Source: Pelotomaculum isophthalicicum JI (GTDB lineage Bacteria; Bacillota; Desulfotomaculia; Desulfotomaculales; Pelotomaculaceae). From it: a stretch of 64,000 nt of DNA. Shown piece by piece: positions 1 through 64,000 of this stretch. Position numbers and translations under genes: made by a program. The stretch covers positions 1 through 64,000 of the forward strand of contig NZ_JAKOAV010000002.1 in the NCBI RefSeq assembly GCF_029478095.1, read 5' to 3'. The notes beneath the pieces are model-generated. The model was not told where the DNA came from. It saw nothing but the letters and a program-made list of their open reading frames with translations, and did not search any database. How positions within the stretch are numbered: the stretch's first letter is position 1; each line of letters begins with the position of its first letter.

Positions 1-105
1 GGCTACTCTAGGTAGCCATTTCTTATGATATGCTTTATTTAATTCCGTCTGTTTGGCCCATGTAATCTTATCTTTTTGTAGTCATTTATCTCTGGCAGAC
101 TTGGT

Positions 106-1686
106 TCAAATATTGTCAGCGGCAACACTATCCGCAGCATCGGGTAACACCTCCTTTCCTTTAAATAATCCCGCCAATATGCTATCTAGCTTGTGAATGA
201 CCTGATAACCCGGAGGGGAGAAACTAAATGTCTGTGTAAGTACGGCAATCAAACCGGCAATGGTGATGGAGAAGTTATTGCAATTAATAAAATACACACT
301 GACTCCCATCCATAAAGCAAGGCTGGCAAGTGATAATAATTTAAAGAGAATTCTATCTGAAATCTTTGTTATTTTTTTAAAAGGAACCTCTCCCGGAGCC
401 CAAATAACAACTAGTCCCAAGCCTGAATGCCCTTCTTTTGTAGTGAAATCTGACTTAAATATGTCATCTCTCATTTCCGGGGCAATAGGGGTACCGGTAT
501 TGGTACATGTAATCACGTATGCCCCGTGTTCGAGGGTGATTTTTACCTCCACCCTCCTATTTTCGCCGGTATATTCCTCCACGGCTTCAAGGGCGTTATC
601 GATCAGGTTCCCGAGCAAGGAACTGGTTTCAAGAGGAGTTAAGGGCATTTCTTTAAGGCTGCACTCAATATTTATTTCCAAATCTATGTTTTTAGCTTCG
701 GCGAGGCCTATTTTGGTGTTTAGAAGGGCGCTTATACTGGGATTATCGGTCTTGATCAATTCCCCGGTCTTAGAAACTGCACAAAACAATTTACTTATAT
801 AATCCCGCGCTCTTTCATGAGAGCCGCTTTCGAGCAGGCCGTAAACCGTCTGCAATTGGTGGTGGAAATCGTGCCGCTGCTTTCTGGAAGAATCAATCAA
901 CTGTTCTATCTGCTTCAAGTTTTCAACTGCTCTTCTGGCTTCATATTCTTTTTCCACATATTGTCCGATTTTTTTGACGGCAGCAGCGGACAGCACCGTC
1001 AGAACAGCTATAAATATTCCGATCATACCGGTAAAGATATTGAGATGAGCTTCCGAAATATCGTCAAATTTAGAAGCGTCATAAGAGGTATTTAAGATAA
1101 CGAGTAAAAGCAGGGGTGAAAGGATAACCACAAATAAAAAGAGATTTTGTTTGTTTTCGATATCTGTCTTTAGAATTTTTTGAAATTCCTTTCTCGAAAG
1201 ATATTTTCCTGCGTAGCCGTATCCTTGTGAGTAACTGATTAATGAGATATTTAAAATTCTACATGTGGTTATGAATAATAGCATAATCAAGGCCTGGGGT
1301 AGAAAGAAAAGGATTCTTATTAAAGTACGATCCAAGACATCGCTCATTGAGTACCCTGTGACATAGAGCATGAACGGCGCTACTACCGTTTCTATTGAAC
1401 CGTAAAAGATCAAGCCGAGTAAAGATATAAGCAGGACTATCCTGTACGGCAGCCGGGTAACCAGGCGAATGTTTAACGTAAATAATAGTATTTCAATGAT
1501 GGAGTGAAGCCCGAAAGGCACCGGCAAAAGGCGGACTATATAAGATAAACAAGCTTGTATTGCCCCGATGATTAACAGATCGCGCCACCAAGGTCTGAAA
1601 CCGGTGAGAAGAAAACCCAGAGCTGCTACTAGGATTGCTTCCGGGAAAGAAATAAATAACAAGGAAAAGAAGTTCATTACATCCAA
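106..1686 (-). pseudogene. AgrC-like sensor kinase fused to an AgrB-like C-terminal tail (chimera)
   Basis: 526 residues from a TTG start preceded by GGAGGAAAGGAA. Residues 1 to about 240 hold six or more hydrophobic segments, as in AgrC peptide-sensing kinases. An H-box (RKQRHDFHHQL) follows near residue 270, an N-box (GNLIDNALEAVE) near 360, and a G2 motif (TTKEGHSGLGL) near 420. Directly after GLGL the kinase stops matching its family. The reading frame continues as WAPGEVPFKKITK, two hydrophobic helices and a SPPGYQVIHKLD end, which resembles the last third of AgrB, the membrane protease that matures agr peptides. I infer an in-frame deletion or recombination between agrC and an agrB. The ATP lid is incomplete, so kinase activity is doubtful. 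No agrD or agrA is in the window. Confidence 0.6.
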
Positions 1687-1740
1687 AACGTTCCTTTCCT
1701 CCTTTTTATTATTTAATTAAGCCATGATTCCTGCCTGTCT

Positions 1741-1803
1741 TGTCTAAAAGCTGCCTTTTCATGCCTAAAAAGCGCATTTCCATGTCTGAATTTACATGGC
1801 TCA
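1741..1803 (-). promoter_or_regulatory. Three direct repeats with 21-bp period upstream of the agr-like gene
   Basis: TGTCTAAAAGC (from 1741), TGCCTAAAAAGC (from 1762) and TGTCTGAATTT (from 1783) start exactly 21 bases apart, about 55 to 115 bases upstream of the AgrC-like start. LytTR-type regulators such as AgrA are known to bind direct repeats about 21 bp apart, so this may be an operator. The match to any published box is not close; the period is the evidence. Confidence 0.35.
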
Positions 1804-2001
1804 AATTTGCATAAAAAAACAGGGGTGATAGTAGTATTAAGTTTTGTCATTATATCAATAATAACATATTATCATTGAAATATTTGTCGGATCATGAAAT
1901 ATTAACTAGTATTTTTATGGTTTTGTTTTTTAGCGCATAGTAAAAAACCAAACTGAAAAAAATAATATAGCTATAAAATACCCATGAAAGGAGCAACATC
2001 T

Positions 2002-2187
2002 GTGGCACAATTAAATCAACTTGAACTTCAAAACCTGAGGCACTTGATCGGCTCACATGAAACAGCTTATCAAAAACTGCAGGCATTTTCTCAGCAAGCC
2101 AGCGATCCCCAAGTTAAACAAATGTTTGAGAAATCTGCTCAAGATGCTAGAAACACCAAGCAAAAGCTATTGTCATTCTTAAGCTAA
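2002..2187 (+). CDS. Small CotF-partner spore coat-associated protein
   Basis: 61-residue, glutamine-rich, wholly helical-looking protein (LELQNLRHLIGSHETAYQKL). An ATG at 1984 is in frame, but AAAGGAG lies just upstream of the GTG at 2002, so I place the start there. It resembles short proteins encoded directly before CotF-family coat proteins in spore-forming clostridia. The 13-base gap to the next gene, with its own AGGAGG, indicates one transcript. The role in the spore coat is inferred from the neighbour; no catalytic motif is visible. Confidence 0.7.
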   Translation: MAQLNQLELQNLRHLIGSHETAYQKLQAFSQQASDPQVKQMFEKSAQDARNTKQKLLSFLS

Positions 2188-2200
2188 AGGAGGAATACTG

Positions 2201-2560
2201 ATGCGTGAAAAAGATATGGTGAACGATGTGCTATCCATGGTAAACAGCAGTTTGACCGGTTATGCCAGTGTCATCTCCCAGACATCGAACCAGCAGTTAA
2301 GACAGACTATCCAGCAAATAAGAAATCACGACGAGCAGTTCCAATACGATCTTTATAAACTGGCTAAACAAAAAGGTTTTTACCAACCCGCTCAGCAAGC
2401 CGACCCGAAAGATATCCAGCAAATCAAGACCCAGTTGAGCGGTGATATGGCCGGTGGGAGTGAGATGACCGGTAGAAATGTAACAGGCGGCGGAATGAAT
2501 ATGGGCGGCGTAAGCGGAACTGGCGCTGAAATAGGCAGCAGAAGCAGAATGGACTGGTAA
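2201..2560 (+). CDS. CotF-family spore coat protein
   Basis: 119 residues starting at ATG behind AGGAGGAATACTG. Residues 1 to about 80 form the two-helix CotF domain (KDMVNDVLSMVNSSLTGYAS, then QLRQTIQQIRNHDEQFQYDL), and the tail from residue 85 is rich in glycine, methionine and asparagine. Coat proteins of this family are laid down on the forespore surface. It is co-transcribed with the small helical protein before it. A copy of a 54-nt hairpin repeat begins at the stop codon. Confidence 0.85.
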   Translation: MREKDMVNDVLSMVNSSLTGYASVISQTSNQQLRQTIQQIRNHDEQFQYDLYKLAKQKGFYQPAQQADPKDIQQIKTQLSGDMAGGSEMTGRNVTGGGMNMGGVSGTGAEIGSRSRMDW

Positions 2561-2614
2561 GCTCGGGGGCAGGGTAAATGATCAAACATTTTACCTGCCC
2601 CAAATGTTTGCCAT
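2561..2614. repeat. 54-nt repeat with two competing hairpins, copy 1
   Basis: Differs at four positions from the copy at 7055-7108. GGGCAGGGTAAATG can pair with CATTTTACCTGCCC, while CAAACATTT within the same region can instead pair with the following AAATGTTTG. Here the element lies between the cotF-like gene and the convergent kinase gene, where it may act as a transcript end. Confidence 0.7.
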
Positions 2615-2615
2615 C

Positions 2616-5156
2616 TTATTTTTGAAGTGGTGATAATGCGGGATCAAACCTGACGAAGAAGGTAGTTCCTGTGGAACTTGTTTTAAAAAATATTTTGGCG
2701 TTATGCCTGGCCACTATACTGTAGCACACCGACAAACCCAAGCCCGTTCCGTGGTCTTTAGTCGTAAAAAACGGCGTACCTATTTTATCCGCTATATCAT
2801 TAGGGATGCCGCAACCCTGGTCCTCTACCGCCAAAACCACTTCTCCATCTTCCGTATATGTTTTTATCTTTAAGGTTTTACCGTTAGACATTGCCTGGTA
2901 GCCATTGTGGACGAGGTTGAGAATAAGTTGGCGAACTTCTTTTTCATCTAAAAGCAAGTCTGGAATTTCCGCCAGTTCCATTTCAATATACTTGTCAGAG
3001 TTCATTGCGTCTGCTTGAATTAGCGGAAATAATGTTTGCAATAATTGATTAAGATTCTGTGATTTTAAATCAACAGGCTTATCCTTAGCCATGGACAGAA
3101 ATTCCGTTATTATAGAATTGGCCCTGTCCAGTTCGCTAATCATTAAATTGAAATATTCTTTGTGTTTATCGTATTCTATTTTTCTATCAAGCAGTTGCAG
3201 GAAACCACGCACTGTAGTCATGGGATTTCTTACTTCATGTCCGATCCCGGCCGCCATTTCTCCGATCAAGTTTAAGCGGTCGAGCCGGGCCATTTCGGCT
3301 TCCATCTTCTTTTCTTTGGTTATGTCTTTCATCATTACAATACGGCAGTTTTCACCATTAAGATTGATACGTTCGGCCGACAATAATAAGTTTACTGTCT
3401 TACCTGATTTAGTCTTTACTTTAAGATCAAAGTTTTGCAATTCCCCTTTTTCTTTAAACTCAATAATAGCGGATTCTATTACATTATCCTGTCCACTCAA
3501 AAAATCCAAATCTTCAGGTTTATGGCCCAATACTTCTTCCCGGGAGTACTCTACAACATCCAAGAATCTTTGGTTAACTTCTACAAACCTGTTATCTTCC
3601 GCCCTGAGGATAGCTATTAAGTCAGGGCTGTTATGAAATATCTTTTGAAAACGCTCTTCTGATTGATAAAGGTCTACCTCTCGCAGTCTTTTAGCAAGGT
3701 TGCGCAGTTTTTTGGCAAGGTTGCGGTAGCGTTCTTCCACTCGCTTGCGATCTGTAATATCTAAAAGAGCTACCACGATCTTATTCGTCCGTGGGATGAC
3801 AGCAACGGTTGTATAGATATCCTTAATATTTTCCTGTTTATCGAAAAATTGAAACTCATAGTTCCTGGGGGCGATATTTTTATAAACCCTTCTATTATAA
3901 TAATCGTTTATTCTATCCAAATCATCTTTAGCAACAAAATCAGTTATTTTCTTTTTATTTTCAACCTCTTCTTTAGTATAACCAGATAGTTTTTCAAATT
4001 CTGTATTCACTAGAGATATAACTTTTTTTTCACCAATGATTAATATGGCAGTTCCGGTATTTTCAAAAATTGTCCGGTAATTGTCTTCACTTTCCTGAAG
4101 CTTGTATTGAGACCGCTCAAGCGATGACAGCATCTGGTTAATTTGACCCGCGAGGGTGGATAATTCATCTCCCCCTGTCATGGACACACGACAGGCAAGG
4201 TCACCGCTTGTACTGATATCTAAAACATTAGCGCTCAGCCGGGCCAACCGGCACAATACCACTTTTTCCAGCAGCAACAAGGTTACCACACCAAACACCA
4301 GGCCGATCAGCAAAAGTGACAGAATTAAATATTGCATGCTGGTTCGGCCCTGTTTGTAAATCTCCCTGGACATGTCTGTTCTTAAAATAAGCGCCGGACT
4401 GCCGTAAATATCATTTAATAAAGCATATCCCGCGATAGAATCCGGGCTTACCGGCTGAACAAATGCCGGCGATTCTTCCGATAAAAAGGAACTTGCAGTC
4501 TGGATGTCCGGGAATATCCGGACATCGTTAAACTGACACACAGCGAGAGATAGATGCGCTGTTTCAGATAAGCGATTGATTTCAGATGAGTCCAGGTAGC
4601 GGCCCATGATCAGCACACCCCGGGCAGGGCCACTTCTTTCACTTGTCAGGATCGGCCATGAAGCGATAAGCATAGGACCTTCAGGGAGAAGTATAATTCC
4701 AGCCGCACCATCTTTTTGATTTTTATTATTAAATAAAAAATCGTAATTATTTAGATGATCTACCAAACTATCCGGAACGGGTGTCTCATTCTCGTTCTCC
4801 AAATCAAAACCTTTACCGTAGACGATACGGCCAGAGGAGTTGATATATAAAATCAGATTCAATTTTAGCGCGATGAAAGTGTTATTAGTAAGGTTCATTT
4901 TGATATATTCTTCATTCAAGTCGTTAACAAATTCATACGTATCGTTCCATTGAGCCCAGTCACCGGCCTGACGGTTCAGTGTATCAATATTATTTAACAA
5001 GGCATCCCTAGCCCTTTCAACATTCACAGTGATGCTTTGTTTTTCAAGATTGGCAAAGCTGGCAGACAGTATGCATTTTGAAATTATGAACAAAATTATA
5101 ATTAAGCAGATAAGCGTTATACCAAATATGATTATTGTTTTTTTACGTAGCGTCAT
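2616..5156 (-). CDS. Membrane sensor histidine kinase (CHASE4-HAMP-PAS-PAS-HisKA-HATPase)
   Basis: About 846 residues. Order: membrane helix (residues 5-25), an extracytoplasmic CHASE4-like domain, second helix near 280-300, HAMP, two PAS domains (near 365 and 510), H-box GHEVRNPMTTVRG near 640, N-box LVHNGYQAM, and G-boxes DQGCGIP and GTGLGLSV. The HisKA/HATPase half is very similar to that of the kinase at 16652-18340, so they are recent paralogues. Kinases of this shape commonly feed the Spo0F/Spo0A phosphorelay, and no response regulator is adjacent, so I infer an orphan phosphorelay kinase. I prefer the ATG at 5156 (GGTGG seven bases before) over a GTG at 5174. Confidence 0.85.
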   Translation of the reverse strand: MTLRKKTIIIFGITLICLIIILFIISKCILSASFANLEKQSITVNVERARDALLNNIDTLNRQAGDWAQWNDTYEFVNDLNEEYIKMNLTNNTFIALKLNLILYINSSGRIVYGKGFDLENENETPVPDSLVDHLNNYDFLFNNKNQKDGAAGIILLPEGPMLIASWPILTSERSGPARGVLIMGRYLDSSEINRLSETAHLSLAVCQFNDVRIFPDIQTASSFLSEESPAFVQPVSPDSIAGYALLNDIYGSPALILRTDMSREIYKQGRTSMQYLILSLLLIGLVFGVVTLLLLEKVVLCRLARLSANVLDISTSGDLACRVSMTGGDELSTLAGQINQMLSSLERSQYKLQESEDNYRTIFENTGTAILIIGEKKVISLVNTEFEKLSGYTKEEVENKKKITDFVAKDDLDRINDYYNRRVYKNIAPRNYEFQFFDKQENIKDIYTTVAVIPRTNKIVVALLDITDRKRVEERYRNLAKKLRNLAKRLREVDLYQSEERFQKIFHNSPDLIAILRAEDNRFVEVNQRFLDVVEYSREEVLGHKPEDLDFLSGQDNVIESAIIEFKEKGELQNFDLKVKTKSGKTVNLLLSAERINLNGENCRIVMMKDITKEKKMEAEMARLDRLNLIGEMAAGIGHEVRNPMTTVRGFLQLLDRKIEYDKHKEYFNLMISELDRANSIITEFLSMAKDKPVDLKSQNLNQLLQTLFPLIQADAMNSDKYIEMELAEIPDLLLDEKEVRQLILNLVHNGYQAMSNGKTLKIKTYTEDGEVVLAVEDQGCGIPNDIADKIGTPFFTTKDHGTGLGLSVCYSIVARHNAKIFFKTSSTGTTFFVRFDPALSPLQK

Positions 5157-5328
5157 GAAATTACCACCAATCACATATCTCTCTATTCTGTTTTTTTGCG
5201 CTGTCCTTTACCGGCCACATGGGATATGTTCGCTGCAAACATTGTAGAAACCTGTCGGAAAAGAGAAAAATTTTATAAAAAAGAAAAACTAACCTGACCG
5301 CCCCGTCTGTAATCGGGCGTTCAGATAT

Positions 5329-5367
5329 TAGCAATCCCGTACCATTGATCGTGATACGGGATTGCTA
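5329..5367. terminator. 13-bp perfect hairpin in the 5175-5470 gap
   Basis: TAGCAATCCCGTA and TACGGGATTGCTA flank a 13-base loop. The T-tract is weak on either strand. It lies in a 296-base gene-free gap between the C39-like peptidase and the sensor kinase, both on the minus strand, so it may end the peptidase transcript. A smaller GC-rich hairpin precedes it; nothing else is evident in the gap. Confidence 0.5.
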
Positions 5368-5470
5368 TTTAAGACATAGCTCCTTTTTGGAGCAAATTCC
5401 TTGCGTTTGTCTTCCAGCCGGGCTGCTTCTGCAACATAGGTAAATATCCAGGACTATTTAGCATTTTTTA

Positions 5471-6124
5471 CTATTTAATTGTTTTAAGAGCATTTAATAG
5501 AACTTTTAAAACAAACCATTTTGGAGCGGTTTCATCGGGATCATGATCAACAGTGATCAATCCAGCTTGTTTTGCTTCTTTAATAATATCAAGTTTCCAT
5601 TGTTCTGCCATTTGTGATTCCTCCGGTTCATAAAAAATAAAATAATTGGCACTTTGTTCTCGAAACAAATCATAACTTGCTTGAGTTTTTACCGTTGAAT
5701 TTGGATCGTTTACAAGAATTCTTTCATTTACTTCGTCTAATCCCCAAAGCAAAATATAATGTCCATAATTTGTAAAATAACCTGGCCCCATACTTGCAAT
5801 AACCAAAGCGCTATTTTTTAATGCCTCTATAACATCATCTGTACTATATGTTAGTTTAAACTCTAAACCATAATATTCTGATGCAAATAGGAAGAATGCC
5901 CAATCGACACCATCATCGTAAGTCCGGTACCCGTTATCTACAATCACCTTTGCTACGTCTGGAGGGGTAATATTTTCGTCTAAAAAAGTAGCTAATACCA
6001 TAGCCATGCAGGTAGCGCCACAACCAGATGAAGCAATAGTTTGACTTGAGTCATTATGATTACTAAAAATAATAGAACCCCATCTGGGATCATCCTGCAG
6101 ATAATACACAGGTTTATTTTGCAT
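5471..6124 (-). CDS. C39-like cysteine peptidase domain protein with lysin-type tail
   Basis: 217 residues from ATG at 6124, directly after GGGGGTGA; a longer in-frame start at 6172 lacks such a site. Residues 5-160 match the peptidase C39-like fold: YYLQDDPRW, the Cys box SSGCGATCMAMVLA, a GHYILLWG histidine region and VNDP. The last 45 residues (WKLDIIKEAKQAGLITVDHDPDETAPKW) resemble tails found on phage and clostridial cell-wall lysins. There is no signal peptide. It may cleave peptides or wall material; the substrate is unknown. Confidence 0.7.
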   Translation of the reverse strand: MQNKPVYYLQDDPRWGSIIFSNHNDSSQTIASSGCGATCMAMVLATFLDENITPPDVAKVIVDNGYRTYDDGVDWAFFLFASEYYGLEFKLTYSTDDVIEALKNSALVIASMGPGYFTNYGHYILLWGLDEVNERILVNDPNSTVKTQASYDLFREQSANYFIFYEPEESQMAEQWKLDIIKEAKQAGLITVDHDPDETAPKWFVLKVLLNALKTIK

Positions 6125-6324
6125 ATTGCTCACCCCCTGCCGGGAGTATTTTTTTGCATAAGAATATAGCACTCATGGGAAATTATGGTTTTTATATGTT
6201 TTATAATATTCCTGTGAACGTGAAATTGTTCTGCTACTTGTGCAATAAAGCTTTCTAACCTGAAATATATTAAAGCCCCCGGAGTAGGGGGCCTAAACGG
6301 TGTTGCACATTTAAGTCAAAAGCG

Positions 6325-6861
6325 TCAATCCAATTTACCTGTTCGCCAAAAGTCACCGACCTTATTTCGGACAATCAGCCTTATCAATACTATCATAATA
6401 ATTACAAAACCAATCAGTTCAGGCATATAGGTGTATGGGTCTGTTAAGAGCTTCTGAATTACCATCCAGAAATACTTTTCTTGTTCTGACCTCGGAAAAT
6501 TCCAACCGTAAAATGGCCAGAAAAAAGTGTCCGCATACAACCACATGCTGTCTAAAACGTCGTGGAAGAAGACACCCAATGCTAGCGCTAATATTTCTGG
6601 TTTTTTATATTTGCGCCAGAGATTCATACCAAATACTAATATTAGCAATAAGAATATTGTCGTATGGGCATAAATCCGGCCGTTATTAATAGCTTCCTTA
6701 AAAATGACGCGACCAACCGGCTTGTCTATAAGATCCGGCAATATAGAACCTACAAGAACAAGACGATAATCCAATAACGATGTAAAGTCCCTGTTAATTT
6801 TCATTTTATTAAGAAGCTTGGTGGCACCAAGGGTTATTCCTAAATGACCAAAAAGTATCAT
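6325..6861 (-). CDS. DUF457/YdjM-like membrane protein
   Basis: 178 residues with four or five hydrophobic segments and conserved polar motifs HLGITLG at the start, ILPDLIDKP near 40, YAHTTIF near 65 and FFHDVLDSMW near 100. This His/Asp pattern marks the DUF457 membrane-bound putative metal-dependent hydrolases; their substrate is not established. It stands alone on its strand, with about 200 bases on either side. A GC-rich inverted repeat near 6270-6295 may end its transcript. Confidence 0.7.
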   Translation of the reverse strand: MILFGHLGITLGATKLLNKMKINRDFTSLLDYRLVLVGSILPDLIDKPVGRVIFKEAINNGRIYAHTTIFLLLILVFGMNLWRKYKKPEILALALGVFFHDVLDSMWLYADTFFWPFYGWNFPRSEQEKYFWMVIQKLLTDPYTYMPELIGFVIIMIVLIRLIVRNKVGDFWRTGKLD

Positions 6862-7011
6862 ATTTTACTCCATATTAAACAAACTTGTAATCCTATTTTA
6901 TGCATGAAATCTACGGAGTCAATTATATTGAGGCAAATATTTCACATAAATCCAGGTTCCCTAAATTAATGGCCTTTGCAAATGCCCAAAATTACAGAAC
7001 AAATTTTGGTA

Positions 7012-7040
7012 TTGACACCATAATTACTATCTGCTAAAAT
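7012..7040 (+). promoter_or_regulatory. Near-consensus sigma-A promoter for the DUF1659 operon
   Basis: TTGACA (7012-7017), a 17-base spacer, then TAAAAT (7035-7040). The predicted start near 7047 places the hairpin repeat at 7055-7108 at the beginning of the transcript and leaves a leader of about 140 nt before the first gene. Confidence 0.75.
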
Positions 7041-7054
7041 AATATCGAACATAA

Positions 7055-7108
7055 GTTCGGGGGCAGGGCAAATGGTCAAACATTTTACCTGCCCAAAATG
7101 TTTGCCAT
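7055..7108 (+). repeat. 54-nt repeat with two competing hairpins, copy 2 (5' leader)
   Basis: Second copy of the element at 2561-2614, with 50 of 54 bases the same. GGGCAGGGCAAATG pairs with CATTTTACCTGCCC; alternatively CAAACATTTT pairs perfectly with AAAATGTTTG. The two folds share the middle strand and exclude each other, an arrangement typical of attenuators. It begins within about ten bases of the predicted transcription start of the DUF1659 operon. Confidence 0.7.
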
Positions 7109-7184
7109 AGCCCTCCTCGCTTCAATCAAAAACAACGGCTGAAGGCGCTTTTTAGCAGGCTTTCCCGGAAAGGAGGTGAACCAT

Positions 7185-7409
7185 ATGGCTGTAAACAAGG
7201 TCCCCGCCGCTTCAACACTCAGGCTGGAACTACGCGTGGGTGTCAGCGCCAGCGGCAACCCGGTTATCCGTAACAAGAACCTGGCCAACGTCAAATCCAC
7301 AGCGTCCGACCAGGATCTGTATGACGTCGCGGCAGCGCTGGCCGCCCTGCAGCAGTACCCGCTGAACGGCATTTCGCGCGTCGACAACGCCCAACTGGTT
7401 CAGGCTTAG
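7185..7409 (+). CDS. DUF1659 family protein
   Basis: 74 residues (AVNKVPAASTLRLELRVGVS, ending LNGISRVDNAQLVQA), recognisable as DUF1659, a small family of unknown function in spore-forming Firmicutes. AGGAGGTGA five bases before the ATG at 7185 fixes the start; a GTG at 7176 overlaps that site. It heads an apparent operon with the DUF2922 and YvrJ genes, a trio often found together. Confidence 0.85.
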   Translation: MAVNKVPAASTLRLELRVGVSASGNPVIRNKNLANVKSTASDQDLYDVAAALAALQQYPLNGISRVDNAQLVQA

Positions 7410-7651
7410 ATAAACCGGATCAGTATCCGGCAATTGTGATTGATTGATAAACATCACAACTAATCAACAAAATAACGAAGAAAGGAGAAGGTTTCCGGCA
7501 GTTGCCCGTCAAACAGGGCGTCCAAGTGTCACCGGCATGCCCGGCATAGAGCTTTCAGACATGTTGAAAAACGCAACTGCCTCCCGTGTAGTCGGACGGG
7601 GGATATATTCGAACTAATAGTTCATATATATTTTGGAAACCGGTAAACGGA

Positions 7652-7888
7652 TTGGCTACTACGACTGACCAGACCCTGCGCATGGTTTTCCGCAACCAGG
7701 AAGGTAAAAACGTTACCATTACCTTGGACAATCCCAAGGAAAACTTGACTGCGGCAGAAATCGAGACAGCCATGGACTTGGTTATCGCCCGGAACATCTT
7801 TACCAGCACGGGCGGAGACATTGTCGCCAAGCAGGACATCAGGGTTATCAGCAACACCACAAACGATCTGTATGACCCGCCCGCCTAG
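7652..7888 (+). CDS. DUF2922 family protein
   Basis: 78 residues from a TTG start. The pattern LRMVFRNQEGKNVTITLDNPKENLTAAEIETAMDLVI and the end DLYDPPA fit DUF2922, a small family of unknown function that accompanies DUF1659 and YvrJ genes. The ribosome site before the TTG is poor, and 242 bases separate it from the DUF1659 gene. No catalytic residues or membrane segment are visible. Confidence 0.8.
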   Translation: MATTTDQTLRMVFRNQEGKNVTITLDNPKENLTAAEIETAMDLVIARNIFTSTGGDIVAKQDIRVISNTTNDLYDPPA

Positions 7889-7955
7889 AATCCGGGCGTT
7901 CATATAAAGGTGGGGGCAGGTCCCCCGCCGCATCTAATTAAAAGGGGTGATTTAA

Positions 7956-8111
7956 CTGGAAACTATCCTGCAGGCAGTGGGCAACGTTGGATTTCCCATA
8001 GCCGTAGCCGCATACCTGCTGGTGCGCATCGAGGGCAAGCTGGAAGCTCTGACCGCCAGTATTGCCAGATTGGCCGAAGCGGTAGCTGGTGAGCGGCGGC
8101 AGGAAGAGTAA
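7956..8111 (+). CDS. YvrJ family protein, CTG start
   Basis: 51 residues: a hydrophobic segment VGNVGFPIAVAAYLLVR followed by IEGKLEALTASIARLAEAVAGE, the YvrJ family pattern (one membrane helix and an amphipathic tail; function unknown). GGGGTGA stands five bases before a CTG codon at 7956; no ATG, GTG or TTG at the right distance gives this frame, so CTG initiation is inferred. It completes the DUF1659-DUF2922-YvrJ operon. Confidence 0.8.
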   Translation: METILQAVGNVGFPIAVAAYLLVRIEGKLEALTASIARLAEAVAGERRQEE

Positions 8112-8126
8112 AATATTCATGTATGG

Positions 8127-8163
8127 AAAAGCCGCCCGGTTGAAAGACCCGGCGGCTTTCATC
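8127..8163 (+). terminator. Rho-independent terminator after the YvrJ gene
   Basis: AAAAGCCGCC and GGCGGCTTTC pair around a short loop and are followed by ATCTTTT. It ends the DUF1659-DUF2922-YvrJ transcript and also separates it from the convergent PilZ gene. Confidence 0.8.
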
Positions 8164-8173
8164 TTTTCCATTA

Positions 8174-8821
8174 TCAGCGGGGCTTCCGGCTTTTAGCAAG
8201 CCTATTTAATATAAAGCGTACGATAATGTCCTGCTGCCTGTTGGTGATATTGGTAAATTCCACCGCCGCGCTGATCGCGGTGGCGCTTATTTTACCAGAA
8301 CGCACCACTTTGCCGGAAACAGCGATTTCTTCTGATTTATCGCCCAGCAGCAGATTAAATTTCATCAGTAAAGCGGTACCGGCCTCGTATATGTTTTTTA
8401 CCAGCATTCTGACACCGCCGCCGCTGATGTCCTGCACGGAAGATTTAATATACCGCGGGCTTTCACCTTCTTTTGGCACCTCAGCGTAAAAAATGTCCAT
8501 GATAACAGGCAGCCTTACAAACTTGCGATCCTGAACGCGGTTATAGTCGTCCGGCCAGGATAAGGAATAGAGCGGTATGTTGTCTACCCGCCGCCCGAGC
8601 ATAGCGCTTATAAATTCAATTCTTGCCCCCTGCAAAACAATATTTACAATTACCCGGTCACCCTTGCTCAGGATTAACGGGTTGGCTTTCTGGTAGGGTA
8701 TGGTTATGTAAAATTTCCCTTTTTGGACATCCTGGATATTTGAGTCAAACCAGTCCGGTTCTTTCATGTCGCGGGATACCCTGATGCTCTGATTTATCTT
8801 TATCCACTGCTCAACCGTCAT
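8174..8821 (-). CDS. PilZ-domain c-di-GMP receptor (YcgR-like)
   Basis: 215 residues. The N-terminal 90 residues resemble the YcgR2/PilZN beta-barrel (FYITIPYQKANPLILSKGDRV). The PilZ motifs are in place: RKFVRLPV (RxxxR) near residue 100 and a D/NxSxxG-type DISGGGVRM near 130. PilZ proteins bind c-di-GMP and, in this architecture, usually brake flagellar rotation. The gene sits just downstream of an HD-GYP gene on the same strand, 52 bases away, so c-di-GMP breakdown and sensing may be co-transcribed. Confidence 0.85.
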   Translation of the reverse strand: MTVEQWIKINQSIRVSRDMKEPDWFDSNIQDVQKGKFYITIPYQKANPLILSKGDRVIVNIVLQGARIEFISAMLGRRVDNIPLYSLSWPDDYNRVQDRKFVRLPVIMDIFYAEVPKEGESPRYIKSSVQDISGGGVRMLVKNIYEAGTALLMKFNLLLGDKSEEIAVSGKVVRSGKISATAISAAVEFTNITNRQQDIIVRFILNRLAKSRKPR

Positions 8822-8873
8822 TTTCTATCCTCCCACATAAACAACACAGCTTTATTCCCTCCGAATCTATCTA

Positions 8874-9983
8874 TCAACTAGGAGAAAAGCCTTTCCACCG
8901 GCTTGCCTCCTCACCATGCAACACCCTGACAATAAAGAGTCCCTTCTCTTTATATAAAGGCAATTCAATTTGCTTGGGCAACAGCCGTTTTTTTTCATCA
9001 AAATAAACATGAACCATGGGAAAAAGCGAATTACCTTTTGGTGTATCGGCCGCTACGCCAGCCATGCCGTTATTCAGCTCAACGATAGTGCCGGCGGGGT
9101 AAGCGGCAATGTTATACATAAACGCCTTTGCGACAGATTCCTTGACAAAATAGTTAACCGAAGCCTCACACATTTCGTAAGCTTCGACAGGGGGGAAAGC
9201 CTTCCGGTAAACCCTGTTCGCGGTTATCGCGTCGAACCTGTCGGCAATGGCCACGATCTGGGCATATTCGTTAATTTGCTCGTCCTTTAGTCCCTTGGGA
9301 TAGCCTGAACCGTCGTAGTTTTCATGGTGCTGAAGAGCCATTACAGCATTAATTTCATCCAGATTTCCCGCTTCACGGATTAGTTCATATCCAAAAACCG
9401 TATGTTTCTTCATAACTTCAAATTCCTCCGCGGTCAAGCCACCTGGTTTATTCAGGATTTTATCCGGTATTTTGACCTTGCCGAGGTCATGCAATAACGC
9501 CCCTACACCAAGAAACGCCAGTTCGTTATGACCATATCCTAAAGTTATCCCGGTCATTAGCGTTAAAATGCATACATTTACTGAGTGCGCAAAAGTATAG
9601 TCATCTTGTGAACGCAAGTCAACCAGATTAAAAATCAAATTTTTATTGGATAAAAGCTGCTCGGTAAACTCCCCTACAGTGGTATAAAGCGATTGCGGCT
9701 CAATCACCAGCCGGCCGGATTCCTTTGCTTCCAGCAGGACATTCTTGATCTGGCGAACTGCCGCTACACGAGTTTGCCGCTTTATCACGTCATTTGCTTC
9801 AGGCATCTTAAAAGGTAATCCATCGTCCACCCAGACAAAAGGTAATTCCAGTTTGATTAACAGTTGAATATATGCGTCAGTAAGCGCAACACCGTTTTTT
9901 AACAGCTCTTCACCTCTGCTATTGTAAATAGTGCGGCTGAGTTTCATTCCCGGTTTGAGATCAGATACACCGACCTTGCGCAT
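8874..9983 (-). CDS. HD-GYP domain protein, probable c-di-GMP phosphodiesterase
   Basis: 369 residues. An N-terminal domain of about 120 residues (VGVSDLKPGMKLSRTIYNSRGEELL) has the shape common in clostridial HD-GYP proteins. The HD-GYP core follows: HSVNVCILT near 135, HDLGKVKIPDKIL near 165, KKHTVFGYEL near 192, and HHENYDGSGYPKGL near 217. All metal ligands appear present. The family hydrolyses c-di-GMP to pGpG or GMP. No signal peptide or membrane helix is seen, so it acts in the cytosol. It is probably co-transcribed with the PilZ gene. Confidence 0.88.
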   Translation of the reverse strand: MRKVGVSDLKPGMKLSRTIYNSRGEELLKNGVALTDAYIQLLIKLELPFVWVDDGLPFKMPEANDVIKRQTRVAAVRQIKNVLLEAKESGRLVIEPQSLYTTVGEFTEQLLSNKNLIFNLVDLRSQDDYTFAHSVNVCILTLMTGITLGYGHNELAFLGVGALLHDLGKVKIPDKILNKPGGLTAEEFEVMKKHTVFGYELIREAGNLDEINAVMALQHHENYDGSGYPKGLKDEQINEYAQIVAIADRFDAITANRVYRKAFPPVEAYEMCEASVNYFVKESVAKAFMYNIAAYPAGTIVELNNGMAGVAADTPKGNSLFPMVHVYFDEKKRLLPKQIELPLYKEKGLFIVRVLHGEEASRWKGFSPS

Positions 9984-10262
9984 AATTTATTCATCCTCGT
10001 CAACTATTTCTGCATACATTACTAATTTCCTTCGATCTCCAAAAAATAAACTATTATATACCATAAAATTACAAATATTACCATTTAAGCGTGAATTATT
10101 CCAATAGTTTATATATTACTGACTAATGAACTAAAGCGCAAATCCCATTACCCCGTTATAATGATATTTTTATTCCTTTAAGTGAATCATTTGACCTGTT
10201 TCTATGATGATCGATATTTTGCTCTCATGAGGAAGCACCTTTGCAACGCTACCGACATATCC

Positions 10263-10289
10263 TAAAATAGCAAATTAAGGTACCGAACC
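10263..10289 (+). promoter_or_regulatory. Possible sigma-D (flagellar) promoter for the chemoreceptor
   Basis: TAAA, 15 bases, then ACCGAACC, against the sigma-D consensus TAAA-N15-GCCGATAA. It lies about 40 bases upstream of the chemoreceptor ATG, and chemoreceptor genes are often sigma-D dependent. The remaining sequence between 9984 and 10330 is AT-rich and shows no gene. Confidence 0.4.
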
Positions 10290-10330
10290 TATTATATGCC
10301 GGTGGGGAAATTAGATGGGAGAAATTTATT

Positions 10331-12193
10331 ATGGTATTGGCAACTAGCATTAAGCTTAAGTTAATGGTAATAATTTTCTTCGTTCTGGCAACAGCTCTTG
10401 GCGCTCTGTCTTATCTCAGTTATTACAAAGCACGGCAGGCTTTAATTAGCAATACGAAACAGGATCTCAATTCCCTGTCCGCAGCTTACGGCAAAGAGGT
10501 TAGCCTTTGGTTGGAGCAACACAAAACCGAGATGATTACTTTGGCTAATTCCCCTGTTATAGCCGGGGGAAATCGCAGTTTGATTCTCTCATATTTTAAT
10601 GACGAGCTAAAACGACTCAAAAATTATGAGTCGTTGTTAATAGTTGATGGAAAAGGGGACTATTATTCGGCTGATGGCACTACGGGCAATGTTAGTGACA
10701 GGGATTATTATAAGCAGACGCTAAGCACCGGTCAGGCGGTAATCTCTGATCCCCTTATGTCAAGAGTAACAGGAAAGTTGGTCGTTGTAGCCGCCGCTCC
10801 CATTAAAAAGGATTACCGGGTCACCGGTCTTGTTTTAGGAACGCTGCCGATAGATGAAATTGTTCAAGAAATATCTTCGATTAAAATTGGCAAGACCGGC
10901 TATGCCATTATGGTGCAGGGTGATGGTTTATGCATAACCCACCCGAATAAGGATTCGATTATGAAACTTAATCTGCTGAAAGACAATAGCCTCCATCCAA
11001 ATTTAATCACAGCAGCGCAAAAAATGACTAAAGGGGAAAGCGGGGTCACCCGCTGCCTTGATAATGGAGTGGATGAGTTCCTGGCCTACGCGCCGGTACC
11101 AAGCACCAATTGGTCTCTTGCCATAACAAGTCCTCTTGCCGATCTTTCATCCTCACTTAGATCCCTGGCTGCCATGGCAGTCATTTTAACCCTGCTCATC
11201 CTGCTCATATCGGCATTTATCGCGGTTGCCCTGGCAAACAAAATTGTCAAACCCATTCGCTTTCTCAATAAAGAAATCAGCTTATTGGCGGAACAAGGCG
11301 GCGACCTGACCCAGTCGATCCATATTCAAAGCAAGGATGAGACAGGTGAGCTAGCCCGTTCCGTCAACGAGTTCCTTGGCAACCTGAGAGAGATTATCTC
11401 GGAGGTAAAAGAAACCGCCGTTAAGGTCGCCGGAACTTCCCGGCAGTTAAACTCCAGCGCGCGGCAAACTGCCGCGGGCGCCAGTGAAACCGCCTCCACT
11501 TTGAGTGAAATTACTGCTGCTGTTGAGCAGGTAACCGCTAATATGCAAAACATAGCAGAGGCTTCAGAATCCGCCTCCGGCCATGCCAACGAGGGGAACA
11601 AGGGAGTGTTGAGGATTACCGGACAAATGCAAAATATAGCCGATACCGCTGTGGTTGTTTCCAGGGCAATAGACGAACTGAATTTAAAATCCAAAGAAAT
11701 CAGCCAAATTATCGGGCTGATCACAAATATCGCCGGCCAGACCAACCTGCTGGCTTTGAACGCGGCCATCGAGGCAGCCCGGGCAGGTGAACACGGCCGG
11801 GGATTCGCTGTGGTGGCTGATGAAGTGAGGAAACTGGCCGCTCAGAGCGCGAGCGCCGCAAAACAAATAAACAGCTTGATTAGTTCCATGCGGGCTTTAA
11901 CGGAACAATCAGTTGAAAGCATGTCCCTTGGCAGTAAAGAAGTTGAAGCAGGCATAAAAGTCGTTCAAGAGGTTGGGGGAAACTTTAGAGTTATTATCGG
12001 CGCCGTGCACAGCTTAACCTCTCAGATTCAGGATGTGGCGGCGGCGATGGAAGAAATGTCGGCCGGCATGCAAAACATAGCCGCCGCGACTCAAGAGCAA
12101 ACCGCAACCATGGGGGAAGTATCGGCGTCGGCTGAATCTTTGTCAAGACTATCCTGCGATTTGGATGACTTGGTGGGTAAATTCAAGGTATAA
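10331..12193 (+). CDS. Methyl-accepting chemotaxis protein
   Basis: 620 residues. A membrane helix (residues 10-30) is followed by a dCache-type extracellular sensor (to about 275; [20 protein letters not shown] and [12 protein letters not shown] are typical), a second helix (280-305), HAMP, and a long helical signalling domain. The hairpin tip that binds CheA/CheW is complete ([20 protein letters not shown], then [15 protein letters not shown]). Ligands of this sensor type are often amino or organic acids; the actual ligand cannot be read. It is a single gene, convergent with pstA and 20 bases from its stop. Confidence 0.92.
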
Positions 12194-12213
12194 CACCGAA
12201 AACCCATTCAATC

Positions 12214-13098
12214 CTACGTCGCCGTCATTTGACGGTATATTTTTCTGCCCAGCCAGCGGGCCGCCAAATTAAAGCCAAGCACCACCAGGATCAGCACCGC
12301 TGCGGAACCGTCCGCGACTCTTCTCAAGTCCGGGATGAGACCCTCCGTGTTGACCTTCCAGATATGCACCGCCAGGGTTTCCGCCGGGCGAAAGGGGTTC
12401 AAGGGCGAAGCGGGATTAAAGATATTCCACTGAGTGAAGTCCAGAGCCGGGCTGGACATGCCGGCGGTAAACAACAGCGCGGCGGCCTCGCCGAATACTC
12501 TGCCTGAGGTGATAATCGCGCCGCTGACCAAACCGGGGAAGGCGCTGGGCAATACTACCCGGCAGATTGTCTGCCAGTGGTTGGCGCCCAGGGCCAGGCT
12601 CGCCTCGCGCAGGCTGTCCGGCACACCGTGGATAGATTCCTCAGTAATCCGGACCATCAGCGGCAGATTGATTACAGTCAGGGCTAACGCCCCGGAAATG
12701 AGCGAGTAACCCCAACCGGTCATGTTGACGAATGCCAACAGCCCGAAAAGACCGACCACGATTGAAGGCAGCGAATTCAACGTTTCGATGGACAGCCTGA
12801 TCGCTTCCGTCAACTTGTTGTTCCTGGCGTATTCAGCCAGATAAATCCCGCCAAGCATGCCCACGGGAACTGTAACAACCATAGATAAAAAGAGCAGGTA
12901 GAAAGAGTTAAAGATCTGCGGCCCAATCCCGCCCCCGGCGCGAACCACTTGCGGCGGTTTTATCAAGAAATCCCAACTGATGTACTTGCCACCGTGGTAG
13001 AGAATATACACAATCATCGCGCCAAGAATAACGATCACCAGCAGCGCGCCGGCCCAGAATACGAGAGTTGCGATTCTGTCGGCAATACGGGAATTCAC
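12214..13098 (-). CDS. pstA: Phosphate ABC transporter permease PstA
   Basis: 294 residues with six membrane helices and the permease loop EASLALGANHWQTICRVVLPSA that docks on PstB. It forms the inner-membrane phosphate channel with PstC. The start is set by a GTG overlapping the pstC TGA (GTGA), preceded by GGGAGGG; a longer in-frame ATG at 13200 would lie deep inside pstC. Last gene of the pst run. Confidence 0.92.
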   Translation of the reverse strand: MNSRIADRIATLVFWAGALLVIVILGAMIVYILYHGGKYISWDFLIKPPQVVRAGGGIGPQIFNSFYLLFLSMVVTVPVGMLGGIYLAEYARNNKLTEAIRLSIETLNSLPSIVVGLFGLLAFVNMTGWGYSLISGALALTVINLPLMVRITEESIHGVPDSLREASLALGANHWQTICRVVLPSAFPGLVSGAIITSGRVFGEAAALLFTAGMSSPALDFTQWNIFNPASPLNPFRPAETLAVHIWKVNTEGLIPDLRRVADGSAAVLILVVLGFNLAARWLGRKIYRQMTAT

Positions 13099-14045
13099 CT
13101 GGTTATCCCTCCCTTCCTCACTCCGTAACGGACAACCAGAATAAAAAAGAACGACATTATCAGGAGAAACAGACCCATTGACCAGAGGGTGTTGTTCCAA
13201 AGGGAACCCATGGGAGTGTTGCCCATATCCATTGTGATGGCGCTTGTCAAGGTGATCACGGGATCCAGAATGGACGTTGGAATTTTCCTTGTATTGCCGA
13301 TAACCATCTGGACGGCCAGCGCTTCGCCAAAAGCCCTGGCTAGGCCGAGAACGACACCGGTGACCAGACCGGAACGCGCGGCCGGAATGAGCACCAGTCG
13401 GATAGCCTGCCAGCGCGTGGAACCCAAGGCCAAGGCAGCCTCCTTGTACTCACGCGGCAGCGACTTCAAGCTGTCGGTCAAAATGCTGACTATCGTTGGC
13501 AAGATCATCACGGACAGCACCAAAAAGCCAGCCAGGACACTAAAGCCCAGGCCACCGACATTGTCGCGGATAAAGGGGACCAGCACGCTTAAGCCAATAT
13601 ATCCGTAAACAACCGAAGGGATGCCGGCCAGCAGCTCAATAGCCGGCTGCAAGAAGCGCTGCCCCCAGAAAGGCGCGATTTCTACAATGAACACGGCGCA
13701 TGTGATGCTTAAGGGGCCGCTTAACAAAACAGCCAGCATCGAGACGATAACCGAGCCGAATATAAAAGCCAGCACACCCACTTGCGGGCCGCCTTCCGCC
13801 GGCAGGCGGTCCGGCAGCCAATTGGCCGAGAATAAAAACTCTTTAACGCTTACACCGTAAACTGTGAAAGTTGACAATCCCTTTATTGAAATAAAAACAA
13901 CAATGGTGACAGTGGAAACAATGGCTATCAGCGCCGCCCCGGTAGCCAGGCTTTTGCCCAGCAATTCATTACCGGCAAGATTTCCTAACCTTTTTGTAAA
14001 ATTATTTTTCATAAGACTATTTATCTTTAGAATTAACGTTGACAT
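13095..14045 (-). CDS. pstC: Phosphate ABC transporter permease PstC
   Basis: 316 residues with six membrane helices and the coupling loop EAALALGSTRWQAIRLVLIPAARSG. GAGG precedes the ATG. It pairs with PstA, whose start overlaps this stop by four bases. The gene follows phoU by 63 bases. No PstS binding protein is encoded next to it, although pstS normally opens the operon. Confidence 0.92.
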   Translation of the reverse strand: MSTLILKINSLMKNNFTKRLGNLAGNELLGKSLATGAALIAIVSTVTIVVFISIKGLSTFTVYGVSVKEFLFSANWLPDRLPAEGGPQVGVLAFIFGSVIVSMLAVLLSGPLSITCAVFIVEIAPFWGQRFLQPAIELLAGIPSVVYGYIGLSVLVPFIRDNVGGLGFSVLAGFLVLSVMILPTIVSILTDSLKSLPREYKEAALALGSTRWQAIRLVLIPAARSGLVTGVVLGLARAFGEALAVQMVIGNTRKIPTSILDPVITLTSAITMDMGNTPMGSLWNNTLWSMGLFLLIMSFFFILVVRYGVRKGGITR

Positions 14046-14108
14046 TCTTTTGCTACCTCACTTCAGCTTCGAGGATCCCGTCTTCGTAATATCTTTTCTG
14101 ACGCCTGG

Positions 14109-14765
14109 TCAATTCAGTTCTTTACGTTCGCCGGTCACAAGGTAGACAATCCGTTCGCCGATGTTGGTGGCGTGGTCGGCTATCCGCTCCAGATGACGGC
14201 TGGCGAACAAGAGAGCGGTGGCTTGATTGATGATCTTGGGGTTCTCCATCATATACACCAGCAATTCGCGAAAAACCTGGTTGTGCAGGCTGTCTACCAG
14301 TTCATCGTCCGCCGCCATTTTCAAAGCCAGTTCAACGTCCTCACGCACATAGGCGTCGAGCGCCTCTTTCACCATAGTCTGAGCCAATTGCGCCATCCGG
14401 GGAATATCGATCAGCGGCTTAATCAGCGGTTGATCCGCTATACGCCTGGCTATCTTAGCAATGTCACACGCTAAGTCACCCATCCGCTCCAGGTCGGTGA
14501 TGATCATGAGCCCCGCTGCGATACGTCGCAAGTCCTTTGCCAACGGCTGCTGGGTGGCGATCAACTTCAAACACTTGTCCTCGATCAGCATTTCCTGATC
14601 ATCGATCTGGACATCCCCGTCAATAACACTCTGAGCTAAACTTAGATCTTGTTTAGCCAGTGACTCCACCGCCCGGGCGATAGAGTCTTCAACGAAAATA
14701 CCCATTTGTAAAATATCTTGCTGCAGTTCACTCAAAGCCTGATCAAAGGTTGTCCTGGTAGCCAT
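14109..14765 (-). CDS. phoU: Phosphate-uptake regulator PhoU
   Basis: 218 residues, all-helical, with two repeated three-helix units and the PhoU signature E/DxxxD pairs (IDDQEMLIEDKC; DLERMGDLACDIA; RHLERIADHATNIGE). PhoU restrains phosphate uptake and Pho kinase signalling through PstB. I use the ATG at 14765, preceded by AGAGGGG; an in-frame ATG at 14870 overlaps pstB. It sits between pstB and pstC, unlike the usual order in which phoU is last. Confidence 0.92.
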   Translation of the reverse strand: MATRTTFDQALSELQQDILQMGIFVEDSIARAVESLAKQDLSLAQSVIDGDVQIDDQEMLIEDKCLKLIATQQPLAKDLRRIAAGLMIITDLERMGDLACDIAKIARRIADQPLIKPLIDIPRMAQLAQTMVKEALDAYVREDVELALKMAADDELVDSLHNQVFRELLVYMMENPKIINQATALLFASRHLERIADHATNIGERIVYLVTGERKELN

Positions 14766-14787
14766 AGATATTTTCCCCTCTTTTATC

Positions 14788-15546
14788 CTAGCCGAAGCGG
14801 CCGGTAATATAATCTTCCGTGCGCTTATCGCTGGGTTTAGTAAATATTGTTTCCGTGACGCCGTATTCAATCAGGTCGCCGCTCAGGAAAAAAGCGGTAA
14901 CGCCTGAGACACGGGCGGCTTGCTGCATGTTATGGGTCACAATGATAATTGTATAGTCGTTTTTTAATACCTGAATCAATTCTTCGATCTTCATGGTAGC
15001 CAGGGGATCCAAGGCCGAAGTAGGCTCATCCATTAGCAGCACTTCCGGTTCCACCGCCAGCAACCTGGCTATACAAACCCGTTGCTGCTGACCGCCTGAA
15101 AGCCCCAGGGCGGACTTATACAATCTATCCTGAACCTCATCCCAGAGAACCGCGGCGCGCAGACTCTTTTCCACAATTTCATCAAGTTTGCGCTTGTTTT
15201 TTGTCCCGTGAATGCGCGGACCGTAGGCTATGTTATCGTATACCGACATCGGAAAAGGATTGGGGCGCTGAAAAACCATACCTATCCTCTTGCGCAGGTT
15301 TACCACATCCTCTTCCGGGCGGTAGATATCCTGGCCGTCAAGGAGAATCGCCCCATCTACCCTTACCCCTTCGATCAGGTCGTTCATCCTGTTCAAAGTG
15401 CGCAGAAACGTTGATTTGCCACAGCCGGACGGTCCGATAAGCGCTGTAACCTGGTTTTTTTCAACTTCCAGGTTAACATTTTTCAGCGCATGGAAGTCGC
15501 CGTAGCGCAGGTTCAAATTCTTTACCGATATCTTCGCTTGTGCCAC
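14788..15546 (-). CDS. pstB: Phosphate ABC transporter ATPase PstB
   Basis: 252 residues, the normal PstB length. Walker [20 protein letters not shown], signature [16 protein letters not shown], Walker [14 protein letters not shown] and the switch [12 protein letters not shown] are all intact. It energises phosphate import through PstC/PstA. The start is GTG, behind GAGGGGG. A four-repeat Pho box lies 75 to 112 bases upstream, so it heads a phosphate-starvation transcript. Confidence 0.94.
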
Positions 15547-15619
15547 TGCATTTGCCCCCTCAAGGAGGTATTCTAACCAAAATAAATATAGAACCTCTCA
15601 CGACATCATAGCAATGCCA

Positions 15620-15658
15620 GGTTAGATTAATGTTATGCAATTGTTAAGATTAGATTAA
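15620..15658 (-). promoter_or_regulatory. Pho box: four PhoB-type half-sites with 11-bp period
   Basis: Read on the minus strand, TTAATC, TTAACA, ATAACA and CTAACC begin exactly 11 bases apart. This matches the Gram-positive Pho box (TTAACA-like repeats separated by 5 bases). It lies upstream of pstB, and the PhoB-type regulator is encoded about 220 bases further upstream. Confidence 0.75.
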
Positions 15659-15680
15659 AGAACAAAAACTGCCCATCGAG

Positions 15681-15734
15681 CAAGCAGGGACTGTTCTCCC
15701 TACCCCTGAGGGTAGCTAGAACAGTCCCTGCTTG
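15681..15734. repeat. 17-bp perfect inverted repeat between phoB and the Pho box
   Basis: CAAGCAGGGACTGTTCT and AGAACAGTCCCTGCTTG are perfect complements. Inside the loop CTACCC and GGGTAG also pair, giving an almost continuous hairpin of about 54 nt. It may end the phoB transcript. It resembles other long GGGAC-type palindromes in the window (30365-30401). Confidence 0.75.
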
Positions 15735-15881
15735 TCCCTGCCCCAAATAAGACTACAATCTTATAGTTTTTTTCCCTTTCCAAGATATTAAGCTCTAATC
15801 TAGTACGGCCCAAAACCTCCTCAGTGAGATTCAGTGAGATTAGGCAATTATTTTATGCCCAATGGTCCCTAAAAGATGTTT

Positions 15882-16589
15882 TTAGTTCTCTTTAAAACGG
15901 TAGCCGACTCCCCGCACCGTCTCAATAAGACGCGGTCCTTCCGGCAGATGTTCAAGCTTTTGCCTGATATGACGAATGTGAACATCAATCGTTCGAGTAT
16001 CGCCAAGATAGTCGTAACCCCAAACACTTTCAAGCAGTTGTTCCCGCGAGAACACTTTTCCCGGCCGGCGGGCCATAAAACGTAAGAGCTCAAATTCTTT
16101 TAAGGTGAACTCCTGCTTGATGCCGTCAACATAAACATCAAAACGGTCTTCATCAATAACCAGACGTCCAAAATCCATTAGAGACTTTTTTGTCGATTCA
16201 TTTTTTCGTTCTTTTTCATGCCGAACGTTGCGAAGCCTGGCTTTAATCCTGGCTACCAATTCTCTGGGACTGAAAGGCTTGGTGACATAATCGTCAGCGC
16301 CTATTTCCAACCCGAGAACACGGTCCAATTCCTCAGCCTTGGCGCTAAGCATTATTATCGGAATATTTTTTGTCTTAGTATTCTTGCGCAGTTCCCGGCA
16401 TACTTCAAGGCCGTCTATTTCCGGCAGCATGACATCAAGCACAATTAAATCAGGAGACTGCGTCCGGGCCAACTCAAGGCACTGAGCGCCATCGGCAGCT
16501 GATATCACCTGGTAACCTTCGCGTTCCAGGTTAAAACGAACCAGTTCCAAGATATGTTTTTCATCGTCCACTACCATAATAACGGGCAT
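15882..16589 (-). CDS. phoB: PhoB/PhoP-type response regulator (OmpR family)
   Basis: 235 residues. The receiver domain has acidic pair DDE near residue 9, phospho-acceptor in LIVLDVMLPEIDG, and conserved K in TKPFSPRELV. A winged-helix DNA-binding domain (FTLKEFELLRFMARRPGKVFSREQLLESVWGYDY, then RTIDVHIRHIRQKL) completes it. It is expected to bind the Pho box ahead of pstB. GGGTGG four bases before the ATG at 16589 fixes the start. The adjacent kinase is not a classic PhoR. Confidence 0.88.
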   Translation of the reverse strand: MPVIMVVDDEKHILELVRFNLEREGYQVISAADGAQCLELARTQSPDLIVLDVMLPEIDGLEVCRELRKNTKTKNIPIIMLSAKAEELDRVLGLEIGADDYVTKPFSPRELVARIKARLRNVRHEKERKNESTKKSLMDFGRLVIDEDRFDVYVDGIKQEFTLKEFELLRFMARRPGKVFSREQLLESVWGYDYLGDTRTIDVHIRHIRQKLEHLPEGPRLIETVRGVGYRFKEN

Positions 16590-16651
16590 TTTTCCACCCT
16601 TTCTCATGGTTATTGAATAAACAATTTGTAAATAAAGCTATATATATATTA

Positions 16652-18340
16652 TTACAGCTTGAACCGAACATAAAAGGTGGTTCCCGTAGAATAGGTTTCC
16701 ACCTTTATTGCAGCTTTGTGCCTGGCGGCGATACCATAACAAACCGCCAGCCCCAAGCCTGTCCCGTTATCTTTGGTTGTGAAAAAAGGAGTGCCTATCT
16801 TTTCAAGTATATCCGGCTCGATCCCTTTGCCCTGATCCCGCAGCGACAAAACCACTTCATTATTATTATTATCCACGTATGTTCTGACATAAAGATTGCC
16901 GCCGGACGACATTGCCTCCAGCCCGTTGCGAGCAAGGTTGAGGATGAGTTGGCGAATTTCTTTCTCATCCAAAAGCAAGTCCGGGATTTCACCCAGTTCA
17001 ACTTCAACAGATTTATTCGAGTTCATCGCGTCGGCAGCAAGTAACGGAGACAGAGATTTAATGATGGAATTGAGATTCTGCGCCTTTAAATCCACTGCCT
17101 TGTTCTTTGCCAGGGACAGAAATTCCGTAATTATTGTATTGGTTCTGTCCAACTCTTCGATCATGATGCCGAAGTATTCCTTGTTTTTAGCATCTTCTTT
17201 ATTTTTTTTCAACAATTGCAGAAAACCGCGCACCGCGGTGATCGGGTTCCTGATTTCATGGCCGATACAGGCGGCCATTTCTCCCACCAGGTGCAGCCGG
17301 TCGAGGCGAGCCATCTCTTTTTCTATTTTCTTAAGTTCGGTGATGTCGTTTATTATGCCCAGTATACATTTTCTACCTTCTATGCTGATTATTTCACCGG
17401 AATATAACCCCACACGCACCTCGCCTGTTTTTGCGCGGAAATGGGTCTCCATATTGTTGATCCTGCCTTGTTCATTTAACATCCGGATAAGTTTGTCGCC
17501 TTCTTCCGGCTTTGCCAAGGTGTTAAGCTCAAATATCGTATAGCCTAAGACCTCCTCACGCCGGTAACCGGTCGCGCGCAGGAAGCTGTCGTTCACATCT
17601 ATGAAGCGTCCGTCAAATGTACTGACAGCCATCAGGTTAGGACTAAAATTAAACGCTTTATAAAACCGTTCCTCTGATAATCGCAGCGCCTCCTCAGCAC
17701 GCCGGCGTTCCAGCGCTTCTCCGAAACTCGCCGCCACAGCCGTTAGAATTGACTCTTCATTTTTTGACCACTTGCGCTCCGAGTGGCAATCGTCAAAGCC
17801 GATGAAGCCCCAATACTTATCGCCTACGATTACGGGCACTACTAATAACGAGAGTATTTCCTGCTGCTCTAATAACTCACGCTCAGCCGTTGGAAACTCT
17901 TTGATAGGACCGCTAATAGATTTTCCGGCTGAGAGCAATACATACCACCGGGTCATACCCTGGGCATCGTATGAAGCGTTTTGCAAATACGGGTTGTCAA
18001 TTTGCGGTTTAACAGAATCACGCGACCACTCAAAACGTTGGCTAACAAGTTTTTCCCCAGTTTCGGGGTGCAGGTGATTCTCAAAAATATAGACCCGGTC
18101 AACTGCCACCGCTTCGCCAATGATTGCTAAGGCATCGGTTATTGCGGAAATGTAATTGTCAACTGCTAAAAGACGCTTTGTCGCGTCAGCCACCCCTTTT
18201 AGCAATTTGTCCCGCTTGAGGAGTTCTTCCTCTGTCCGCCTGAGCAAGTTTTCCACCGCGTTGACCTTTTGCCGCATTTCAACTAATTCATTAATAAGCT
18301 GCTCTTTTGTTTTATCTGCATCATTCGTCTTAATTCTCAT
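16652..18340 (-). CDS. Soluble GAF-PAS sensor histidine kinase
   Basis: 562 residues with no membrane helix. A coiled coil (residues 10-60) leads to a GAF domain (65-215; VPVIVGDKYWGFIGFDDC), a PAS domain (225-340), H-box GHEIRNPITAVRGFLQLL, N-box LARNGLEAM, and G-boxes DQGKGIEPD and GTGLGLAV. The catalytic half closely matches that of the CHASE4 kinase at 2616-5156. It precedes phoB on the same strand with a 62-base gap, so it could partner PhoB, but its architecture is that of an orphan phosphorelay kinase. The partner is therefore uncertain. Confidence 0.85.
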   Translation of the reverse strand: MRIKTNDADKTKEQLINELVEMRQKVNAVENLLRRTEEELLKRDKLLKGVADATKRLLAVDNYISAITDALAIIGEAVAVDRVYIFENHLHPETGEKLVSQRFEWSRDSVKPQIDNPYLQNASYDAQGMTRWYVLLSAGKSISGPIKEFPTAERELLEQQEILSLLVVPVIVGDKYWGFIGFDDCHSERKWSKNEESILTAVAASFGEALERRRAEEALRLSEERFYKAFNFSPNLMAVSTFDGRFIDVNDSFLRATGYRREEVLGYTIFELNTLAKPEEGDKLIRMLNEQGRINNMETHFRAKTGEVRVGLYSGEIISIEGRKCILGIINDITELKKIEKEMARLDRLHLVGEMAACIGHEIRNPITAVRGFLQLLKKNKEDAKNKEYFGIMIEELDRTNTIITEFLSLAKNKAVDLKAQNLNSIIKSLSPLLAADAMNSNKSVEVELGEIPDLLLDEKEIRQLILNLARNGLEAMSSGGNLYVRTYVDNNNNEVVLSLRDQGKGIEPDILEKIGTPFFTTKDNGTGLGLAVCYGIAARHKAAIKVETYSTGTTFYVRFKL

Positions 18341-18345
18341 TCAGA

Positions 18346-18543
18346 CTAGTCCTCCCAGGAATCAAAACAAAGATCGCGGCTCATGTCGGCGCCCCAGGCA
18401 TATACCCGCCGCCGGCCATATAGATCCGCTAATTTGCCATAAATAGGAGTGCTTACCGCACCAATCAGCAAGTAAATGGAAAAAACCCAGGAGAAAAGGG
18501 ACATTCCTCCCAGGCGTCCGATGATCGTGGGCATGGCTGTGTT
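18346..18543 (-). pseudogene. Fragment of an MFS drug-type transporter (helices 1-2 only)
   Basis: The codons right after the S-layer gene stop read [13 protein letters not shown], then [31 protein letters not shown]. This matches the end of helix 1, helix 2 and the Motif A loop ([11 protein letters not shown]) of 14-helix MFS exporters. Both ends of the gene are missing. Homology stops at a GCCGACATGAGCCGCG segment shared with a dispersed repeat. It cannot make a transporter. It lies in frame with the S-layer gene, directly after its TAA. Confidence 0.8.
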
Positions 18544-20790
18544 TTATTCCTGGGTCAACCGGCTAACCTTGCCTCCAACCAGTACAAGCTGCACATCCCA
18601 GCCTTCATCGACGTCATAAAGGCTGATATTATGGCTGCTATTATCTATCAAACTGGCGCCATCCCTCAGGTAATAGCTAAATTCGTTGCCGCTTAGTTGC
18701 TTAATGGTTATTTTCTTACTGCTGGTACTGACATAAGTTACCGTACCTGATACCGTGATATCCTCGTCGTTTATAATCTCAATATTTTTCGCTTTTCCGT
18801 TACCAATCTGCGCCTCAACTTCACTGCCGATTACCATATCCCTTAAATGGAGGCTTTCACCATCCCTGTCAATGGTGACATTGTCCGCCAGGTAATACCG
18901 GCTCTTGCTCCCGTCGTTTTTCTCTATGATGATAAATGGAGAACTACCGGTTATTAAATCCGCAATTTTGCCGTTGACAGTGGAGTTATATTCGTCAACA
19001 ACTTCAATATAATCTACACGGTTTACGCTGTTTAGTTCCAGTTTGACCCGATCACCGATACTAAGCACGTTGAACTTAATGTGGGAGCCGTCCCGCACAA
19101 CTTCCACATCGCTTTCCACCACATAATCCAGGGTATCTCCGTCATCGTTTCGTATGGTTATCCCGAGAGTTCCGGCGGTGTCCAATTCTCTTATATCACC
19201 GGTTAACTTATTTGATTCTGAGCCGACTATTTCGATGTATGTAACCCGGTTTTTGCTGTTTAATTCCAGCCTGACCTGGTCTCCCACCCGCAGGTTGTCA
19301 TAACTAATGCGGGATCCATTTTGCATTACTTCCGCGTCGCTGACCACCACATAATCCCGGGTATAACCGTTGTCGTCACGGATAGTAATAACATAATTAC
19401 CTGTGGTATTCAGTTCACTAATTACACCTTCCAAATTGGGGGCGCTCAAAATGTCAATCCGTTGCGCTTTGTTATCCAACACCGTGACTTCAATCCGGTT
19501 GTCTACTTTAACATCATTATAAGTCATTGTACTGTTATCTCTCACTACTGTTACGTTGTCCGGCACATCAATGTCTGTATTCGTCCCGCTGTCGCTACGC
19601 AGTGTCAACCCGGATGTCCGGACCGACGTTACAGTACCTACAATCGTACTTAGAGTTAAAGAGTTGATTTCAATAATTTTATCACCGGAAACCTTTATTT
19701 CTACATAGTCCCCTTTGCTCAAAGAGGATACTTCTTTCTGACTGCCTGAATCGTTGACTTTAACGCCGCCGGTTACCGGTCTGGTTACCTGAGTACCGTC
19801 GGAACATGTAATGCCAAGCCAGTATTCCTCACCTATCTGAAGCTGGGATGCAACCTTGCCTTTATAGCTTGTGGCCGTGGCATTTGTCTCTGTATTCGTG
19901 TTAGTGCCGCTTGCCTCAGTGTTTGTCCTCGCCGCATTGATAAAGGCAATTTGATCGCTTCTATTCAAAACGAATTTGATTTTGTCATCTACTTTTAGAT
20001 CAGCGATACTCGATGCATTTCCGTCCAGGAATACCTCGCACTCAGGATCAGTAATCTTATTCACGCCGCTGTTGATCGAAACCAGCCAGCGGGACTGGTC
20101 CAGGGATAAAACAGATGAAATAGTACCGCTGTAACGCCGGGATTGGATCTCTGAACCGCCAAAATTATTTTCCAAAATCCGGGACAATAAGACAGCCATC
20201 TGTCCCCGGTTAATCTGGTCATTTGGTTTGAATACATTGCCGGGGAGCCCTTGCATGAGCTTGTTCTTAACCATCGCCGCCACACAACTCCGGTATGTCT
20301 GGGGAATCTGGTCAGAGTCAGCAAAGGTAAGGTTACTATTGTCCTCATTGAGTTTCAGGGCGTGGTAAACCAGTGCGGCCACTTCCGCCCTTGTCGCCGG
20401 CTCAGCCGGCCCAAGCTGGATCAAGTAATCCTTGTCCAGCATCCCCTCCTGGACGCCCATAATCAGGTAGCCCCTGCCCCAGTTTAAGGGCGGCAATTGA
20501 TAATCCACATCGTCATCTTCCTTTTCTTTCGCCTGCTCTTCCAGGCCAAGCACCCGGATTAACGTGGCCACGACCTGTAGTTTCGTGACACTGTCATCCG
20601 GCTGAAACAAACCGCCGGGAAAACCGGAAATAATTTCACTGGCATACATCTCCGATATAGCTTGCTGCGCCCAATGCCCCTCAATATCCGTCAGTTTGCC
20701 GCCCGCCGCTTCCGTGGTCAAGGTCCCGGCAAGTAAGGTGAATATCGTCAGAACTAAAATCAAAAAACTCCATCTCTTATTTTTTAGCAA
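18544..20790 (-). CDS. S-layer homology (SLH) protein with tandem beta-type repeats
   Basis: About 748 residues from a TTG at 20790, nine bases after AAGGAGG. A signal peptide (WSFLILVLTIFTLLAGTLTTEAAG) is followed by three SLH motifs (about 30-215: ITDIEGHWAQQAI, then RAEVAALVYHAL, then NRGQMAVLLSRIL) that anchor to wall polysaccharide. From about 215 to the end there are five or six repeats of 75-80 residues, each with a pattern like LRVGDQVRLELNSKNRVTYIEIV. They probably form small beta-barrels. A surface structural protein is likely; ligand unknown. The stop codon abuts an MFS gene fragment. Confidence 0.82.
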   Translation of the reverse strand: MLKNKRWSFLILVLTIFTLLAGTLTTEAAGGKLTDIEGHWAQQAISEMYASEIISGFPGGLFQPDDSVTKLQVVATLIRVLGLEEQAKEKEDDDVDYQLPPLNWGRGYLIMGVQEGMLDKDYLIQLGPAEPATRAEVAALVYHALKLNEDNSNLTFADSDQIPQTYRSCVAAMVKNKLMQGLPGNVFKPNDQINRGQMAVLLSRILENNFGGSEIQSRRYSGTISSVLSLDQSRWLVSINSGVNKITDPECEVFLDGNASSIADLKVDDKIKFVLNRSDQIAFINAARTNTEASGTNTNTETNATATSYKGKVASQLQIGEEYWLGITCSDGTQVTRPVTGGVKVNDSGSQKEVSSLSKGDYVEIKVSGDKIIEINSLTLSTIVGTVTSVRTSGLTLRSDSGTNTDIDVPDNVTVVRDNSTMTYNDVKVDNRIEVTVLDNKAQRIDILSAPNLEGVISELNTTGNYVITIRDDNGYTRDYVVVSDAEVMQNGSRISYDNLRVGDQVRLELNSKNRVTYIEIVGSESNKLTGDIRELDTAGTLGITIRNDDGDTLDYVVESDVEVVRDGSHIKFNVLSIGDRVKLELNSVNRVDYIEVVDEYNSTVNGKIADLITGSSPFIIIEKNDGSKSRYYLADNVTIDRDGESLHLRDMVIGSEVEAQIGNGKAKNIEIINDEDITVSGTVTYVSTSSKKITIKQLSGNEFSYYLRDGASLIDNSSHNISLYDVDEGWDVQLVLVGGKVSRLTQE

Positions 20791-20951
20791 AATAAATTTC
20801 CTCCTTACAATATAAAGCAAACATAGTAACCAAATAATTAACAAAAAACTTGTCAAATGTAAGCAATAGTTACTCTTTATATATCACATCGGACCACATG
20901 ATTCAACAGTTAAATCTCCTCAGAAATAAATATTCTCTAACAAACATGCTA

Positions 20952-20987
20952 AAACGGCGGAAAGCCAGTTCTCCGGCATTCCGCCAT
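20952..20987 (-). terminator. Terminator after rlmH
   Basis: On the minus strand GGCGGAA pairs with TTCCGCC around an inner GCC/GGC stem, followed by GTTTTAG. It lies 27 bases beyond the rlmH stop and separates rlmH from the S-layer gene. Confidence 0.65.
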
Positions 20988-21013
20988 CCGATATGCAAAT
21001 AAAAAATTACGCG

Positions 21014-21496
21014 TTAGTGATGGTACGGTTCACCCCGGCTGATTTTAAACCAGCGGTAAAGTTGCTCCAGCAAGATCAGCCTGAATAACTGGTGGGGAAA
21101 AGTCAGCTTCGAAAATGACAAGAGCAAATCTGAGCGTTGGATAATGTTTGGTGATAATCCGAGAGAACCGCCAATAACGAAAGTCAAGTCGTTTCTGCCC
21201 GCCAGCGCCAACTCATTCAAAAGCCCCGCCATTTCTTCGGAAGAACGCGACACTCCTTTTTCGTCCAAAGCCACCAAAAATGTACCCGGCCTCAAACGGT
21301 TAAGCAGCCGCATCCCTTCTTTTTCCCGGACTTTTTGCCGCTCGGCGGTAGAAGGATTGTCCGGAAAACTCTCGTCTTCCACCTGGGACAATTCCACCTT
21401 GGCGTAAGGAGTCAATCTTTTCAGATATTCCCCCACTCCCGCGGTCAGGTATTGCTCTTTCAGACGTCCGACAGTAAGGATGGCAATATGTCGCAT
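21014..21496 (-). CDS. rlmH: 23S rRNA (pseudouridine1915-N3)-methyltransferase RlmH
   Basis: 160 residues, normal for RlmH. It begins MRHIAILTVGRLKEQYL, holds the SAM-binding trefoil-knot sequence FVIGGSLGLSP, and ends KLTFPHQLFRLILLEQLYRWFKISRGEPYHH, the family's hallmark end. It methylates pseudouridine 1915 of 23S rRNA in helix 69. The ATG at 21496 has GGAGAAAG upstream and lies 4 bases beyond the murA stop, so the two are co-transcribed. Confidence 0.95.
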   Translation of the reverse strand: MRHIAILTVGRLKEQYLTAGVGEYLKRLTPYAKVELSQVEDESFPDNPSTAERQKVREKEGMRLLNRLRPGTFLVALDEKGVSRSSEEMAGLLNELALAGRNDLTFVIGGSLGLSPNIIQRSDLLLSFSKLTFPHQLFRLILLEQLYRWFKISRGEPYHH

Positions 21497-21500
21497 GAAC

Positions 21501-22757
21501 TTACTTTCTCCAAACTTTTGCGCCAAGGGAATTTAGCTTCGCTTCCAGGTTGTGGTAACCCCGGTCTATATAAACAGCGTTAGATATTTCAGTGTCACCG
21601 TTTGCCAGCAGGCCGGCCACAATAAGCGCGGCGCCCGAACGCAGGTCAGTGGCTTTGACCTGTGCCCCATGTAAAGCCGGCACTCCTTCGATCACCGCCA
21701 TTCTGCCTTCAATCTTAATCCTTGCGCCCATGCGCTTCAGCTCATTTGCCACCATGAACCGGTTTTCAAAAATATTTTCCACAATCATGCTGGTACCTGG
21801 CACGATGGAAAGCATAGCCATTAATTGGGACTGCATGTCGGTAGGAAAACCAGGGTAAGGCATCGTTTTAATGTCTATGGGCTGCAACGGTTTCCCGGCT
21901 AAAACCCTGAGAGTGTCCTCCTCCTCGTACACATCGACATTAGCTTCCCGCAGCTTGGCGCTCAAAGGCTCCAGATGGGTCGGAATCAAATTCTCCAGAA
22001 TGACATCTCCACCCGTGGCAGCCGCGGCTACCATAAAGGTTCCCGCTTCAATCCGGTCAGGTATAACCGAGTAACGGCCATCTATTTCCAGACCGGGCAC
22101 ACCATCAATCTTGATTATATCGGTGCCCGCCCCGCGCACCCTTGCTCCAATGGTATTTAAAAAGTTGGCCAGGTCAACGATTTCAGGTTCCTTGGCTGCA
22201 TTTTCAATCAATGTCTGCCCTTCGGCAAGGCACGCCGCCATCATAATATTCTCAGTCGCGCCCACACTGGGGAAATCAAGATAAACTCTGGCTCCCTTTA
22301 GTTTCCCTGTGACACTTCCACGCACGAAGCCACGTTCCATAGTAAGCTCCGCGCCTAAACCGGCGAGACCCTTAAAATGCAAGTCCATCGGTCTCACCCC
22401 GATGTTGCAGCCTCCCGGCAGGGCAACCTGCGCGTGCCCGAATCTGGCCAGCACCGGTCCCAGGAGGAGATTCGAAGCACGCAGCTTCTTAACCAGATGG
22501 TAGGGGGCTTCGAAATTGATCCGCTCAGAAGGAACGATCTTAAGCGTTTCGGCACTTTCCCAGGACGCCGTGACGCCCATGCTTTTAATTATTTCAATCA
22601 TTACCCTCACGTCACTGATGTCAGGGATATTCTCCAGCACTATTTTCTCCCGGGATAATATAGTAGCACACAAAATAGCCAGGGAAGCATTTTTCGCGCC
22701 GCTAATTTTGACCCTTCCCCGTAGCGGCTTTCCCCCAGTAATAACAATCTTGTCCAT
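21501..22757 (-). CDS. murA: UDP-N-acetylglucosamine 1-carboxyvinyltransferase MurA
   Basis: 418 residues, full length. GGKPLRGRVKISGAKNASL opens the protein with the catalytic Lys-Asn pair. The loop around residue 115 reads ALPGGCNIGVRPMDLH and carries the active-site Cys that fosfomycin alkylates. MurA joins phosphoenolpyruvate to UDP-GlcNAc, the first committed step of peptidoglycan synthesis, in the cytosol. It precedes rlmH by 4 bases. Confidence 0.95.
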   Translation of the reverse strand: MDKIVITGGKPLRGRVKISGAKNASLAILCATILSREKIVLENIPDISDVRVMIEIIKSMGVTASWESAETLKIVPSERINFEAPYHLVKKLRASNLLLGPVLARFGHAQVALPGGCNIGVRPMDLHFKGLAGLGAELTMERGFVRGSVTGKLKGARVYLDFPSVGATENIMMAACLAEGQTLIENAAKEPEIVDLANFLNTIGARVRGAGTDIIKIDGVPGLEIDGRYSVIPDRIEAGTFMVAAAATGGDVILENLIPTHLEPLSAKLREANVDVYEEEDTLRVLAGKPLQPIDIKTMPYPGFPTDMQSQLMAMLSIVPGTSMIVENIFENRFMVANELKRMGARIKIEGRMAVIEGVPALHGAQVKATDLRSGAALIVAGLLANGDTEISNAVYIDRGYHNLEAKLNSLGAKVWRK

Positions 22758-22849
22758 AAAATCCTCCTAATAGTGCCCGTAGAAAATTCTACATAATTAT
22801 ATATAAATATTCGCCTTAAAAAATGTAATCCCTGTTACAATTCTTTTTT

Positions 22850-23707
22850 TCATAATTCACTAACAAGGAAAATATCATGATTTCGCCATTCTTTTTCAAA
22901 CTGCATGATGTTTAAATTTAAGACATTTTCCATAGCCTGGCTCAAGCTGCACCCCTGACCCAGTTCACCGATTAATTCGTACAAAACGTCTTCTCCATAA
23001 AATTGCACGATATAATATACCGCTGCAAATGACTCCTGGTAGGCCATAGCCTGATCCGGCAAGCTGTCAAAACTCGCCCCCAATTCCTCCATAGAATAAA
23101 GTTGCCGCCCCGGTGAAGCCGCCGGATCTCCAATGACAAATCCAGTCAACTTGTAATCCTCATATTGCGCAACCCCTTCGGTAAACCAGCGCGGGTAGTT
23201 TCCCCCGGTCAGGTAATCCACCATCAAGTGGGTAAGTTCATGGGCCATTGGTCCGGAAGAAATAAATTTATCTTTAACCTGTCCTTCATCAACATCACCA
23301 GCCCATACCTCAGGGGAAAGCACCCTGATTGTGCCGGCCCAATAAACACCCATCGCGCTTTCTTTCGCTTCCCAGCCAAAACTTTTATTTAATTCCTCTT
23401 TAGAGGAATAAAGAATTACCGGGATCTTGCCACGGGTGGAGTAGCAAAAGTCAGCCCTTACCGGCCGGTAAAACTGTTCCGCCACTTCAAGGACCATTTC
23501 TGCTTCTGCGCGTTTATCCGGCAAAAACCGGACACAAAAATGCTCCGAGGAAATTTTATTCATCCCCCACGTCCCCATGACCGTATGGACCTTCATCAGT
23601 TCCCTAATTGCCCCATAACCATAGAATCTAACGCCGGCCGGGAGCTTAAGGAACATTGCCGTCACTATAATAAATACAGTTGTGAACAAACCCAATACTA
23701 TTTTCAT
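22850..23707 (-). CDS. Membrane-anchored zinc peptidase (peptidase MA-like)
   Basis: 285 residues. An uncleaved signal or anchor (residues 3-20) precedes an extracytoplasmic gluzincin domain. HELTHLMVDYL gives the HExxH zinc motif near residue 178, and RWFTEGVAQYEDY supplies the downstream Glu of the family. The C-terminal part (LGASFDSLPDQAMAYQESFAAVYYI) is typical of MA-like peptidases. The substrate is unknown. It sits between murA and a TPR protein on the same strand, in a cell-envelope neighbourhood. Confidence 0.75.
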   Translation of the reverse strand: MKIVLGLFTTVFIIVTAMFLKLPAGVRFYGYGAIRELMKVHTVMGTWGMNKISSEHFCVRFLPDKRAEAEMVLEVAEQFYRPVRADFCYSTRGKIPVILYSSKEELNKSFGWEAKESAMGVYWAGTIRVLSPEVWAGDVDEGQVKDKFISSGPMAHELTHLMVDYLTGGNYPRWFTEGVAQYEDYKLTGFVIGDPAASPGRQLYSMEELGASFDSLPDQAMAYQESFAAVYYIVQFYGEDVLYELIGELGQGCSLSQAMENVLNLNIMQFEKEWRNHDIFLVSEL

Positions 23708-23839
23708 AGTTTATCCTCTATTTCTCTCACCGCCGGTCTTAATAACGGCATTCAGCAATTAATTAAATTATCTTAATTAACTAATTAATTATAAAGCCCG
23801 AACGAGAGCCTTCCAAGAGGAAATACCTGGGGTGACAAA

Positions 23840-23884
23840 CAAAAAGACGGGAAAATACTTTTTTAGTCGCATTGATTTCCCGCC
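23840..23884 (-). terminator. Terminator after the TPR protein gene
   Basis: On the minus strand GGCGGGAAA pairs with TTTCCCGTC across a loop of about 22 bases, followed by TTTTTG. It ends the TPR gene transcript. Confidence 0.6.
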
Positions 23885-23903
23885 GGTTTAAGTCCATAAA
23901 AAT

Positions 23904-24494
23904 TTATTGTTTTTGATCTGCCAGCGCCTTCCATTCATCAATAGCCTGCTTGGCATGTTCAACATCCGGTCCTTGCTTGGCCACGGCTATATATTTCTCC
24001 AGTTCCTGAATACCCGCCGTATAATCTTTTTTCCCTTGACCGAGAATATAGCCATACAACAGGTGGGCTTCCCCGTTGCCGGGATCATTCTTAATTATCT
24101 CGTTAAGCTGGTCTATAGCCTGGTCATATTTGTTGCTAAAATAATAAATAACAGCCATTTCATAACGGGCCGCGCCGTTATTTGGCTCAACGGAAAGAAC
24201 CTGTTCATAAGTTTTAATGGCTTGATCCGGCTTACCCAAACGGTAATATGCCTCACCCAGCTCCATCAAAACAGCCGTATCACGCGGGTTCTCTTTAGCC
24301 CTGGTTTCAAGGCTGTTCAGCCTGTCTTGCACAGTTTGTCCGGCCTGCCCCGCACTTGGCGACCCGTTGCCGCCCGGCTGCTTTTGAAATAGTCCTGCCA
24401 GCGGAACAACCAGTCCAATACCAATTAAAACGGTTATCACTATAAACACAAATTTTTGAAATTTATTTTTTTTGACAGATCTATATATGGACAA
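23904..24494 (-). CDS. Membrane-anchored TPR protein
   Basis: 196 residues from a TTG preceded by GGGGTGA; the in-frame ATG at 24530 lacks a ribosome site. One N-terminal helix (FVFIVITVLIGIGLVVPLAGLF) anchors it. Residues 60-190 form three or four tetratricopeptide repeats (AVLMELGEAYYRLGKPDQAIKTYEQVLSVEP, then AARYEMAVIYYFSNKYDQAI). TPRs bind other proteins; the partner cannot be told. It lies between the M23 endopeptidase and the MA-like peptidase. Confidence 0.8.
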   Translation of the reverse strand: MSIYRSVKKNKFQKFVFIVITVLIGIGLVVPLAGLFQKQPGGNGSPSAGQAGQTVQDRLNSLETRAKENPRDTAVLMELGEAYYRLGKPDQAIKTYEQVLSVEPNNGAARYEMAVIYYFSNKYDQAIDQLNEIIKNDPGNGEAHLLYGYILGQGKKDYTAGIQELEKYIAVAKQGPDVEHAKQAIDEWKALADQKQ

Positions 24495-24600
24495 AGTTTC
24501 TTCACCCCAAACAATTTTAAACATCAACATGTATTATAACATTACATCACATGTTGACAAGTATTTTTCATTAATGTAAAGAACAAATTAGCCCTATGTG

Positions 24601-24645
24601 ACCTTTGGGCATATAGATAGCGCGACTCCGACTCATGTCCGGCCC
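24601..24645. repeat. Dispersed repeat with CTCATGTCCGGCC core, copy 1
   Basis: ACCTTTGGGC, then GCGCGACTCCGACTCATG and TCCGGCC. Related copies lie at 27692-27728, 51104-51140 and, shortest, at the edge of the MFS fragment (18374-18394). It lies in the 203-base gap between the TPR and M23 genes. Confidence 0.45.
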
Positions 24646-24652
24646 TTCGCAA

Positions 24653-24690
24653 TAAATAAGCCGCCCGGCTCTGTGTCCGCGCGGCTAAAT
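24653..24690 (-). terminator. Terminator after the M23 peptidase gene
   Basis: On the minus strand AGCCGC pairs with GCGGCT and extends inward through a GC-rich stem, followed by TATTTATT. It lies just beyond the M23 stop. Confidence 0.55.
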
Positions 24691-24697
24691 AGTTATG

Positions 24698-26098
24698 TTA
24701 CTGTAAAAAGTTGACCGGATTGCGCTGCTGCCCGTCTACTATTACTTCAAAGTGCAAGTGCGGCCCGGTGGAATTACCCGTGGATCCAACCAGCCCGATT
24801 AGCTCCCCCCGGTCGACCGATTGACCGACTGCAACACTGATGGTCGAAAGGTGCGCGTATCTGGTTGCCACGCCGCCGCCGTGGGATACTACCACTGCTT
24901 TGCCGTAGCCGCCGTCCCAACCGGCGGATATCACCGTACCTCCCGCGGCAGCCGCGACCGAGTCGCCGTAGTCCGCGCCAATGTCTATTCCTTCATGCAT
25001 CGCGCCGCCGCGCATGCCGAACGGTGACACAATACCGCCCCCGCAAGGCCAACTCACACGCGCCGAACCACCACGGGAAGCGAGCAACGTCTGAGATCCT
25101 CTAACCACAATTTCATTGGATGGCTGACTAATAATATTTTGTTGGCAGATTTTCCTGTCAGTTTCCAAGCCGTTCTCTCTGGTAATGAGATAGGTGGCTA
25201 TTCTTTGTCCGGGCACACCGCTTTTGACAACTTTCTTTTCACCTGACAACAAACTGTCGTCCATCTCTTCTTCTACCTGATATGGTATTTCTTCCTCGAC
25301 AGTTTCCTGCCGGGTCGCCACAACTGTGAGCAGCGGCACCTCCTTGCTGAGTTTCAACACTTGTCCGATACTCAGTTCAGAGATATCCACACCCGGGTTG
25401 GTCGCCTGCAGCTGTTCGGGGAAAATATCGAACTTCGCGGAAATGTCCCACGCAGTATCCCCGTCTTTTACCATATACTGCTGAATTTGACTTGTCCCTA
25501 ACAAGACCACGTCTTTAGCGGCCTCAAATTCAAGCAGATCACTCGTGCAGACAGGTTTTTCCACCAGTTCGACTTTTTCCTTAAAACCTACTTGTTCATC
25601 TTGTCCAGCGGGATAAACCGACTTAAGCCAATCAAGAAGCTTTCGCGCATCGTCTATTTGTTTCAGGCATAATTTAGTTTCTCCATTAATCACAATAGCA
25701 GTGCCTTTGAGATTAAATGACAATGTCTTGTTTAAAATGTCCTTTAAAGCTTCGCGGTCTAATATTTCTCCTTCCTTTACCCGTATTCCGTTATAAGTAA
25801 CTTTTTCACCAATCATTAATGATGCGCCGGCCTGGTCGGATTTTAGCTTGACCAGCTCGTTAAGCGCTTCCTTCGCGTCACTTTTGTCAGCAACAACAGC
25901 TACCACCTTTCCGTCAACAGCCACCGCGCAGGCGTTCTCTCCCAAAAGCGCGTAAGCCGCAAAAGCGAGAATAAAATACAACGCAACGCCCATCCCTATG
26001 CGGCAGGCAACTGACTGATTGGAAAGCCACCGTTTAAAACCGTTAATAGACTCCCCCAACTCTGGAAGGCGCCGCAGTCCTCCAATAAATCGCGGCAA
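24698..26098 (-). CDS. M23 endopeptidase with LysM and G5 domains
   Basis: About 466 residues. A membrane helix (about 35-55) anchors it outside the cell. A LysM domain follows (QYMVKDGDTAWDISAKFDI, about 205-250), then a G5 domain (EEEIPYQVEEEMDDSLLSGEKKV), then the M23 zinc domain with HEGIDIGADYG near 365 and HLHFEVIVDG near 450. Such proteins cut peptidoglycan cross-bridges, often during sporulation or growth. GGAG lies nine bases before the TTG at 26098. An upstream in-frame TTG touches the ribosome site and is less likely. Confidence 0.88.
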   Translation of the reverse strand: MPRFIGGLRRLPELGESINGFKRWLSNQSVACRIGMGVALYFILAFAAYALLGENACAVAVDGKVVAVVADKSDAKEALNELVKLKSDQAGASLMIGEKVTYNGIRVKEGEILDREALKDILNKTLSFNLKGTAIVINGETKLCLKQIDDARKLLDWLKSVYPAGQDEQVGFKEKVELVEKPVCTSDLLEFEAAKDVVLLGTSQIQQYMVKDGDTAWDISAKFDIFPEQLQATNPGVDISELSIGQVLKLSKEVPLLTVVATRQETVEEEIPYQVEEEMDDSLLSGEKKVVKSGVPGQRIATYLITRENGLETDRKICQQNIISQPSNEIVVRGSQTLLASRGGSARVSWPCGGGIVSPFGMRGGAMHEGIDIGADYGDSVAAAAGGTVISAGWDGGYGKAVVVSHGGGVATRYAHLSTISVAVGQSVDRGELIGLVGSTGNSTGPHLHFEVIVDGQQRNPVNFLQ

Positions 26099-26312
26099 AT
26101 CATTCAACTCCTTTCAGCATAAATTTATTTGTAATTGAAAAATATCCAGTTGTTAATGCAGAACAATATACCCTAAAATAGGAAAAAGCAGAGATATTAT
26201 AACATATACTATTAAGTCCGTAAACTAACAAATAAAATAGAAAACCGCTCAATTACAGCTATAGGATGAGAATTCTGAAAATATTCCACATTATTGGCAA
26301 TCGATTGCGCTA

Positions 26313-27674
26313 TCATGACTCTACGGATATTTCCGACTCCCTTGTTTTTAAATAGATCGCACACTCCAAGCGTTTTCGCGCCAATACACAACCCTGTTTG
26401 TGCGGTCTAAAAATAGATCCGTTCAGTGCCTCAGCGTTAGCGTGACAGCCGCCGCTGCAGTAAAATTTGGCCCAACAACCGGCACAGCCTTCTTTACTAT
26501 AGAGATGAGCGTTCCGAAATAATTCCATTATTTCCGTCTTGATTATCCCTTGAAAGACGTTGCCGATCAGGTATTCCGGCCGGCCGGCAAACTGGTGGCA
26601 GGGATAAAGCTCTCCGCCCGGCGTAACGGCCAAATACTCGTGTCCCGCGCCACAGCCCGACAGACGTTTAGGAAGGCAGGGGCCGCCGTCGAGGTCTATA
26701 TTAAAGTGAAAAAAGTCAACCGGTCTGCCGGCCTGTTTCAGGTCAAGCAATTCCCGCGTCAGCCGCTCATATTCGGAAAGAATAAAAGGGATATCCTCAT
26801 CACGGATGGCATAATCCGCTTCCGGCGGCGCCACAACAGGCTCAACTGAAATCCGGTTAAAACCCAAGCCGGCAAGATGCAGCACATCCGCGCAAAAATC
26901 AAGATTGTGCCGGGTGTACGTGCCCCGGATATAGTAATTCAACCCGTCCCGCGAATTCACAAAATTTTTTATGTGGGACAGAACAACGTCATAAGAGCCG
27001 CCGCCCCCCCGCGCCTGGCGCATGGCATCGTGGATTTCCCGCCTCCCGTCCAGGCTCAAAACAACGCTAATTTGATTTTCGTTAAGGAATCGGGTGACAT
27101 CGTCGTTTAGTAGAACGGCGTTGGTTGTCAAGGTAAATTTAAACTCCTTGCCCCTCTCCCCGCCCCGCTTGTGGCCATAATGAACAAGCTCAGTCAAAAC
27201 CCCAAAATTCAGGAGCGGTTCTCCACCAAAAAAATCAATTTCCAGGTGTTTCCTCCCGGCTGACTTTTCAATTAAAAAGTCGATTGCAGCCCGGCCCACC
27301 CGTTCCGGCATAAGTTCATCAGCACCGCCAAAATTACCCTGCCCGGCAAAACAATAACGGCAACGCAGGTTGCAAGCGTGAGCCAGGTGCAGGCACAGCG
27401 ACTTGATTACACCGCCGGGCGGCGGCTCGTATCCCTGGGCAAAAGGGTCCGGACTATATAATAAGTTGTCTTGTTCCAGTTGGCGGATTTCCTCAATTGC
27501 TTCGGCAACCTCTTCGCTAGGATAAAAACGCCGGTTTTTCTCTAAAAGTTCCGCACCGGACATCCGCCGGTAATCGTCAAGCAATTCCCAGACCAAGTCG
27601 TCAACAACGTGCACCGCTCCACTGTTCACGTCAACAACAATTTTTGCATCGTCAAATATAAATTTATGCAGCAA
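26313..27674 (-). CDS. scfB: SCIFF peptide radical-SAM maturase
   Basis: 453 residues. Residues 90-105 carry the radical-SAM motif CNLRCRYCFAGQG. A SPASM region near the end supplies cysteines for auxiliary clusters (CGAGHEYLAVTPGGELYPCHQF, then CAGCWAKFYCSGGCHANAE). The N-terminal part (VVDVNSGAVHVVDDLVWELL) fits the peptide-recognition domain. SCIFF maturases form Cys-to-alpha-carbon thioether bonds in the SCIFF peptide, and that peptide is encoded just upstream (27834-27986). The TTG start has GGGGG seven bases before it. Confidence 0.93.
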   Translation of the reverse strand: MLHKFIFDDAKIVVDVNSGAVHVVDDLVWELLDDYRRMSGAELLEKNRRFYPSEEVAEAIEEIRQLEQDNLLYSPDPFAQGYEPPPGGVIKSLCLHLAHACNLRCRYCFAGQGNFGGADELMPERVGRAAIDFLIEKSAGRKHLEIDFFGGEPLLNFGVLTELVHYGHKRGGERGKEFKFTLTTNAVLLNDDVTRFLNENQISVVLSLDGRREIHDAMRQARGGGGSYDVVLSHIKNFVNSRDGLNYYIRGTYTRHNLDFCADVLHLAGLGFNRISVEPVVAPPEADYAIRDEDIPFILSEYERLTRELLDLKQAGRPVDFFHFNIDLDGGPCLPKRLSGCGAGHEYLAVTPGGELYPCHQFAGRPEYLIGNVFQGIIKTEIMELFRNAHLYSKEGCAGCWAKFYCSGGCHANAEALNGSIFRPHKQGCVLARKRLECAIYLKTRESEISVES

Positions 27675-27691
27675 GAATTAACCCCCAATCC

Positions 27692-27728
27692 TACCTTTGG
27701 GCGTACAACGCGGCTCATGTTCGGCCCC
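27692..27728. repeat. Dispersed repeat with CGCGGCTCATGTTCGGCC core, copy 2
   Basis: ACCTTTGGGCGTACAACGCG, continuing GCTCATGTTCGGCC. It is most like the copy at 51104-51140. It adjoins a copy of the GGGGACA repeat family in the scfA-scfB gap. Confidence 0.45.
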
Positions 27729-27734
27729 TATAAT

Positions 27735-27794
27735 TGGGGACATTCCTCTGACCCTAAATATAGGCCCGTTAGGGAGGTGTGTCCCCTTTCCTTA
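27735..27794. repeat. GGGGACA palindromic repeat, copy 1
   Basis: About 60 bases bounded by TGGGGACATTCCTC and GGGAGGTGTGTCCCC, which pair as an imperfect stem. Other copies are at 34358-34418, 49549-49610 and 58315-58375. It lies between scfA and scfB. Confidence 0.8.
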
Positions 27795-27797
27795 TTA

Positions 27798-27833
27798 GAA
27801 AAAGAACCTTATCCCTAGAGGGACAAGGTTCCT
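27798..27833 (-). terminator. Terminator directly after scfA
   Basis: On the minus strand GAACCTTGTCCC pairs with GGGATAAGGTTC around TCTA, followed by TTTTTC. It starts right after the scfA stop, so most scfA transcripts should end before scfB. That would give more peptide message than enzyme message. Confidence 0.85.
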
Positions 27834-27986
27834 TTATTTTGAATTTTCTTTTGCGCAAACCTGATTGCCGACTGTGCAAGAAGTCTTGCAGGCTGACTGG
27901 CAGGAGGTCTGGCACTCACCACAGCCGCGATCCTTGATAGTTGCCGGAAGCCGGGTGCTGTTTAAAGTTTTAACGTGTTTATTCAA
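27834..27986 (-). CDS. scfA: SCIFF ranthipeptide precursor (six cysteines in forty-five)
   Basis: 50 residues from a TTG start, with GGGGGTGGG four bases upstream. It reads MNKHVKTLNSTRLPATIKDR and then GCGECQTSCQ, SACKTSCTVG, NQVCAKENSK. Six Cys at 22, 25, 29, 33, 37 and 44 match the family that gave SCIFF its name. ScfB (26313-27674) should install thioether links between these Cys and neighbouring residues. The mature product's role is not settled; signalling or quorum roles have been proposed for ranthipeptides. Its own terminator follows at once. Confidence 0.92.
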   Translation of the reverse strand: MNKHVKTLNSTRLPATIKDRGCGECQTSCQSACKTSCTVGNQVCAKENSK

Positions 27987-28139
27987 GGTTCCCACCCCCA
28001 CTTTCTAGAACATTATAAATGATTCAGAAAGAAGGCGCAATAAAAATGAAATAAATTTTAACAAGCAGCAGTTGAAATAAATCGCACAAGACATCGAAAT
28101 TAATCGCAAAACGTTTCAGAATAATATGGATAATTTCTA

Positions 28140-28168
28140 TTGATCTATTTGCCGCACCCTGTTATAAT
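28140..28168 (+). promoter_or_regulatory. Sigma-A promoter for a leader RNA upstream of the DUF350 gene
   Basis: TTGATC (28140-28145), a 17-base spacer, TATAAT (28163-28168). The expected start is near 28175. The transcript meets a terminator hairpin after about 100 nt (28250-28276), and the next gene begins at 28451. Confidence 0.65.
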
Positions 28169-28249
28169 TAAATAAAGTTTCATAATATTCTAGGAATTTA
28201 ATTAATTTAAGAATACATTTGAAAACCCTCATTCCTCTCCTTTTCTATG

Positions 28250-28276
28250 GTACCCGGCGCAACCGGGTATTTTTCT
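28250..28276 (+). terminator. Terminator in the leader upstream of the DUF350 gene
   Basis: TACCCGG and CCGGGTA pair around CGCAA, followed by TTTTTC. It lies about 75-100 nt after a strong promoter and well before the next gene, so it is either an attenuator or the end of a small RNA. The rest of the 27987-28450 gap is AT-rich apart from a possible 21-codon ORF at 28349. Confidence 0.7.
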
Positions 28277-28348
28277 TTCCCCGTTTTTATTAATATTTAA
28301 AGGATTACATGGGGTTTTTACCGAATAATTTTTTTGGGAGTTGGTACA

Positions 28349-28414
28349 ATGATTAACCGTCAAAAAACTATAACCGGTGACCTCGCTTATTTTCTTCCGG
28401 TAACAAGTACTTAA
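28349..28414 (+). CDS. Possible 21-residue leader peptide
   Basis: ATG with GGGAG eight bases upstream, reading MINRQKTITGDLAYFLPVTS then T and a stop. It ends 36 bases before the DUF350 gene. Nothing similar is known to me; it may be chance. Confidence 0.25.
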   Translation: MINRQKTITGDLAYFLPVTST

Positions 28415-28450
28415 AACCAAGAAATTAAGGAAGGAGGTGAAAACCGAAAA

Positions 28451-28849
28451 ATGTTGTCACAACAAATACAATCAACACTGCTTTGCCTGCTTGCCGCTTC
28501 AATCATAATCTTACTTACCATCCTGATATTCGTTATGATCACCAAATACAATGACTGGGAAGAAATCCGCAAAGGCAACATTGCCGCCGCTATGGCCCTG
28601 GGAGGCAAAATCTTTGGTGTGGGGAATATCATGCGTTTTGCCATATTGTCTAATAACAACGCCGGAGAAACTATCCTCTGGGGGGTGATTGGCCTTGTTC
28701 TGTTAATCCTGGTATACCTGCTCTTTGAGTTGCTGACACCACGCCTGAATGTCAACCAGGAAATTGGTTCAGGCAACGCGGCAGTCGGCCTGTTGTCGTT
28801 GGTGTTTTCCATTACGTTCAGCTTTGTCATAGGAGCAAGTATTTCATAG
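28451..28849 (+). CDS. DUF350 family membrane protein
   Basis: 132 residues with four membrane helices in two similar halves (LLCLLAASIIILLTILIFVMI; ILWGVIGLVLLILVYLLFELL; VGLLSLVFSITFSFVIGASIS). The NIAAAMALGGKIFGVG and GNAAVGLLSLVFSI stretches are typical of DUF350/YjfL. The function is unknown. AGGAGGTGA precedes the ATG by about ten bases. The genes that follow are convergent. Confidence 0.8.
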   Translation: MLSQQIQSTLLCLLAASIIILLTILIFVMITKYNDWEEIRKGNIAAAMALGGKIFGVGNIMRFAILSNNNAGETILWGVIGLVLLILVYLLFELLTPRLNVNQEIGSGNAAVGLLSLVFSITFSFVIGASIS

Positions 28850-28962
28850 CCAGGTCATTGTTCTTAATCCTGACCCTTACCGACTCCGGCAGACTGGCCT
28901 TACCACGAGCCCCCTGAAAGCTGGCACAGTCTGCCGCACAGCCGGCTTGAAACAAACCAAAC

Positions 28963-29241
28963 CTAATCGCTGCCGGAATCCCCGCTGTCCCCACCGGAGT
29001 CGCTCCATCCGTCGCTGCCGGCATCTTCACTGTACTGGTCAAAATCATCATCATCCCATGATGAGTGACTATGATGCCAGCCCCTCCCGTGGTGTCCAAT
29101 ATACGAATTATGACGCCAACGGCGAAACCGGTTTCTGATAAATAAAAAAACCATTAATACAATCCCCAAAATTAGCAGCAAAACAATCAAGACGAACACA
29201 AATCCCAGCTTCAACAGTAACACTAACCCCAACTCCTTCAC
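28963..29241 (-). CDS. Small membrane protein with acidic Ser/Gly/Asp tail
   Basis: 92 residues that I do not recognise as a named family. A hydrophobic segment (residues 3-33) is followed by a basic patch RNRFRRWRHN, a His/Trp-rich stretch (GHHGRGWHHSHSSWDDDD) and an acidic Ser/Gly/Asp tail. It begins 12 bases after the potassium-channel stop on the same strand, so the two are probably co-transcribed. The His and Asp residues could bind metal; this is only a possibility. Confidence 0.55.
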   Translation of the reverse strand: MKELGLVLLLKLGFVFVLIVLLLILGIVLMVFLFIRNRFRRWRHNSYIGHHGRGWHHSHSSWDDDDFDQYSEDAGSDGWSDSGGDSGDSGSD

Positions 29242-29253
29242 ACAATTTACTGA

Positions 29254-30267
29254 TCATAGAATATCATTTCCTGAAACAACCTTTGTCAGCACTGCCGTGA
29301 TATCAGGCGGACCGCTTAGAATTAAAAGGTCTCCCGGCAGCAGAATCTCAGATGGCCGGGGATTGATGATATGCCGCTCCCCCCTTTTTATGGCCAGCAG
29401 GGTGGCATCGTGATTTTCCCGCAGGCGTGATTCTCTCAACTCCTTTCCCGCAAGCGGCGATGTTTCGTTTAATACCAATTCACCCAATTCGAGGCCGACT
29501 TCGTCAACCAGCGATTGCATAAAAGTAACGCTAGCCGGTTTCAACAAAGTCATAGCCATCCAATTACCTGCCATAATTGAAGGACATATAACAGTTTCCG
29601 CTCCGACTTTTTTCATTCTGGCGATGGACTCTATCCGGTCGGCGCGTGCTACCACCCTGGCGGCAGGATTCAAGTCTTTGCAGGTAATCACAATCATTAA
29701 ATTAGCGGCGTCATCGGCAAGAGTGGTGATAACCCCGCCGGCCCGCTCCAACCCGGCCGCTAAAAGCACCCGCTCCTCTGTAGCGTTGTCACTAATAAAT
29801 AAAATATTTTCAGTATGGCCAAGCTTTGTCAACTCCTGCAACCTGTCTTGATCTTTCTCAATTACTACAAAGTCCTGTTTATCTTCCAGGAGTTCACTTA
29901 TTACCGCCAAACCCACCCGGCCCGCGCCGCATACGATAATATGGTTTTTTAATCCGTTTATTTTCTTAGTCATTTTTCTCTTCCCCCAGACATCTTTAAT
30001 ATGTCCTTCCACTATACCGCCGAAAATTGTGCTGTAAAGATAAGTAAAAAGACCTATCCCGCCGATCACCAGCACCATAACGATCAAACGGCCGCCTACG
30101 GTTTTAGGCACAATATCACCGAACCCAACTGTTGATATGCTGATAATGGAAAGCCAAAAGGCGTCAATAAAGGACATGTCTTCAATCTTCATCAGGCTGA
30201 GAATCACAACACCCAAAACCGTTACCAGCACAACAAAAGCATAGATAATTGATCGTAACGATATCAA
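29254..30267 (-). CDS. Potassium channel with RCK (TrkA-N/TrkA-C) domains
   Basis: About 337 residues. Two membrane helices flank a pore loop whose filter reads ISTVGFGD. A Rossmann RCK domain (HIIVCGAGRVGLAVISELLE) and a TrkA-C domain follow. This is the MthK/YugO-type two-helix K+ channel gated by nucleotide or Ca2+. GAGAGGAG lies nine bases before the TTG at 30267. A longer in-frame ATG at 30366 overlaps an intergenic hairpin and is unlikely. Confidence 0.85.
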   Translation of the reverse strand: MISLRSIIYAFVVLVTVLGVVILSLMKIEDMSFIDAFWLSIISISTVGFGDIVPKTVGGRLIVMVLVIGGIGLFTYLYSTIFGGIVEGHIKDVWGKRKMTKKINGLKNHIIVCGAGRVGLAVISELLEDKQDFVVIEKDQDRLQELTKLGHTENILFISDNATEERVLLAAGLERAGGVITTLADDAANLMIVITCKDLNPAARVVARADRIESIARMKKVGAETVICPSIMAGNWMAMTLLKPASVTFMQSLVDEVGLELGELVLNETSPLAGKELRESRLRENHDATLLAIKRGERHIINPRPSEILLPGDLLILSGPPDITAVLTKVVSGNDIL

Positions 30268-30364
30268 AAAAAAACTCCTCTCAGGCACTCGAATATTAAT
30301 AAATTCTACACCATCATGCGGATTCCTTGCTTGTTTCCTGCATATAGGGACAAAAGACCTAGAC

Positions 30365-30401
30365 ATGGGACGAAGGTCCCGCCTTAGGACCTTCGTCCCA
30401 T
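30365..30401. repeat. 15-bp perfect inverted repeat (GGGACGAAGGTCC type)
   Basis: ATGGGACGAAGGTCC and GGACCTTCGTCCCAT pair perfectly around a 7-base loop, in the gap between the divergent K+ channel and riboswitch-regulator units. No T-tract is attached, so it looks more like a dispersed palindrome than a terminator. Confidence 0.6.
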
Positions 30402-30431
30402 TTACAATCGTTAGGGCTCATTTTATAATAC

Positions 30432-30526
30432 ATTCAATAATGAAGAAAAAGCCAAACCTGTTGAAAGACTGAGACGTAAAGTTCCTGGTCTAAGGCTATA
30501 GCAATGATGACCGAACTACCGTGAAT
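30432..30526 (+). ncRNA. Predicted c-di-GMP-I (GEMM) riboswitch
   Basis: The class-I pattern is followed in order: GCCAAACC, a GAAA tetraloop region, GAGACGTAAAG, GGTCTAAGG, and finally GACCGAACTACCG. AGTTC pairs with GAACT and GGTC with GACC. The last bases, CCGTGAA, can also pair with TTCACGG inside the following terminator. Ligand binding would therefore favour termination, so I predict an OFF switch. It lies 140 bases upstream of a Spo0F-like regulator gene. Confidence 0.78.
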
Positions 30527-30540
30527 ATTACTTAAATACG

Positions 30541-30573
30541 TAACCACCTTATTTCACGGCAAGGTGGTTTTTT
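30541..30573 (+). terminator. Riboswitch-controlled terminator
   Basis: AACCACCTT and AAGGTGGTT pair, followed by TTTTTT. The loop contains TTCACGG, which is complementary to CCGTGAA at the 3' end of the riboswitch and provides the competing antiterminator. Confidence 0.8.
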
Positions 30574-30666
30574 TATCTCCGACAATACAGACAGGCATCG
30601 AGGAAAGACCCTATTATAAGCCACAGATATCTTTACGGATAAAACTGCATAGGTGGGATATAGATC

Positions 30667-31065
30667 ATGAAACAAAATGCCCATTATCTTCTTATCGTTG
30701 ATGACAATAAAGGGATCTGTGCTCTATTACACGAGTTATTCAGTGAAGAGGGTTATGTGGTTGAAACCGCTTCCAGCGGTGAGGAGGGGCTTCGGAAAGT
30801 CCGCGCGGGAAGGCCGGCATTAATCCTACTGGATATTAAAATGCCGGGCATGAACGGCATCGAGACCCTGGAAGAAATCGGGAAGCTGGCGCCGGAGGTG
30901 CCGGTAGTACTGATGACGGCATATACGGAACTGGACACAGTATTAAAGGAAAAAAAGAAAAACCCTAAACAATACTACATTGCAAAACCTTTTGAACTAG
31001 AAGATATCAGCCATCTAGTCAGGGGGATCTTGTTAAAAAAAGAAGAAAAAAAGAATGCGCTTTAA
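30667..31065 (+). CDS. Spo0F-like single-domain response regulator
   Basis: 132 residues, receiver domain only. Acidic pair VDDN near 11, phospho-acceptor in LILLDIKMPGMNGIETL near 58, Thr in LMTAYTELDTV and Lys in IAKPFELEDI. GMNGIETL and MTAYTELD strongly recall Spo0F, the middle carrier of the sporulation phosphorelay. Phosphate would come from orphan PAS kinases like the two in this window. A predicted c-di-GMP riboswitch with terminator precedes it, tying its synthesis to the second messenger. Whether it serves the relay or another pathway is not settled by sequence. Confidence 0.75.
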   Translation: MKQNAHYLLIVDDNKGICALLHELFSEEGYVVETASSGEEGLRKVRAGRPALILLDIKMPGMNGIETLEEIGKLAPEVPVVLMTAYTELDTVLKEKKKNPKQYYIAKPFELEDISHLVRGILLKKEEKKNAL

Positions 31066-31196
31066 CTTACTTAATTAGGTTCGGCTCTATCCTAAATTGC
31101 GTTATGTTCAGCATAAATATGTTTGCCTGTGGTTAGTATTGCCAAATAACAACTCGTGAACTCCACACCAACTGAATGACTGCCGTTATCTCACCA

Positions 31197-31397
31197 TCAA
31201 TACCCGACACGCCATAAATAAATTTCTGTCAAAGTGAAAATTACCCCAAACCATAAAATAGTGCCGTATAAAAAATCGTTCTTTAAGATATGCCTGCGCA
31301 TATTATTCTTTAACTTTTTGTGACAGCAAACGTCGAAGATGCTATTGCCCCGGACTATGCTTTCAGGAGTGCATTGGCTGCATGTATAAACGGACAC
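31197..31397 (-). CDS. Small Cys-rich protein with C-terminal membrane helix
   Basis: 66 residues, family not recognised. The N-terminal part has CSQC and DVCCHKK, and the C-terminal 25 residues form a membrane helix (LYGTILWFGVIFTLTEIYLW). The promoter at 31432-31461 makes the upstream ATG impossible, since that codon would overlap the -10 box. GAGGAGG eight bases before the GTG at 31397 fits the start. The cysteines suggest a small metal site; the function is unknown. Confidence 0.55.
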   Translation of the reverse strand: MSVYTCSQCTPESIVRGNSIFDVCCHKKLKNNMRRHILKNDFLYGTILWFGVIFTLTEIYLWRVGY

Positions 31398-31431
31398 CTG
31401 GTTGACCTCCTCGAATGTGTGTTCTGGTGCC

Positions 31432-31461
31432 ATTATAGCAAACAAGTGTTTGTATAGTCAA
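31432..31461 (-). promoter_or_regulatory. Sigma-A promoter for the small Cys-rich protein
   Basis: On the minus strand TTGACT, an 18-base spacer, then TATAAT. The predicted start near 31425 gives a short leader before the GTG at 31397. Confidence 0.75.
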
Positions 31462-31526
31462 GACATATTTTGCAAATTTCGTCGTACTCACTCGCTCTTT
31501 AAATTAATTCTCAAAAGGCCGCTTAT

Positions 31527-31907
31527 TTATACTGCCTGTTGTTTACCCGCGCTCAATACATTTACCATATTGATTACTTCATCCAAATCAAAAGGTTTAC
31601 TGAGCAGCGCCCGATAACTTTCACGCGGCGGCGCATTATCCAAGTCCGGCATACATCCCGACAAGATGACTACCGGTATATGCCTGAGATTGGGGTCGGC
31701 ATTAATTTTTTCTATTACAGTCCGCCCGCTTAAAATAGGCATGTTCAGATCGACAAAGATAATTTCAGGCGCAGGTTTTTGTTTTAACCGTTCAAGTCCC
31801 AACAAACCATTCGGCAATGTAATCACTTCATTACCTTCTTCAGTTAGCGCAATCTCAAGAACCAGGGCAATGTTGGGTTCATCTTCCATTACCATAACCA
31901 GTGCCAT
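31527..31907 (-). CDS. Single-domain response regulator
   Basis: 126 residues, receiver only: MEDEP near residue 8, IIFVDLNMPILSGRTVI with the acceptor Asp near 53, VVILSG, and LSKPFDLDEVINM. There is no output domain. GGAGGG precedes the ATG at 31907; the in-frame ATG at 31931 lacks a site. It is the second of three lone receivers between 30.6 and 38.3 kb. Confidence 0.85.
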   Translation of the reverse strand: MALVMVMEDEPNIALVLEIALTEEGNEVITLPNGLLGLERLKQKPAPEIIFVDLNMPILSGRTVIEKINADPNLRHIPVVILSGCMPDLDNAPPRESYRALLSKPFDLDEVINMVNVLSAGKQQAV

Positions 31908-32145
31908 ATCAATCCCTCCAGAAATTATCAAGTACAGTATTGTAATATTACCACACGTTTCCTTCGAAAATTGTCGGATCTTGTTACCTTTGTTATTTTT
32001 TATTATTTTTTATAAACATTTAGTTTTGCGGCAGGATATAGAGAAACTATGAACTGCGCGGCGGTTTATATATGCCTTGGCGCAGGCAGGCATTGAGATA
32101 CCTTATCCGAGAAGGGTTCTTTACACACACAAAGAGACCCATTGA

Positions 32146-32187
32146 TAATGATGAAAAGCGACGGCGTAAAGCCGGCGCTTTTCGTTT
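32146..32187 (+). terminator. GC-rich terminator hairpin upstream of yyaL
   Basis: GAAAAGCGACGGC and GCCGGCGCTTTTC pair around GTAAA, followed by GTTTAT. It lies 80 bases before yyaL and about 240 bases from the divergent regulator, so it may be an attenuator of yyaL. The rest of 31908-32268 shows no gene. Confidence 0.6.
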
Positions 32188-32268
32188 ATACAATTTTAGA
32201 TACCTGCATATATAACTGTTTTATTCGTAATAATAATTCTGAGCAAGACCATTAAACATTGGAAAGAA

Positions 32269-34359
32269 GTGACAATAATAAATAATTCAAAAGTGCCCAA
32301 TAGATTGAGCAAAGAAAAAAGTCCTTATCTATTGCAACACGCTCACAACCCAGTTGACTGGTATCCTTGGAGCAACGAAGCATTTGAAAAGGCAAAGCGG
32401 GAAGATAAGCCTGTGTTTCTTTCTATCGGCTATAGCACTTGTCACTGGTGCCATGTGATGGAACGGGAATGCTTCGAGGACGGGGAAGTGGCTCAGGTCC
32501 TCAATAGTGGTTACGTCGCAATCAAGGTGGACCGGGAAGAGCGGCCGGACATTGATCACACTTACATGTCGGTATGCCAGGCTATGACCGGCCAAGGCGG
32601 CTGGCCCTTAACGGCGCTCATGACGCCCGAGAAAAAACCGTTTTTCGCAGGCACATATTTCCCCAAAAAGGCCCGGCAGGGCATGCCGGGTTTGATGGAC
32701 ATTCTTACCCGGGTTAGGGATAAATGGAAACAGGAACGAGATAAATTTGTATCTGCCGGGGATCAGGTAGCCAGAGCCATCCAGTACCAGACCGGCATGC
32801 CGTCCGGGGACAACCCTGGAAAAGAAAATCTTGAAGACATGCTTAAAAAGGCTTTCGTTCAATATAAAAGCCAGTTCGATAAACAGTACGGGGGGTTCGG
32901 AACAGCGCCCAGGTTTCCCACACCGCACGCGTTATCGTTTTTATTGCGTTACTGGAAAAGAAACGGGGAAAAAGAAGCCCTGGCCATGGCTGAAAAAACT
33001 CTGGAGTCCATGTTCCGGGGAGGGATCTATGATCATATCGGATATGGCTTCTCACGCTACTCCACCGACAAAAAGTGGCTGGTCCCTCATTTCGAGAAGA
33101 TGCTTTATGACAACGCCTTGTTAGCCATGGCTTATACGGAAGCATACCAGGCCACTGGCCGCGAACTTTATGCCCGGGTTGCCAAAGAGATATTTACCTA
33201 TGTCCTAAGAGACATGCACTCTCCGGAGGGAGGGTTTTTCTCAGCGGAGGATGCCGATTCCGAGGGTGAAGAAGGTAAATTTTATGTCTGGTCCCCAAGC
33301 GAAATCAAGGAAGTCCTTGGAGAAAAGGATGGTGAAATATTCTGCCGGCTATATGACATTACTTCCCATGGCAATTTCGAAGGGCGCAGCATACCGAACC
33401 TGATTGCTCAGACGCCGGAAAACGCAGCCGGAGAATTCAACATGCAAGCCAGGGAATTTACTGATTTAACCGACAGGTTGCGGCAAAAAATTTTTGCAGC
33501 CCGGGAGAAGCGGGTGCATCCCTATAAAGACGATAAAATACTGACAGCCTGGAACGGGTTGATGATCGCCGCCCTGGCCAAGGGAGCAGCCGTCTTTGGT
33601 GAGTCTGTTTACAGCCAAGCCGCCGAACGGGCAGTAAACTTTATTTACAGGAAGCTAAAACGGGAAGACGGCAGGCTGCTGGCCCGCTACCGCGACGGCG
33701 AACCAGCCATTCCCGCCTTTCTTGACGATTACGCATTTCTTGCCTGGGGACTGCTGGAGCTGTATGGGGCCACCTTTGAAGCTGATTATTTAGGCAAATC
33801 ACTTGCATTGACAAAGCAAATGATCAATTTATTCCAGGACAAGCAAAACGAGGGTTTTTATTTTAACGGCGCGGACGCCGAGGAACTCATTACCCGTCCC
33901 AAAGAAATATACGACGGCGCCTTGCCGTCAGGCAATTCCGTCGCGTTGGTCAACCTACTGCGCCTGGCCTTGCTGACAGGCGACAATAATCTGACAGAGT
34001 TAGCCGAAAAGCAAATAAATGCTTTCGCAAATATAGTTAAAGAACACCCCCGGGGCTATGCGCATTTTTTAATCGGGGCGCACTTCTTCCTCGGCCCCGC
34101 GCGGGGGGTAGTGATTGCCGGGGAAGCCGGGGATCCCGGGGTGAAGAGAATGCTGCAGGCGGTACGGCGGCAATTCCTCCCCGACACGGTAATAATTTTT
34201 CACCCGGCGGGAGATGCTGATCAAGGGATAGAAACACTGGCGCCTTATACAAAAGAACAACGATCAATTGACGGCATGGCCACCGCTTATGTCTGTCAAA
34301 ACTATACTTGCCAGTCTCCTGTCACGGATTTTGACAAACTGTCCGGTATGCTCATATAA
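32269..34359 (+). CDS. YyaL-type thioredoxin-domain protein (DUF255)
   Basis: 696 residues from a GTG start. Residues 10-170 are the thioredoxin-like DUF255 domain ([33 protein letters not shown] with the Cys pair, [11 protein letters not shown]). The rest is an alpha/alpha toroid resembling glycan epimerases ([29 protein letters not shown]). The family is widespread and its reaction is not established. A copy of the GGGGACA repeat overlaps its stop codon. Confidence 0.9.
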
Positions 34360-34418
34360 GGAAAGGGGACACACCTCCCTTTAAAGCCTATCTTTGGGGG
34401 TCGGAGGAATGTCCCCAA
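34358..34418. repeat. GGGGACA palindromic repeat, copy 2
   Basis: Begins on the yyaL stop codon with AAGGAAAGGGGACACACC and ends with GGAGGAATGTCCCC. The inverted ends can pair and might serve as a transcript end between yyaL and the permease gene. Confidence 0.85.
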
Positions 34419-34442
34419 CTTAAGAAAGGAGATAATAACGGG

Positions 34443-35912
34443 ATGTATCAATGGCGGGCCAAATCTATCGAAAAGTTGATGGCTGAAAAAGAAACCAGCC
34501 GTCACCGTCTGCCGCGCACTTTGAGCGCTCTTGATCTGGCGGCTTTGGGCATAGGCGCGATCATCGGCACGGGCATTTTTGTGCTAACCGGGGTTGTCTC
34601 CGCCAATTACGCCGGCCCAGGCATTGTTCTGTCGTTTGTGCTGGCGGGTATCGCGAGCGGACTTGCCGCGCTGATATACGCGGAGATGGCTTCGATGATT
34701 CCGGTGGCCGGCAGCGCTTACACCTTTTCCTATGTGTCGCTGGGTGAAATACTGGCCTGGCTGGTAGGCTGGAATCTCATTCTGGAGTACATTGTTTCCG
34801 CAGGCGCCGTGTCAATCGGGTGGAGTTCCTATTTTGTCGATTTGCTGTCTTCCGCCGGGATAGCCCTGCCAACCGCCATTACCAGTTCCCCTTTTAGCGG
34901 TGGTATGATCAACTTGCCGGCGGCGCTAATTGTGCTCGTGCTTACAGGACTGATTATTACAGGCGCTCAGCACAGCGCGACAGCGAACAAATTTGTGGTG
35001 ACAGCCAAACTCGCCGCCATTTTGCTGTTTATCGGCCTGGGTTTCAGACATATCGATCCGGCCAACTGGAAACCTTTTTTACCGTTCGGCACTGCCGGCA
35101 TCGTGCATGGAGCCGCCATCGTGTTCTTCGCCTATATTGGCTTTGACGCGGTGTCAACGGCGGCGGAAGAAGTTAAGAATCCCCGGCGGGACTTGACCAT
35201 AGGCATTGTGGCGTCCCTGGTCATAGCCACAGTTCTTTATATCCTTGTTTCTCTGATCCTGACCGGCATGGTTCATTATTCAGCTCTAAACACCGCTTCT
35301 CCTGTATCAGCCGCCTTGCTGCGGGTAGGACTGCCGTGGGCGGCCGCTGTTATCTCCGTGGGAGCTTTAGCGGGACTAACCAGTGTTTTGCTTGTCGTCC
35401 TTTACGGTCAAAGCCGTATTTTTTTCGCTATGGCCAGGGACGGGCTGCTGCCGCCAATTTTTGACTGGGTTCACCCTCGACTGCACACCCCCCTGTGGGA
35501 CAGTCTGATTATCGGGCTGGTTGTAGCCGCCATCGGCGCCCTCCTGCCCATTTCCATAGTAGCGGAACTAGCCAATATCGGCACTCTGAGCGCCTTCATC
35601 GCCGTATCGGCAGGGCTCCTGGTCCTGCGGGCCAAGCGGCCGGACTTGCCCAGACCTTTCCGGGTCCCATGGGTGCCTGCGCTGCCTGTTATTAGTATCG
35701 CCATGTCCACCTACCTGGCATTTAATCTTCCCAACCTTACCAGAATTCGTTTCATTATATGGATTTTCGCCGGATTGTTAGTTTATTTCGCTTACGGATA
35801 CAAACACAGCAATTTATCCGTAAATGACAACCCGCCTACATCCCTAAAGTTTAAAATACCTAAACCTGCTTTAAAGAAAATCTCCCACCCCACAAGAAAG
35901 CGCGATTCATAA
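34443..35912 (+). CDS. APC-family amino-acid permease
   Basis: 489 residues with about twelve membrane helices. The family's first-helix signature GIGAIIGTGIFVLTG is intact, and the VFFAYIGFDAVSTAAEEVKNPRRD stretch is typical of cationic amino-acid (YfnA/CAT-type) transporters. It should import amino acids by proton symport; the exact substrate cannot be read. AAGGAG lies 12 bases before the ATG. Its last six bases overlap the convergent tauE gene. Confidence 0.88.
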   Translation: MYQWRAKSIEKLMAEKETSRHRLPRTLSALDLAALGIGAIIGTGIFVLTGVVSANYAGPGIVLSFVLAGIASGLAALIYAEMASMIPVAGSAYTFSYVSLGEILAWLVGWNLILEYIVSAGAVSIGWSSYFVDLLSSAGIALPTAITSSPFSGGMINLPAALIVLVLTGLIITGAQHSATANKFVVTAKLAAILLFIGLGFRHIDPANWKPFLPFGTAGIVHGAAIVFFAYIGFDAVSTAAEEVKNPRRDLTIGIVASLVIATVLYILVSLILTGMVHYSALNTASPVSAALLRVGLPWAAAVISVGALAGLTSVLLVVLYGQSRIFFAMARDGLLPPIFDWVHPRLHTPLWDSLIIGLVVAAIGALLPISIVAELANIGTLSAFIAVSAGLLVLRAKRPDLPRPFRVPWVPALPVISIAMSTYLAFNLPNLTRIRFIIWIFAGLLVYFAYGYKHSNLSVNDNPPTSLKFKIPKPALKKISHPTRKRDS

Positions 35913-36689
35913 CTTCTGCACAATGGTATTGCCATCATCAGTTTCGGGAATGGATTTAGGCGCTCTGATATAATTTATTCCCGTCCCGATCAGGATAACT
36001 GCGAAAATTATCCGCAAAGCAATTTCCGGCAAACTATGAGCCAAAGAACCGCCAAGAAACGAGCCGATAAGAATGCCCGGGATTAACCCCGGCAATGTCT
36101 TCACGCTAACGTTCCCAAACCGCCAGTGGGTGTACGCGCCAACCAAACCGATAGGAATCATAGCCAGAAGAGAACTGCCTTGCGCGGTATATTGGGTAAA
36201 GCCGGTGAGCAGCACCATTGCGGGCACCATTATCGAACCCCCTCCGATCCCCAGCATTCCAGAGAGAAAACCGGTAATGCCCCCTGTAAACAAAAGGATA
36301 AATACTTTTGTCCATTCTGCTGGAGATCCGGCAATATGAGATGGATAAGACTTCAGCAGCAAAAGCATAGTTACCGCAAACAATAACCAGCCGAACGCTC
36401 TTTTAAGTTTCCATTCAGGAAGAGCATTGGCGTAACTAGCCCCTAACCTGGCAGTAAAAACGGCGACAGACACTAAAAGCATAGCAGCCGTCAGATCAAC
36501 CGAACCTCTTGACATATAAGTAAGAGTTCCCGATACTCCAGTGAAGACAAAAGCAACAAGACATGTACCCTGGGCTTTGCGTTGTTCCATTTTCAAGATA
36601 CGAACCATCAAGGGAATCATGATCTCGCCACCGCCAAGGCCGACGAGACCTCCAAAAATTCCTGTCGCCAAGCCAATTAGAAAATTCAA
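35907..36689 (-). CDS. TauE/SafE-family anion exporter
   Basis: About 260 residues in two similar halves of four helices, each with the family's glycine-rich motif (GIFGGLVGLGGGEIMIPLMV and FLSGMLGIGGGSIMVPAMVLL). TauE/SafE proteins export sulfite, sulfoacetate or related anions; the substrate here is unknown. GGAGG nine bases before the TTG at 36689 argues against the in-frame ATG at 36734. Confidence 0.85.
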   Translation of the reverse strand: MNFLIGLATGIFGGLVGLGGGEIMIPLMVRILKMEQRKAQGTCLVAFVFTGVSGTLTYMSRGSVDLTAAMLLVSVAVFTARLGASYANALPEWKLKRAFGWLLFAVTMLLLLKSYPSHIAGSPAEWTKVFILLFTGGITGFLSGMLGIGGGSIMVPAMVLLTGFTQYTAQGSSLLAMIPIGLVGAYTHWRFGNVSVKTLPGLIPGILIGSFLGGSLAHSLPEIALRIIFAVILIGTGINYIRAPKSIPETDDGNTIVQKL

Positions 36690-36756
36690 TATAGCATACC
36701 TCCGGATAACTAAACCATCTTTTGATTTAAACAACTATATTACCGTATATTAAAGC

Positions 36757-36790
36757 TATAACCACCGGGGGTTACGACCGGTGGTTATTA
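36757..36790 (-). terminator. Hairpin after the first YjcZ-type gene
   Basis: TAACCACCGG and CCGGTGGTTA pair around nine bases. On the minus strand TAGCTTTAAT follows. It lies between the YjcZ-type gene and tauE. Confidence 0.6.
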
Positions 36791-36824
36791 AACGCAGTCT
36801 AGTTATCAATAAGGGTTTTTATAC

Positions 36825-36944
36825 TTAGATACAACCGCCACAGCATCCCACGCCAAAAACGAGAAGGATCAAAATCAAAAAGATAATGAACGCTGGGCTG
36901 CCAAAACCTGTTCCACAGGCTTGTTCAGCTTTAACCTCGGCCAT
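36825..36944 (-). CDS. YjcZ-type small sporulation membrane peptide 1
   Basis: 39 residues: MAEVKAEQACGTGFGSPAFI, then IFLILILLVFGVGCCGGCI. The GFGSPAFIIFLILILLVFG core followed by Cys/Gly is the signature of the YjcZ family of short spore-associated membrane peptides. AGGAGG precedes the ATG. A close paralogue lies at 37653-37775. Confidence 0.85.
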   Translation of the reverse strand: MAEVKAEQACGTGFGSPAFIIFLILILLVFGVGCCGGCI

Positions 36945-37045
36945 TAAGGGTACCTCCTTATTATTAAAATTTTAGTTTACTTTACTATATGAAAAGGACA
37001 GTAAATGTGTGATCACATAAACCCAGCTTCAGCCCCAATGTACAA

Positions 37046-37069
37046 AATATCCCACAATTGTGGGATATT
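37046..37069. promoter_or_regulatory. 24-bp perfect palindrome
   Basis: AATATCCCAC, AATT, GTGGGATATT: every base is matched. It lies midway between a YjcZ-type gene and the divergent small membrane protein at 37252 in a 307-base gap without other features, so it is a candidate operator. It could equally form a hairpin. Confidence 0.45.
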
Positions 37070-37251
37070 CTAAAAAATTTTAAGAAGATGGATCATCTAA
37101 TGCTAACGATTTGATCGATCAGCGGCTTTAGTTGACAGCTCGTACACTATCCATTCCTTGTATGTAAGAGAAAACATATTTCTATCCAAGAAGGAAATTT
37201 TAATTATTGTTCGAATCTATAAATAAAATTTTACCTTTAGGTGTGCAGTGA

Positions 37252-37551
37252 ATGAAAACAACTTTTGTTTTGACATTATTGTTAGCATTTACTGGGTTAT
37301 CTGTATTATGGGTAATTTTTTTCAAAAAGCCCAAAGATAAGGATACAATTAACAACAATGAAAATCCGGGAAAGAGAAAAGAATATAAAAGGATTCAATC
37401 CCTTATCAGGAATATGGAGGAGGAGAATCCAGAACTTATTAAAGATCTGGCGACACAATTAAATGCAGCCGCAAAACTGAAAAGTATTAAAGAATCTCAC
37501 CCAGATGACATTAATCTGGTACTTAAATATTGGTTATATGATGATTGGTAA
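37252..37551 (+). CDS. Small membrane-anchored protein of unknown family
   Basis: 99 residues that I do not recognise. One N-terminal helix (TFVLTLLLAFTGLSVLWVIFF) is followed by a charged, helical cytosolic part (EYKRIQSLIRNMEEENPELIKDLATQL). The ribosome site is weak. A hairpin follows the stop and then a bidirectional terminator. Confidence 0.55.
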   Translation: MKTTFVLTLLLAFTGLSVLWVIFFKKPKDKDTINNNENPGKRKEYKRIQSLIRNMEEENPELIKDLATQLNAAAKLKSIKESHPDDINLVLKYWLYDDW

Positions 37552-37596
37552 TAAAAAGCTCCTGCCAGACAGGAGCGCATAAAGAAGATAGGGTAT

Positions 37597-37631
37597 TAAA
37601 AAACCAGGGTACCGCATCCCTGGTTTTTTAA
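37597..37631. terminator. Bidirectional terminator
   Basis: AAAAACCAGGG and CCCTGGTTTTTT pair around TACCGCAT, with T-runs on both strands. It separates the small membrane protein from the convergent second YjcZ-type gene. Confidence 0.85.
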
Positions 37632-37652
37632 TAAATAAAATAATCTTCCAGT

Positions 37653-37775
37653 TTAAATACAGCAGCAACTTACACCAAAAATGAGCAGGATAAAGATTAA
37701 AAAGATAATAAACGCTGGGCTGCCAAAACCCGTGCCACAACCTTCCACCGCCGCGCCAGAAGTACCGAATGCCAT
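37653..37775 (-). CDS. YjcZ-type small sporulation membrane peptide 2
   Basis: 40 residues: MAFGTSGAAVEGCGTGFGSP, then AFIIFLIFILLIFGVSCCCI. The core matches the peptide at 36825-36944 and differs in its N-terminal part and Cys-rich end. AGGAGTG precedes the ATG. The family is associated with spores; the role is not established. Confidence 0.85.
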   Translation of the reverse strand: MAFGTSGAAVEGCGTGFGSPAFIIFLIFILLIFGVSCCCI

Positions 37776-37917
37776 CCATATCACTCCTATTGTTTTTTAT
37801 ATAATATGCAGGAGAAAATCAATGTGTTAATGGCTGGTTAATACTAAGCTGACATTAAATACAGCCGCAGGAGATGATATATTGCCAATCTATGGTTACC
37901 CGACCAAAATAATCAAG

Positions 37918-38322
37918 TTAAATCCAAAGCCAGCCGGGCATACTCAATATCAGCATTTGTTCAGTGATTTCAAGTTCAATTCCCTCAAGAGTTTCAATCA
38001 ACTCAAGCAAATCAGCAGGTTTGACAAAAAATGCGTATGCCCCATTATTTACAGCGGCAATGGCAGTACTTAAATCACCGTGGCCTGCGTTAATTATTAC
38101 TTTCGCTTCCGGATTGAGATAGCGGATCCGCTTTAAAACTTGAATCCCGTTCATGCCCGACATATTCAAATCAGTAATGACAACGTCATATTGATTTTGC
38201 CCGTATGCCTCCATGGCTTCCCCGGGAAATGTGAATTTATCGCACCAGTGCCCGGCAGACTCTAGCGCGTTGACCAGGCTGTCCAAACAATCCTCATCAT
38301 CATCTATTAATAAGATATTCAT
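37918..38322 (-). CDS. Single-domain response regulator
   Basis: 134 residues, receiver only: LLIDDDED near 5, VVITDLNMSGMNGIQVL with the acceptor Asp near 51, INAGHG where most receivers have a Thr-containing strand end, and FVKPADLLELI. There is no output domain. It is the third lone receiver in 8 kb and has no adjacent kinase. Confidence 0.85.
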   Translation of the reverse strand: MNILLIDDDEDCLDSLVNALESAGHWCDKFTFPGEAMEAYGQNQYDVVITDLNMSGMNGIQVLKRIRYLNPEAKVIINAGHGDLSTAIAAVNNGAYAFFVKPADLLELIETLEGIELEITEQMLILSMPGWLWI

Positions 38323-38458
38323 ACTCTCTGCCTCCTGATTGTTGAGAGTTCCTATAACTTTATATTAACAATTCAATGTGTCAATTTTATGCAGATCCTA
38401 TGAACATTTTATGAATTTATAAAAATCAAAAAAAGATCTTGGGGTACTAAATGGGTAC

Positions 38459-38494
38459 AAAAAGCCCTCCAAAGTATAGATCCTTGGAGGGCTT
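38459..38494 (-). terminator. Original tRNA-Gly terminator, displaced by the island
   Basis: On the minus strand GCCCTCCAA pairs with TTGGAGGGC and runs into TTTTTG. It lies directly beyond the detached tRNA-Gly 3' end at 38495-38547, as expected of the pre-insertion terminator. The intact tRNA now has a different but analogous terminator at 42363-42400. Confidence 0.7.
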
Positions 38495-38547
38495 GATTTC
38501 ATTGGAGCGGGTGAAGGGGATCGAACCCTCAACCCTCAGCTTGGGAA
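38495..38547 (-). repeat. Island attachment site (detached tRNA-Gly 3' end)
   Basis: A 53-bp perfect copy of 42403-42455, ending inside the anticodon arm (GCTTGGGAA). The sequence beyond it no longer matches a tRNA. This copy is the old chromosomal junction. Confidence 0.88.
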
Positions 38548-38797
38548 TTTGAGGAAACAAGAAAAATGTAAGAGTCACAAACGGAAAACACCTTAAATAA
38601 CGCGGTTTTACGGGTTCTATGAACGCAATGTAAAACTCAGTATAAAAGCAAAAATTAAATCGCATTGTCGTCACAGTTGTCGTCAGAACAATTGTTTGCA
38701 TGCTTAAATTCATATATTAACGATGGTGATGATAAAATCCAGTTAAATAATGAAAGAGGGGGAACCCCCTCTTCTTATTTATGCGTGAAAGAAATTA

Positions 38798-39085
38798 TTA
38801 TTTAGAAACAAGTTCTAATTTAGTGTCTAGAGCATCGGCGATTTTAACCAGGTTCTTGTAATTCGGAGGGTATTCCCTTTTTTCTATACGGGATACCATC
38901 TGTTGGGTCAAGCCGGATTTATCAGCAACGTCTTTCTGCGTCAAACCTTTTGCTTTCCTGGTTTTAATTATTTGAGCAATTAAATCAAGCTCTGCACTTG
39001 CTTCCCGGAACGCTTCTTTAAATTCCGGGTCTTTTTCACTTTTTTCTTTAATTATTCTGTTAATGTCTATCTCCTTGAACGGCAT
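38798..39085 (-). CDS. HigA/XRE-type antitoxin
   Basis: 95 residues. Residues 40-90 form a helix-turn-helix (KARKGLTQKDVADKSGLTQQ-type spacing, then MVSRIEKREYPPN). GGAGTGG sits upstream of the ATG at 39085, inside the gap after the toxin gene. It should bind both the toxin and the operator upstream of the pair. The toxin-first order is that of higBA systems. Confidence 0.82.
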   Translation of the reverse strand: MPFKEIDINRIIKEKSEKDPEFKEAFREASAELDLIAQIIKTRKAKGLTQKDVADKSGLTQQMVSRIEKREYPPNYKNLVKIADALDTKLELVSK

Positions 39086-39106
39086 CACAACCACTCCTTT
39101 ATATTT

Positions 39107-39433
39107 CTAACTTAATACTTCCTTCATCCTTTTTTCAGCCGTTTCAATCTCGAATAACTCTGCTTTTCCTTTCTGTTTTTTACAAGCGTGAAGCAGATAA
39201 ACGCTTCCCTGTTCCACCACAACGTAAAAAATCCGGTTTTTCGCGTGAAATTTAATCTCCCATAACTTACCTTTAATTTGCCTTGTAGTTAGGCCCTCCA
39301 GAGCGTCAAATCCCTGCTTTGAAAGCCTTTTGATTATAGCATATCCGAGCGCTGATTCGTCCTTGGGTAAGCTGTCCAGGTATTCAAGAATTAAATCTTT
39401 ACCTCCGCTTGTGTGATAGGTAAATACTCTCAT
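39107..39433 (-). CDS. RelE/HigB-type (Gp49-like) toxin
   Basis: 108 residues fitting the phage-derived Gp49/HigB family: KRLSKQGFDALEGLTTRQIKGKLWEIKFHAKNRIFYVVV, then LLHACKKQKGKAELFEIETAEKRM. Toxins of this fold cut mRNA at the ribosome. It precedes the antitoxin gene by about 20 bases. A perfect inverted repeat lies about 45 bases upstream. Confidence 0.82.
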   Translation of the reverse strand: MRVFTYHTSGGKDLILEYLDSLPKDESALGYAIIKRLSKQGFDALEGLTTRQIKGKLWEIKFHAKNRIFYVVVEQGSVYLLHACKKQKGKAELFEIETAEKRMKEVLS

Positions 39434-39477
39434 TGGGTAGCCTCATAATATATTATATTTTTAATCCAATAAAAGTA

Positions 39478-39495
39478 TACATCATTCATGATGTA
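39478..39495 (-). promoter_or_regulatory. Palindromic operator candidate for the toxin-antitoxin pair
   Basis: TACATCA, TTCA, TGATGTA: a perfect inverted repeat 45 bases upstream of the toxin ATG and next to a TATAAT-like box (near 39448-39456 on the minus strand). Such repeats are commonly bound by HigA-type antitoxins. From here to about 40380 no credible gene is visible, only decayed sequence. Confidence 0.5.
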
Positions 39496-40382
39496 AATTC
39501 AATAAATATTGCGCTAATTATATGAACTATTTCGCTAAAACGCTTTGCTAGGCCCGATTGTGCCGGTCTGGTACGTAGCGGCCGGCTCTGGAAGCAAGAC
39601 CATGGTTTAGAAAACAGGATAAAAAAACCACTTACGGAAAACCGTAAATGACTGTTTATTTGGGGCTGGGATAACAATGTTTCTCTCTTTTACCGTGAAT
39701 CCTCACTATAAATTAAACGGTAGACTTTTATGACGAAGTGCATCTGGATCTAGCGTAGCTCAGTCAGGCCATTCTATGGTCCTGCCCGACACATACACTT
39801 ATTTAAATAACCCAGGGGCATATCTACTGTCACAGTTCAATGGATGGAAAAAAGAATGCTCCAGCAAAGTTATCCGAAATCTTATACCTTTGAAAGTTAA
39901 TCTTAGCCTCCACAGCTTAAATTACTTAATTGCACCAAAAGAGGTTTATATTATTGTCTAATCTTAAGGTATGGGAAAAGCGAGTAACTTGTATTATAAC
40001 CATTGACGATCTAGAAGAAAAGGAATTGGCTTCCCGTTTCAATAAGGATTTATTAGTTTACTGTAAGTAGTACCAAAGATTGAAAAACGGGTATTGTTTG
40101 ACATACTTTATATAATTAATGCGCTTTATGGCAATAATTCGGGGAAATGTTTCAAACTTGGCCTATGCTATGGTTATCTTCTTCCGCCACTATAGCGGAT
40201 TTTCTTTTTCAAAGAGACTAAGATTAACCTCTCAAAGTTGCAGGAACGAGTATCGAAGTACCAATAATTATTACTTTTATTAAATACAGCTTCTATACCG
40301 ACAGAGTCATTTACTTGCTCTGGCCGGGCTACATCCTTTTGATCTAGGGAGATATGCCAATCGGATTATTCCTCATTATGTT

Positions 40383-40423
40383 ACTTATTGTATATTGACT
40401 TATTGTATTCGAGTCTAAATAAT
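40383..40423 (+). promoter_or_regulatory. Promoter with C-protein-like operator repeats
   Basis: ACTTATTGTAT occurs at 40383 and again at 40398, 15 bases apart, and GACT/AGTC flank the second copy. The promoter TTGACT-N17-AATAAT (40395-40423) overlaps the repeats. Controller proteins of restriction-modification systems bind such boxes at their own promoters. Confidence 0.55.
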
Positions 40424-40442
40424 ATATTCTGAGGTGTAATAA

Positions 40443-40691
40443 ATGGATGCGTTAAAAGTCTTTGCCAGGAACTTACGAAAATATAGAAATCAAATAGGGT
40501 TATCACAAGAAAGTTTCGCTGAAAAAGCAGGCCTTCATAGAACTTATATAAGCGCCATAGAGTGTGGTAAAAGAAGTATCGCATTGGAGAATATTCAAAA
40601 AATAGCTAATGCTCTGGGAATTGACACATATTTACTATTTGTAGATGAATCACATGATGGTGAATTGCTGGGGAAAAGGGGTGCTGAATAA
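40443..40691 (+). CDS. XRE-type controller protein of a restriction-modification locus
   Basis: 82 residues, a single helix-turn-helix (NLRKYRNQIGLSQESFAEKAG, then LHRTYISAIECGKRSIALENIQKIANAL). Size and sequence fit C proteins that time restriction-modification gene expression. GAGGTG precedes the ATG. Its stop overlaps the start of the methyltransferase remnant (TAATG), and it has its own operator-like repeats. No intact methyltransferase or restriction enzyme remains for it to control. Confidence 0.75.
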   Translation: MDALKVFARNLRKYRNQIGLSQESFAEKAGLHRTYISAIECGKRSIALENIQKIANALGIDTYLLFVDESHDGELLGKRGAE

Positions 40692-40798
40692 TGCCAACGC
40701 CTTGTGTTGCAGTTGATTTATTTTGCGGGATTGGAGGTCTCACAAAAGGTTTGGCATTATCTGGAATAAATGTTGTTGCTGGAACGTTCAGCATATGA
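40691..40798 (+). pseudogene. Truncated DNA cytosine-5 methyltransferase (motif I only)
   Basis: MPTPCVAVDLFCGIGGLTKG, continuing LALSGINVVAG and then a premature stop. The DLFCGIGGLTKGL stretch is motif I (SAM binding) of C5 methyltransferases, whose usual length exceeds 300 residues. The catalytic PCQ motif and all the rest are gone. The sequence switches near 40780 to a different gene in another frame. Confidence 0.85.
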
Positions 40799-41141
40799 AA
40801 ATAGAATTCAACTAATTATTGAAAGTATAATTACAAATAGTCCGATTGTTCTTACAAAAAAAACTCTTGATATAAGCGGTAATTTGGATGCGAAAAAAAT
40901 TAAAGCTATTTGCGATAAGCATAGAATACGGTATACCTTGCAGAATAAAGGTGTTTCCCTTGAAAAAGTAAAAAATTTTAGAAACGATTTGGCACACGGT
41001 GATGTTTCGTTTAGTGAATGTGCAAGGGATTTAACTATTGATGATTTAGAAACAATTAAGGATGAAGTATTGATTTTTTTAGATGATATACTTCAAGGAA
41101 TGAAACGTTATTATGACGGGAAACTTTATAAAATAAGTTAG
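40770..41141 (+). pseudogene. HEPN-domain protein fragment
   Basis: The frame carries 123 residues; the first few codons still belong to the methyltransferase remnant, so the true N-terminus is missing. VKNFRNDLAHGDVSF contains the Rx4H motif of HEPN ribonuclease-fold proteins. The flanking helices (ECARDLTIDDLETIKDEVLIFLDDILQGM) resemble MAE_28990-type HEPN proteins, which are often encoded beside restriction-modification genes. It may be produced as a shortened protein, but no ribosome site is evident. Confidence 0.6.
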
Positions 41142-41211
41142 CTTTATTTTAATTTAGACTTAATAGAATTAATTCATATAAAATTGTAATTATATTTACC
41201 AAGAGGATATT

Positions 41212-41613
41212 ATGGCAGATATATTTGATAAAGAAATGCGTTCTATTGTAATGAAAAAAGTTAGAACCAAAGGGAATAAATCAACAGAGTTAAAGTTAAT
41301 TTCTTTGTTTAAAAAATACGACATTAAAGGATGGCGAAGAGGTTATCCTGTGAAGGGTCATCCTGATTTTGTGTTTTTACAAGCCAGGGTTGCAATTTTT
41401 GTTGATGGCTGTTTTTGGCATGGCCACGACTGTAGGAATACACGTCCAAAAGAAAACGAGGAATATTGGACAAAGAAAAGAAAGTGTAATAAAAAGCATG
41501 ACCAAGAAATAACGGAATATTTTCGAAAACGTGGATGGAATGTCATTAGAGTCTGGGAGTGTGAATTAAAAAGTGTAACATTACCAAGCAAATTGGACTT
41601 CTTATTAGTTTAA
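41212..41613 (+). CDS. vsr: Very short patch repair endonuclease Vsr
   Basis: 133 residues, the usual length. RSIVMKKVRTKGNKSTELKL opens the fold, and HPDFVFLQARVAIFVDGCFWHGHDC holds the catalytic Asp and His. NTRPKENEEYWTKKRKCNKK and WNVIRVWECEL complete the family pattern. Vsr nicks beside T:G mismatches that arise from deamination of methylated cytosine, so it normally accompanies a C5 methyltransferase. Here that gene survives only as a 35-codon stub. AAGAGG precedes the ATG. Confidence 0.92.
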   Translation: MADIFDKEMRSIVMKKVRTKGNKSTELKLISLFKKYDIKGWRRGYPVKGHPDFVFLQARVAIFVDGCFWHGHDCRNTRPKENEEYWTKKRKCNKKHDQEITEYFRKRGWNVIRVWECELKSVTLPSKLDFLLV

Positions 41614-41992
41614 ACCTCACCACTAGCGTATAACCGACCCAACAGGCACCAGATCGTTCATTATTATTTCCCTTAGCTGAATTGTAGCGTCAAGTCAGAC
41701 TCAGATGCAATGAAATAACTAGCGTTCCATACCAATTATTGTCCCCTAGGAGCAGGATTATATCCCTACGTCTCTGGCCAGGCCGGAATCAAGCCATCAC
41801 AATCCAGTAGATTCATTAAACCTCCCCCATCTCCACTGCCTCCGCCATCGTTCTGCTGTCCAGTTTCATATATAGATTGATGCATATTAATACTGGAATA
41901 GCCCAAAACTTGTGCAACTATGCCACCGGCTTTGCAAGCTCGGCCGATCACCATCCGGGCTATGATCTAAATTAAGAAGATTGTTAATCTTC

Positions 41993-42149
41993 TCAAAGAG
42001 AATCCACTGCAGCTACTAATGAATGAAGGTGTGGCTTTAGTGTAGATTGCTGTAATATTAATGTTTTTTCATGGCCAAGTAGTGCCTGAACTTCAACCAG
42101 GCTACGATCGTTCTCCAGCATCCTGGTAGCAAAGGTATGGCGATTATGG
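41993..42149 (-). pseudogene. Integrase C-terminal fragment (minus strand)
   Basis: Read on the minus strand from 42149: HNRHTFATRMLEN, then LVEVQALLGHEK, then sequence that no longer matches, ending at a stop near 41993. HxxRHTFATRMLE and LLGHEK are the box II motifs of tyrosine recombinases. The N-terminal half and the catalytic Tyr are missing. It lies back to back with a second fragment on the plus strand that carries the same HNRHTFATR motif. Confidence 0.7.
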
Positions 42150-42184
42150 AGAGCTCCCCACAATCGCCATACCTTTGCTACCAG
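42123..42184. repeat. Inverted repeat at the meeting point of the two integrase fragments
   Basis: CTGGTAGCAAAGGTATGGCG and its complement CGCCATACCTTTGCTACCAG lie on either side of a short GGAGAGCTCC centre, with 26 of about 27 bases paired in the full arms. Each arm encodes HNRHTFATR on its own strand, so the repeat is an inverted duplication of integrase DNA. Confidence 0.85.
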
Positions 42185-42301
42185 ACTATTGGACTATTGG
42201 AATTGGGGGAAGATTTACGAGTAATTCAGGAGCTTTTAGGGCACGCAAAAATGGGCACCACGGCGGATATTTATGCAGATGTGGTTGAAAAGTTAAATTA
42301 A
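42150..42301 (+). pseudogene. Integrase C-terminal fragment (plus strand), frameshifted
   Basis: HNRHTFATRLL, then after a frameshift LELGEDLRVIQELLGHAK, MGTTADIYADVVEKLN and a stop. These are the last two catalytic boxes of a tyrosine recombinase, with the active-site Tyr in TADIYAD. An 8-base tandem duplication (ACTATTGG twice, 42185-42200) causes the shift; removing one copy restores the frame. It ends about 100 bases from the tRNA attachment copy, where an island integrase normally sits. Confidence 0.8.
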
Positions 42302-42362
42302 AGAGGCGGGCGGTTTGATGTTTTGGGCACCGAAATCAAAAATGAAGTGCCACAGGCACCAA

Positions 42363-42400
42363 AAAGCCCTCAGAAGGATTAAGTAGAACCTCTGAGGGCT
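42363..42400 (-). terminator. Terminator of the tRNA Lys-Glu-Gly transcript
   Basis: On the minus strand GCCCTCAGAGG pairs with CCTTCTGAGGGC, followed by TTTTTGG. It lies just beyond tRNA-Gly. It came with the island and replaces the terminator left at 38459-38494. Confidence 0.8.
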
Positions 42401-42410
42401 TGGATTTCAT

Positions 42411-42485
42411 TGGAGCGGGTGAAGGGGATCGAACCCTCAACCCTCAGCTTGGGAAGCTGATGCTCTACCATTGAGCTACACCCGC
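42411..42485 (-). tRNA. tRNA-Gly (anticodon CCC)
   Basis: Read on the minus strand: acceptor GCGGGTG pairs with CACCCGC, the D-arm holds AGCTCAATGGTAGAGC, the anticodon loop is TTCCCAA between CAGC and GCTG, and the T-loop is GGTTCGATCCC. CCA is encoded. Its 3' half is the attachment site for the island to its left. It is the last tRNA of a Lys-Glu-Gly run. Confidence 0.95.
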
Positions 42486-42488
42486 AAA

Positions 42489-42564
42489 TGGTGACCCCAC
42501 CGGGATTCGAACCCGGGTTACCGCCGTGAAAGGGCGGTGTCTTAGGCCGCTTGACCATGGGGCC
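42489..42564 (-). tRNA. tRNA-Glu (anticodon TTC)
   Basis: Read on the minus strand it begins GGCCCCATGGTCAAGCGG. The anticodon loop CTTTCAC lies between CCGCC and GGCGG, the T-arm is CCCGGGTTCGAATCCCGG, and the 3' end is ACCA. Four bases separate it from tRNA-Gly. Confidence 0.95.
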
Positions 42565-42574
42565 GTTTTGGTGG

Positions 42575-42670
42575 TTGGTGGTGAGTGGTTGATAGTTGGG
42601 TTTTCGTAGGAATTCGGCTAAGCCGAATTCCATCTAAACCAACTACTAACAACCAACCACTATAAACTAA
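42575..42670. repeat. Long imperfect palindrome between tRNA-Glu and tRNA-Lys
   Basis: GT-rich left arm (GGTTGGTGGTGAGTGGTTG) and AC-rich right arm (CAACTACTAACAACCAACC) flank the perfect core GGAATTCGGCT, A, AGCCGAATTCC. It could form a large cruciform or an RNA stem in the tRNA precursor. Confidence 0.7.
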
Positions 42671-42672
42671 AT

Positions 42673-42748
42673 TGGTGAGCCATGGTGGACTCGAACCACC
42701 GACACCCTGATTAAAAGTCAGGTGCTCTACCGTCTGAGCTAATGGCCC
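42673..42748 (-). tRNA. tRNA-Lys (anticodon TTT)
   Basis: Read on the minus strand it begins GGGCCATTAGCTCAGACGG. The anticodon loop CTTTTAA lies between CTGA and TCAG, the T-arm is GTGGTTCGAGTCCAC, and the 3' end encodes CCA. First gene of the Lys-Glu-Gly run. Confidence 0.95.
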
Positions 42749-42830
42749 AAAAGCCTTACATTTAGATATGTTACTATAACAGCGTTACAGTGTCAACAGT
42801 GAAACTAATATTTTCGCAACATACATAATG

Positions 42831-45510
<2,680 letters not shown>

Positions 45511-45717
45511 AAAACTTCCTCCAGATATTTCACTGCAAGTAATTTGCATTTATTGTTAGCCAGTCGGCATAAAAATAACCCAAACAACAAACATTTACCA
45601 GTTGCTATTTGAGTCTCCCACAATTTGCCGGGTGAAATTAACTTAGTTTCCTTTTCCGGTCAACATTAATATTTTAATGAACAACATCTCCGGTGTCAAT
45701 AAGATAATAAACAGATA

Positions 45718-47052
45718 TTACGGCTGGTATTCATCAGCGTTTTTCAATAATGGAACAAACTTGGTCAGCTCTTTCAGAAAACCCAGTTCAACCGTTCCCA
45801 CCGGGCCGTTGCGGTGTTTTGAAATAATAATTTCCGCGATCCCTTTCTTCTCCGAATCAGGATTGTAGTATTCATCCCGGTAAATAAACATCACCAGATC
45901 AGCGTCTTGCTCCAGCGCGCCGGACTCCCTCAAATCTGACATAATCGGACGCTTGTCCTGCCGCTGTTCCACCGCCCGGCTGAGCTGCGCCAAAGCCAAC
46001 ACAGGCACGTTCAACTCTTTGGCCAGACCTTTCAGAGCGCGGGATATATCCGCAATTTCTTGCTGGCGGTTTTCCGAACGACGGGTACCCTGCATCAACT
46101 GCAGGTAATCGATAATAATCAAGCCCAACCCCTTTTCAACCTGGAGCTGCCGGGCCTTGGCACGGATCTGCCTTATAGTGATGGCAGGCGTATCATCTAT
46201 AAATATGGGCGCCTTGGCCAGCTTGCCGGCAACATCGTGCAGGGCCTGCCAGTCTCCTTCCTCAAGTGAACCGTTGCGCAAGCGCTGCTGGTCGATCTTG
46301 GCCTCGGCGCAGAGGATGCGCTGGACCAGCTGCTCCTTGGACATTTCCAGGCTGAAAATAGCTGCCGGAACGTTATGTTTTAAGGCGGCGCTATAGCCTA
46401 TGCACATGCCCAGGCTGGTTTTGCCCATACTGGGCCGGCCCGCCAGAATAACCAGGTCACTGGGCTGCAGCCCGTGGCATATTTTGTCCAGGTCGCTGAA
46501 AGAAGTAGGCACACCGGTAATACTGTCCCTGTTGTTATAAAGAAATTCCATATGTGTCAACGTATCCAGCAAAATATCCTTGATCGAAAAAAAAGCCCCC
46601 GTCACGCGCTTGCTGCCCAGTTCCATGATCATCCGCTCGGCCTCGGCAATAAGCTTTTCCGGCTCCTCACTTTCGTCGTAACCCATGCCGGCGATCCGGG
46701 TGGAGAGCTGGATCAAAGTGCGCAGCAGCGACTTTTCCTCGACAATACGCGCGTAATACTCAACATTGGCGGCAATGGGGGCCATTTCCGCCAGCGAGGC
46801 AATATATGCCACACCGCCGGATTTTTCCAGATTCCCTTGCTGCCGGAGTTGTTCCGACACGGTAATCAAGTCAACCGGTCTGCTGTTCTCATTTAATGCA
46901 AGCATTGCCTCATAAATCAATCTATGGTCTTCCCGGTAAAAGTCATCGGGCTGCACCAGTTTCATCGCTTTATAAACAGCTTCCCGGTCAAGAAGAATAG
47001 CGCCAAGCACAGACTGCTCGGCGTCAATGTTCTGGGGGGGGATTTTATCCAA
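45718..47052 (-). CDS. dnaB: Replicative DNA helicase DnaB
   Basis: 444 residues, full length. The N-terminal domain (PPQNIDAEQSVLGAILLD) binds primase. The RecA-like motor has Walker A GRPSMGKTSLG, LGLIIIDYLQLM as Walker B, and the arginine-finger region SDLRESGALEQDADLVMFIYRD. It unwinds DNA ahead of the fork as a hexamer. The start is TTG behind AGGTGATTC. It follows lonC by 36 bases. Confidence 0.96.
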   Translation of the reverse strand: MDKIPPQNIDAEQSVLGAILLDREAVYKAMKLVQPDDFYREDHRLIYEAMLALNENSRPVDLITVSEQLRQQGNLEKSGGVAYIASLAEMAPIAANVEYYARIVEEKSLLRTLIQLSTRIAGMGYDESEEPEKLIAEAERMIMELGSKRVTGAFFSIKDILLDTLTHMEFLYNNRDSITGVPTSFSDLDKICHGLQPSDLVILAGRPSMGKTSLGMCIGYSAALKHNVPAAIFSLEMSKEQLVQRILCAEAKIDQQRLRNGSLEEGDWQALHDVAGKLAKAPIFIDDTPAITIRQIRAKARQLQVEKGLGLIIIDYLQLMQGTRRSENRQQEIADISRALKGLAKELNVPVLALAQLSRAVEQRQDKRPIMSDLRESGALEQDADLVMFIYRDEYYNPDSEKKGIAEIIISKHRNGPVGTVELGFLKELTKFVPLLKNADEYQP

Positions 47053-47088
47053 CAGCTTGAATCACCTACTATCATTAGTAAACACTGT

Positions 47089-49041
47089 CTAACTGACTAA
47101 AACATCAATATCCGCGGATTGGAAAACATAACTCATGATCTCTTCCACCGAACTAACCGGGATCACCTGGATTCCCCTTAAATCTGCGGGAATATCTTTT
47201 TCATTTTCAGTCGGAACCAGAACAGTTTTGATACCTGCCTGCCTGGCGCCGTATATTTTTTCAAAAACGCCGCCTACGGCGCGGACTTTGCCCTGAATGG
47301 AAACCTCACCGGTTACGGCGACATCCTGGGGTATGGAACGGCCTTGGATCGCGCTCAAGATAGCCAGGAAAATAGCCACGCCCGCTGAAGGGCCGTCAAT
47401 CCGGCCACCCCCGACTATATTTACATGCACGTCATAATTTGTCAAATCCTCACCCGTCAACTTGCGGATCACTGAAGCGGCGTTAAAAACCGAATCCTTG
47501 GCCATACTGCCGGCTGTATCATTAAAACGGATAGCTCCCTGTCCCTGATTGCGGGCGGGAAAAGCCACCGCTTCGATCTCCAGAACGGAACCCAGAAAGC
47601 CCAATACGCCAAGACCGAAAATTTTCCCCACTTCCCGCTGGGAGGAAGCCTTACGGGTTACATGCGGACTTAACCGGCTAACTCGCGCCACTTCCAGGAC
47701 ATCCTCGGCGGTGATCACCGGGATGGTACCCTCCCGCTCGCTGCGGTAGCAAGATAACCCGAAAGCGTCGGACAGGATATTAATGGCCTTGCGGCCTTCA
47801 ATTGTATATTCACTGATAATTTCCGGGACCTGCCCGTCCATCTCCACATCCAGCTTGACAGCCGCCTGTACGAGTATCTCTTGAATATCTTTGGGAGTAA
47901 GCGGCTCAAAATAAATCTCCGCGCAGCGGGAACGAATGGCCGGGTTAATGTCAAGCGGGTCGCGCGTTGTGGCGCCGATCAAAATAAAGTCCGCAGGGGC
48001 GCCTTCTTCAAAGATCTTTTTAATATATTGAGGGATATTGTTTTCGTGCGCGTCATAATAAGAGGATTCAAAAAAGACCCTCTTATCTTCCAGTACTTTA
48101 AGCAGTTTATTTTGTAAAACCGGATCCATCTCACCAACTTCATCAATAAACAGCACACCACCGTGGGCATCGGTAACCAGACCCAGTTTGGGCTCGGGTA
48201 TGCCTGTTTCCGCCAGATCCCGCTTGGCTCCCTGGTAAATTGGATCGTGCACCGAGCCGAGGAGCGGGTTGGTCACTTCCCGTGGGTCCCAGCGCAATGT
48301 TGTCCCGTTAACTTCTATAAAAGGCGCATCCTTGGCAAAAGGTGTTTTCCCCGCCTGTTTTGCCGCTTCCAACGCCAGGCGGGCTGCCGTCGTCTTTCCC
48401 ACACCAGGCGGCCCGTATAAAATAATATGTTGCGGATAAGGAGAGGACAACTTGGCCAGTAATGCCTTGACTGCCCGGTCTTGACCGACAATTTCTCCAA
48501 ATGAAGCCGGGCGCAAAAAATCCATAGCCGAACTGGACAGCTTTTTATGCTCCAGCTTTTCCAGCACAGCCAACTTTTTCAACGTTTGGGCATTTTCAGG
48601 CCCGGCATTGTCTTTCAGCACTTGTGCTTTTATTTCTTTAATATAATCTTCATGCCTCTGCTGGAGTCTCTCACTAACTTTTCTTTCCAGCTGATCCTCT
48701 ACCGTCCGGCGGGCAATACCGTCAGCGATTTCCTCCTCAATCTGCTCCAGAATTCGTGGGATATCCACCAGCGCGGGCGGGCTTTCATAAGTCGGATCCT
48801 CGAATACCAGTTTCTGAAGGGCCAGCACTCTCTCCTCTAATTTTTCAGAGCGCATCAACTGCAACGCTTCCAGCTTACCCGCACGCAGCACTAGCTTATC
48901 TGAACCATGCAGGTTGGATAAAAGGTCATACAGCACAGTTACCTGACGTTTTAACTGAGCGTATCTTTTATGTTTACCCTTCAGTTTACTGGAAGCATCA
49001 TTTTTTGAACCCCCGATACACCTTTCGAGGAATGCTTTCAT
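47089..49041 (-). CDS. lonC: Spore-type ATP-dependent protease, Lon family (LonC)
   Basis: 650 residues. A coiled-coil N-terminal region replaces the usual Lon substrate domain. The AAA+ part has Walker A LYGPPGVGKTTAA and Walker B GVLFIDEVGEMD. The protease domain has the catalytic Ser in GPSAGVAIFLAILS and a Lys in VRAVGGVFEKIYGA. This is the spore_lon_C type, found between rplI and dnaB in spore-forming clostridia, as here. AAGGAG precedes the ATG. Its substrates are unknown. Confidence 0.88.
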   Translation of the reverse strand: MKAFLERCIGGSKNDASSKLKGKHKRYAQLKRQVTVLYDLLSNLHGSDKLVLRAGKLEALQLMRSEKLEERVLALQKLVFEDPTYESPPALVDIPRILEQIEEEIADGIARRTVEDQLERKVSERLQQRHEDYIKEIKAQVLKDNAGPENAQTLKKLAVLEKLEHKKLSSSAMDFLRPASFGEIVGQDRAVKALLAKLSSPYPQHIILYGPPGVGKTTAARLALEAAKQAGKTPFAKDAPFIEVNGTTLRWDPREVTNPLLGSVHDPIYQGAKRDLAETGIPEPKLGLVTDAHGGVLFIDEVGEMDPVLQNKLLKVLEDKRVFFESSYYDAHENNIPQYIKKIFEEGAPADFILIGATTRDPLDINPAIRSRCAEIYFEPLTPKDIQEILVQAAVKLDVEMDGQVPEIISEYTIEGRKAINILSDAFGLSCYRSEREGTIPVITAEDVLEVARVSRLSPHVTRKASSQREVGKIFGLGVLGFLGSVLEIEAVAFPARNQGQGAIRFNDTAGSMAKDSVFNAASVIRKLTGEDLTNYDVHVNIVGGGRIDGPSAGVAIFLAILSAIQGRSIPQDVAVTGEVSIQGKVRAVGGVFEKIYGARQAGIKTVLVPTENEKDIPADLRGIQVIPVSSVEEIMSYVFQSADIDVLVS

Positions 49042-49073
49042 CTTCTGCTCCTTCCTGATGTGGTGTTATTGTA

Positions 49074-49520
49074 TTATTCTCCAACCACTTCCACCAAGAT
49101 CTCAGCCTGAACAACAGGATGCAGCTTGGCGGCAACCGGGTAACTCCCCAATTGTTTAATCGGTTCTTTGATCACTAGTTTCTTTTTGTCCAATTCAATC
49201 TTGTGCTGGTCAGCCAGAGCATCGGCGACATCCTTATTATTGACCGACCCAAAAAGCTTACCCGCCTCGCCGGTTTTAGTTTTAACGACAACAGTAAGAT
49301 TGTTCAAGCGCTTTGCCAGTTCTCTGGCCGCTTGCTCAATCTTCCGCTCTTTTACTTCAGTGGCCTGCCTGCGATCAGCCATCTCCTTCATTCTTCCTTT
49401 AGAAGCCTCACCGGCCAATCCGCGGGGAAACAAGTAATTTCTGGCGTATCCCTCGGCGACATTGATCACATCCCCACGCTTACCCTGACCAGCCACATCT
49501 TTAAGTAAAATAACTTTCAT
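49074..49520 (-). CDS. rplI: 50S ribosomal protein L9
   Basis: 148 residues, full length. [20 protein letters not shown] and [16 protein letters not shown] form the N-terminal rRNA-binding domain. A long connecting helix and the C-terminal domain ([29 protein letters not shown]) follow. It binds 23S rRNA near the L1 stalk. GGGGAGG precedes the ATG. Confidence 0.96.
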
Positions 49521-49548
49521 CTTGCGCCTCCCCGTAAGTTGGTCTCAA

Positions 49549-49610
49549 TTAAGGAAAGGGGACACACCTCTATTTAATGCCTTAGCTTTGGGGCTGAGGA
49601 ATGTCCCCAA
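49549..49610. repeat. GGGGACA palindromic repeat, copy 3
   Basis: AAGGAAAGGGGACACACCTC to GAGGAATGTCCCC, in the gap between the yybS stop (49616) and the rplI start (49520). Confidence 0.85.
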
Positions 49611-49615
49611 CGAGT

Positions 49616-50575
49616 TCATTTCAGGTCCGGCAACCGCCGGAAGTTTATCAAGGGGTCAGTTGCCCCTAACAATAATAATACCGTAACGCTAAAGGGAAGG
49701 TACGAAAAAGCCAGAATAAGAATAATGATTTTCAGCGGCAGCGCCAGGTTAATCTTCCGGTAATAAAAGACTGCCACGGATAGTCCCATAATCAGGTACA
49801 GAATTAACAGGACAAACAAAATATTTTTACCTGTCTTCGCCAGCGACAAGCTGAACTGGTCACCCAGCAAGGTAAGTCCCAGGCCGGCGATTAATCCCCA
49901 GATACTATACCACGGCAAATATATGGCGGAAAATAAAGGAGCCTGGGGAATCTTGAACTTCAGGCGCTCCAGAACTATACTTGACAGAATGTACGTCAGC
50001 GTGGCGGAAATTGCCGATGAAACAACTATCTGACCGGGAATATAGAATTCAAGAAGACCGACCCAATCATTAAAATTCGCCTGTTTTTCAGGATACATAC
50101 TTTCTAATGCTTGCATTTGCTGGTTCATTGCCATCCACTGCTGCTCCAGCAAACGGCGTTTTTCCTGCCCCAGCACCAGGGGGTTTTCACCGGTCAGGGT
50201 ATACATCAGCGTCACCGATACCACCGTCAGCACAACCGCCGCCAATAGGGAGACAACAAGACTTTTGCCGGAAGAAACATAATTCTTGAAAAGCATCCCG
50301 TACACAATTCCCAGAAGTCCGTATTGAATGATCATGATCAGCGCCGCGGCCGGCTCATGTCCGGCAAACAGCATTATAAAACCGGCTGTGGCCAGGGCCA
50401 GAATACCATACCTGGCATCAAGACGCAGCACCAAAAGTATTGCCGGAAGCGGCATTAGGATAATTGCCGGAAAATTAACTATAGGAATAAAAACTCCTGC
50501 CAGTCCGGTAACAGCGATAAGCGCGGTATAAACAATCCATTCCAACAGGCCCCCGGTTTTTTCGCCGGCTGCCAA
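49616..50575 (-). CDS. YybS-like DUF2232 membrane protein
   Basis: About 319 residues with eight or nine membrane helices (FPAIILMPLPAILLVLRLDARYGILALATAGFI is typical of DUF2232). In Bacillus the homologue yybS lies just upstream of rplI, and the order here agrees. The function is not established; some relatives look like vitamin-transporter S-components. GAGGTGAT five bases before the TTG at 50575 fixes the start, next to the stop of the MazG-like gene. Confidence 0.82.
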   Translation of the reverse strand: MAAGEKTGGLLEWIVYTALIAVTGLAGVFIPIVNFPAIILMPLPAILLVLRLDARYGILALATAGFIMLFAGHEPAAALIMIIQYGLLGIVYGMLFKNYVSSGKSLVVSLLAAVVLTVVSVTLMYTLTGENPLVLGQEKRRLLEQQWMAMNQQMQALESMYPEKQANFNDWVGLLEFYIPGQIVVSSAISATLTYILSSIVLERLKFKIPQAPLFSAIYLPWYSIWGLIAGLGLTLLGDQFSLSLAKTGKNILFVLLILYLIMGLSVAVFYYRKINLALPLKIIILILAFSYLPFSVTVLLLLGATDPLINFRRLPDLK

Positions 50576-50579
50576 GGGA

Positions 50580-50897
50580 TCACCTCTTTTTATCAACCAG
50601 GTAATTTAATAGATTGGAAATGTCTCCGTACCATTTTTCCACTTCGTGGTTCTCATCGATACCCTGGCGCAGTTTGGATTCTATCTTCAAATCAAGGCGG
50701 GGAAAATTGATCCCCAGCCGCCTGCCCAAGACATAACAGGTAATCACCAGGCTGGCCAGCGCATCAAGGATCAACTCTTCACTACCCCTGAGCATTGATT
50801 TAAAAAGCGCTGAAAGGGAGGTGAGCAGGTCGGCTTTCAACCACTCTATAACCTTAATATTCTTGGCAATGCCGCCCTCTTGGCCGCCGGTAATCAT
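50580..50897 (-). CDS. MazG-like family protein
   Basis: 105 residues, all helical (AKNIKVIEWLKADLLTSLSALFKSMLRG, then EELILDALASLVITCYVLGRRLGI). This matches the small MazG-like family that sits between rpsR and yybS in Peptococcaceae. True MazG enzymes are nucleotide pyrophosphohydrolases; the acidic metal-binding set is incomplete here, so activity is uncertain. It is translationally close-coupled to the next gene. Confidence 0.7.
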   Translation of the reverse strand: MITGGQEGGIAKNIKVIEWLKADLLTSLSALFKSMLRGSEELILDALASLVITCYVLGRRLGINFPRLDLKIESKLRQGIDENHEVEKWYGDISNLLNYLVDKKR

Positions 50898-50922
50898 TTT
50901 ATGTCCTCCCGAAATGGGTAAT

Positions 50923-51002
50923 ACTCAGTAGTCAGTAGTCAGAATAAGAAAATGGTTTATTGTCTCAAGATATTCTGAATTCCGACTCCTGAATTCTGAG
51001 TA
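50923..51002. repeat. CAGTAGTCAGAAT palindromic repeat, copy 1
   Basis: ACTCAGTAGTCAGTAGTCAG at one end and ATTCTGAATTCCGACTCCTG at the other form an imperfect stem of about 30 bp. A related element is at 60945-61022. It occupies part of the 283-base gap between rpsR and the MazG-like gene. Confidence 0.7.
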
Positions 51003-51103
51003 CCAGAATAATAACTTTTATATTCTATGTAACCGGTTTCTTTTCCTCCCTCGCTTTATAACGAATCGTTTGTTATTTGTTCCCCTAATTGTTATACGTT
51101 TGG

Positions 51104-51140
51104 TGACCCTGGGGCAGTCATGCGCGGCTCAAGTTTGGCC
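51104..51140. repeat. Dispersed repeat with GCGCGGCTCAAGTTTGGCC core, copy 3
   Basis: GACCCTGGGGCAGTCATGCG, continuing CGGCTCAAGTTTGGCC, comparable with 27692-27728. It lies between rpsR and the CAGTAGTCAG repeat. Confidence 0.4.
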
Positions 51141-51180
51141 TATATAACAATAAAGGGGAGCTTTTTGGCTCCCCATGCTG

Positions 51181-51411
51181 TCATTCTGCGGTATAAGGCA
51201 GAAGGGCGATATAGCGTGCCCTTTTTATTGCCGTTGTCAACAACCGCTGATGCTTGGCGCAGTTGCCTGATATCCGACGGGGCAAGATTTTTCCCCGCTC
51301 GGTAACATACTTTTTAAGACGCGGCACATCCTTATAATCAATGGCCGCCATTTTGTCCACACAAAAGCTGCAAATCCGCTTTTTGCCCCTGCGGCCTCTT
51401 TCACGTTTCAA
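51181..51411 (-). CDS. rpsR: 30S ribosomal protein S18
   Basis: 76 residues, full length. [19 protein letters not shown] and [20 protein letters not shown], then [22 protein letters not shown], are diagnostic of S18. It binds with S6 to the central domain of 16S rRNA. Last gene of the rpsF-ssb-rpsR run. Confidence 0.97.
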
Positions 51412-51458
51412 TAAAATTCCTCCTTAAACCGGCGACCTAATAACGGCTGCCTGTTGTT

Positions 51459-51854
51459 TTAAAACGGAATGTCATCTTCATTAAATCCTATCTCGCTGCC
51501 GTACCCCTGATTTTCACCGGCAACTGCCCCGCTCTCTTTAGCACGGTCAAGGAAACGCACGTTTTCAGCCACCACTTCGGCAGCTTTCCTGCGTATGCCC
51601 TGGCTATCGTCATAAGAGCGAATCTGCAGCCTGCCTTCGACCGCGACCAACCTGCCTTTGCCAAGATAATTGGCGCAAGTTTCGGCTTGTTTCTGCCAAA
51701 CAACAATATCAATAAAGTCAGCTTCTTTTTCCCGATCCTTTGAAAAGCGCCGGTCAACCGCCAGGGTAAACTTCGCCACGGCAATCCCGCTCGTGGTATA
51801 ACGCAGATCAGGCTCTTTGGTCAGCCTGCCGATTAAGATTACTTTATTTAGCAT
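51459..51854 (-). CDS. ssb: Single-stranded DNA-binding protein
   Basis: 131 residues: MLNKVILIGRLTKEPDLRYT, then AKFTLAVDRRF and DIVVWQKQAETCANYLGKG (OB-fold). The acidic end EIGFNEDDIPF is the tip that recruits repair and replication proteins. The linker is short for a Firmicute SSB. I use the ATG at 51854, the conventional SSB N-terminus. It lies between rpsF and rpsR, as is usual. Confidence 0.96.
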   Translation of the reverse strand: MLNKVILIGRLTKEPDLRYTTSGIAVAKFTLAVDRRFSKDREKEADFIDIVVWQKQAETCANYLGKGRLVAVEGRLQIRSYDDSQGIRRKAAEVVAENVRFLDRAKESGAVAGENQGYGSEIGFNEDDIPF

Positions 51855-51901
51855 ATTCCCACCGTCCCGGTCTTCTTTCCCCGGCAAACCCGGAGCTGGA
51901 T

Positions 51902-52189
51902 TTATTCTTCTTCGCGGACAATGATATGCCTAAGCACTTCATCCGTAATCTTAAACACACGGTCAAGTTCAGAGGACACTTTGGATTCGGCGTTAATATG
52001 GAGTATGACATAAAAGCCTTCCCTGAAGTCTTTCACCTCAAAGGCCAGCCTGCGCTTACCCCATTTATCCACTTTAAGTACCTCGCCGCCTTGACTCTCG
52101 ATCAAGTCTTTGAATTTATCAATGACCGCCGTGCTCTTATCTTCGTCCAGATCAGGACGGATAATAAAGACTACCTCGTACTTGCGCAA
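51902..52189 (-). CDS. rpsF: 30S ribosomal protein S6
   Basis: 95 residues: [20 protein letters not shown], then [27 protein letters not shown]. It pairs with S18 on 16S rRNA. GGAGG lies eight bases before the TTG at 52189. The in-frame ATG at 52198 overlaps that site, so TTG is preferred and gives the standard S6 N-terminus. First gene of the ssb-rpsR run. Confidence 0.95.
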
Positions 52190-52349
52190 ACCATTCACCT
52201 CCTCCCTATGGACTATGGCCCTACCTCACAGTAGAGCAGGGTGGAACGTCAAAATCCATATTTTGACCTGTAAATTATAACACAATGCTATTTATTTGAC
52301 AAGAATAAACGAATGACTTGTGAACTTGCAACGCTCCTCATGTTCGTCA

Positions 52350-53267
52350 CTACTGATCGCTTTTTGCAGTGCCCGGCGCTCCGGACGGGCTGTATTGGGT
52401 CATGGCCGACAAGCCGGATATCGTACCCAACCCCATGGTTTCCACTACCGAACTTGGCACAACCACCAGAGCGCCCTTCTCCTTCAACCCCTCGTAGAGT
52501 ATGTTCATGGCCCTTAGCTGCAGCGCGACGGGGCTACTTTCATATGTCTTGGCGGCTTCGGCGAATTTCTCAGCGATCTCCGTTTCCGCGGTTCCCAGGA
52601 TAATCCTGGCCTTGCGCTCCCTTTCAGCCTGGGCTTCCCGGGACATGGCGTCCTGAAGGTTGGCCGGTATAATCACGTCGCGTATCTCTACCGACTGAAC
52701 CGAAATACCCCACGGCTCGGTACGCTGGTCAATAACTCTCTTCAGTTCTTCGTCTATCTGGTCCCGGCCAGCCAGCATTTCAGAAAGAAGCGTCTTGCCG
52801 ATTAGGTCCCTTAAGGCGGTCTGCGCCGCCCAGGATACGGCATCCTTATAGTTTTCAACTTCTAGAGCCGCCTTCTCCGCGTCCCAGACCATCCAAAAAA
52901 GGACAGCGTCCACATCAACCGGAACCGTATCCTTGGTCAGAGTTTGTTCAGCGTTAAAAGGATTAGCGATCACCCGCTGGTCCACCCATGATGAAACAGA
53001 GTCGATAACCGGGATGATTAAAAACAATCCCGGCCCCGCCAGGCCTTTGAATTTACCCAGCCTGAGGATAACGGCTTTCTCCCACTGCCTGGCGACCTTG
53101 ACCGCGGACGAGATTATTAAGGCGGCAATAACCGAAATCACCGACACGGCAGTGCTGTTGAGAGCGGAGCCGGCAATGAAACCCAAAACAGCGATGACAA
53201 CAAATAATAACACCGCAACAGAATTTACCCTTGGTTCCGGGGCCCGCGTTTTTTCTTTTGACCGCAT
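52350..53267 (-). CDS. Slipin family SPFH/band 7 protein
   Basis: 305 residues. Two hydrophobic helices (about 15-60) precede a band 7 domain (KAVILRLGKFKGLAGPGLFLIIPVIDSVSSWVDQR) and a helical region (QDAMSREAQAERERKARIILGTAETEIAEKF). This is the stomatin/slipin type that forms membrane microdomain scaffolds. A separate NfeD partner gene, often adjacent, is not visible. A GntR regulator is encoded just upstream. Confidence 0.9.
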   Translation of the reverse strand: MRSKEKTRAPEPRVNSVAVLLFVVIAVLGFIAGSALNSTAVSVISVIAALIISSAVKVARQWEKAVILRLGKFKGLAGPGLFLIIPVIDSVSSWVDQRVIANPFNAEQTLTKDTVPVDVDAVLFWMVWDAEKAALEVENYKDAVSWAAQTALRDLIGKTLLSEMLAGRDQIDEELKRVIDQRTEPWGISVQSVEIRDVIIPANLQDAMSREAQAERERKARIILGTAETEIAEKFAEAAKTYESSPVALQLRAMNILYEGLKEKGALVVVPSSVVETMGLGTISGLSAMTQYSPSGAPGTAKSDQ

Positions 53268-53309
53268 TTTTAAAAGCTCCTTTCTTTTATTAACCCTATT
53301 GTTTATTGT

Positions 53310-53684
53310 TTATTGTTTATTCTTTATCCTTTTTTCCAACTCCGTTAGTAATAACTCCGGCGCAAATCCCCGTGACGCGCATTCAATGAGCAGCGTATCG
53401 ATTAAATCTTGCAAGCTCTTCTCCCTGTCATCAGCCTTTATTTCCGTTATCTCCCTGACAAAGGTTCCTTTACCCTGGCGGGTCGCCAGAAATCCTTCAC
53501 TCTCTAATTCGGAGTAAACACGGGCTACCGTGTTGGCATTAATCCGCAAGTCCACGGCCATCTGGCGCACCGTCGGCAATTGGGCTCCGGGCGGGTATTT
53601 GCCTGTGGCCACCGCCAGTTTAATCTTCTCTTTCAGTTGAATATAGATTGGTATGCCACTCTTTAAATCTAAATCAAACAGCAA
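53310..53684 (-). CDS. GntR-family regulator, YtrA type
   Basis: 124 residues. Residues 8-75 form the winged helix (SGIPIYIQLKEKIKLAVATGKYPPGAQLPTVRQMAVDLRINANTVARVYSELESEGFL). The short tail of about 40 residues marks the YtrA subfamily, which usually represses ABC-transporter or membrane-protein genes. It precedes the slipin gene by 42 bases and probably regulates it. GGGAGG lies about 10 bases before the TTG at 53684. Confidence 0.85.
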   Translation of the reverse strand: MLFDLDLKSGIPIYIQLKEKIKLAVATGKYPPGAQLPTVRQMAVDLRINANTVARVYSELESEGFLATRQGKGTFVREITEIKADDREKSLQDLIDTLLIECASRGFAPELLLTELEKRIKNKQ

Positions 53685-53765
53685 ATAGCAAACACCTCCC
53701 AACGAACATTATACTATTATATTAGTACAATAATACAAATAGATCAATATATATTTCCCAAAAAA

Positions 53766-53963
53766 TTAATTTGACTCCTGTGCTGGCCGCACAACTTCCT
53801 TTACCGATTTTTCAAATTTAGGGCGCGGCAGCAGCAATACCCTTCCACACTTCAAGCATTTTATCCGGAAATCCACTCCTGTGCGCATGACCTCCCACAA
53901 GTCACTGCCGCATGGATGCGCTTTTCTGGTCTTGATTACGTCGCCAACCGAAAACTTTTGCAA
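53766..53963 (-). CDS. DUF951 family protein
   Basis: 65 residues: FSVGDVIKTRKAHPCGSDLW, then GVDFRIKCLKCGRVLLLPR. Cys in HPCGS and CLKCG may bind zinc. The family is found next to rpsF or prs regions in Firmicutes and has no established role; it has a beta-rich, SH3-like look. Confidence 0.85.
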   Translation of the reverse strand: MQKFSVGDVIKTRKAHPCGSDLWEVMRTGVDFRIKCLKCGRVLLLPRPKFEKSVKEVVRPAQESN

Positions 53964-54090
53964 GCTTCTAACCTCCCCGGATACCCTTTTTGTTATGCTT
54001 TAAATATCCTAATTAATTCGAATAAATATTATTATAAAAATCTATTATCAAAAAATAATAGAATATTCAATAAATAATAACGTGCAATAT

Positions 54091-54127
54091 TATAGCGTAA
54101 GACTATTTTCGACCGTCTTACGCTATA
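54091..54127 (-). terminator. 13-bp perfect hairpin after prs
   Basis: TATAGCGTAAGAC and GTCTTACGCTATA pair around 11 bases, 20 bases beyond the prs stop. The T-tract is poor, but the position suggests a transcript end. Confidence 0.55.
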
Positions 54128-54146
54128 AATCATACAGTTTGCCAAG

Positions 54147-55097
54147 CTATTTATCAAACAATTTGCTTACTGAAAGATCCTCGTGGATTCTGATGATTGC
54201 CTCGCCCAATAACGGCGCCACGGAAAGAATCTTAATTTTATCAATTAACTTTTCTTTCGGTACCGGTATAGTGTTGGTAATCACCACTTCTTTTATCGGC
54301 GATTCCTCCAGCCGCTCGAGCGCCGGGCCTGATAAAACACCGTGAGTACAGCAGACATATATGTCATTAACGCCCCATTTTTTCAATGCGGCGGCCCCTA
54401 AGGTAATTGTACCGGCAGTGTCGATGATGTCGTCAACCATAATCACAGTCTTGCCGTGGATGGCGCCGATAATATTAGTGATTTCCACCATATTGGGTTC
54501 CGGCCGGCGCTTGTCGATGATGGCGATGGGCGCGCCGATACGCTCGGCTAAATCCCTGGCGCGGGTGACCCCGCCCAGGTCGGGTGACACCACTACGACA
54601 TTCTCCAGTTTAGCCTGTAAAAAATATTCAGCCAGGATCGGCACTCCCGGCAAATGATCCACCGGTATGTCAAAAAACCCCTGAATCTGGCCGGCATGCA
54701 GGTCCATGGTGAGAACCCGCCTGGCCCCGCTGGCAGTAAGTATATTAGCAACCAGTTTCGAGGTAATCGGATCACGCGCCCTTGTTTTCCGGTCCTGCCG
54801 GGCGTACCCGTAGTAAGGCATCACTGCCGTAATGCGCCTGGCGGAGGCTCGCCGGACGGCATCGATCATAATCAGAAGCTCCATCAGGTTTTCGTTAACC
54901 GGTGTGCTGGTGGGCTGGATCACAAAAACATCCGCCCCCCTGACACTCTCATCAATCCTGACTTGCACTTCCCCGTCACTGAAATGCGTAACTTTTGACG
55001 CCCCGATAGTGACGCCAAGATACTGGCAAATTTCTTCAGCCAGTTCAGTGTTGGCGTTGCCGGTGAAAATCTTTAGATTCTTGTAACGCGATGACAT
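54147..55097 (-). CDS. prs: Ribose-phosphate pyrophosphokinase
   Basis: 316 residues, full length. [20 protein letters not shown] is the ATP-binding flexible region, [20 protein letters not shown] the catalytic region, and [13 protein letters not shown] the PRPP-binding motif. It makes PRPP from ribose-5-phosphate and ATP for nucleotide, histidine and tryptophan synthesis. It follows glmU by 67 bases in the classic glmU-prs pair. Confidence 0.97.
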
Positions 55098-55164
55098 CCT
55101 GCCAGACCCCCAAATCTTTTATCAAGGATTTAAAATATTACTAATCCTTAGCTAAAAATTTTAG

Positions 55165-56535
55165 CTAATCTTTTATTTTCTTCCTATCAGCCCAGTTCTT
55201 TATTGCTGTCTGTTTCGCCCGCTCAATACCCAGGGCGCCGGCGGGTATATCCTTGGTAATCGTAGAACCCGCGCCGGTAATAGCCTTGTCCCCCACCTCC
55301 ACCGGCGCCACCAGATTAGTGTTGCTGCCGATAAAAGCCCCGTCGCCAATACGTGTGGTCCATTTATTGCGGCCATCGTAGTTGCAGGTAATAGTACCCG
55401 CTCCCACATTTACTTTTTTGCCAATCACAGCGTCCCCCACGTAGCTTAGATGGGGAACCTTGCTGCCATCCCCTATGTTAGACTTCTTTATTTCCACAAA
55501 ATCGCCCACCTTGACACTCCGGCCCAGGGTAGTGTCAGGGCGCAAGTAGGCAAACGGGCCGATATTACAATTATCCCCAATACTACTGTCCAATACAATT
55601 GAATTTTGGATGGTAACCTGGTTGCCCACGGTGGCGTTAACCAGGCGCGAACCGGGACCAATCACACAATCTTCACCAATTACCGTGTCACCTTCGATGA
55701 TAGTGAAAGGGTGAATAACCGTGTCGCGTCCCACCCTAGCCTTCCGGCTAACAAAAGTTGAGAGCGGGTCAATTACTGTAACCCCGGCTCTCATCATTTC
55801 ATCCAGCACTCGCCTGCGCATATATTGTTCTGCTTCAGCCAACTGCACACGGTCGTTAATGCCTGCAAGCTCCATGGGATTTTTCAGCACGACAGCGCCG
55901 ACCGTCAACCCGCTTTTAGCATATATATCTATAATGTCGGTAAGATAATATTCACCCTGGGCATTCGCGGGAGTAATCCTCGCCAGGGCGTCAAAGAGTC
56001 CGGCCCCTTCAAAACAATAAACTCCGGTATTGATTTCACGGACTAGTTTTTCATCCCCGGACGCGTCTTTCTGCTCCACAATTTTTAATACCCGGCCCTG
56101 TTCGTCCCGGATCACCCGCCCATACCCCGCCGGGTCCTCCATCTCAGCGGTCAATACTGTGGCCGCCACTCCCATAGACCGGTGTTTTTCAACTAATTCA
56201 GCCAGGGTTCCGGCTTCAATTAGAGGAGTGTCACCGCACAGCACAAGCAGACAGCCTGAGAAATCCTTCAACACAGGGCCGGCCTGCGCCAGCGCGTGGG
56301 CTGTCCCAAGCTGCTCCGCCTGGAGAACCACCTCAGCCTTATTTCCAACTTCACGGGCTACCAGATCGGCTCCGAAGCCCGCGACAACGACCGTCTTTTG
56401 GACACCGGCTCCAGTCGCCGCGTCAATAACACAAGACAGCATCGCGCTGCCGCATACAGTATGCAGTACTTTGGGTAATTTTGAATTCATCCGGGTACCC
56501 TTACCCGCGGCCAGAATCACTGCCGCCAGATTCAT
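55165..56535 (-). CDS. glmU: Bifunctional GlmU (GlcN-1-P acetyltransferase / GlcNAc-1-P uridyltransferase)
   Basis: 456 residues, full length. [23 protein letters not shown] is the uridyltransferase signature; [13 protein letters not shown] and [14 protein letters not shown] follow. From about 250 on, hexapeptide repeats form the left-handed beta-helix acetyltransferase ([28 protein letters not shown]). It makes UDP-GlcNAc, the substrate of MurA encoded in this window. Confidence 0.97.
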
Positions 56536-56681
56536 CCGGCGACCCCCTTTATCAAGAATTCGAACAAAACCAATCAGTTACTTTACAAAATTATTACATA
56601 AAACCATTCTACCCAAAAATCATTCTACAAAAATCTTTTATTTCCTTTCATTAAAGAGAAAAAAAGAGAGCTTACGCCCTC

Positions 56682-56712
56682 AATATCATGAAGTTGAAAA
56701 ATTCATGATATT
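56682..56712 (-). terminator. Hairpin after spoVG
   Basis: AATATCATGAA and TTCATGATATT pair around nine bases, four bases beyond the spoVG stop. It may end or stabilise the transcript. The remaining gap to glmU is AT-rich without a gene. Confidence 0.5.
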
Positions 56713-56716
56713 CTTA

Positions 56717-56971
56717 CTAAACAACTTCACCATAGGCATTTAACACCGCTGTTTGTATTAATTCGCGAGCTGAAGATGTAATCGGGTGTGCGATATCGCG
56801 AAACTCCCCATCCGGAGTCTTCCGGCTCGGCATAGCTACAAACAAACCATTGTGCCCCTCCACAACTTTAACATCGTGGATAACGAATGAATCATCTAAA
56901 GTTACCGATACTATTGCCTTCATTTTCCCTTCCATCAAAACTTTGCGTACTCTAACGTCGGTAACTTCCAA
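56717..56971 (-). CDS. spoVG: Septation/RNA-binding regulator SpoVG
   Basis: 84 residues from a [53 protein letters not shown], then [16 protein letters not shown]. This is the SpoVG family, a small nucleic-acid-binding regulator of sporulation septum formation and virulence genes. AGAGGTGG precedes the TTG at 56971. Its place just before glmU and prs is the usual Firmicute order. Confidence 0.95.
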
Positions 56972-57071
56972 AAAAATCACCACCTCTCCCCACATTAGTT
57001 ACCGCACTATTTGGTTATATTTTCTACAACACCAGGCAAAATCCTCCTGCTTTTCAGTAATAATTACTGAT

Positions 57072-58292
57072 TTATGAAAATATTTCCGGCACATAACCAG
57101 CTGTGGTTAAACAGGCAATTACTTGTTCGATATGTTCTTTGTTCCTTGTTTCCAAAGTCAGTTCCACTTCAGCTTGTTTTAAAGGTATCTCCTGTTTGAT
57201 CCGGTCATGAGTGACTGAAATGACGTTAGCCCCGGCTTCAGCCACCACAGAGAGCAATTTCAGAAGACTGCCCGGCCTGTCTGTCACGATAGTGCGCAGC
57301 CTGACATACCGGCCGGTTTTAGCCAAACCACGCTCAATAATAATTGAAAGTGTGTTCACATCGATATTGCCGCCGCTTAAAACAACCGCCGTTTTAACAT
57401 TTTCAAGCGTTGTTTTATTGTGAATCAAAGCCGCCAATCCTACCGCTCCGGCACCCTCCACCACTATCTTTGATCTTTCCAGAAGCATTAATATCGCGCT
57501 GGCAATTTCTTCATCGTCCACAATAACAAATTCATCAACACACTGTTTGATCAAGGCGAAAGTTATATCACCCGGTTCCCGGACAGCGATGCCATCCGCA
57601 AAAGTACCCGCGCCCCTGACTTTCCGCAAACCGCCTTCTATATAAGAACAGTACATTGACGGCGCGCCCTCGGCCTGCACCCCGATCACCCGCACGGACG
57701 GCTTGATTTCTTTAAGAGCAAAAGCAATGCCGGCAAGCAGGCCGCCGCCGCCAACCGGAACCAGCACAGCCTCGACATCCGGCAATTCTTCCAACAGTTC
57801 AAGGGCGATAGTCGCTTGACCGGCGACGACATCCAAATCATTAAAGCCGTGCACAAATACAGCGCCGCTTTTGCTTTGCAGTTTTCTAGCCATCTGGTAG
57901 GCCTCATCATACCCGCCGCCGGCCAAAACCACTTCCGCGCCGTATCCCTGTGTGGCCATAACCTTGGATATCGGCGCGCCCGCGGGCATTACCACAGTAC
58001 AACGGATACCGGCCATAGCGGCGGCATAAGCCACACCCTGGGCGTGATTCCCGGCGGAAGCGGCAATCACGCCCAAGTCCCGGTCCTCCCCGCCCAAACT
58101 CATCACCTTGTTATAAGCCCCGCGGATTTTAAAAGAACCAGTCTTCTGCATATTTTCAAGTTTCAGATAGACAGAGTTGCCGGTTACCTTGCTGAAAGTG
58201 GTGGAGTAGTCCAATGGCGTGCGCCGGGCTATCCCAACCAAGCGGTCCCGGGCGAGGTAAATCTTTTCCATGGTCAGCCGGTCAGCCGCCAT
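57072..58292 (-). CDS. ilvA: Threonine ammonia-lyase (biosynthetic, with ACT domain)
   Basis: 406 residues. The pyridoxal-phosphate Lys lies in KTGSFKIRGAYNKV, the phosphate loop is VPVGGGGLLAG, and the last 75 residues form an ACT-like regulatory domain (LRTIVTDRPGSLLKLLSVVAEAGANVISVTHDR). It deaminates threonine to 2-oxobutanoate, the entry to isoleucine. The length of about 400 with a single ACT domain fits the TdcB/IlvA1 type; an allosteric role for isoleucine or another ligand is not readable. Confidence 0.92.
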   Translation of the reverse strand: MAADRLTMEKIYLARDRLVGIARRTPLDYSTTFSKVTGNSVYLKLENMQKTGSFKIRGAYNKVMSLGGEDRDLGVIAASAGNHAQGVAYAAAMAGIRCTVVMPAGAPISKVMATQGYGAEVVLAGGGYDEAYQMARKLQSKSGAVFVHGFNDLDVVAGQATIALELLEELPDVEAVLVPVGGGGLLAGIAFALKEIKPSVRVIGVQAEGAPSMYCSYIEGGLRKVRGAGTFADGIAVREPGDITFALIKQCVDEFVIVDDEEIASAILMLLERSKIVVEGAGAVGLAALIHNKTTLENVKTAVVLSGGNIDVNTLSIIIERGLAKTGRYVRLRTIVTDRPGSLLKLLSVVAEAGANVISVTHDRIKQEIPLKQAEVELTLETRNKEHIEQVIACLTTAGYVPEIFS

Positions 58293-58314
58293 CTTATGTA
58301 TTAGCTCCCTTCCT

Positions 58315-58375
58315 GGGGGACATTCCTCCGACCCATAGGTTAGGCTATTAAGGGAGGTGTGTCCCCTTTCCTATT
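58315..58375. repeat. GGGGACA palindromic repeat, copy 4
   Basis: GGGGGACATTCCTCCGACCC to GGGAGGTGTGTCCCC, between the ilvA start and the stop of the NTP-transferase gene, which ends five bases away. Confidence 0.85.
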
Positions 58376-58379
58376 ACGG

Positions 58380-59132
58380 CTAACTACCCAGAATCCGCCT
58401 GGCCAGCTCCAGGTCGCCTGGTTTATCAACATCCACGCCTATTTCGGGATACTGTGAAACAACTACTTCTCCCTTTACAGCCAACAGTTCGGAGACCTTT
58501 TTTTGCACGTCCTTGACGGCAAGAATATGCAGCAAGTACTTGAGAACAAAAGAAAGGCCGATTAAGCGGCAAAGCCCAACGGGACTCTTGCGCTGCTCAA
58601 AGATTCTTTGCCCGTTCTCAACACACTGCTTAAAAACCGCGGGATTAAAGAGAAAAACATTCCCTCCCGTAAATACCCCTTCTTTTAATGTAACATAGGT
58701 GCGTTTCGTGGAAGCGAAATGCTTCTCTACAAATTCCTTTGGTATGATCGGGTAATAGATATCGCCGGACATGTCGCCGCAAAGCTCAATAAAGTTGTCC
58801 ACTGAACGGGCAGTCAGCATGGGTATGTCCGACGTGACTATAAGCACTCTTTCCTCGCCTGGCATCTCTTTCAGCCCGGCCTCGACATTTTCCATGACAC
58901 CGCCGGCCGCGCCGGTCAATGACACTCTTGCTCCGTTTAGAAGCGGGGCGAGCTCCTTCACCGGGCCAACCACCAGGACCCTGTCGATATGCCGGGCGCT
59001 GAGAAGCGCTTCCACCACGTATTCAACCATGAGTTTTGAGCCTACCGGTATCAACGCTTCATAGTCAACCGGGCTGTACTCCTTCAAAGGGCCGTTATTC
59101 AGGCTCCCGCCCAGAACCACGGCATTAATCAT
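58380..59132 (-). CDS. MobA-like nucleotidyltransferase
   Basis: 250 residues. MINAVVLGGSLNN opens an NTP-transferase Rossmann fold, PVGSKLMVEYVVEALL and VLIVTSDIPMLTARSVDNFI follow, and GVDVDKPGDLELARRIL ends it. The usual GGxxxRxG motif is altered (LGGSLNNGPLKEYS), so the substrate is unclear; MobA, CofC and sugar-nucleotide enzymes share the fold. It begins eight bases inside the end of the gntR gene, so the two are coupled. Confidence 0.78.
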   Translation of the reverse strand: MINAVVLGGSLNNGPLKEYSPVDYEALIPVGSKLMVEYVVEALLSARHIDRVLVVGPVKELAPLLNGARVSLTGAAGGVMENVEAGLKEMPGEERVLIVTSDIPMLTARSVDNFIELCGDMSGDIYYPIIPKEFVEKHFASTKRTYVTLKEGVFTGGNVFLFNPAVFKQCVENGQRIFEQRKSPVGLCRLIGLSFVLKYLLHILAVKDVQKKVSELLAVKGEVVVSQYPEIGVDVDKPGDLELARRILGS

Positions 59133-59817
59133 TACTTTGTTCTTCCTTTCTCACCGCATTTAAAAGACTTTGTTCGGCATTCTCAATATGTTCCCTGGCC
59201 AACACCCTGGCCAGCTCCACATCGCGGTCGGATATAGCCTCGACAATCTTTTTATGCTCGTCCAGGGCGAACTTGCTCCGTCCGGGCTGGGATAGAGACG
59301 TCATCCTGAAGCGCTGGATCTGCTCCCGGAGATGAGTGATAATCTGCACCAACTGCTGGTTGCGGGAAGCCTGGTAAATGATGTCGTGAAAAGCCGTGTC
59401 CCCTTCAACGACAGCATTGATATTATCCCCTGACTGAGATTCTCTGATTTGCACCAGTGAACGTTCCAGCTGGTCCAGTTCCTCATCAGTGATCCGCTCC
59501 GCCGCCAACCCGGCCGCCATCCCTTCCAAAGCCGCCCGCACCTCAAAAACATCCGCGATGTCCTTGAGGGTGATACCCGCCACATACGCGCCCTTGCGGG
59601 GAACCATAATTACAAAACCGTCCAGTTCCAATTTTCTGATCGCTTCCCGGACCGGGGTGCGGCTCACTCCCATTTCTTCAGCCAGTTGCACTTCCATCAA
59701 GCGTTCCCCTGGTTTAAGACGTCCTAAAAGAATAGCTTCCCGGAGGGATTCAAAAACCAGTTCCCGCAGGGGTTTATAATTATCCAGCATGATCGGCACT
59801 AATCTAGGCTGCTCCAT
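59125..59817 (-). CDS. GntR-family regulator, FadR/FCD type
   Basis: 230 residues. The winged helix (LRELVFESLREAILLGRLKPGERLMEVQLAEEMGVSRTPVREAIRKLELDGFV) is followed by a helical FCD ligand domain (DVFEVRAALEGMAAGLAA, then DTAFHDIIYQASRNQQLV). FCD domains usually sense organic acids through bound metal. AGGAGGGG precedes the ATG at 59817. It is co-transcribed with the MobA-like gene and lies after ispE, a common clostridial order; its targets are unknown. Confidence 0.9.
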   Translation of the reverse strand: MEQPRLVPIMLDNYKPLRELVFESLREAILLGRLKPGERLMEVQLAEEMGVSRTPVREAIRKLELDGFVIMVPRKGAYVAGITLKDIADVFEVRAALEGMAAGLAAERITDEELDQLERSLVQIRESQSGDNINAVVEGDTAFHDIIYQASRNQQLVQIITHLREQIQRFRMTSLSQPGRSKFALDEHKKIVEAISDRDVELARVLAREHIENAEQSLLNAVRKEEQSND

Positions 59818-59928
59818 ATTGCCCCTCCTATGAATATTCATGGTAAACTATATTTATTTTAACCTTTCTATGCCTATTACCGCAAGTGTACCCGATGACG
59901 GCAGATTGTATAATTTTTACATAAAAAA

Positions 59929-60792
59929 TCAACTGCGTTCCGGGTTAAATGTTTCCGTTGCCAGCACCCGTTCACCACAATTTGGGTAGCGGTCAGCCAC
60001 CGCGCGGGCTGCTTCAAGGTCCGCAGTCACTCCGAAAACAGTCGGTCCGCTGCCTGACATGAGTACGCCCAGGGCCCCCGCTTCCAGCAGCCTTTTTTTA
60101 ATTCCGGCAATTTCCGGGTGCATCGATATCGTAGCTATTTCCAGCACATTGGCAAGGTTTTGGACAATGCAGTCAATATCTCTTTCCCCGATAGCTTTGA
60201 TCATGGCAACCGTTCCCGGCCTTTTCCCGGACGGACACGAATCATAAGCACGGTAAACGGAAGCGGTTGAGACACCGAAAGACGGCTTTACCAGCACCAA
60301 ACCCATACGGGGACACGGGGGAAGCGATTCGAGCAATTCCCCCCTGCCGCCGGCCAGAGCCGTTCCGCCAAGCAAGCAAAACGGCACGTCGGAACCCAGT
60401 TTTTCTCCCAATGACAAAAGGTCCCGGGCAGGCAGGTGAATCCCCCAAATTTCATTTAATGCCGATAAAGTCGCCGCGGCATCCGCCGACCCCCCACCCA
60501 GGCCGGCCGCCACCGGAATGTTCTTATTCAGCTTAATGCTTATGCCTTTTTTATCACCGGCGAGCTTCCGCATTAATAGGGCTGCCCTGTAGACCAGATT
60601 ATCCGCGCCGGAAGGAACTTCCCCTCCCGCCACTGTAAGCGAAACGCCATCCTCCAGAGGCGTGAACTCCAGACAGTCGTGCAGTTCAATTGACTGCATT
60701 ACCGTCTCCACCTGGTGATAGCCGTCCGGCCGCTTCCCCAGCACATCAAGAGTCAGGTTGATTTTAGCCCGCGCATAAACCTTGATCACCAT
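59929..60792 (-). CDS. ispE: 4-diphosphocytidyl-2-C-methyl-D-erythritol kinase
   Basis: 287 residues from ATG at 60792, behind AGGGATGTG. IKVYARAKINLTLDVLGKRPDGYHQVETVMQSI is the GHMP-kinase N-terminus, PVAAGLGGGSADAAATL the phosphate loop, and GVLMSGSGPTVFGV the third motif. It phosphorylates CDP-methylerythritol in the non-mevalonate isoprenoid pathway. The longer open frame to 60900 has no ribosome site. Confidence 0.95.
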   Translation of the reverse strand: MVIKVYARAKINLTLDVLGKRPDGYHQVETVMQSIELHDCLEFTPLEDGVSLTVAGGEVPSGADNLVYRAALLMRKLAGDKKGISIKLNKNIPVAAGLGGGSADAAATLSALNEIWGIHLPARDLLSLGEKLGSDVPFCLLGGTALAGGRGELLESLPPCPRMGLVLVKPSFGVSTASVYRAYDSCPSGKRPGTVAMIKAIGERDIDCIVQNLANVLEIATISMHPEIAGIKKRLLEAGALGVLMSGSGPTVFGVTADLEAARAVADRYPNCGERVLATETFNPERS

Positions 60793-60944
60793 ATTCACAT
60801 CCCTAAAACGATTTTTAGAATACGAGCGATATATACCCGTGGCTGGAACCGCCTGCCAGATCAATCGCCCAACACTAATTATACCTGAGCAACCGCTCAA
60901 TCACAGCGTTTCTTTCATAGAATAAAATAAATAATAACATTCAG

Positions 60945-61022
60945 GTATTCAGGAGTCAGTAGTCAGAATTCAGAATACTTCGAGATGATAAATCGATCTC
61001 TTATTCTGACTCCTGACTTCTG
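60945..61022. repeat. CAGTAGTCAGAAT palindromic repeat, copy 2
   Basis: AGGAGTCAGTAGTCAGAATT at one end and TTATTCTGACTCCTGACTTC at the other pair as an imperfect stem, like the element at 50923-51002. It fills much of the 271-base gap between ispE and the divergent L,D-transpeptidase gene. Confidence 0.75.
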
Positions 61023-61063
61023 TCCCCTAAGTAGTACAAATAAACAAAAATGGAGGCCTAATT

Positions 61064-61624
61064 ATGCCTGACAGTTTGACCAGATCTTACAGCAGTCACA
61101 TTTCTGTCAACCTGGCCAGCCGGCGGCTAACTTATTACGAGAGGGAACGCGTAAAAAAAGTTTATCCCGTGGGAGTAGGCAAACCATCAACTCCTACACC
61201 GACAGGAAATTACTCAATAGTTGAAAAAATAGTGAACCCGGGAGGAATGCTTGGGAGCCGCTGGATGGGTTTATCTATTCAGCAAGGGAATTACGGCATC
61301 CACGGAACCAATAATCCGTCTTCTATCGGAGGCTACGTGTCACACGGTTGTATCCGCATGTATAACCAGGACGTTGAGGAACTTTTCCCGAATGTTCAAA
61401 TCGGCACACCGGTCAATATTCATTCCGGCGCGGCTGAACTGGGGCAAGAGGATATTCATAACAACACGCATAACATGACGACTAACCATACCATTCAAGC
61501 AGGCGAAACACTGTGGGAAATCGCCGAACGGTATGGTAAAACACTTAATCAGATTCTACAGGCTAACCAAATCAGCGACCCGGACGTTATTTACCCAGGC
61601 CAGCAAATTATCATTCCGGGATAA
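61064..61624 (+). CDS. L,D-transpeptidase (YkuD) with LysM domain
   Basis: 186 residues. The YkuD domain (1-125) has HGTNN and the catalytic stretch GGYVSHGCIRMYNQDVEELF with its Cys and His. A LysM domain (about 138-185: HTIQAGETLWEIAERYGKTLNQILQANQI) binds peptidoglycan. No signal peptide is evident, like YkuD of Bacillus, which is placed in the spore. It makes 3-3 peptide cross-links that resist beta-lactams. GGAGG precedes the ATG. Confidence 0.92.
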   Translation: MPDSLTRSYSSHISVNLASRRLTYYERERVKKVYPVGVGKPSTPTPTGNYSIVEKIVNPGGMLGSRWMGLSIQQGNYGIHGTNNPSSIGGYVSHGCIRMYNQDVEELFPNVQIGTPVNIHSGAAELGQEDIHNNTHNMTTNHTIQAGETLWEIAERYGKTLNQILQANQISDPDVIYPGQQIIIPG

Positions 61625-61693
61625 GGCATACCGCCGCCTTCTGCCTAATACAATCGGTTAATAGGTAAAAATATAAAGAAGGCGGGTAAAATT

Positions 61694-62413
61694 TTGAGTG
61701 GTATCGTTCTGCAGGGACTGATCGCCGGTCTTGGAACATGCCTTGGAGCATTGCTTGTCATCGTACTCGGACGGATGCGCCCGGGCACCCTTTCGCTTAT
61801 GCTCGGCCTGGCCTCAGGGATAATGACCGCCGTAATCATTTTCGACCTTTTACCGTCCTCCCTTCGCTACGGCAGCCCGACAGCCGCCCTGGGCGGTTTT
61901 ATGGGGGGAATCGCCCTGATGCTGGCGCTGGATTTGGGGACCAATATATTCGCCCCCGTGACCTTTCCAGGAAGAGACTACTTGAAAATGGGTTACCTGA
62001 TCGCCACCGGTATCGCCCTGCACGATCTCCCCGAAGGGCTGGCTATTGCCGCCGGCTTCGCGACAGCCGAGAAACTTGGCCCGCTCCTGGTCCTGGCTAT
62101 CGGCCTGCACAACATTCCGGAAGGAATGGCGACGTCGGCGCCGTTGCGTCACGGGGGCTTAGGAGCAGGGCGGGTACTGGCGATTAATATTATAATCAGC
62201 TTAATTACACCTATCGGTACTTTCTTCGGGCTGGTCCTGGTTGAAAGCTCCCGCTCCTTCGTCGGCCCGCTGTTGGCTTTTGCCGCGGGTGCCATGACCT
62301 ATATTGTGCTCGGGGAACTTGCCCCCGAATCCCGCCGCAACAACCGGACACTGTCATATCTAGGTATGCTTTTCGGGTTGAGCCTGATCATCCTGCTGAG
62401 TTTTATTGTTTAA
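61694..62413 (+). CDS. ZIP-family metal transporter
   Basis: 239 residues with about eight membrane helices. Helix 4 holds HDLPEGLAIAAGF and helix 5 HNIPEGMATSAPL, the His/Glu binuclear metal site of ZIP proteins. It should import zinc or a related divalent cation. The TTG start is behind GAAGGCGGG. Its end overlaps the convergent YdcZ-type gene by 11 bases. Confidence 0.92.
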   Translation: MSGIVLQGLIAGLGTCLGALLVIVLGRMRPGTLSLMLGLASGIMTAVIIFDLLPSSLRYGSPTAALGGFMGGIALMLALDLGTNIFAPVTFPGRDYLKMGYLIATGIALHDLPEGLAIAAGFATAEKLGPLLVLAIGLHNIPEGMATSAPLRHGGLGAGRVLAINIIISLITPIGTFFGLVLVESSRSFVGPLLAFAAGAMTYIVLGELAPESRRNNRTLSYLGMLFGLSLIILLSFIV

Positions 62414-62855
62414 GGATAAGCCAGGCGCCCCCCGCCATTAATAGCGTCCCCAAAACATTCCATAGACTGAAAGGAATTTTTTCCATACCGAACAGGCCGA
62501 AATGGTCAACCAAACCCGCCGTGAAAACCTGTCCGACAATAATCGCCGTGGTGGCCGGCGCCACACCGACCTTCGGCATGGTACTGACCACACCATACAC
62601 AATAAGTACCCCCAATATACCACCAAGGTAAGTATACCAGGGAACATGAGAAATGTTTGCCAGGCAGCCGTCACCCAAGCGGCATACAAACAACAAAACC
62701 GTAACAAGCAATAGCCCGACCACGTGAACGACCAAAGTAGCTTCCCAAAGCCCGATTACTTTGCCCAAGGCTGAATTAATAGACCCCTGGATAGCCATAA
62801 TAATCCCTGCCAAAGCCGCTATAGCCAGGGGTAGAATCTCCGGTGTAATGTTCAT
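62403..62855 (-). CDS. YdcZ/DUF606 family membrane protein
   Basis: 150 residues with five membrane helices (PLAIAALAGIIMAIQGSINSALGKVIG, then LGGILGVLIVYGVVSTMPKVGVAPATTAIIVGQV). DUF606 proteins are half-size members of the drug/metabolite transporter superfamily; the substrate is unknown and they may work as dimers. GAAGGGGAA precedes the ATG at 62855. Confidence 0.85.
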   Translation of the reverse strand: MNITPEILPLAIAALAGIIMAIQGSINSALGKVIGLWEATLVVHVVGLLLVTVLLFVCRLGDGCLANISHVPWYTYLGGILGVLIVYGVVSTMPKVGVAPATTAIIVGQVFTAGLVDHFGLFGMEKIPFSLWNVLGTLLMAGGAWLILKQ

Positions 62856-62954
62856 TTCCCCTTCACCCGCTCCTTTTTCCATTGCATCTATTTATTTTCT
62901 TCCGTCCGGGTGGGGATTATTCTTCCGGCGAGGTATTGCCAATGAGTCTGATTT

Positions 62955-62990
62955 CAGATCTTGAGCAGACACCAGATCTTGAGCGGAACT
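62955..62990 (+). repeat. 18-bp tandem direct repeat upstream of hicB
   Basis: CAGATCTTGAGC occurs at 62955 and 62973. It lies about 60 bases before the HicB-like gene and just before a possible promoter (TTGTAA-N17-TAAAAT), so it may be an operator. Confidence 0.4.
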
Positions 62991-63048
62991 TGTAAATATT
63001 AGATGGTGCTAGTAAAATAATAGAAAGGTTGTACCAAAAGATGTTATT

Positions 63049-63267
63049 ATGATGAGAAACTACCTGGTCATAATTGAAAAGGCAAATGGTAACTTTTCCG
63101 CTTATCTGCCAGACGTTCCAGGAGTTATAGCAACAGGTAAAAACGTCGAAAAAACGCGCAAGGCGATTGAGACAGCATTAACAATGCATTTAAACGGGCT
63201 AAAAGAAGATGGTCTACCGATCCCCGAACCGGCTGCCCATGCCGACTATGTGGTTTCGGCAATATAA
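63049..63267 (+). CDS. Solitary HicB-like protein
   Basis: 72 residues: MRNYLVIIEKANGNFSAYLPDVPGVIATGKNVEKTRKAIETALTMHLNGL matches the HicB partial RNase-H fold. The usual DNA-binding tail is absent. No HicA toxin gene is visible on either side, so it is a lone HicB, a common situation whose role is unclear. The ribosome site is weak. A terminator follows, and the CRISPR region begins about 100 bases later. Confidence 0.8.
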   Translation: MMRNYLVIIEKANGNFSAYLPDVPGVIATGKNVEKTRKAIETALTMHLNGLKEDGLPIPEPAAHADYVVSAI

Positions 63268-63321
63268 AATACACCAGTAATGTACTCTATTTTTACATGG
63301 GATAGATATATTATTAGACTT

Positions 63322-63357
63322 ATAACCTTAGAACAACCCAAGGTTATTAATTTTTGT
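63322..63357 (+). terminator. Terminator after hicB
   Basis: ATAACCTT and AAGGTTAT pair around about ten bases, followed by TAATTTTTG. Confidence 0.75.
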
Positions 63358-63370
63358 GTCTAATAAGCTT

Positions 63371-63654
63371 CTTTCAATACTACGCACCCCTGCGGCGAGC
63401 GACTGAAAGATAAGTTGACGCAGCTGGCGTTTCAAGTCACACTCCTATATGGGGAGCGACTAACAAAAATAATTTCCTCTATATCCGGGGTCATTGTTTC
63501 ATTCCATGCTCCCATATTGGGAGCGATGCGCTAATTCGTAAGGTTGTTCTCGGATTACTTTGTTTCAACCCACGTACCCGCACGGGGTGCGACCTGTTTA
63601 ACCTGTAGGAGGTGCGGCTGTATATCGGTGGTTTCAATCCACGCACCCGCACGG
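63371..63654 (-). CRISPR. Eroded CRISPR array, type I-C-like repeat
   Basis: Five repeat copies at 63371-63403, 63429-63460, 63496-63527, 63562-63593 and 63631-63654. The best copy (63562, 32 bp) begins GTTTCAACCCACGTACCCGC and ends ACGGGGTGCGAC, matching the widely seen type I-C repeat, whose transcribed strand ends ATTGAAAC. Copies 1-3 carry many changes but keep GTTTCA and GAGCGA. The fifth is cut after 24 bases. Spacers are 25, 35, 34 and 37 bases. Decay at the left end marks the leader-distal end, so transcription would run right to left. No leader or cas gene is attached. Confidence 0.88.
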
Positions 63655-63665
63655 ATTTAATGAAA

Positions 63666-64000
63666 GTTTCAATTCCTCATAGGCAGGCTAAACACTTTCG
63701 GATAACAAAAGCACGACCTTTACTTACTCCGTGTTTCAATTCCTCATAGGCAGACTAAAAACGTTAAATATTTTTTCGCTTCTTTTGTTTGCTCTGGAGT
63801 GTTTCAATTCCTCATAGGCAGACTAAAAACCCGCCAAATAAACGCGCGTTACATAAGGATATGGGGTTTCAATTCCTCATAGGCAGACTAAAAACTCAGT
63901 TTGTTGGTTATGGTATCTCCTATTTATACCAGTTTCAATTCCTCATAGGCAGACTAAAAACTCAGAGCGGGAGAAGGAGGAATGGTAAATGTTTAGGTTT
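63666..64000 (-). CRISPR. CRISPR array with 30-bp repeat, running off the window
   Basis: Repeats at 63666-63695, 63733-63762, 63801-63830, 63866-63895 and 63932-63961. The consensus begins GTTTCAATTCCTCATAGGCA and ends GACTAAAAAC. The first copy has two changes; the other four are the same. Spacers are 37, 38, 35 and 36 bases. A fifth spacer of 35 bases (63962-63996) is followed by GTTT at the window edge, so the array continues. The transcribed strand ends ATTGAAAC, as in type I-B/I-A/III systems. The changed first copy marks the leader-distal end, so leader and any cas genes should lie to the right, outside the window. Confidence 0.96.

Follow-up and report, generated by a model that had tools for sequence, protein, structure and literature searches.

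A degenerate c-di-GMP-I leader before a second, relocated Spo0F in Pelotomaculum isophthalicicum: probably an OFF switch in decay or strongly weakened

The window analysed here (64,000 nucleotides of Pelotomaculum isophthalicicum JI, forward strand) contains a leader with the layout of a c-di-GMP riboswitch, followed by the gene for a Spo0F-like receiver. A first-pass annotation had proposed that high c-di-GMP stops transcription of this gene, linking the motile/sessile signal to the sporulation phosphorelay. Does the leader still respond to c-di-GMP, and is the gene a Spo0F? On the sequence evidence described below, we lean towards reading the leader as a c-di-GMP OFF switch that is in decay or strongly weakened; the gene behind it is a second, relocated Spo0F. 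The features of the locus (window coordinates) are as follows.

About 30347-30360, plus strand: third palindrome, imperfect (the palindrome region spans 30347-30399).
30367-30380 and 30386-30399, plus strand: two palindromes, GGAC-N4-GTCC, directly 5' of the promoter.
30401-30429, plus strand: predicted sigma-70-type promoter, TTTACA-17-TATAAT, read by eye.
30441-30523, plus strand: c-di-GMP-I (RF01051) aptamer, degenerate (Rfam match of 51.5 bits).
30452 and 30477 (ends), plus strand: the G21-C46 pair (model positions 12 and 37, next to the ligand), a C.U mismatch in the alignment.
30510, plus strand: the equivalent of Vc2 G83 (model position 74, by spacing), an A in the alignment.
30519-30525, plus strand: antiterminator 5' arm, CCGTGAA, starting at the aptamer C92 position.
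30542-30574, plus strand: intrinsic terminator, with arms at 30542-30550 (AACCACCTT) and 30561-30569 (AAGGTGGTT), then a T run.
30553-30559, plus strand: antiterminator 3' arm, TTCACGG, inside the terminator loop.
30651-30656, plus strand: probable ribosome binding site, AGGTGG, read by eye 10 nt before the ATG.
30667-31065, plus strand: lone receiver of 132 aa, a relocated Spo0F paralog (Response_reg match, Spo0F structures and tree).

The covariance-model search bore out the riboswitch family named in the first-pass annotation (RF01051, 30441-30523, plus strand, 51.5 bits; gathering score 35; E 3.7e-07 for a 64 kb search). The match is the weakest of the 12 to RF01051 in its own genome. The corresponding leader and receiver gene are present in the sister species Pelotomaculum terephthalicicum (strain JT; L013/L252), where the leader scored 47.3 bits, also above the cut-off. 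For comparison, 128 matches from 24 genomes were reduced to 118 aligned aptamers by setting aside one match that fell short of the cut-off and nine that came from another genome of the same species. The bit score was lower than that of the window in 11 of the 118; the locus was tested after its low score had been noticed, and the rank alone is weak evidence.

Model positions were converted to Vc2 numbering by the tetraloop (32-35 in PMC3764141; model 23-26), with model 11 as G20, 12 as G21, 37 as C46 and 38 as A47; G11 and A38 are consistent with the Bc1 numbering given in PMC11218506. The equivalents of G83 (model 74) and C92 (model 83) were set by conserved letters and spacing. The G21-C46 pair is G-C in 115 of the 118 aptamers and C.U only in the window, which is the sole member with C at G21, the sole member with U at C46 and the only one without both bases of the pair. 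At the G83 position, G was found in 113 of 118, A in three (the window included) and a gap in two; C44 is kept in the window, and the interhelical C44-G83 pair is lost. This is a Watson-Crick pair between helices (PMC3764141, PMC4744006), called universally conserved in PMC4744006. Three of the eight P2 pairs are broken (G21-C46 and two further), the most among the 118, and one of the ten P3 pairs; the GAAA tetraloop is present. The P3 pairs 42-79 and 43-78, usually C-G, are U-A in the window, and these two-sided changes suggest that the helix was held for some time.

The ligand contacts G20, A47 and C92 are all kept in the window (G, A, C). The sister reads G, C and U at these positions, with A47 and C92 lost; it alone among the 118 has C at A47, and the C92 position is C in 111/118. 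Vc1 no longer captured c-di-GMP in vitro after a single change of A47 to U or of C92 to G, and for changes at A47 and C92 in vitro binding and in vivo expression were out of step (PMC4744006). With its own pairs enforced, the window aptamer had a predicted fold of +1.1 kcal/mol, the least stable of the 118 (median -22.4), and the sister, at -7.6 kcal/mol, was second least stable; these energies omit tertiary contacts and depend on our own alignment. The aptamer stretch folded no better than chance (z -0.31; 72 of 200 shuffles as good). The earlier description of the aptamer core as present was too generous, several core positions being altered; this degeneracy, read from the alignment, had been missed. 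Core sites are also altered in three other aptamer copies in the same genome, L009 (A48), L010 (G20 and C46) and L011 (A47), so worn copies are not confined to the window locus.

A truncated class I aptamer was also seen by eye at G000:C33 near 35040 (L267), behind a GGAC-N4-GTCC palindrome. It has a P2 part with GGCAAAC and TACGCAAAGCCACG and no P3, and looks like another relic riboswitch in the same genome. The cGAMP-type class I riboswitches are marked by an A at the G20 position. A cGAMP-type aptamer was rejected for the window, where this position is G. An A occurs there in 10 of the 118 aptamers: L008 and L010 in the same genome, and L173, L179, L191, L194, L198, L207, L236 and L239.

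The full terminator and the complementary antiterminator (CCGTGAA with TTCACGG) described in the first-pass annotation were both found. Taken as separate stretches and compared with shuffles, the terminator hairpin folds at -10.8 kcal/mol (z -3.4) and the antiterminator at -8.3 kcal/mol (z -2.7). The complementarity between the aptamer 3' end and the terminator loop was equalled in one of 1000 letter shuffles of the aptamer 3' end. Taken as a whole, the leader showed no folding beyond chance (z -1.56, equalled in 15 of 200 shuffles), and its minimum-energy fold, in which the 5' end pairs with the terminator 3' arm, was for that reason not used. The antiterminator starts on position 30519, which is also the C92 position, so the bound aptamer and the antiterminator would compete for bases. 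The 3' arms of the antiterminator and the terminator lie one base apart, that of the antiterminator being transcribed earlier, so these two helices should not coexist. By this anatomy the antiterminator, which shares bases with the bound aptamer, and the terminator are predicted to be mutually exclusive. Because the antiterminator starts at the ligand-contacting C92, high c-di-GMP probably turned the ancestral switch OFF, the direction given in the first-pass annotation.

A usable terminator-like hairpin follows 57 of the 118 aptamers; nine of the 57 have a loop partner of the antiterminator kind, and six of these nine are of the window-type design. The same platform stands behind six better-kept aptamers: L004 (C14:80435) in the same genome, whose aptamer has one core change (C22 to U), and L171, L176, L178, L288 and L289, the aptamers of the last two being read by eye. 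The antiterminator has seven pairs in the window, nine in the sister and 9-10 in the six better-kept leaders (wobbles included). Read pair by pair, six of these eight members have U-A as the fourth terminator pair; the sister has U-G there and the window C-G. Covariation in the antiterminator is weak, with one two-sided pair, a level reached by 162 of 500 shuffles; the sequence is nearly invariant.

Constraint was compared between the two species. By downstream DNA, six of the 12 loci in the P. isophthalicicum genome have a counterpart in the sister genome (G001) and the other six have none. Aptamer identity is 56/83 at the window locus vs 394/444 in the five other ortholog pairs, one of which (L003/L186) rests on a short downstream match only (Fisher p 4.5e-6; the Fisher tests treat bases as independent, and this comparison was chosen after the low score had been noticed). 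The downstream DNA of the six pairs is about 71-91% identical where aligned; that of the window locus, in two pieces, is 82% and 75%, which does not mark the locus overall as fast-evolving. Conservation of the aptamer does not exceed that of the untranslated spacer after the terminator (51/82, p 0.52). At this locus, known in two species only, 29 of 32 positions of the terminator and antiterminator arms are identical, vs 52 of 78 in the part of the aptamer that lies outside the shared arm (p 0.009). Both promoter hexamers are unchanged in the sister (12/12), with 9/17 in the 17-nt spacer. Since the hexamers are unchanged, the arms kept and the aptamer as variable as the spacer, promoter and platform appear to be held while the sensor drifts.

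From the position of the promoter, transcription would start near 30436. Positions 30432-30435 therefore probably lie outside the RNA, and the leader annotated at 30432-30667 is real but would begin slightly later. The RNA 5' end falls just before the aptamer, and a clear P1 is absent (by eye). The palindromes at 30347-30399 likely form an operator; the sister has three at the corresponding place upstream of its promoter. The GGAC-N4-GTCC motif lies within 80 nt upstream of 13 of the 118 c-di-GMP-I aptamers, which include orthologs and are not all independent, and of 4 of 1007 control chunks. Carriers include the window (30367-30399), L002, L003, L164, L171, L176, L186 and L252, and by eye the motif is present as well in two other families of the order (L288 and L289). 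Against an operator, a longer pattern with up to two mismatches gave 15 matches in the same genome vs 9 for the reversed control, and some of 10 matches inspected precede no riboswitch or fall inside a gene. A terminator reading of the inverted repeat at 30367-30399 was set aside: the sister palindromes lack the perfect 13-base inverted repeat (by eye), and an identical palindrome precedes other c-di-GMP-I promoters.

Three further observations concern the surroundings. The distribution of GGAC-N4-GTCC points to an unnamed regulator that may share a regulon with c-di-GMP riboswitches. Next to the leader, the divergently oriented K+ channel gene (window 29254-30366) appears, by eye, to survive only as a short remnant in the sister (L013, about 2100-2130). 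CRISPR repeats of family CRISPR-DR2 occur at 63733-63961, with four copies before the window ends.

A different motif, TGTCGAA, the core of the Spo0A box, was found on either strand within 80 nt upstream of 6 of the 118 c-di-GMP-I aptamers and of 3 of 1007 control chunks. The carriers are L003, L186 and L187 (about 20 nt before the aptamer), and also L192, L196 and L234; in three carriers it lies between -35 and -10 (by eye). This suggests that some c-di-GMP riboswitch transcripts are under Spo0A control.

The best solved-structure matches of the receiver are Spo0F, and the residues aligned to these structures are DD, the D of LLDIKMPG, the T of MTAY and the K of KPF. As judged from these matches, the product is a lone receiver with the conserved phosphorylation residues of a Spo0F. 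Its closest relatives are canonical Spo0F proteins, mostly linked to fba, a linkage treated as a mark of Spo0F in PMC6136694. In the tree it groups with the fba-linked Spo0F of relatives; many forks are weak and the bootstrap had not settled. The Spo0F identity is supported more strongly than the first-pass annotation had claimed. Within the fetched stretches, fba was seen at 21 of 30 receiver loci, most of them from relatives; the window and the sister are among the nine without it, some of which lie on cut contigs. The window gene is not beside fbaA, transaldolase or CTP synthase; its neighbours are the K+ channel gene and another receiver. Its genome holds two relocated copies, the window gene and one at C7:96487 (59% identical); these and their counterparts group at 94/83, inside a six-copy clade without fba at 97/98. 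A canonical fba-linked spo0F was sought in this genome and not found, with no receiver match within 1.5 kb of the fba locus (G000:C7:19569-20474, L283). A third receiver (C8:64503, 39%) was rejected as a Spo0F candidate; it sits on a long branch and, by eye, beside tsaE/tsaB-like genes.

The kinase-specificity residues, given as QGILEVD in PMC6136694, read N G I L E L E in the window gene under our own mapping onto the structure-match alignment. The genome also has a Spo0B-like gene between rpmA and obg (neighbours named by eye). An in vitro phosphorelay is reported for Desulfotomaculum acetoxidans in PMC6136694, so a relay may plausibly operate here as well. The 59%-identical copy means that the window Spo0F is not the sole candidate for the phosphorelay step. 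The PilZ/YcgR (8174-8821) and HD (8874-9983) domains cited in the first-pass annotation as signs of c-di-GMP use were confirmed.

RF01051 was found at two of 20 receiver loci scanned (L013 and L094), which are one locus, and among the genomes searched this receiver with its leader occurs in two genomes of the genus only. No copy of the window receiver was present in the assembly of another P. isophthalicicum genome (64% complete). When the ORFs downstream of the 118 aptamers were searched with the receiver, in DNA mostly of about 1 kb and in some cases cut by contig ends, four matches were obtained (the window, the sister, a CheY-like gene and a receiver after L005), so c-di-GMP-I leaders before receivers are not unique to the window locus.

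On the reading that we favour, the leader descends from a type of c-di-GMP-I OFF riboswitch that recurs in Desulfotomaculales. With ligand, the bound aptamer would have held its own 3' end, C92 included, and the terminator would form; without ligand, the aptamer 3' end would pair with the terminator loop and allow read-through. Terminator and antiterminator were kept and core contacts of the aptamer lost in both carrier species, and because of these losses the response to c-di-GMP is probably gone or orders of magnitude weaker. In that case the promoter, together with its palindromic operator, and an unchanging degree of termination would chiefly determine how strongly the second Spo0F is expressed. 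Decay sits less easily with the facts that both copies pass the Rfam cut-off, that the window keeps G20, A47 and C92, and that P3 was held by two-sided changes. In addition, PMC9049102 quotes a value of 0.011 nM for wild-type class I binding, so even a large loss of affinity might leave useful binding.

A rather doubtful alternative is a working OFF switch, perhaps of low affinity, through which high c-di-GMP stops transcription of this Spo0F copy. The Rfam match, a platform common to better-kept aptamers in other genera, an antiterminator that starts at C92, the three kept contacts and a class I OFF precedent in C. difficile (PMC3649979) all fit it. The core losses in both species, the least stable fold of the 118, the relaxed constraint and the sister's loss of A47 and C92 count against it. 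The annotated control of transcription by high c-di-GMP thus agrees with the family, the platform and the OFF anatomy but is weakened by the core losses and the spacer-like drift. The fuller version, a low-affinity OFF switch under a palindromic-operator promoter that feeds c-di-GMP directly into the phosphorelay through the second Spo0F, we hold a little more doubtful still.

Adaptive core changes by which the aptamer moved to another ligand are very improbable. Altered class I pockets are known from the cGAMP-type aptamers, and constrained platform arms beside a changing pocket would suit such a move; the two species, however, changed different pocket positions and show no common new pocket, and P2 is damaged too, which a change of ligand does not need. 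Least probable of all is a plain bistable attenuator or chance pair of hairpins with no riboswitch history. The degenerate aptamer and a whole leader that folds no better than shuffles are what it would predict, but two orthologous Rfam matches above the cut-off and a near-identical platform behind six better-kept aptamers had already told against it.

If the leader is a dying switch, as we favour, it offers a clean comparative case: the platform survived in both sister species, each of which lost different parts of the ligand pocket, and the P. isophthalicicum genome has a better-preserved example of this design at another locus. It would also be a warning that a covariance-model match above the cut-off does not show ligand sensing by a riboswitch. 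A working switch would mean that RNA carries the c-di-GMP signal to the phosphorelay, a new junction between the motile/sessile decision and sporulation; in the portions of the literature covered by our search, no description was found of a c-di-GMP riboswitch before spo0F or of an RNA link between c-di-GMP and the phosphorelay. A separate pointer to an unnamed regulator is the combination of GGAC-N4-GTCC, c-di-GMP-I aptamer and loop antiterminator, which occurs in three families of the order.

Compared with RF01051 (GEMM-I), the window is alike in model score, GAAA tetraloop, CUAA receptor region and the letters at G20, A47 and C92; it differs in lacking G21-C46, C44-G83, two further P2 pairs and a clear P1 (by eye), whereas the sister lacks A47 and C92. 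It shares the loop antiterminator and has a similar terminator stem with L004, L171, L176, L178, L288 and L289, four of which (L171, L176, L288 and L289) also have GGAC-N4-GTCC upstream, but their aptamers are better kept. The class I riboswitch Cdi1_3 of C. difficile (flgB), as described in PMC3649979, likewise has an aptamer followed by premature termination, with OFF logic; it was shown experimentally to work and controls flagella, whereas the window leader precedes a receiver. The Spo0F of Desulfotomaculum acetoxidans, in the account of the Peptococcaceae phosphorelay in PMC6136694, is alike in its single receiver domain and, by sequence, in its protein family; the window gene differs in not lying beside fba, in being one of two copies in its genome and in having N rather than Q after the acidic pair.

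Follow-up and report, generated by a model that had tools for sequence, protein, structure and literature searches.

The last 630 bases of the stretch of DNA analysed here, a 64-kb window at the start of contig C2 of a 3.6-Mb draft genome in 93 contigs, consist of two CRISPR arrays of different kinds that lie on the same strand. To their left is a gene for a YdcZ-type inner-membrane exporter (62403-62882, minus strand; Pfam PF04657), which is conserved in relatives and forms the chromosomal left border of a CRISPR island, and between this border and the first array, a type I-C remnant, the island holds a gene for a HicB-like antitoxin (63049-63267, plus strand; Pfam PF15919, E=1.3e-8). Only ~160-290 bp separate the exporter gene from a homolog of C2:82122-82352 in the relatives G005, G008, G011, G012 and G013, and a similar gene order is found at the exporter site in G014. 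The 19 kb that occupy this place here therefore represent an island, composed of the HicB-like gene, the I-C remnant, a type I-B array and an I-B cas operon. The nearest relative, G001, a member of the same genus, carries an I-B array with a slightly different repeat in the same place, preceded by sigI, an rsgI-like gene and a third gene; no clear I-C tail was found at that site. The same relative also carries, at G001:C6:65723-75000 (L069), what by eye seem to be type III effector genes beside broken pieces of cas8b.

The I-B array occupies positions 63666-64000 of the window on the minus strand and continues to C2:71612, where it is followed by its leader and cas operon. It comprises 120 repeats, 118 of them identical, separated by unique spacers of 35-40 nt. 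The original prediction, whose view reached only the first units of this array, had proposed extending the sequence to the right in order to type the system, and the extension led to the whole array and to a complete I-B operon in the order cas2-cas1-cas4-cas3-cas5-cas7-cas8b-cas6 (C2:71782-81776, minus strand), with the gene set typical of the subtype (Cas8b of the Csh1/TM1802 family, Cas7/Csh2, Cas5b, Cas3, Cas6 and Cas1b). Cas1b (417.9 bits) and Cas6 score above the NCBIfam cut-offs and Cas_TM1802 above the Pfam cut-off; the Cas5b, Csh2 and Csh1 models match as well, but under the strict NCBIfam cut-offs. The reading frame of cas1 (C2:72070-73078; L009:10070-11078) is without ~31 N-terminal residues; an ATG is present upstream, but in a different frame and beyond a stretch of eight A, which may reflect either a real frameshift or a sequencing error. 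A gene for a PHD-like antitoxin (C2:73674-74123; L009:11674-12123) is found on the opposite strand between cas4 and cas3.

The terminal, oldest repeat of the I-B array (63666-63695, minus strand) differs from the array consensus at two positions. At position 22 it has a G, as do the consensus I-B repeats of G011, G012 and G019, and because it thus keeps the older base of the family, it probably marks the genuine old end of the array. With its 120 repeats, complete operon and degenerate old-end repeat the locus resembles any type I-B CRISPR-Cas array with a degenerate terminal repeat, except that here the terminal repeat is followed by an array of another type and not by plain flanking sequence. 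Both array types and the degeneration of terminal repeats are already well known; the direct abutment of unlike array types with a shared polarity is uncommon in the data searched.

The second array, at 63372-63654, consists of five copies of a type I-C family repeat spaced 57-69 bp apart. Counted against the reference GTTTCAATCCACGCACCCGCACGGGGTGCGAC, the copies that start at 63372, 63429, 63496, 63562 and 63631 have 11, 9, 9, 2 and 0 mismatches, the final value referring to the 24 nt still present, which agrees with the description in the original prediction of an eroded I-C-like array ending in a repeat cut at 24 of 32 nt; only a minor correction concerns the first copy, which starts at 63371/63372 and contains a one-base insertion. 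The possibility, raised at that stage, that the copies are low-complexity sequence can be excluded; the best other match to the repeat on either strand of the 64-kb window has 12 mismatches, and four in-register copies give 101 matches, compared with 53.7 +/- 2.3 (maximum 62) in 300 shuffles. All five copies lie on the minus strand. The oldest, R1 (63372-63403), is strongly degenerate. R2 (63429-63460) and R3 (63496-63527) show a 'GCTCCC..GGGAGC' stem variant, with nine mismatches each to the CACCC variant and six and five, respectively, to the variant of G005. R4 (63562-63593) has the 'GCACCC..GGGTGC' stem of the intact I-C array of this genome, and R5 (63631-63654) is identical to the consensus over the part that survives, its leader-side 8 nt being gone. 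The hairpin of R3 is intact (-12.2 kcal/mol), and those of R1, R2, R4 and R5 are weaker than that of the consensus.

That intact array, on contig C10, has 179 perfect or nearly perfect repeats (GTCGCACCCCGTGCGGGTGCGTGGATTGAAAC) and one more at C10:47349, and beside it lies an operon with Csd1 (Cas8c), Csd2 and the remaining genes. The copies in the window share its repeat length and spacing and, in R4 and R5, its sequence, but they differ from it in that all five are degenerate or cut and most of their hairpins are weakened. Neither an I-C leader nor I-C cas genes were found between the two arrays or elsewhere in the island, and 63372-63654 is therefore viewed as a remnant and not as a working I-C locus. 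The tail is unlikely to give rise to functional I-C crRNAs.

The remnant itself may be layered. R2 and R3 have five changes in common (positions 15, 19, 20, 22 and 27), two of which, at 15 and 27, form a compensating hairpin pair, and the live repeat of the relative G005, GTCGCTCCCTACATGGGAGCGTGGATTGAAAY, which has a cas2 gene beside it, shows the same base at each of the five. As at least five identical shared changes arise in just 0.2% of trials of simulated independent decay, R2 and R3 are probably copies of another variant of the I-C repeat, and the interval 63528-63561 may contain a second seam that is older than the first. Slow drift of the repeat offers a possible alternative to two I-C variants, since close variants are also mixed in an I-C array of a Scalindua relative: in this genome (G458; L108:8245-9438) a single array contains both GCTCCC/GGGAGC and GCCCCC/GGGAGC repeats, an example of drift within one array.

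The two arrays meet at a seam of 11 bp (63655-63665), ATTTAATGAAA: the last I-C copy stops at 63654 and the 30-bp I-B repeat, GTTTCAATTCCTCATAGGCAGACTAAAAAC, starts at 63666. These coordinates and the cut 24-nt copy bear out the central claim of the original prediction, that two unlike arrays are joined here in the same orientation. Known I-B and I-C repeat forms end with ATTGAAAC in the sense of the crRNA, so both arrays are read from the minus strand and have their leader ends on the right, a detail in which the earlier reading had to be mended. It follows that the trailer, or oldest end, of the I-B array abuts the youngest surviving, formerly leader-proximal side of the I-C array. An I-B array thus stands where the I-C leader should be, as had been proposed, and the data support this. 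It had further been suggested that recombination took place at the sequence shared by the two repeats, GTTTCAAT. Such a crossover is plausible, but the form of the seam disagrees with it: a clean product would have a whole I-C repeat and a whole spacer of ~33 nt before the I-B repeat, and what is found is an I-C repeat that breaks off after base 24, at its far end, with 11 bases of unrelated sequence between it and the I-B repeat.

How often arrays are joined in this manner was assessed with a scan of ~85,000 species genomes for the start of an I-C repeat with an I-B repeat of this class in the next 66 bp. Two records were obtained, one a comparable junction and the other a false positive, in Peptoniphilus, which was rejected because the I-B-like motif lies inside one spacer of an ordinary I-C array. 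No array of the reverse order, with I-C towards the leader and I-B towards the trailer, was found among 398 genomes of the phylum to which the window belongs, and no tail of another type was seen in 16 arrays checked, 15 of relatives and the one on C10, nor in the arrays of four Scalindua relatives. The seam is thus as uncommon as had been supposed. A direct precedent for hybrid, chimeric or fused arrays was not encountered in the open literature, which was the part of the literature searched.

The comparable junction lies in a metagenome-assembled genome of Candidatus Scalindua arabica (JAANXD010000051.1), where 18 I-B repeats are followed by a 33-nt spacer and then by two I-C repeats of the same polarity. 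As in the window, I-B is on the leader side and I-C on the trailer side of the same strand; the Scalindua array differs in that the junction is clean, the spacer intact and the I-C repeats undegraded, and in that its leader and cas genes are unassembled, the array reaching the end of the contig and cas1 having been found nowhere in the assembly. Its I-B spacers measure 35-39 nt and its I-C spacer 34 nt, so the junction spacer has the I-C length, such as a crossover inside the shared ATTGAAAC end would be expected to leave. The flank beyond the I-C end is present without an array in a sister genome (G456).

One is left with the question of how an I-B array with a complete operon came to occupy the missing leader side of an I-C array within an island of defined borders. 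The explanation that we favour, and consider rather more probable than its rivals combined, is that one locus records a type I-C system succeeded in place by type I-B, with loss of the I-C leader and cas genes. A type I-C array would first have stood at the island with its oldest end to the left; the leader and cas genes to its right would then have disappeared, and that side would have passed to a type I-B array equipped with a leader and cas operon of its own, new I-B spacers entering ~8 kb away while the I-C tail decayed. We infer that I-C arrived before I-B from the polarity of the arrays and the decay of the tail; the comparison with related genomes that had been proposed for finding the unfused state yielded empty sites and the I-B array of G001 with no clear I-C tail, and among these relatives none had an I-C array alone at the site. 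Most probably the arrays were joined by an exchange, or by end-joining, into the I-C array beside the terminal I-B repeat, after which a small loss of ~31 bp would have shortened R5 to the 24 nt that remain. If the exchange was a crossover at the shared ATTGAAAC, which is plausible, ~66 bp would be expected from the start of R5 to the I-B repeat; as this distance is 35 bp in the window, the crossover model needs the added deletion of ~31 bp. An argument against succession in place is that the seam lacks the clean form which a crossover at the shared end would give. The independent Scalindua case supports it, with the same polarity, I-C on the trailer side and a junction spacer of I-C length; its weight is lessened by the metagenomic origin of that assembly, the contig end in the array and the missing cas1, and the window genome is itself a draft.

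A cut in the middle of an I-C repeat followed by 11 non-repeat bases would also fit an illegitimate breakpoint, as expected if complete I-C and I-B loci had once stood in tandem and a single deletion had taken out the newer I-C units together with the leader and cas genes, so that what was left came by chance to lie against the flank of the I-B trailer. This scenario, which we regard as possible but unlikely, has the merit that one event is enough. However, a chance deletion would not be expected to end less than one spacer length from the I-B repeat, as the seam does. Recombination with trimming is preferred only mildly, because a single deletion must end 11 bp from the terminal I-B repeat by accident and leaves the clean Scalindua junction unexplained.

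It is also conceivable, albeit improbable, that the I-C tail is a short orphan array that arose or was carried in independently, for instance on a mobile piece that also carried the HicB-like gene, and that its closeness to I-B is accidental. Nothing corresponding to 62927-63371 is present in the nearest relative, which has other genes (sigI, rsgI-like) there, and the intact I-C system on C10 could act on orphan repeats. Against such an origin stand the strand and polarity shared with I-B, the direct abutment, and the finding that 62927-63430 has no second copy in the genome. An assembly artefact, in which unrelated contigs were joined at short shared repeat sequence, might be suspected in a draft of 93 contigs with each repeat in >100 copies, but it is very improbable, as the joined parts have no overlap of assembly length, the I-C copy is cut before the join and followed by 11 unique bases, R1-R4 are degenerate and differ from every copy on C10, and synteny with relatives holds in both outer flanks.

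If succession in place is the correct reading, it could be one instance of a recurrent route of type succession, in which I-B modules take over I-C arrays via the shared 3' repeat end (ATTGAAAC) and leave the old spacers as a dated under-layer, with two turns recorded here, from I-C 'CTCCC' to I-C 'CACCC' to I-B. This extension of the argument is put forward as a conjecture that may well prove wrong. The replacement of one CRISPR type by another in a genome, with or without survival of the old memory, can seldom be observed; since a composite array preserves the two layers in sequence, it can serve to test directly whether recombination between arrays drives the turnover of types. Such junctions are rare, the scan having given a single real case in addition to the window, and together with the shared polarity this makes up a concrete pattern that can be tested across all genomes.

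The C10 array was also considered as the missing half of the I-C remnant and was rejected, as it has a perfect terminal repeat at C10:47349 with a flank of its own. Inside the oldest spacer of this 180-repeat array lies a transposon-like insert of 3.7 kb (C10:47381-51124; L011, L012), which carries genes for an rve/Mu-type transposase, an AAA ATPase and a DUF6431/HTH protein.
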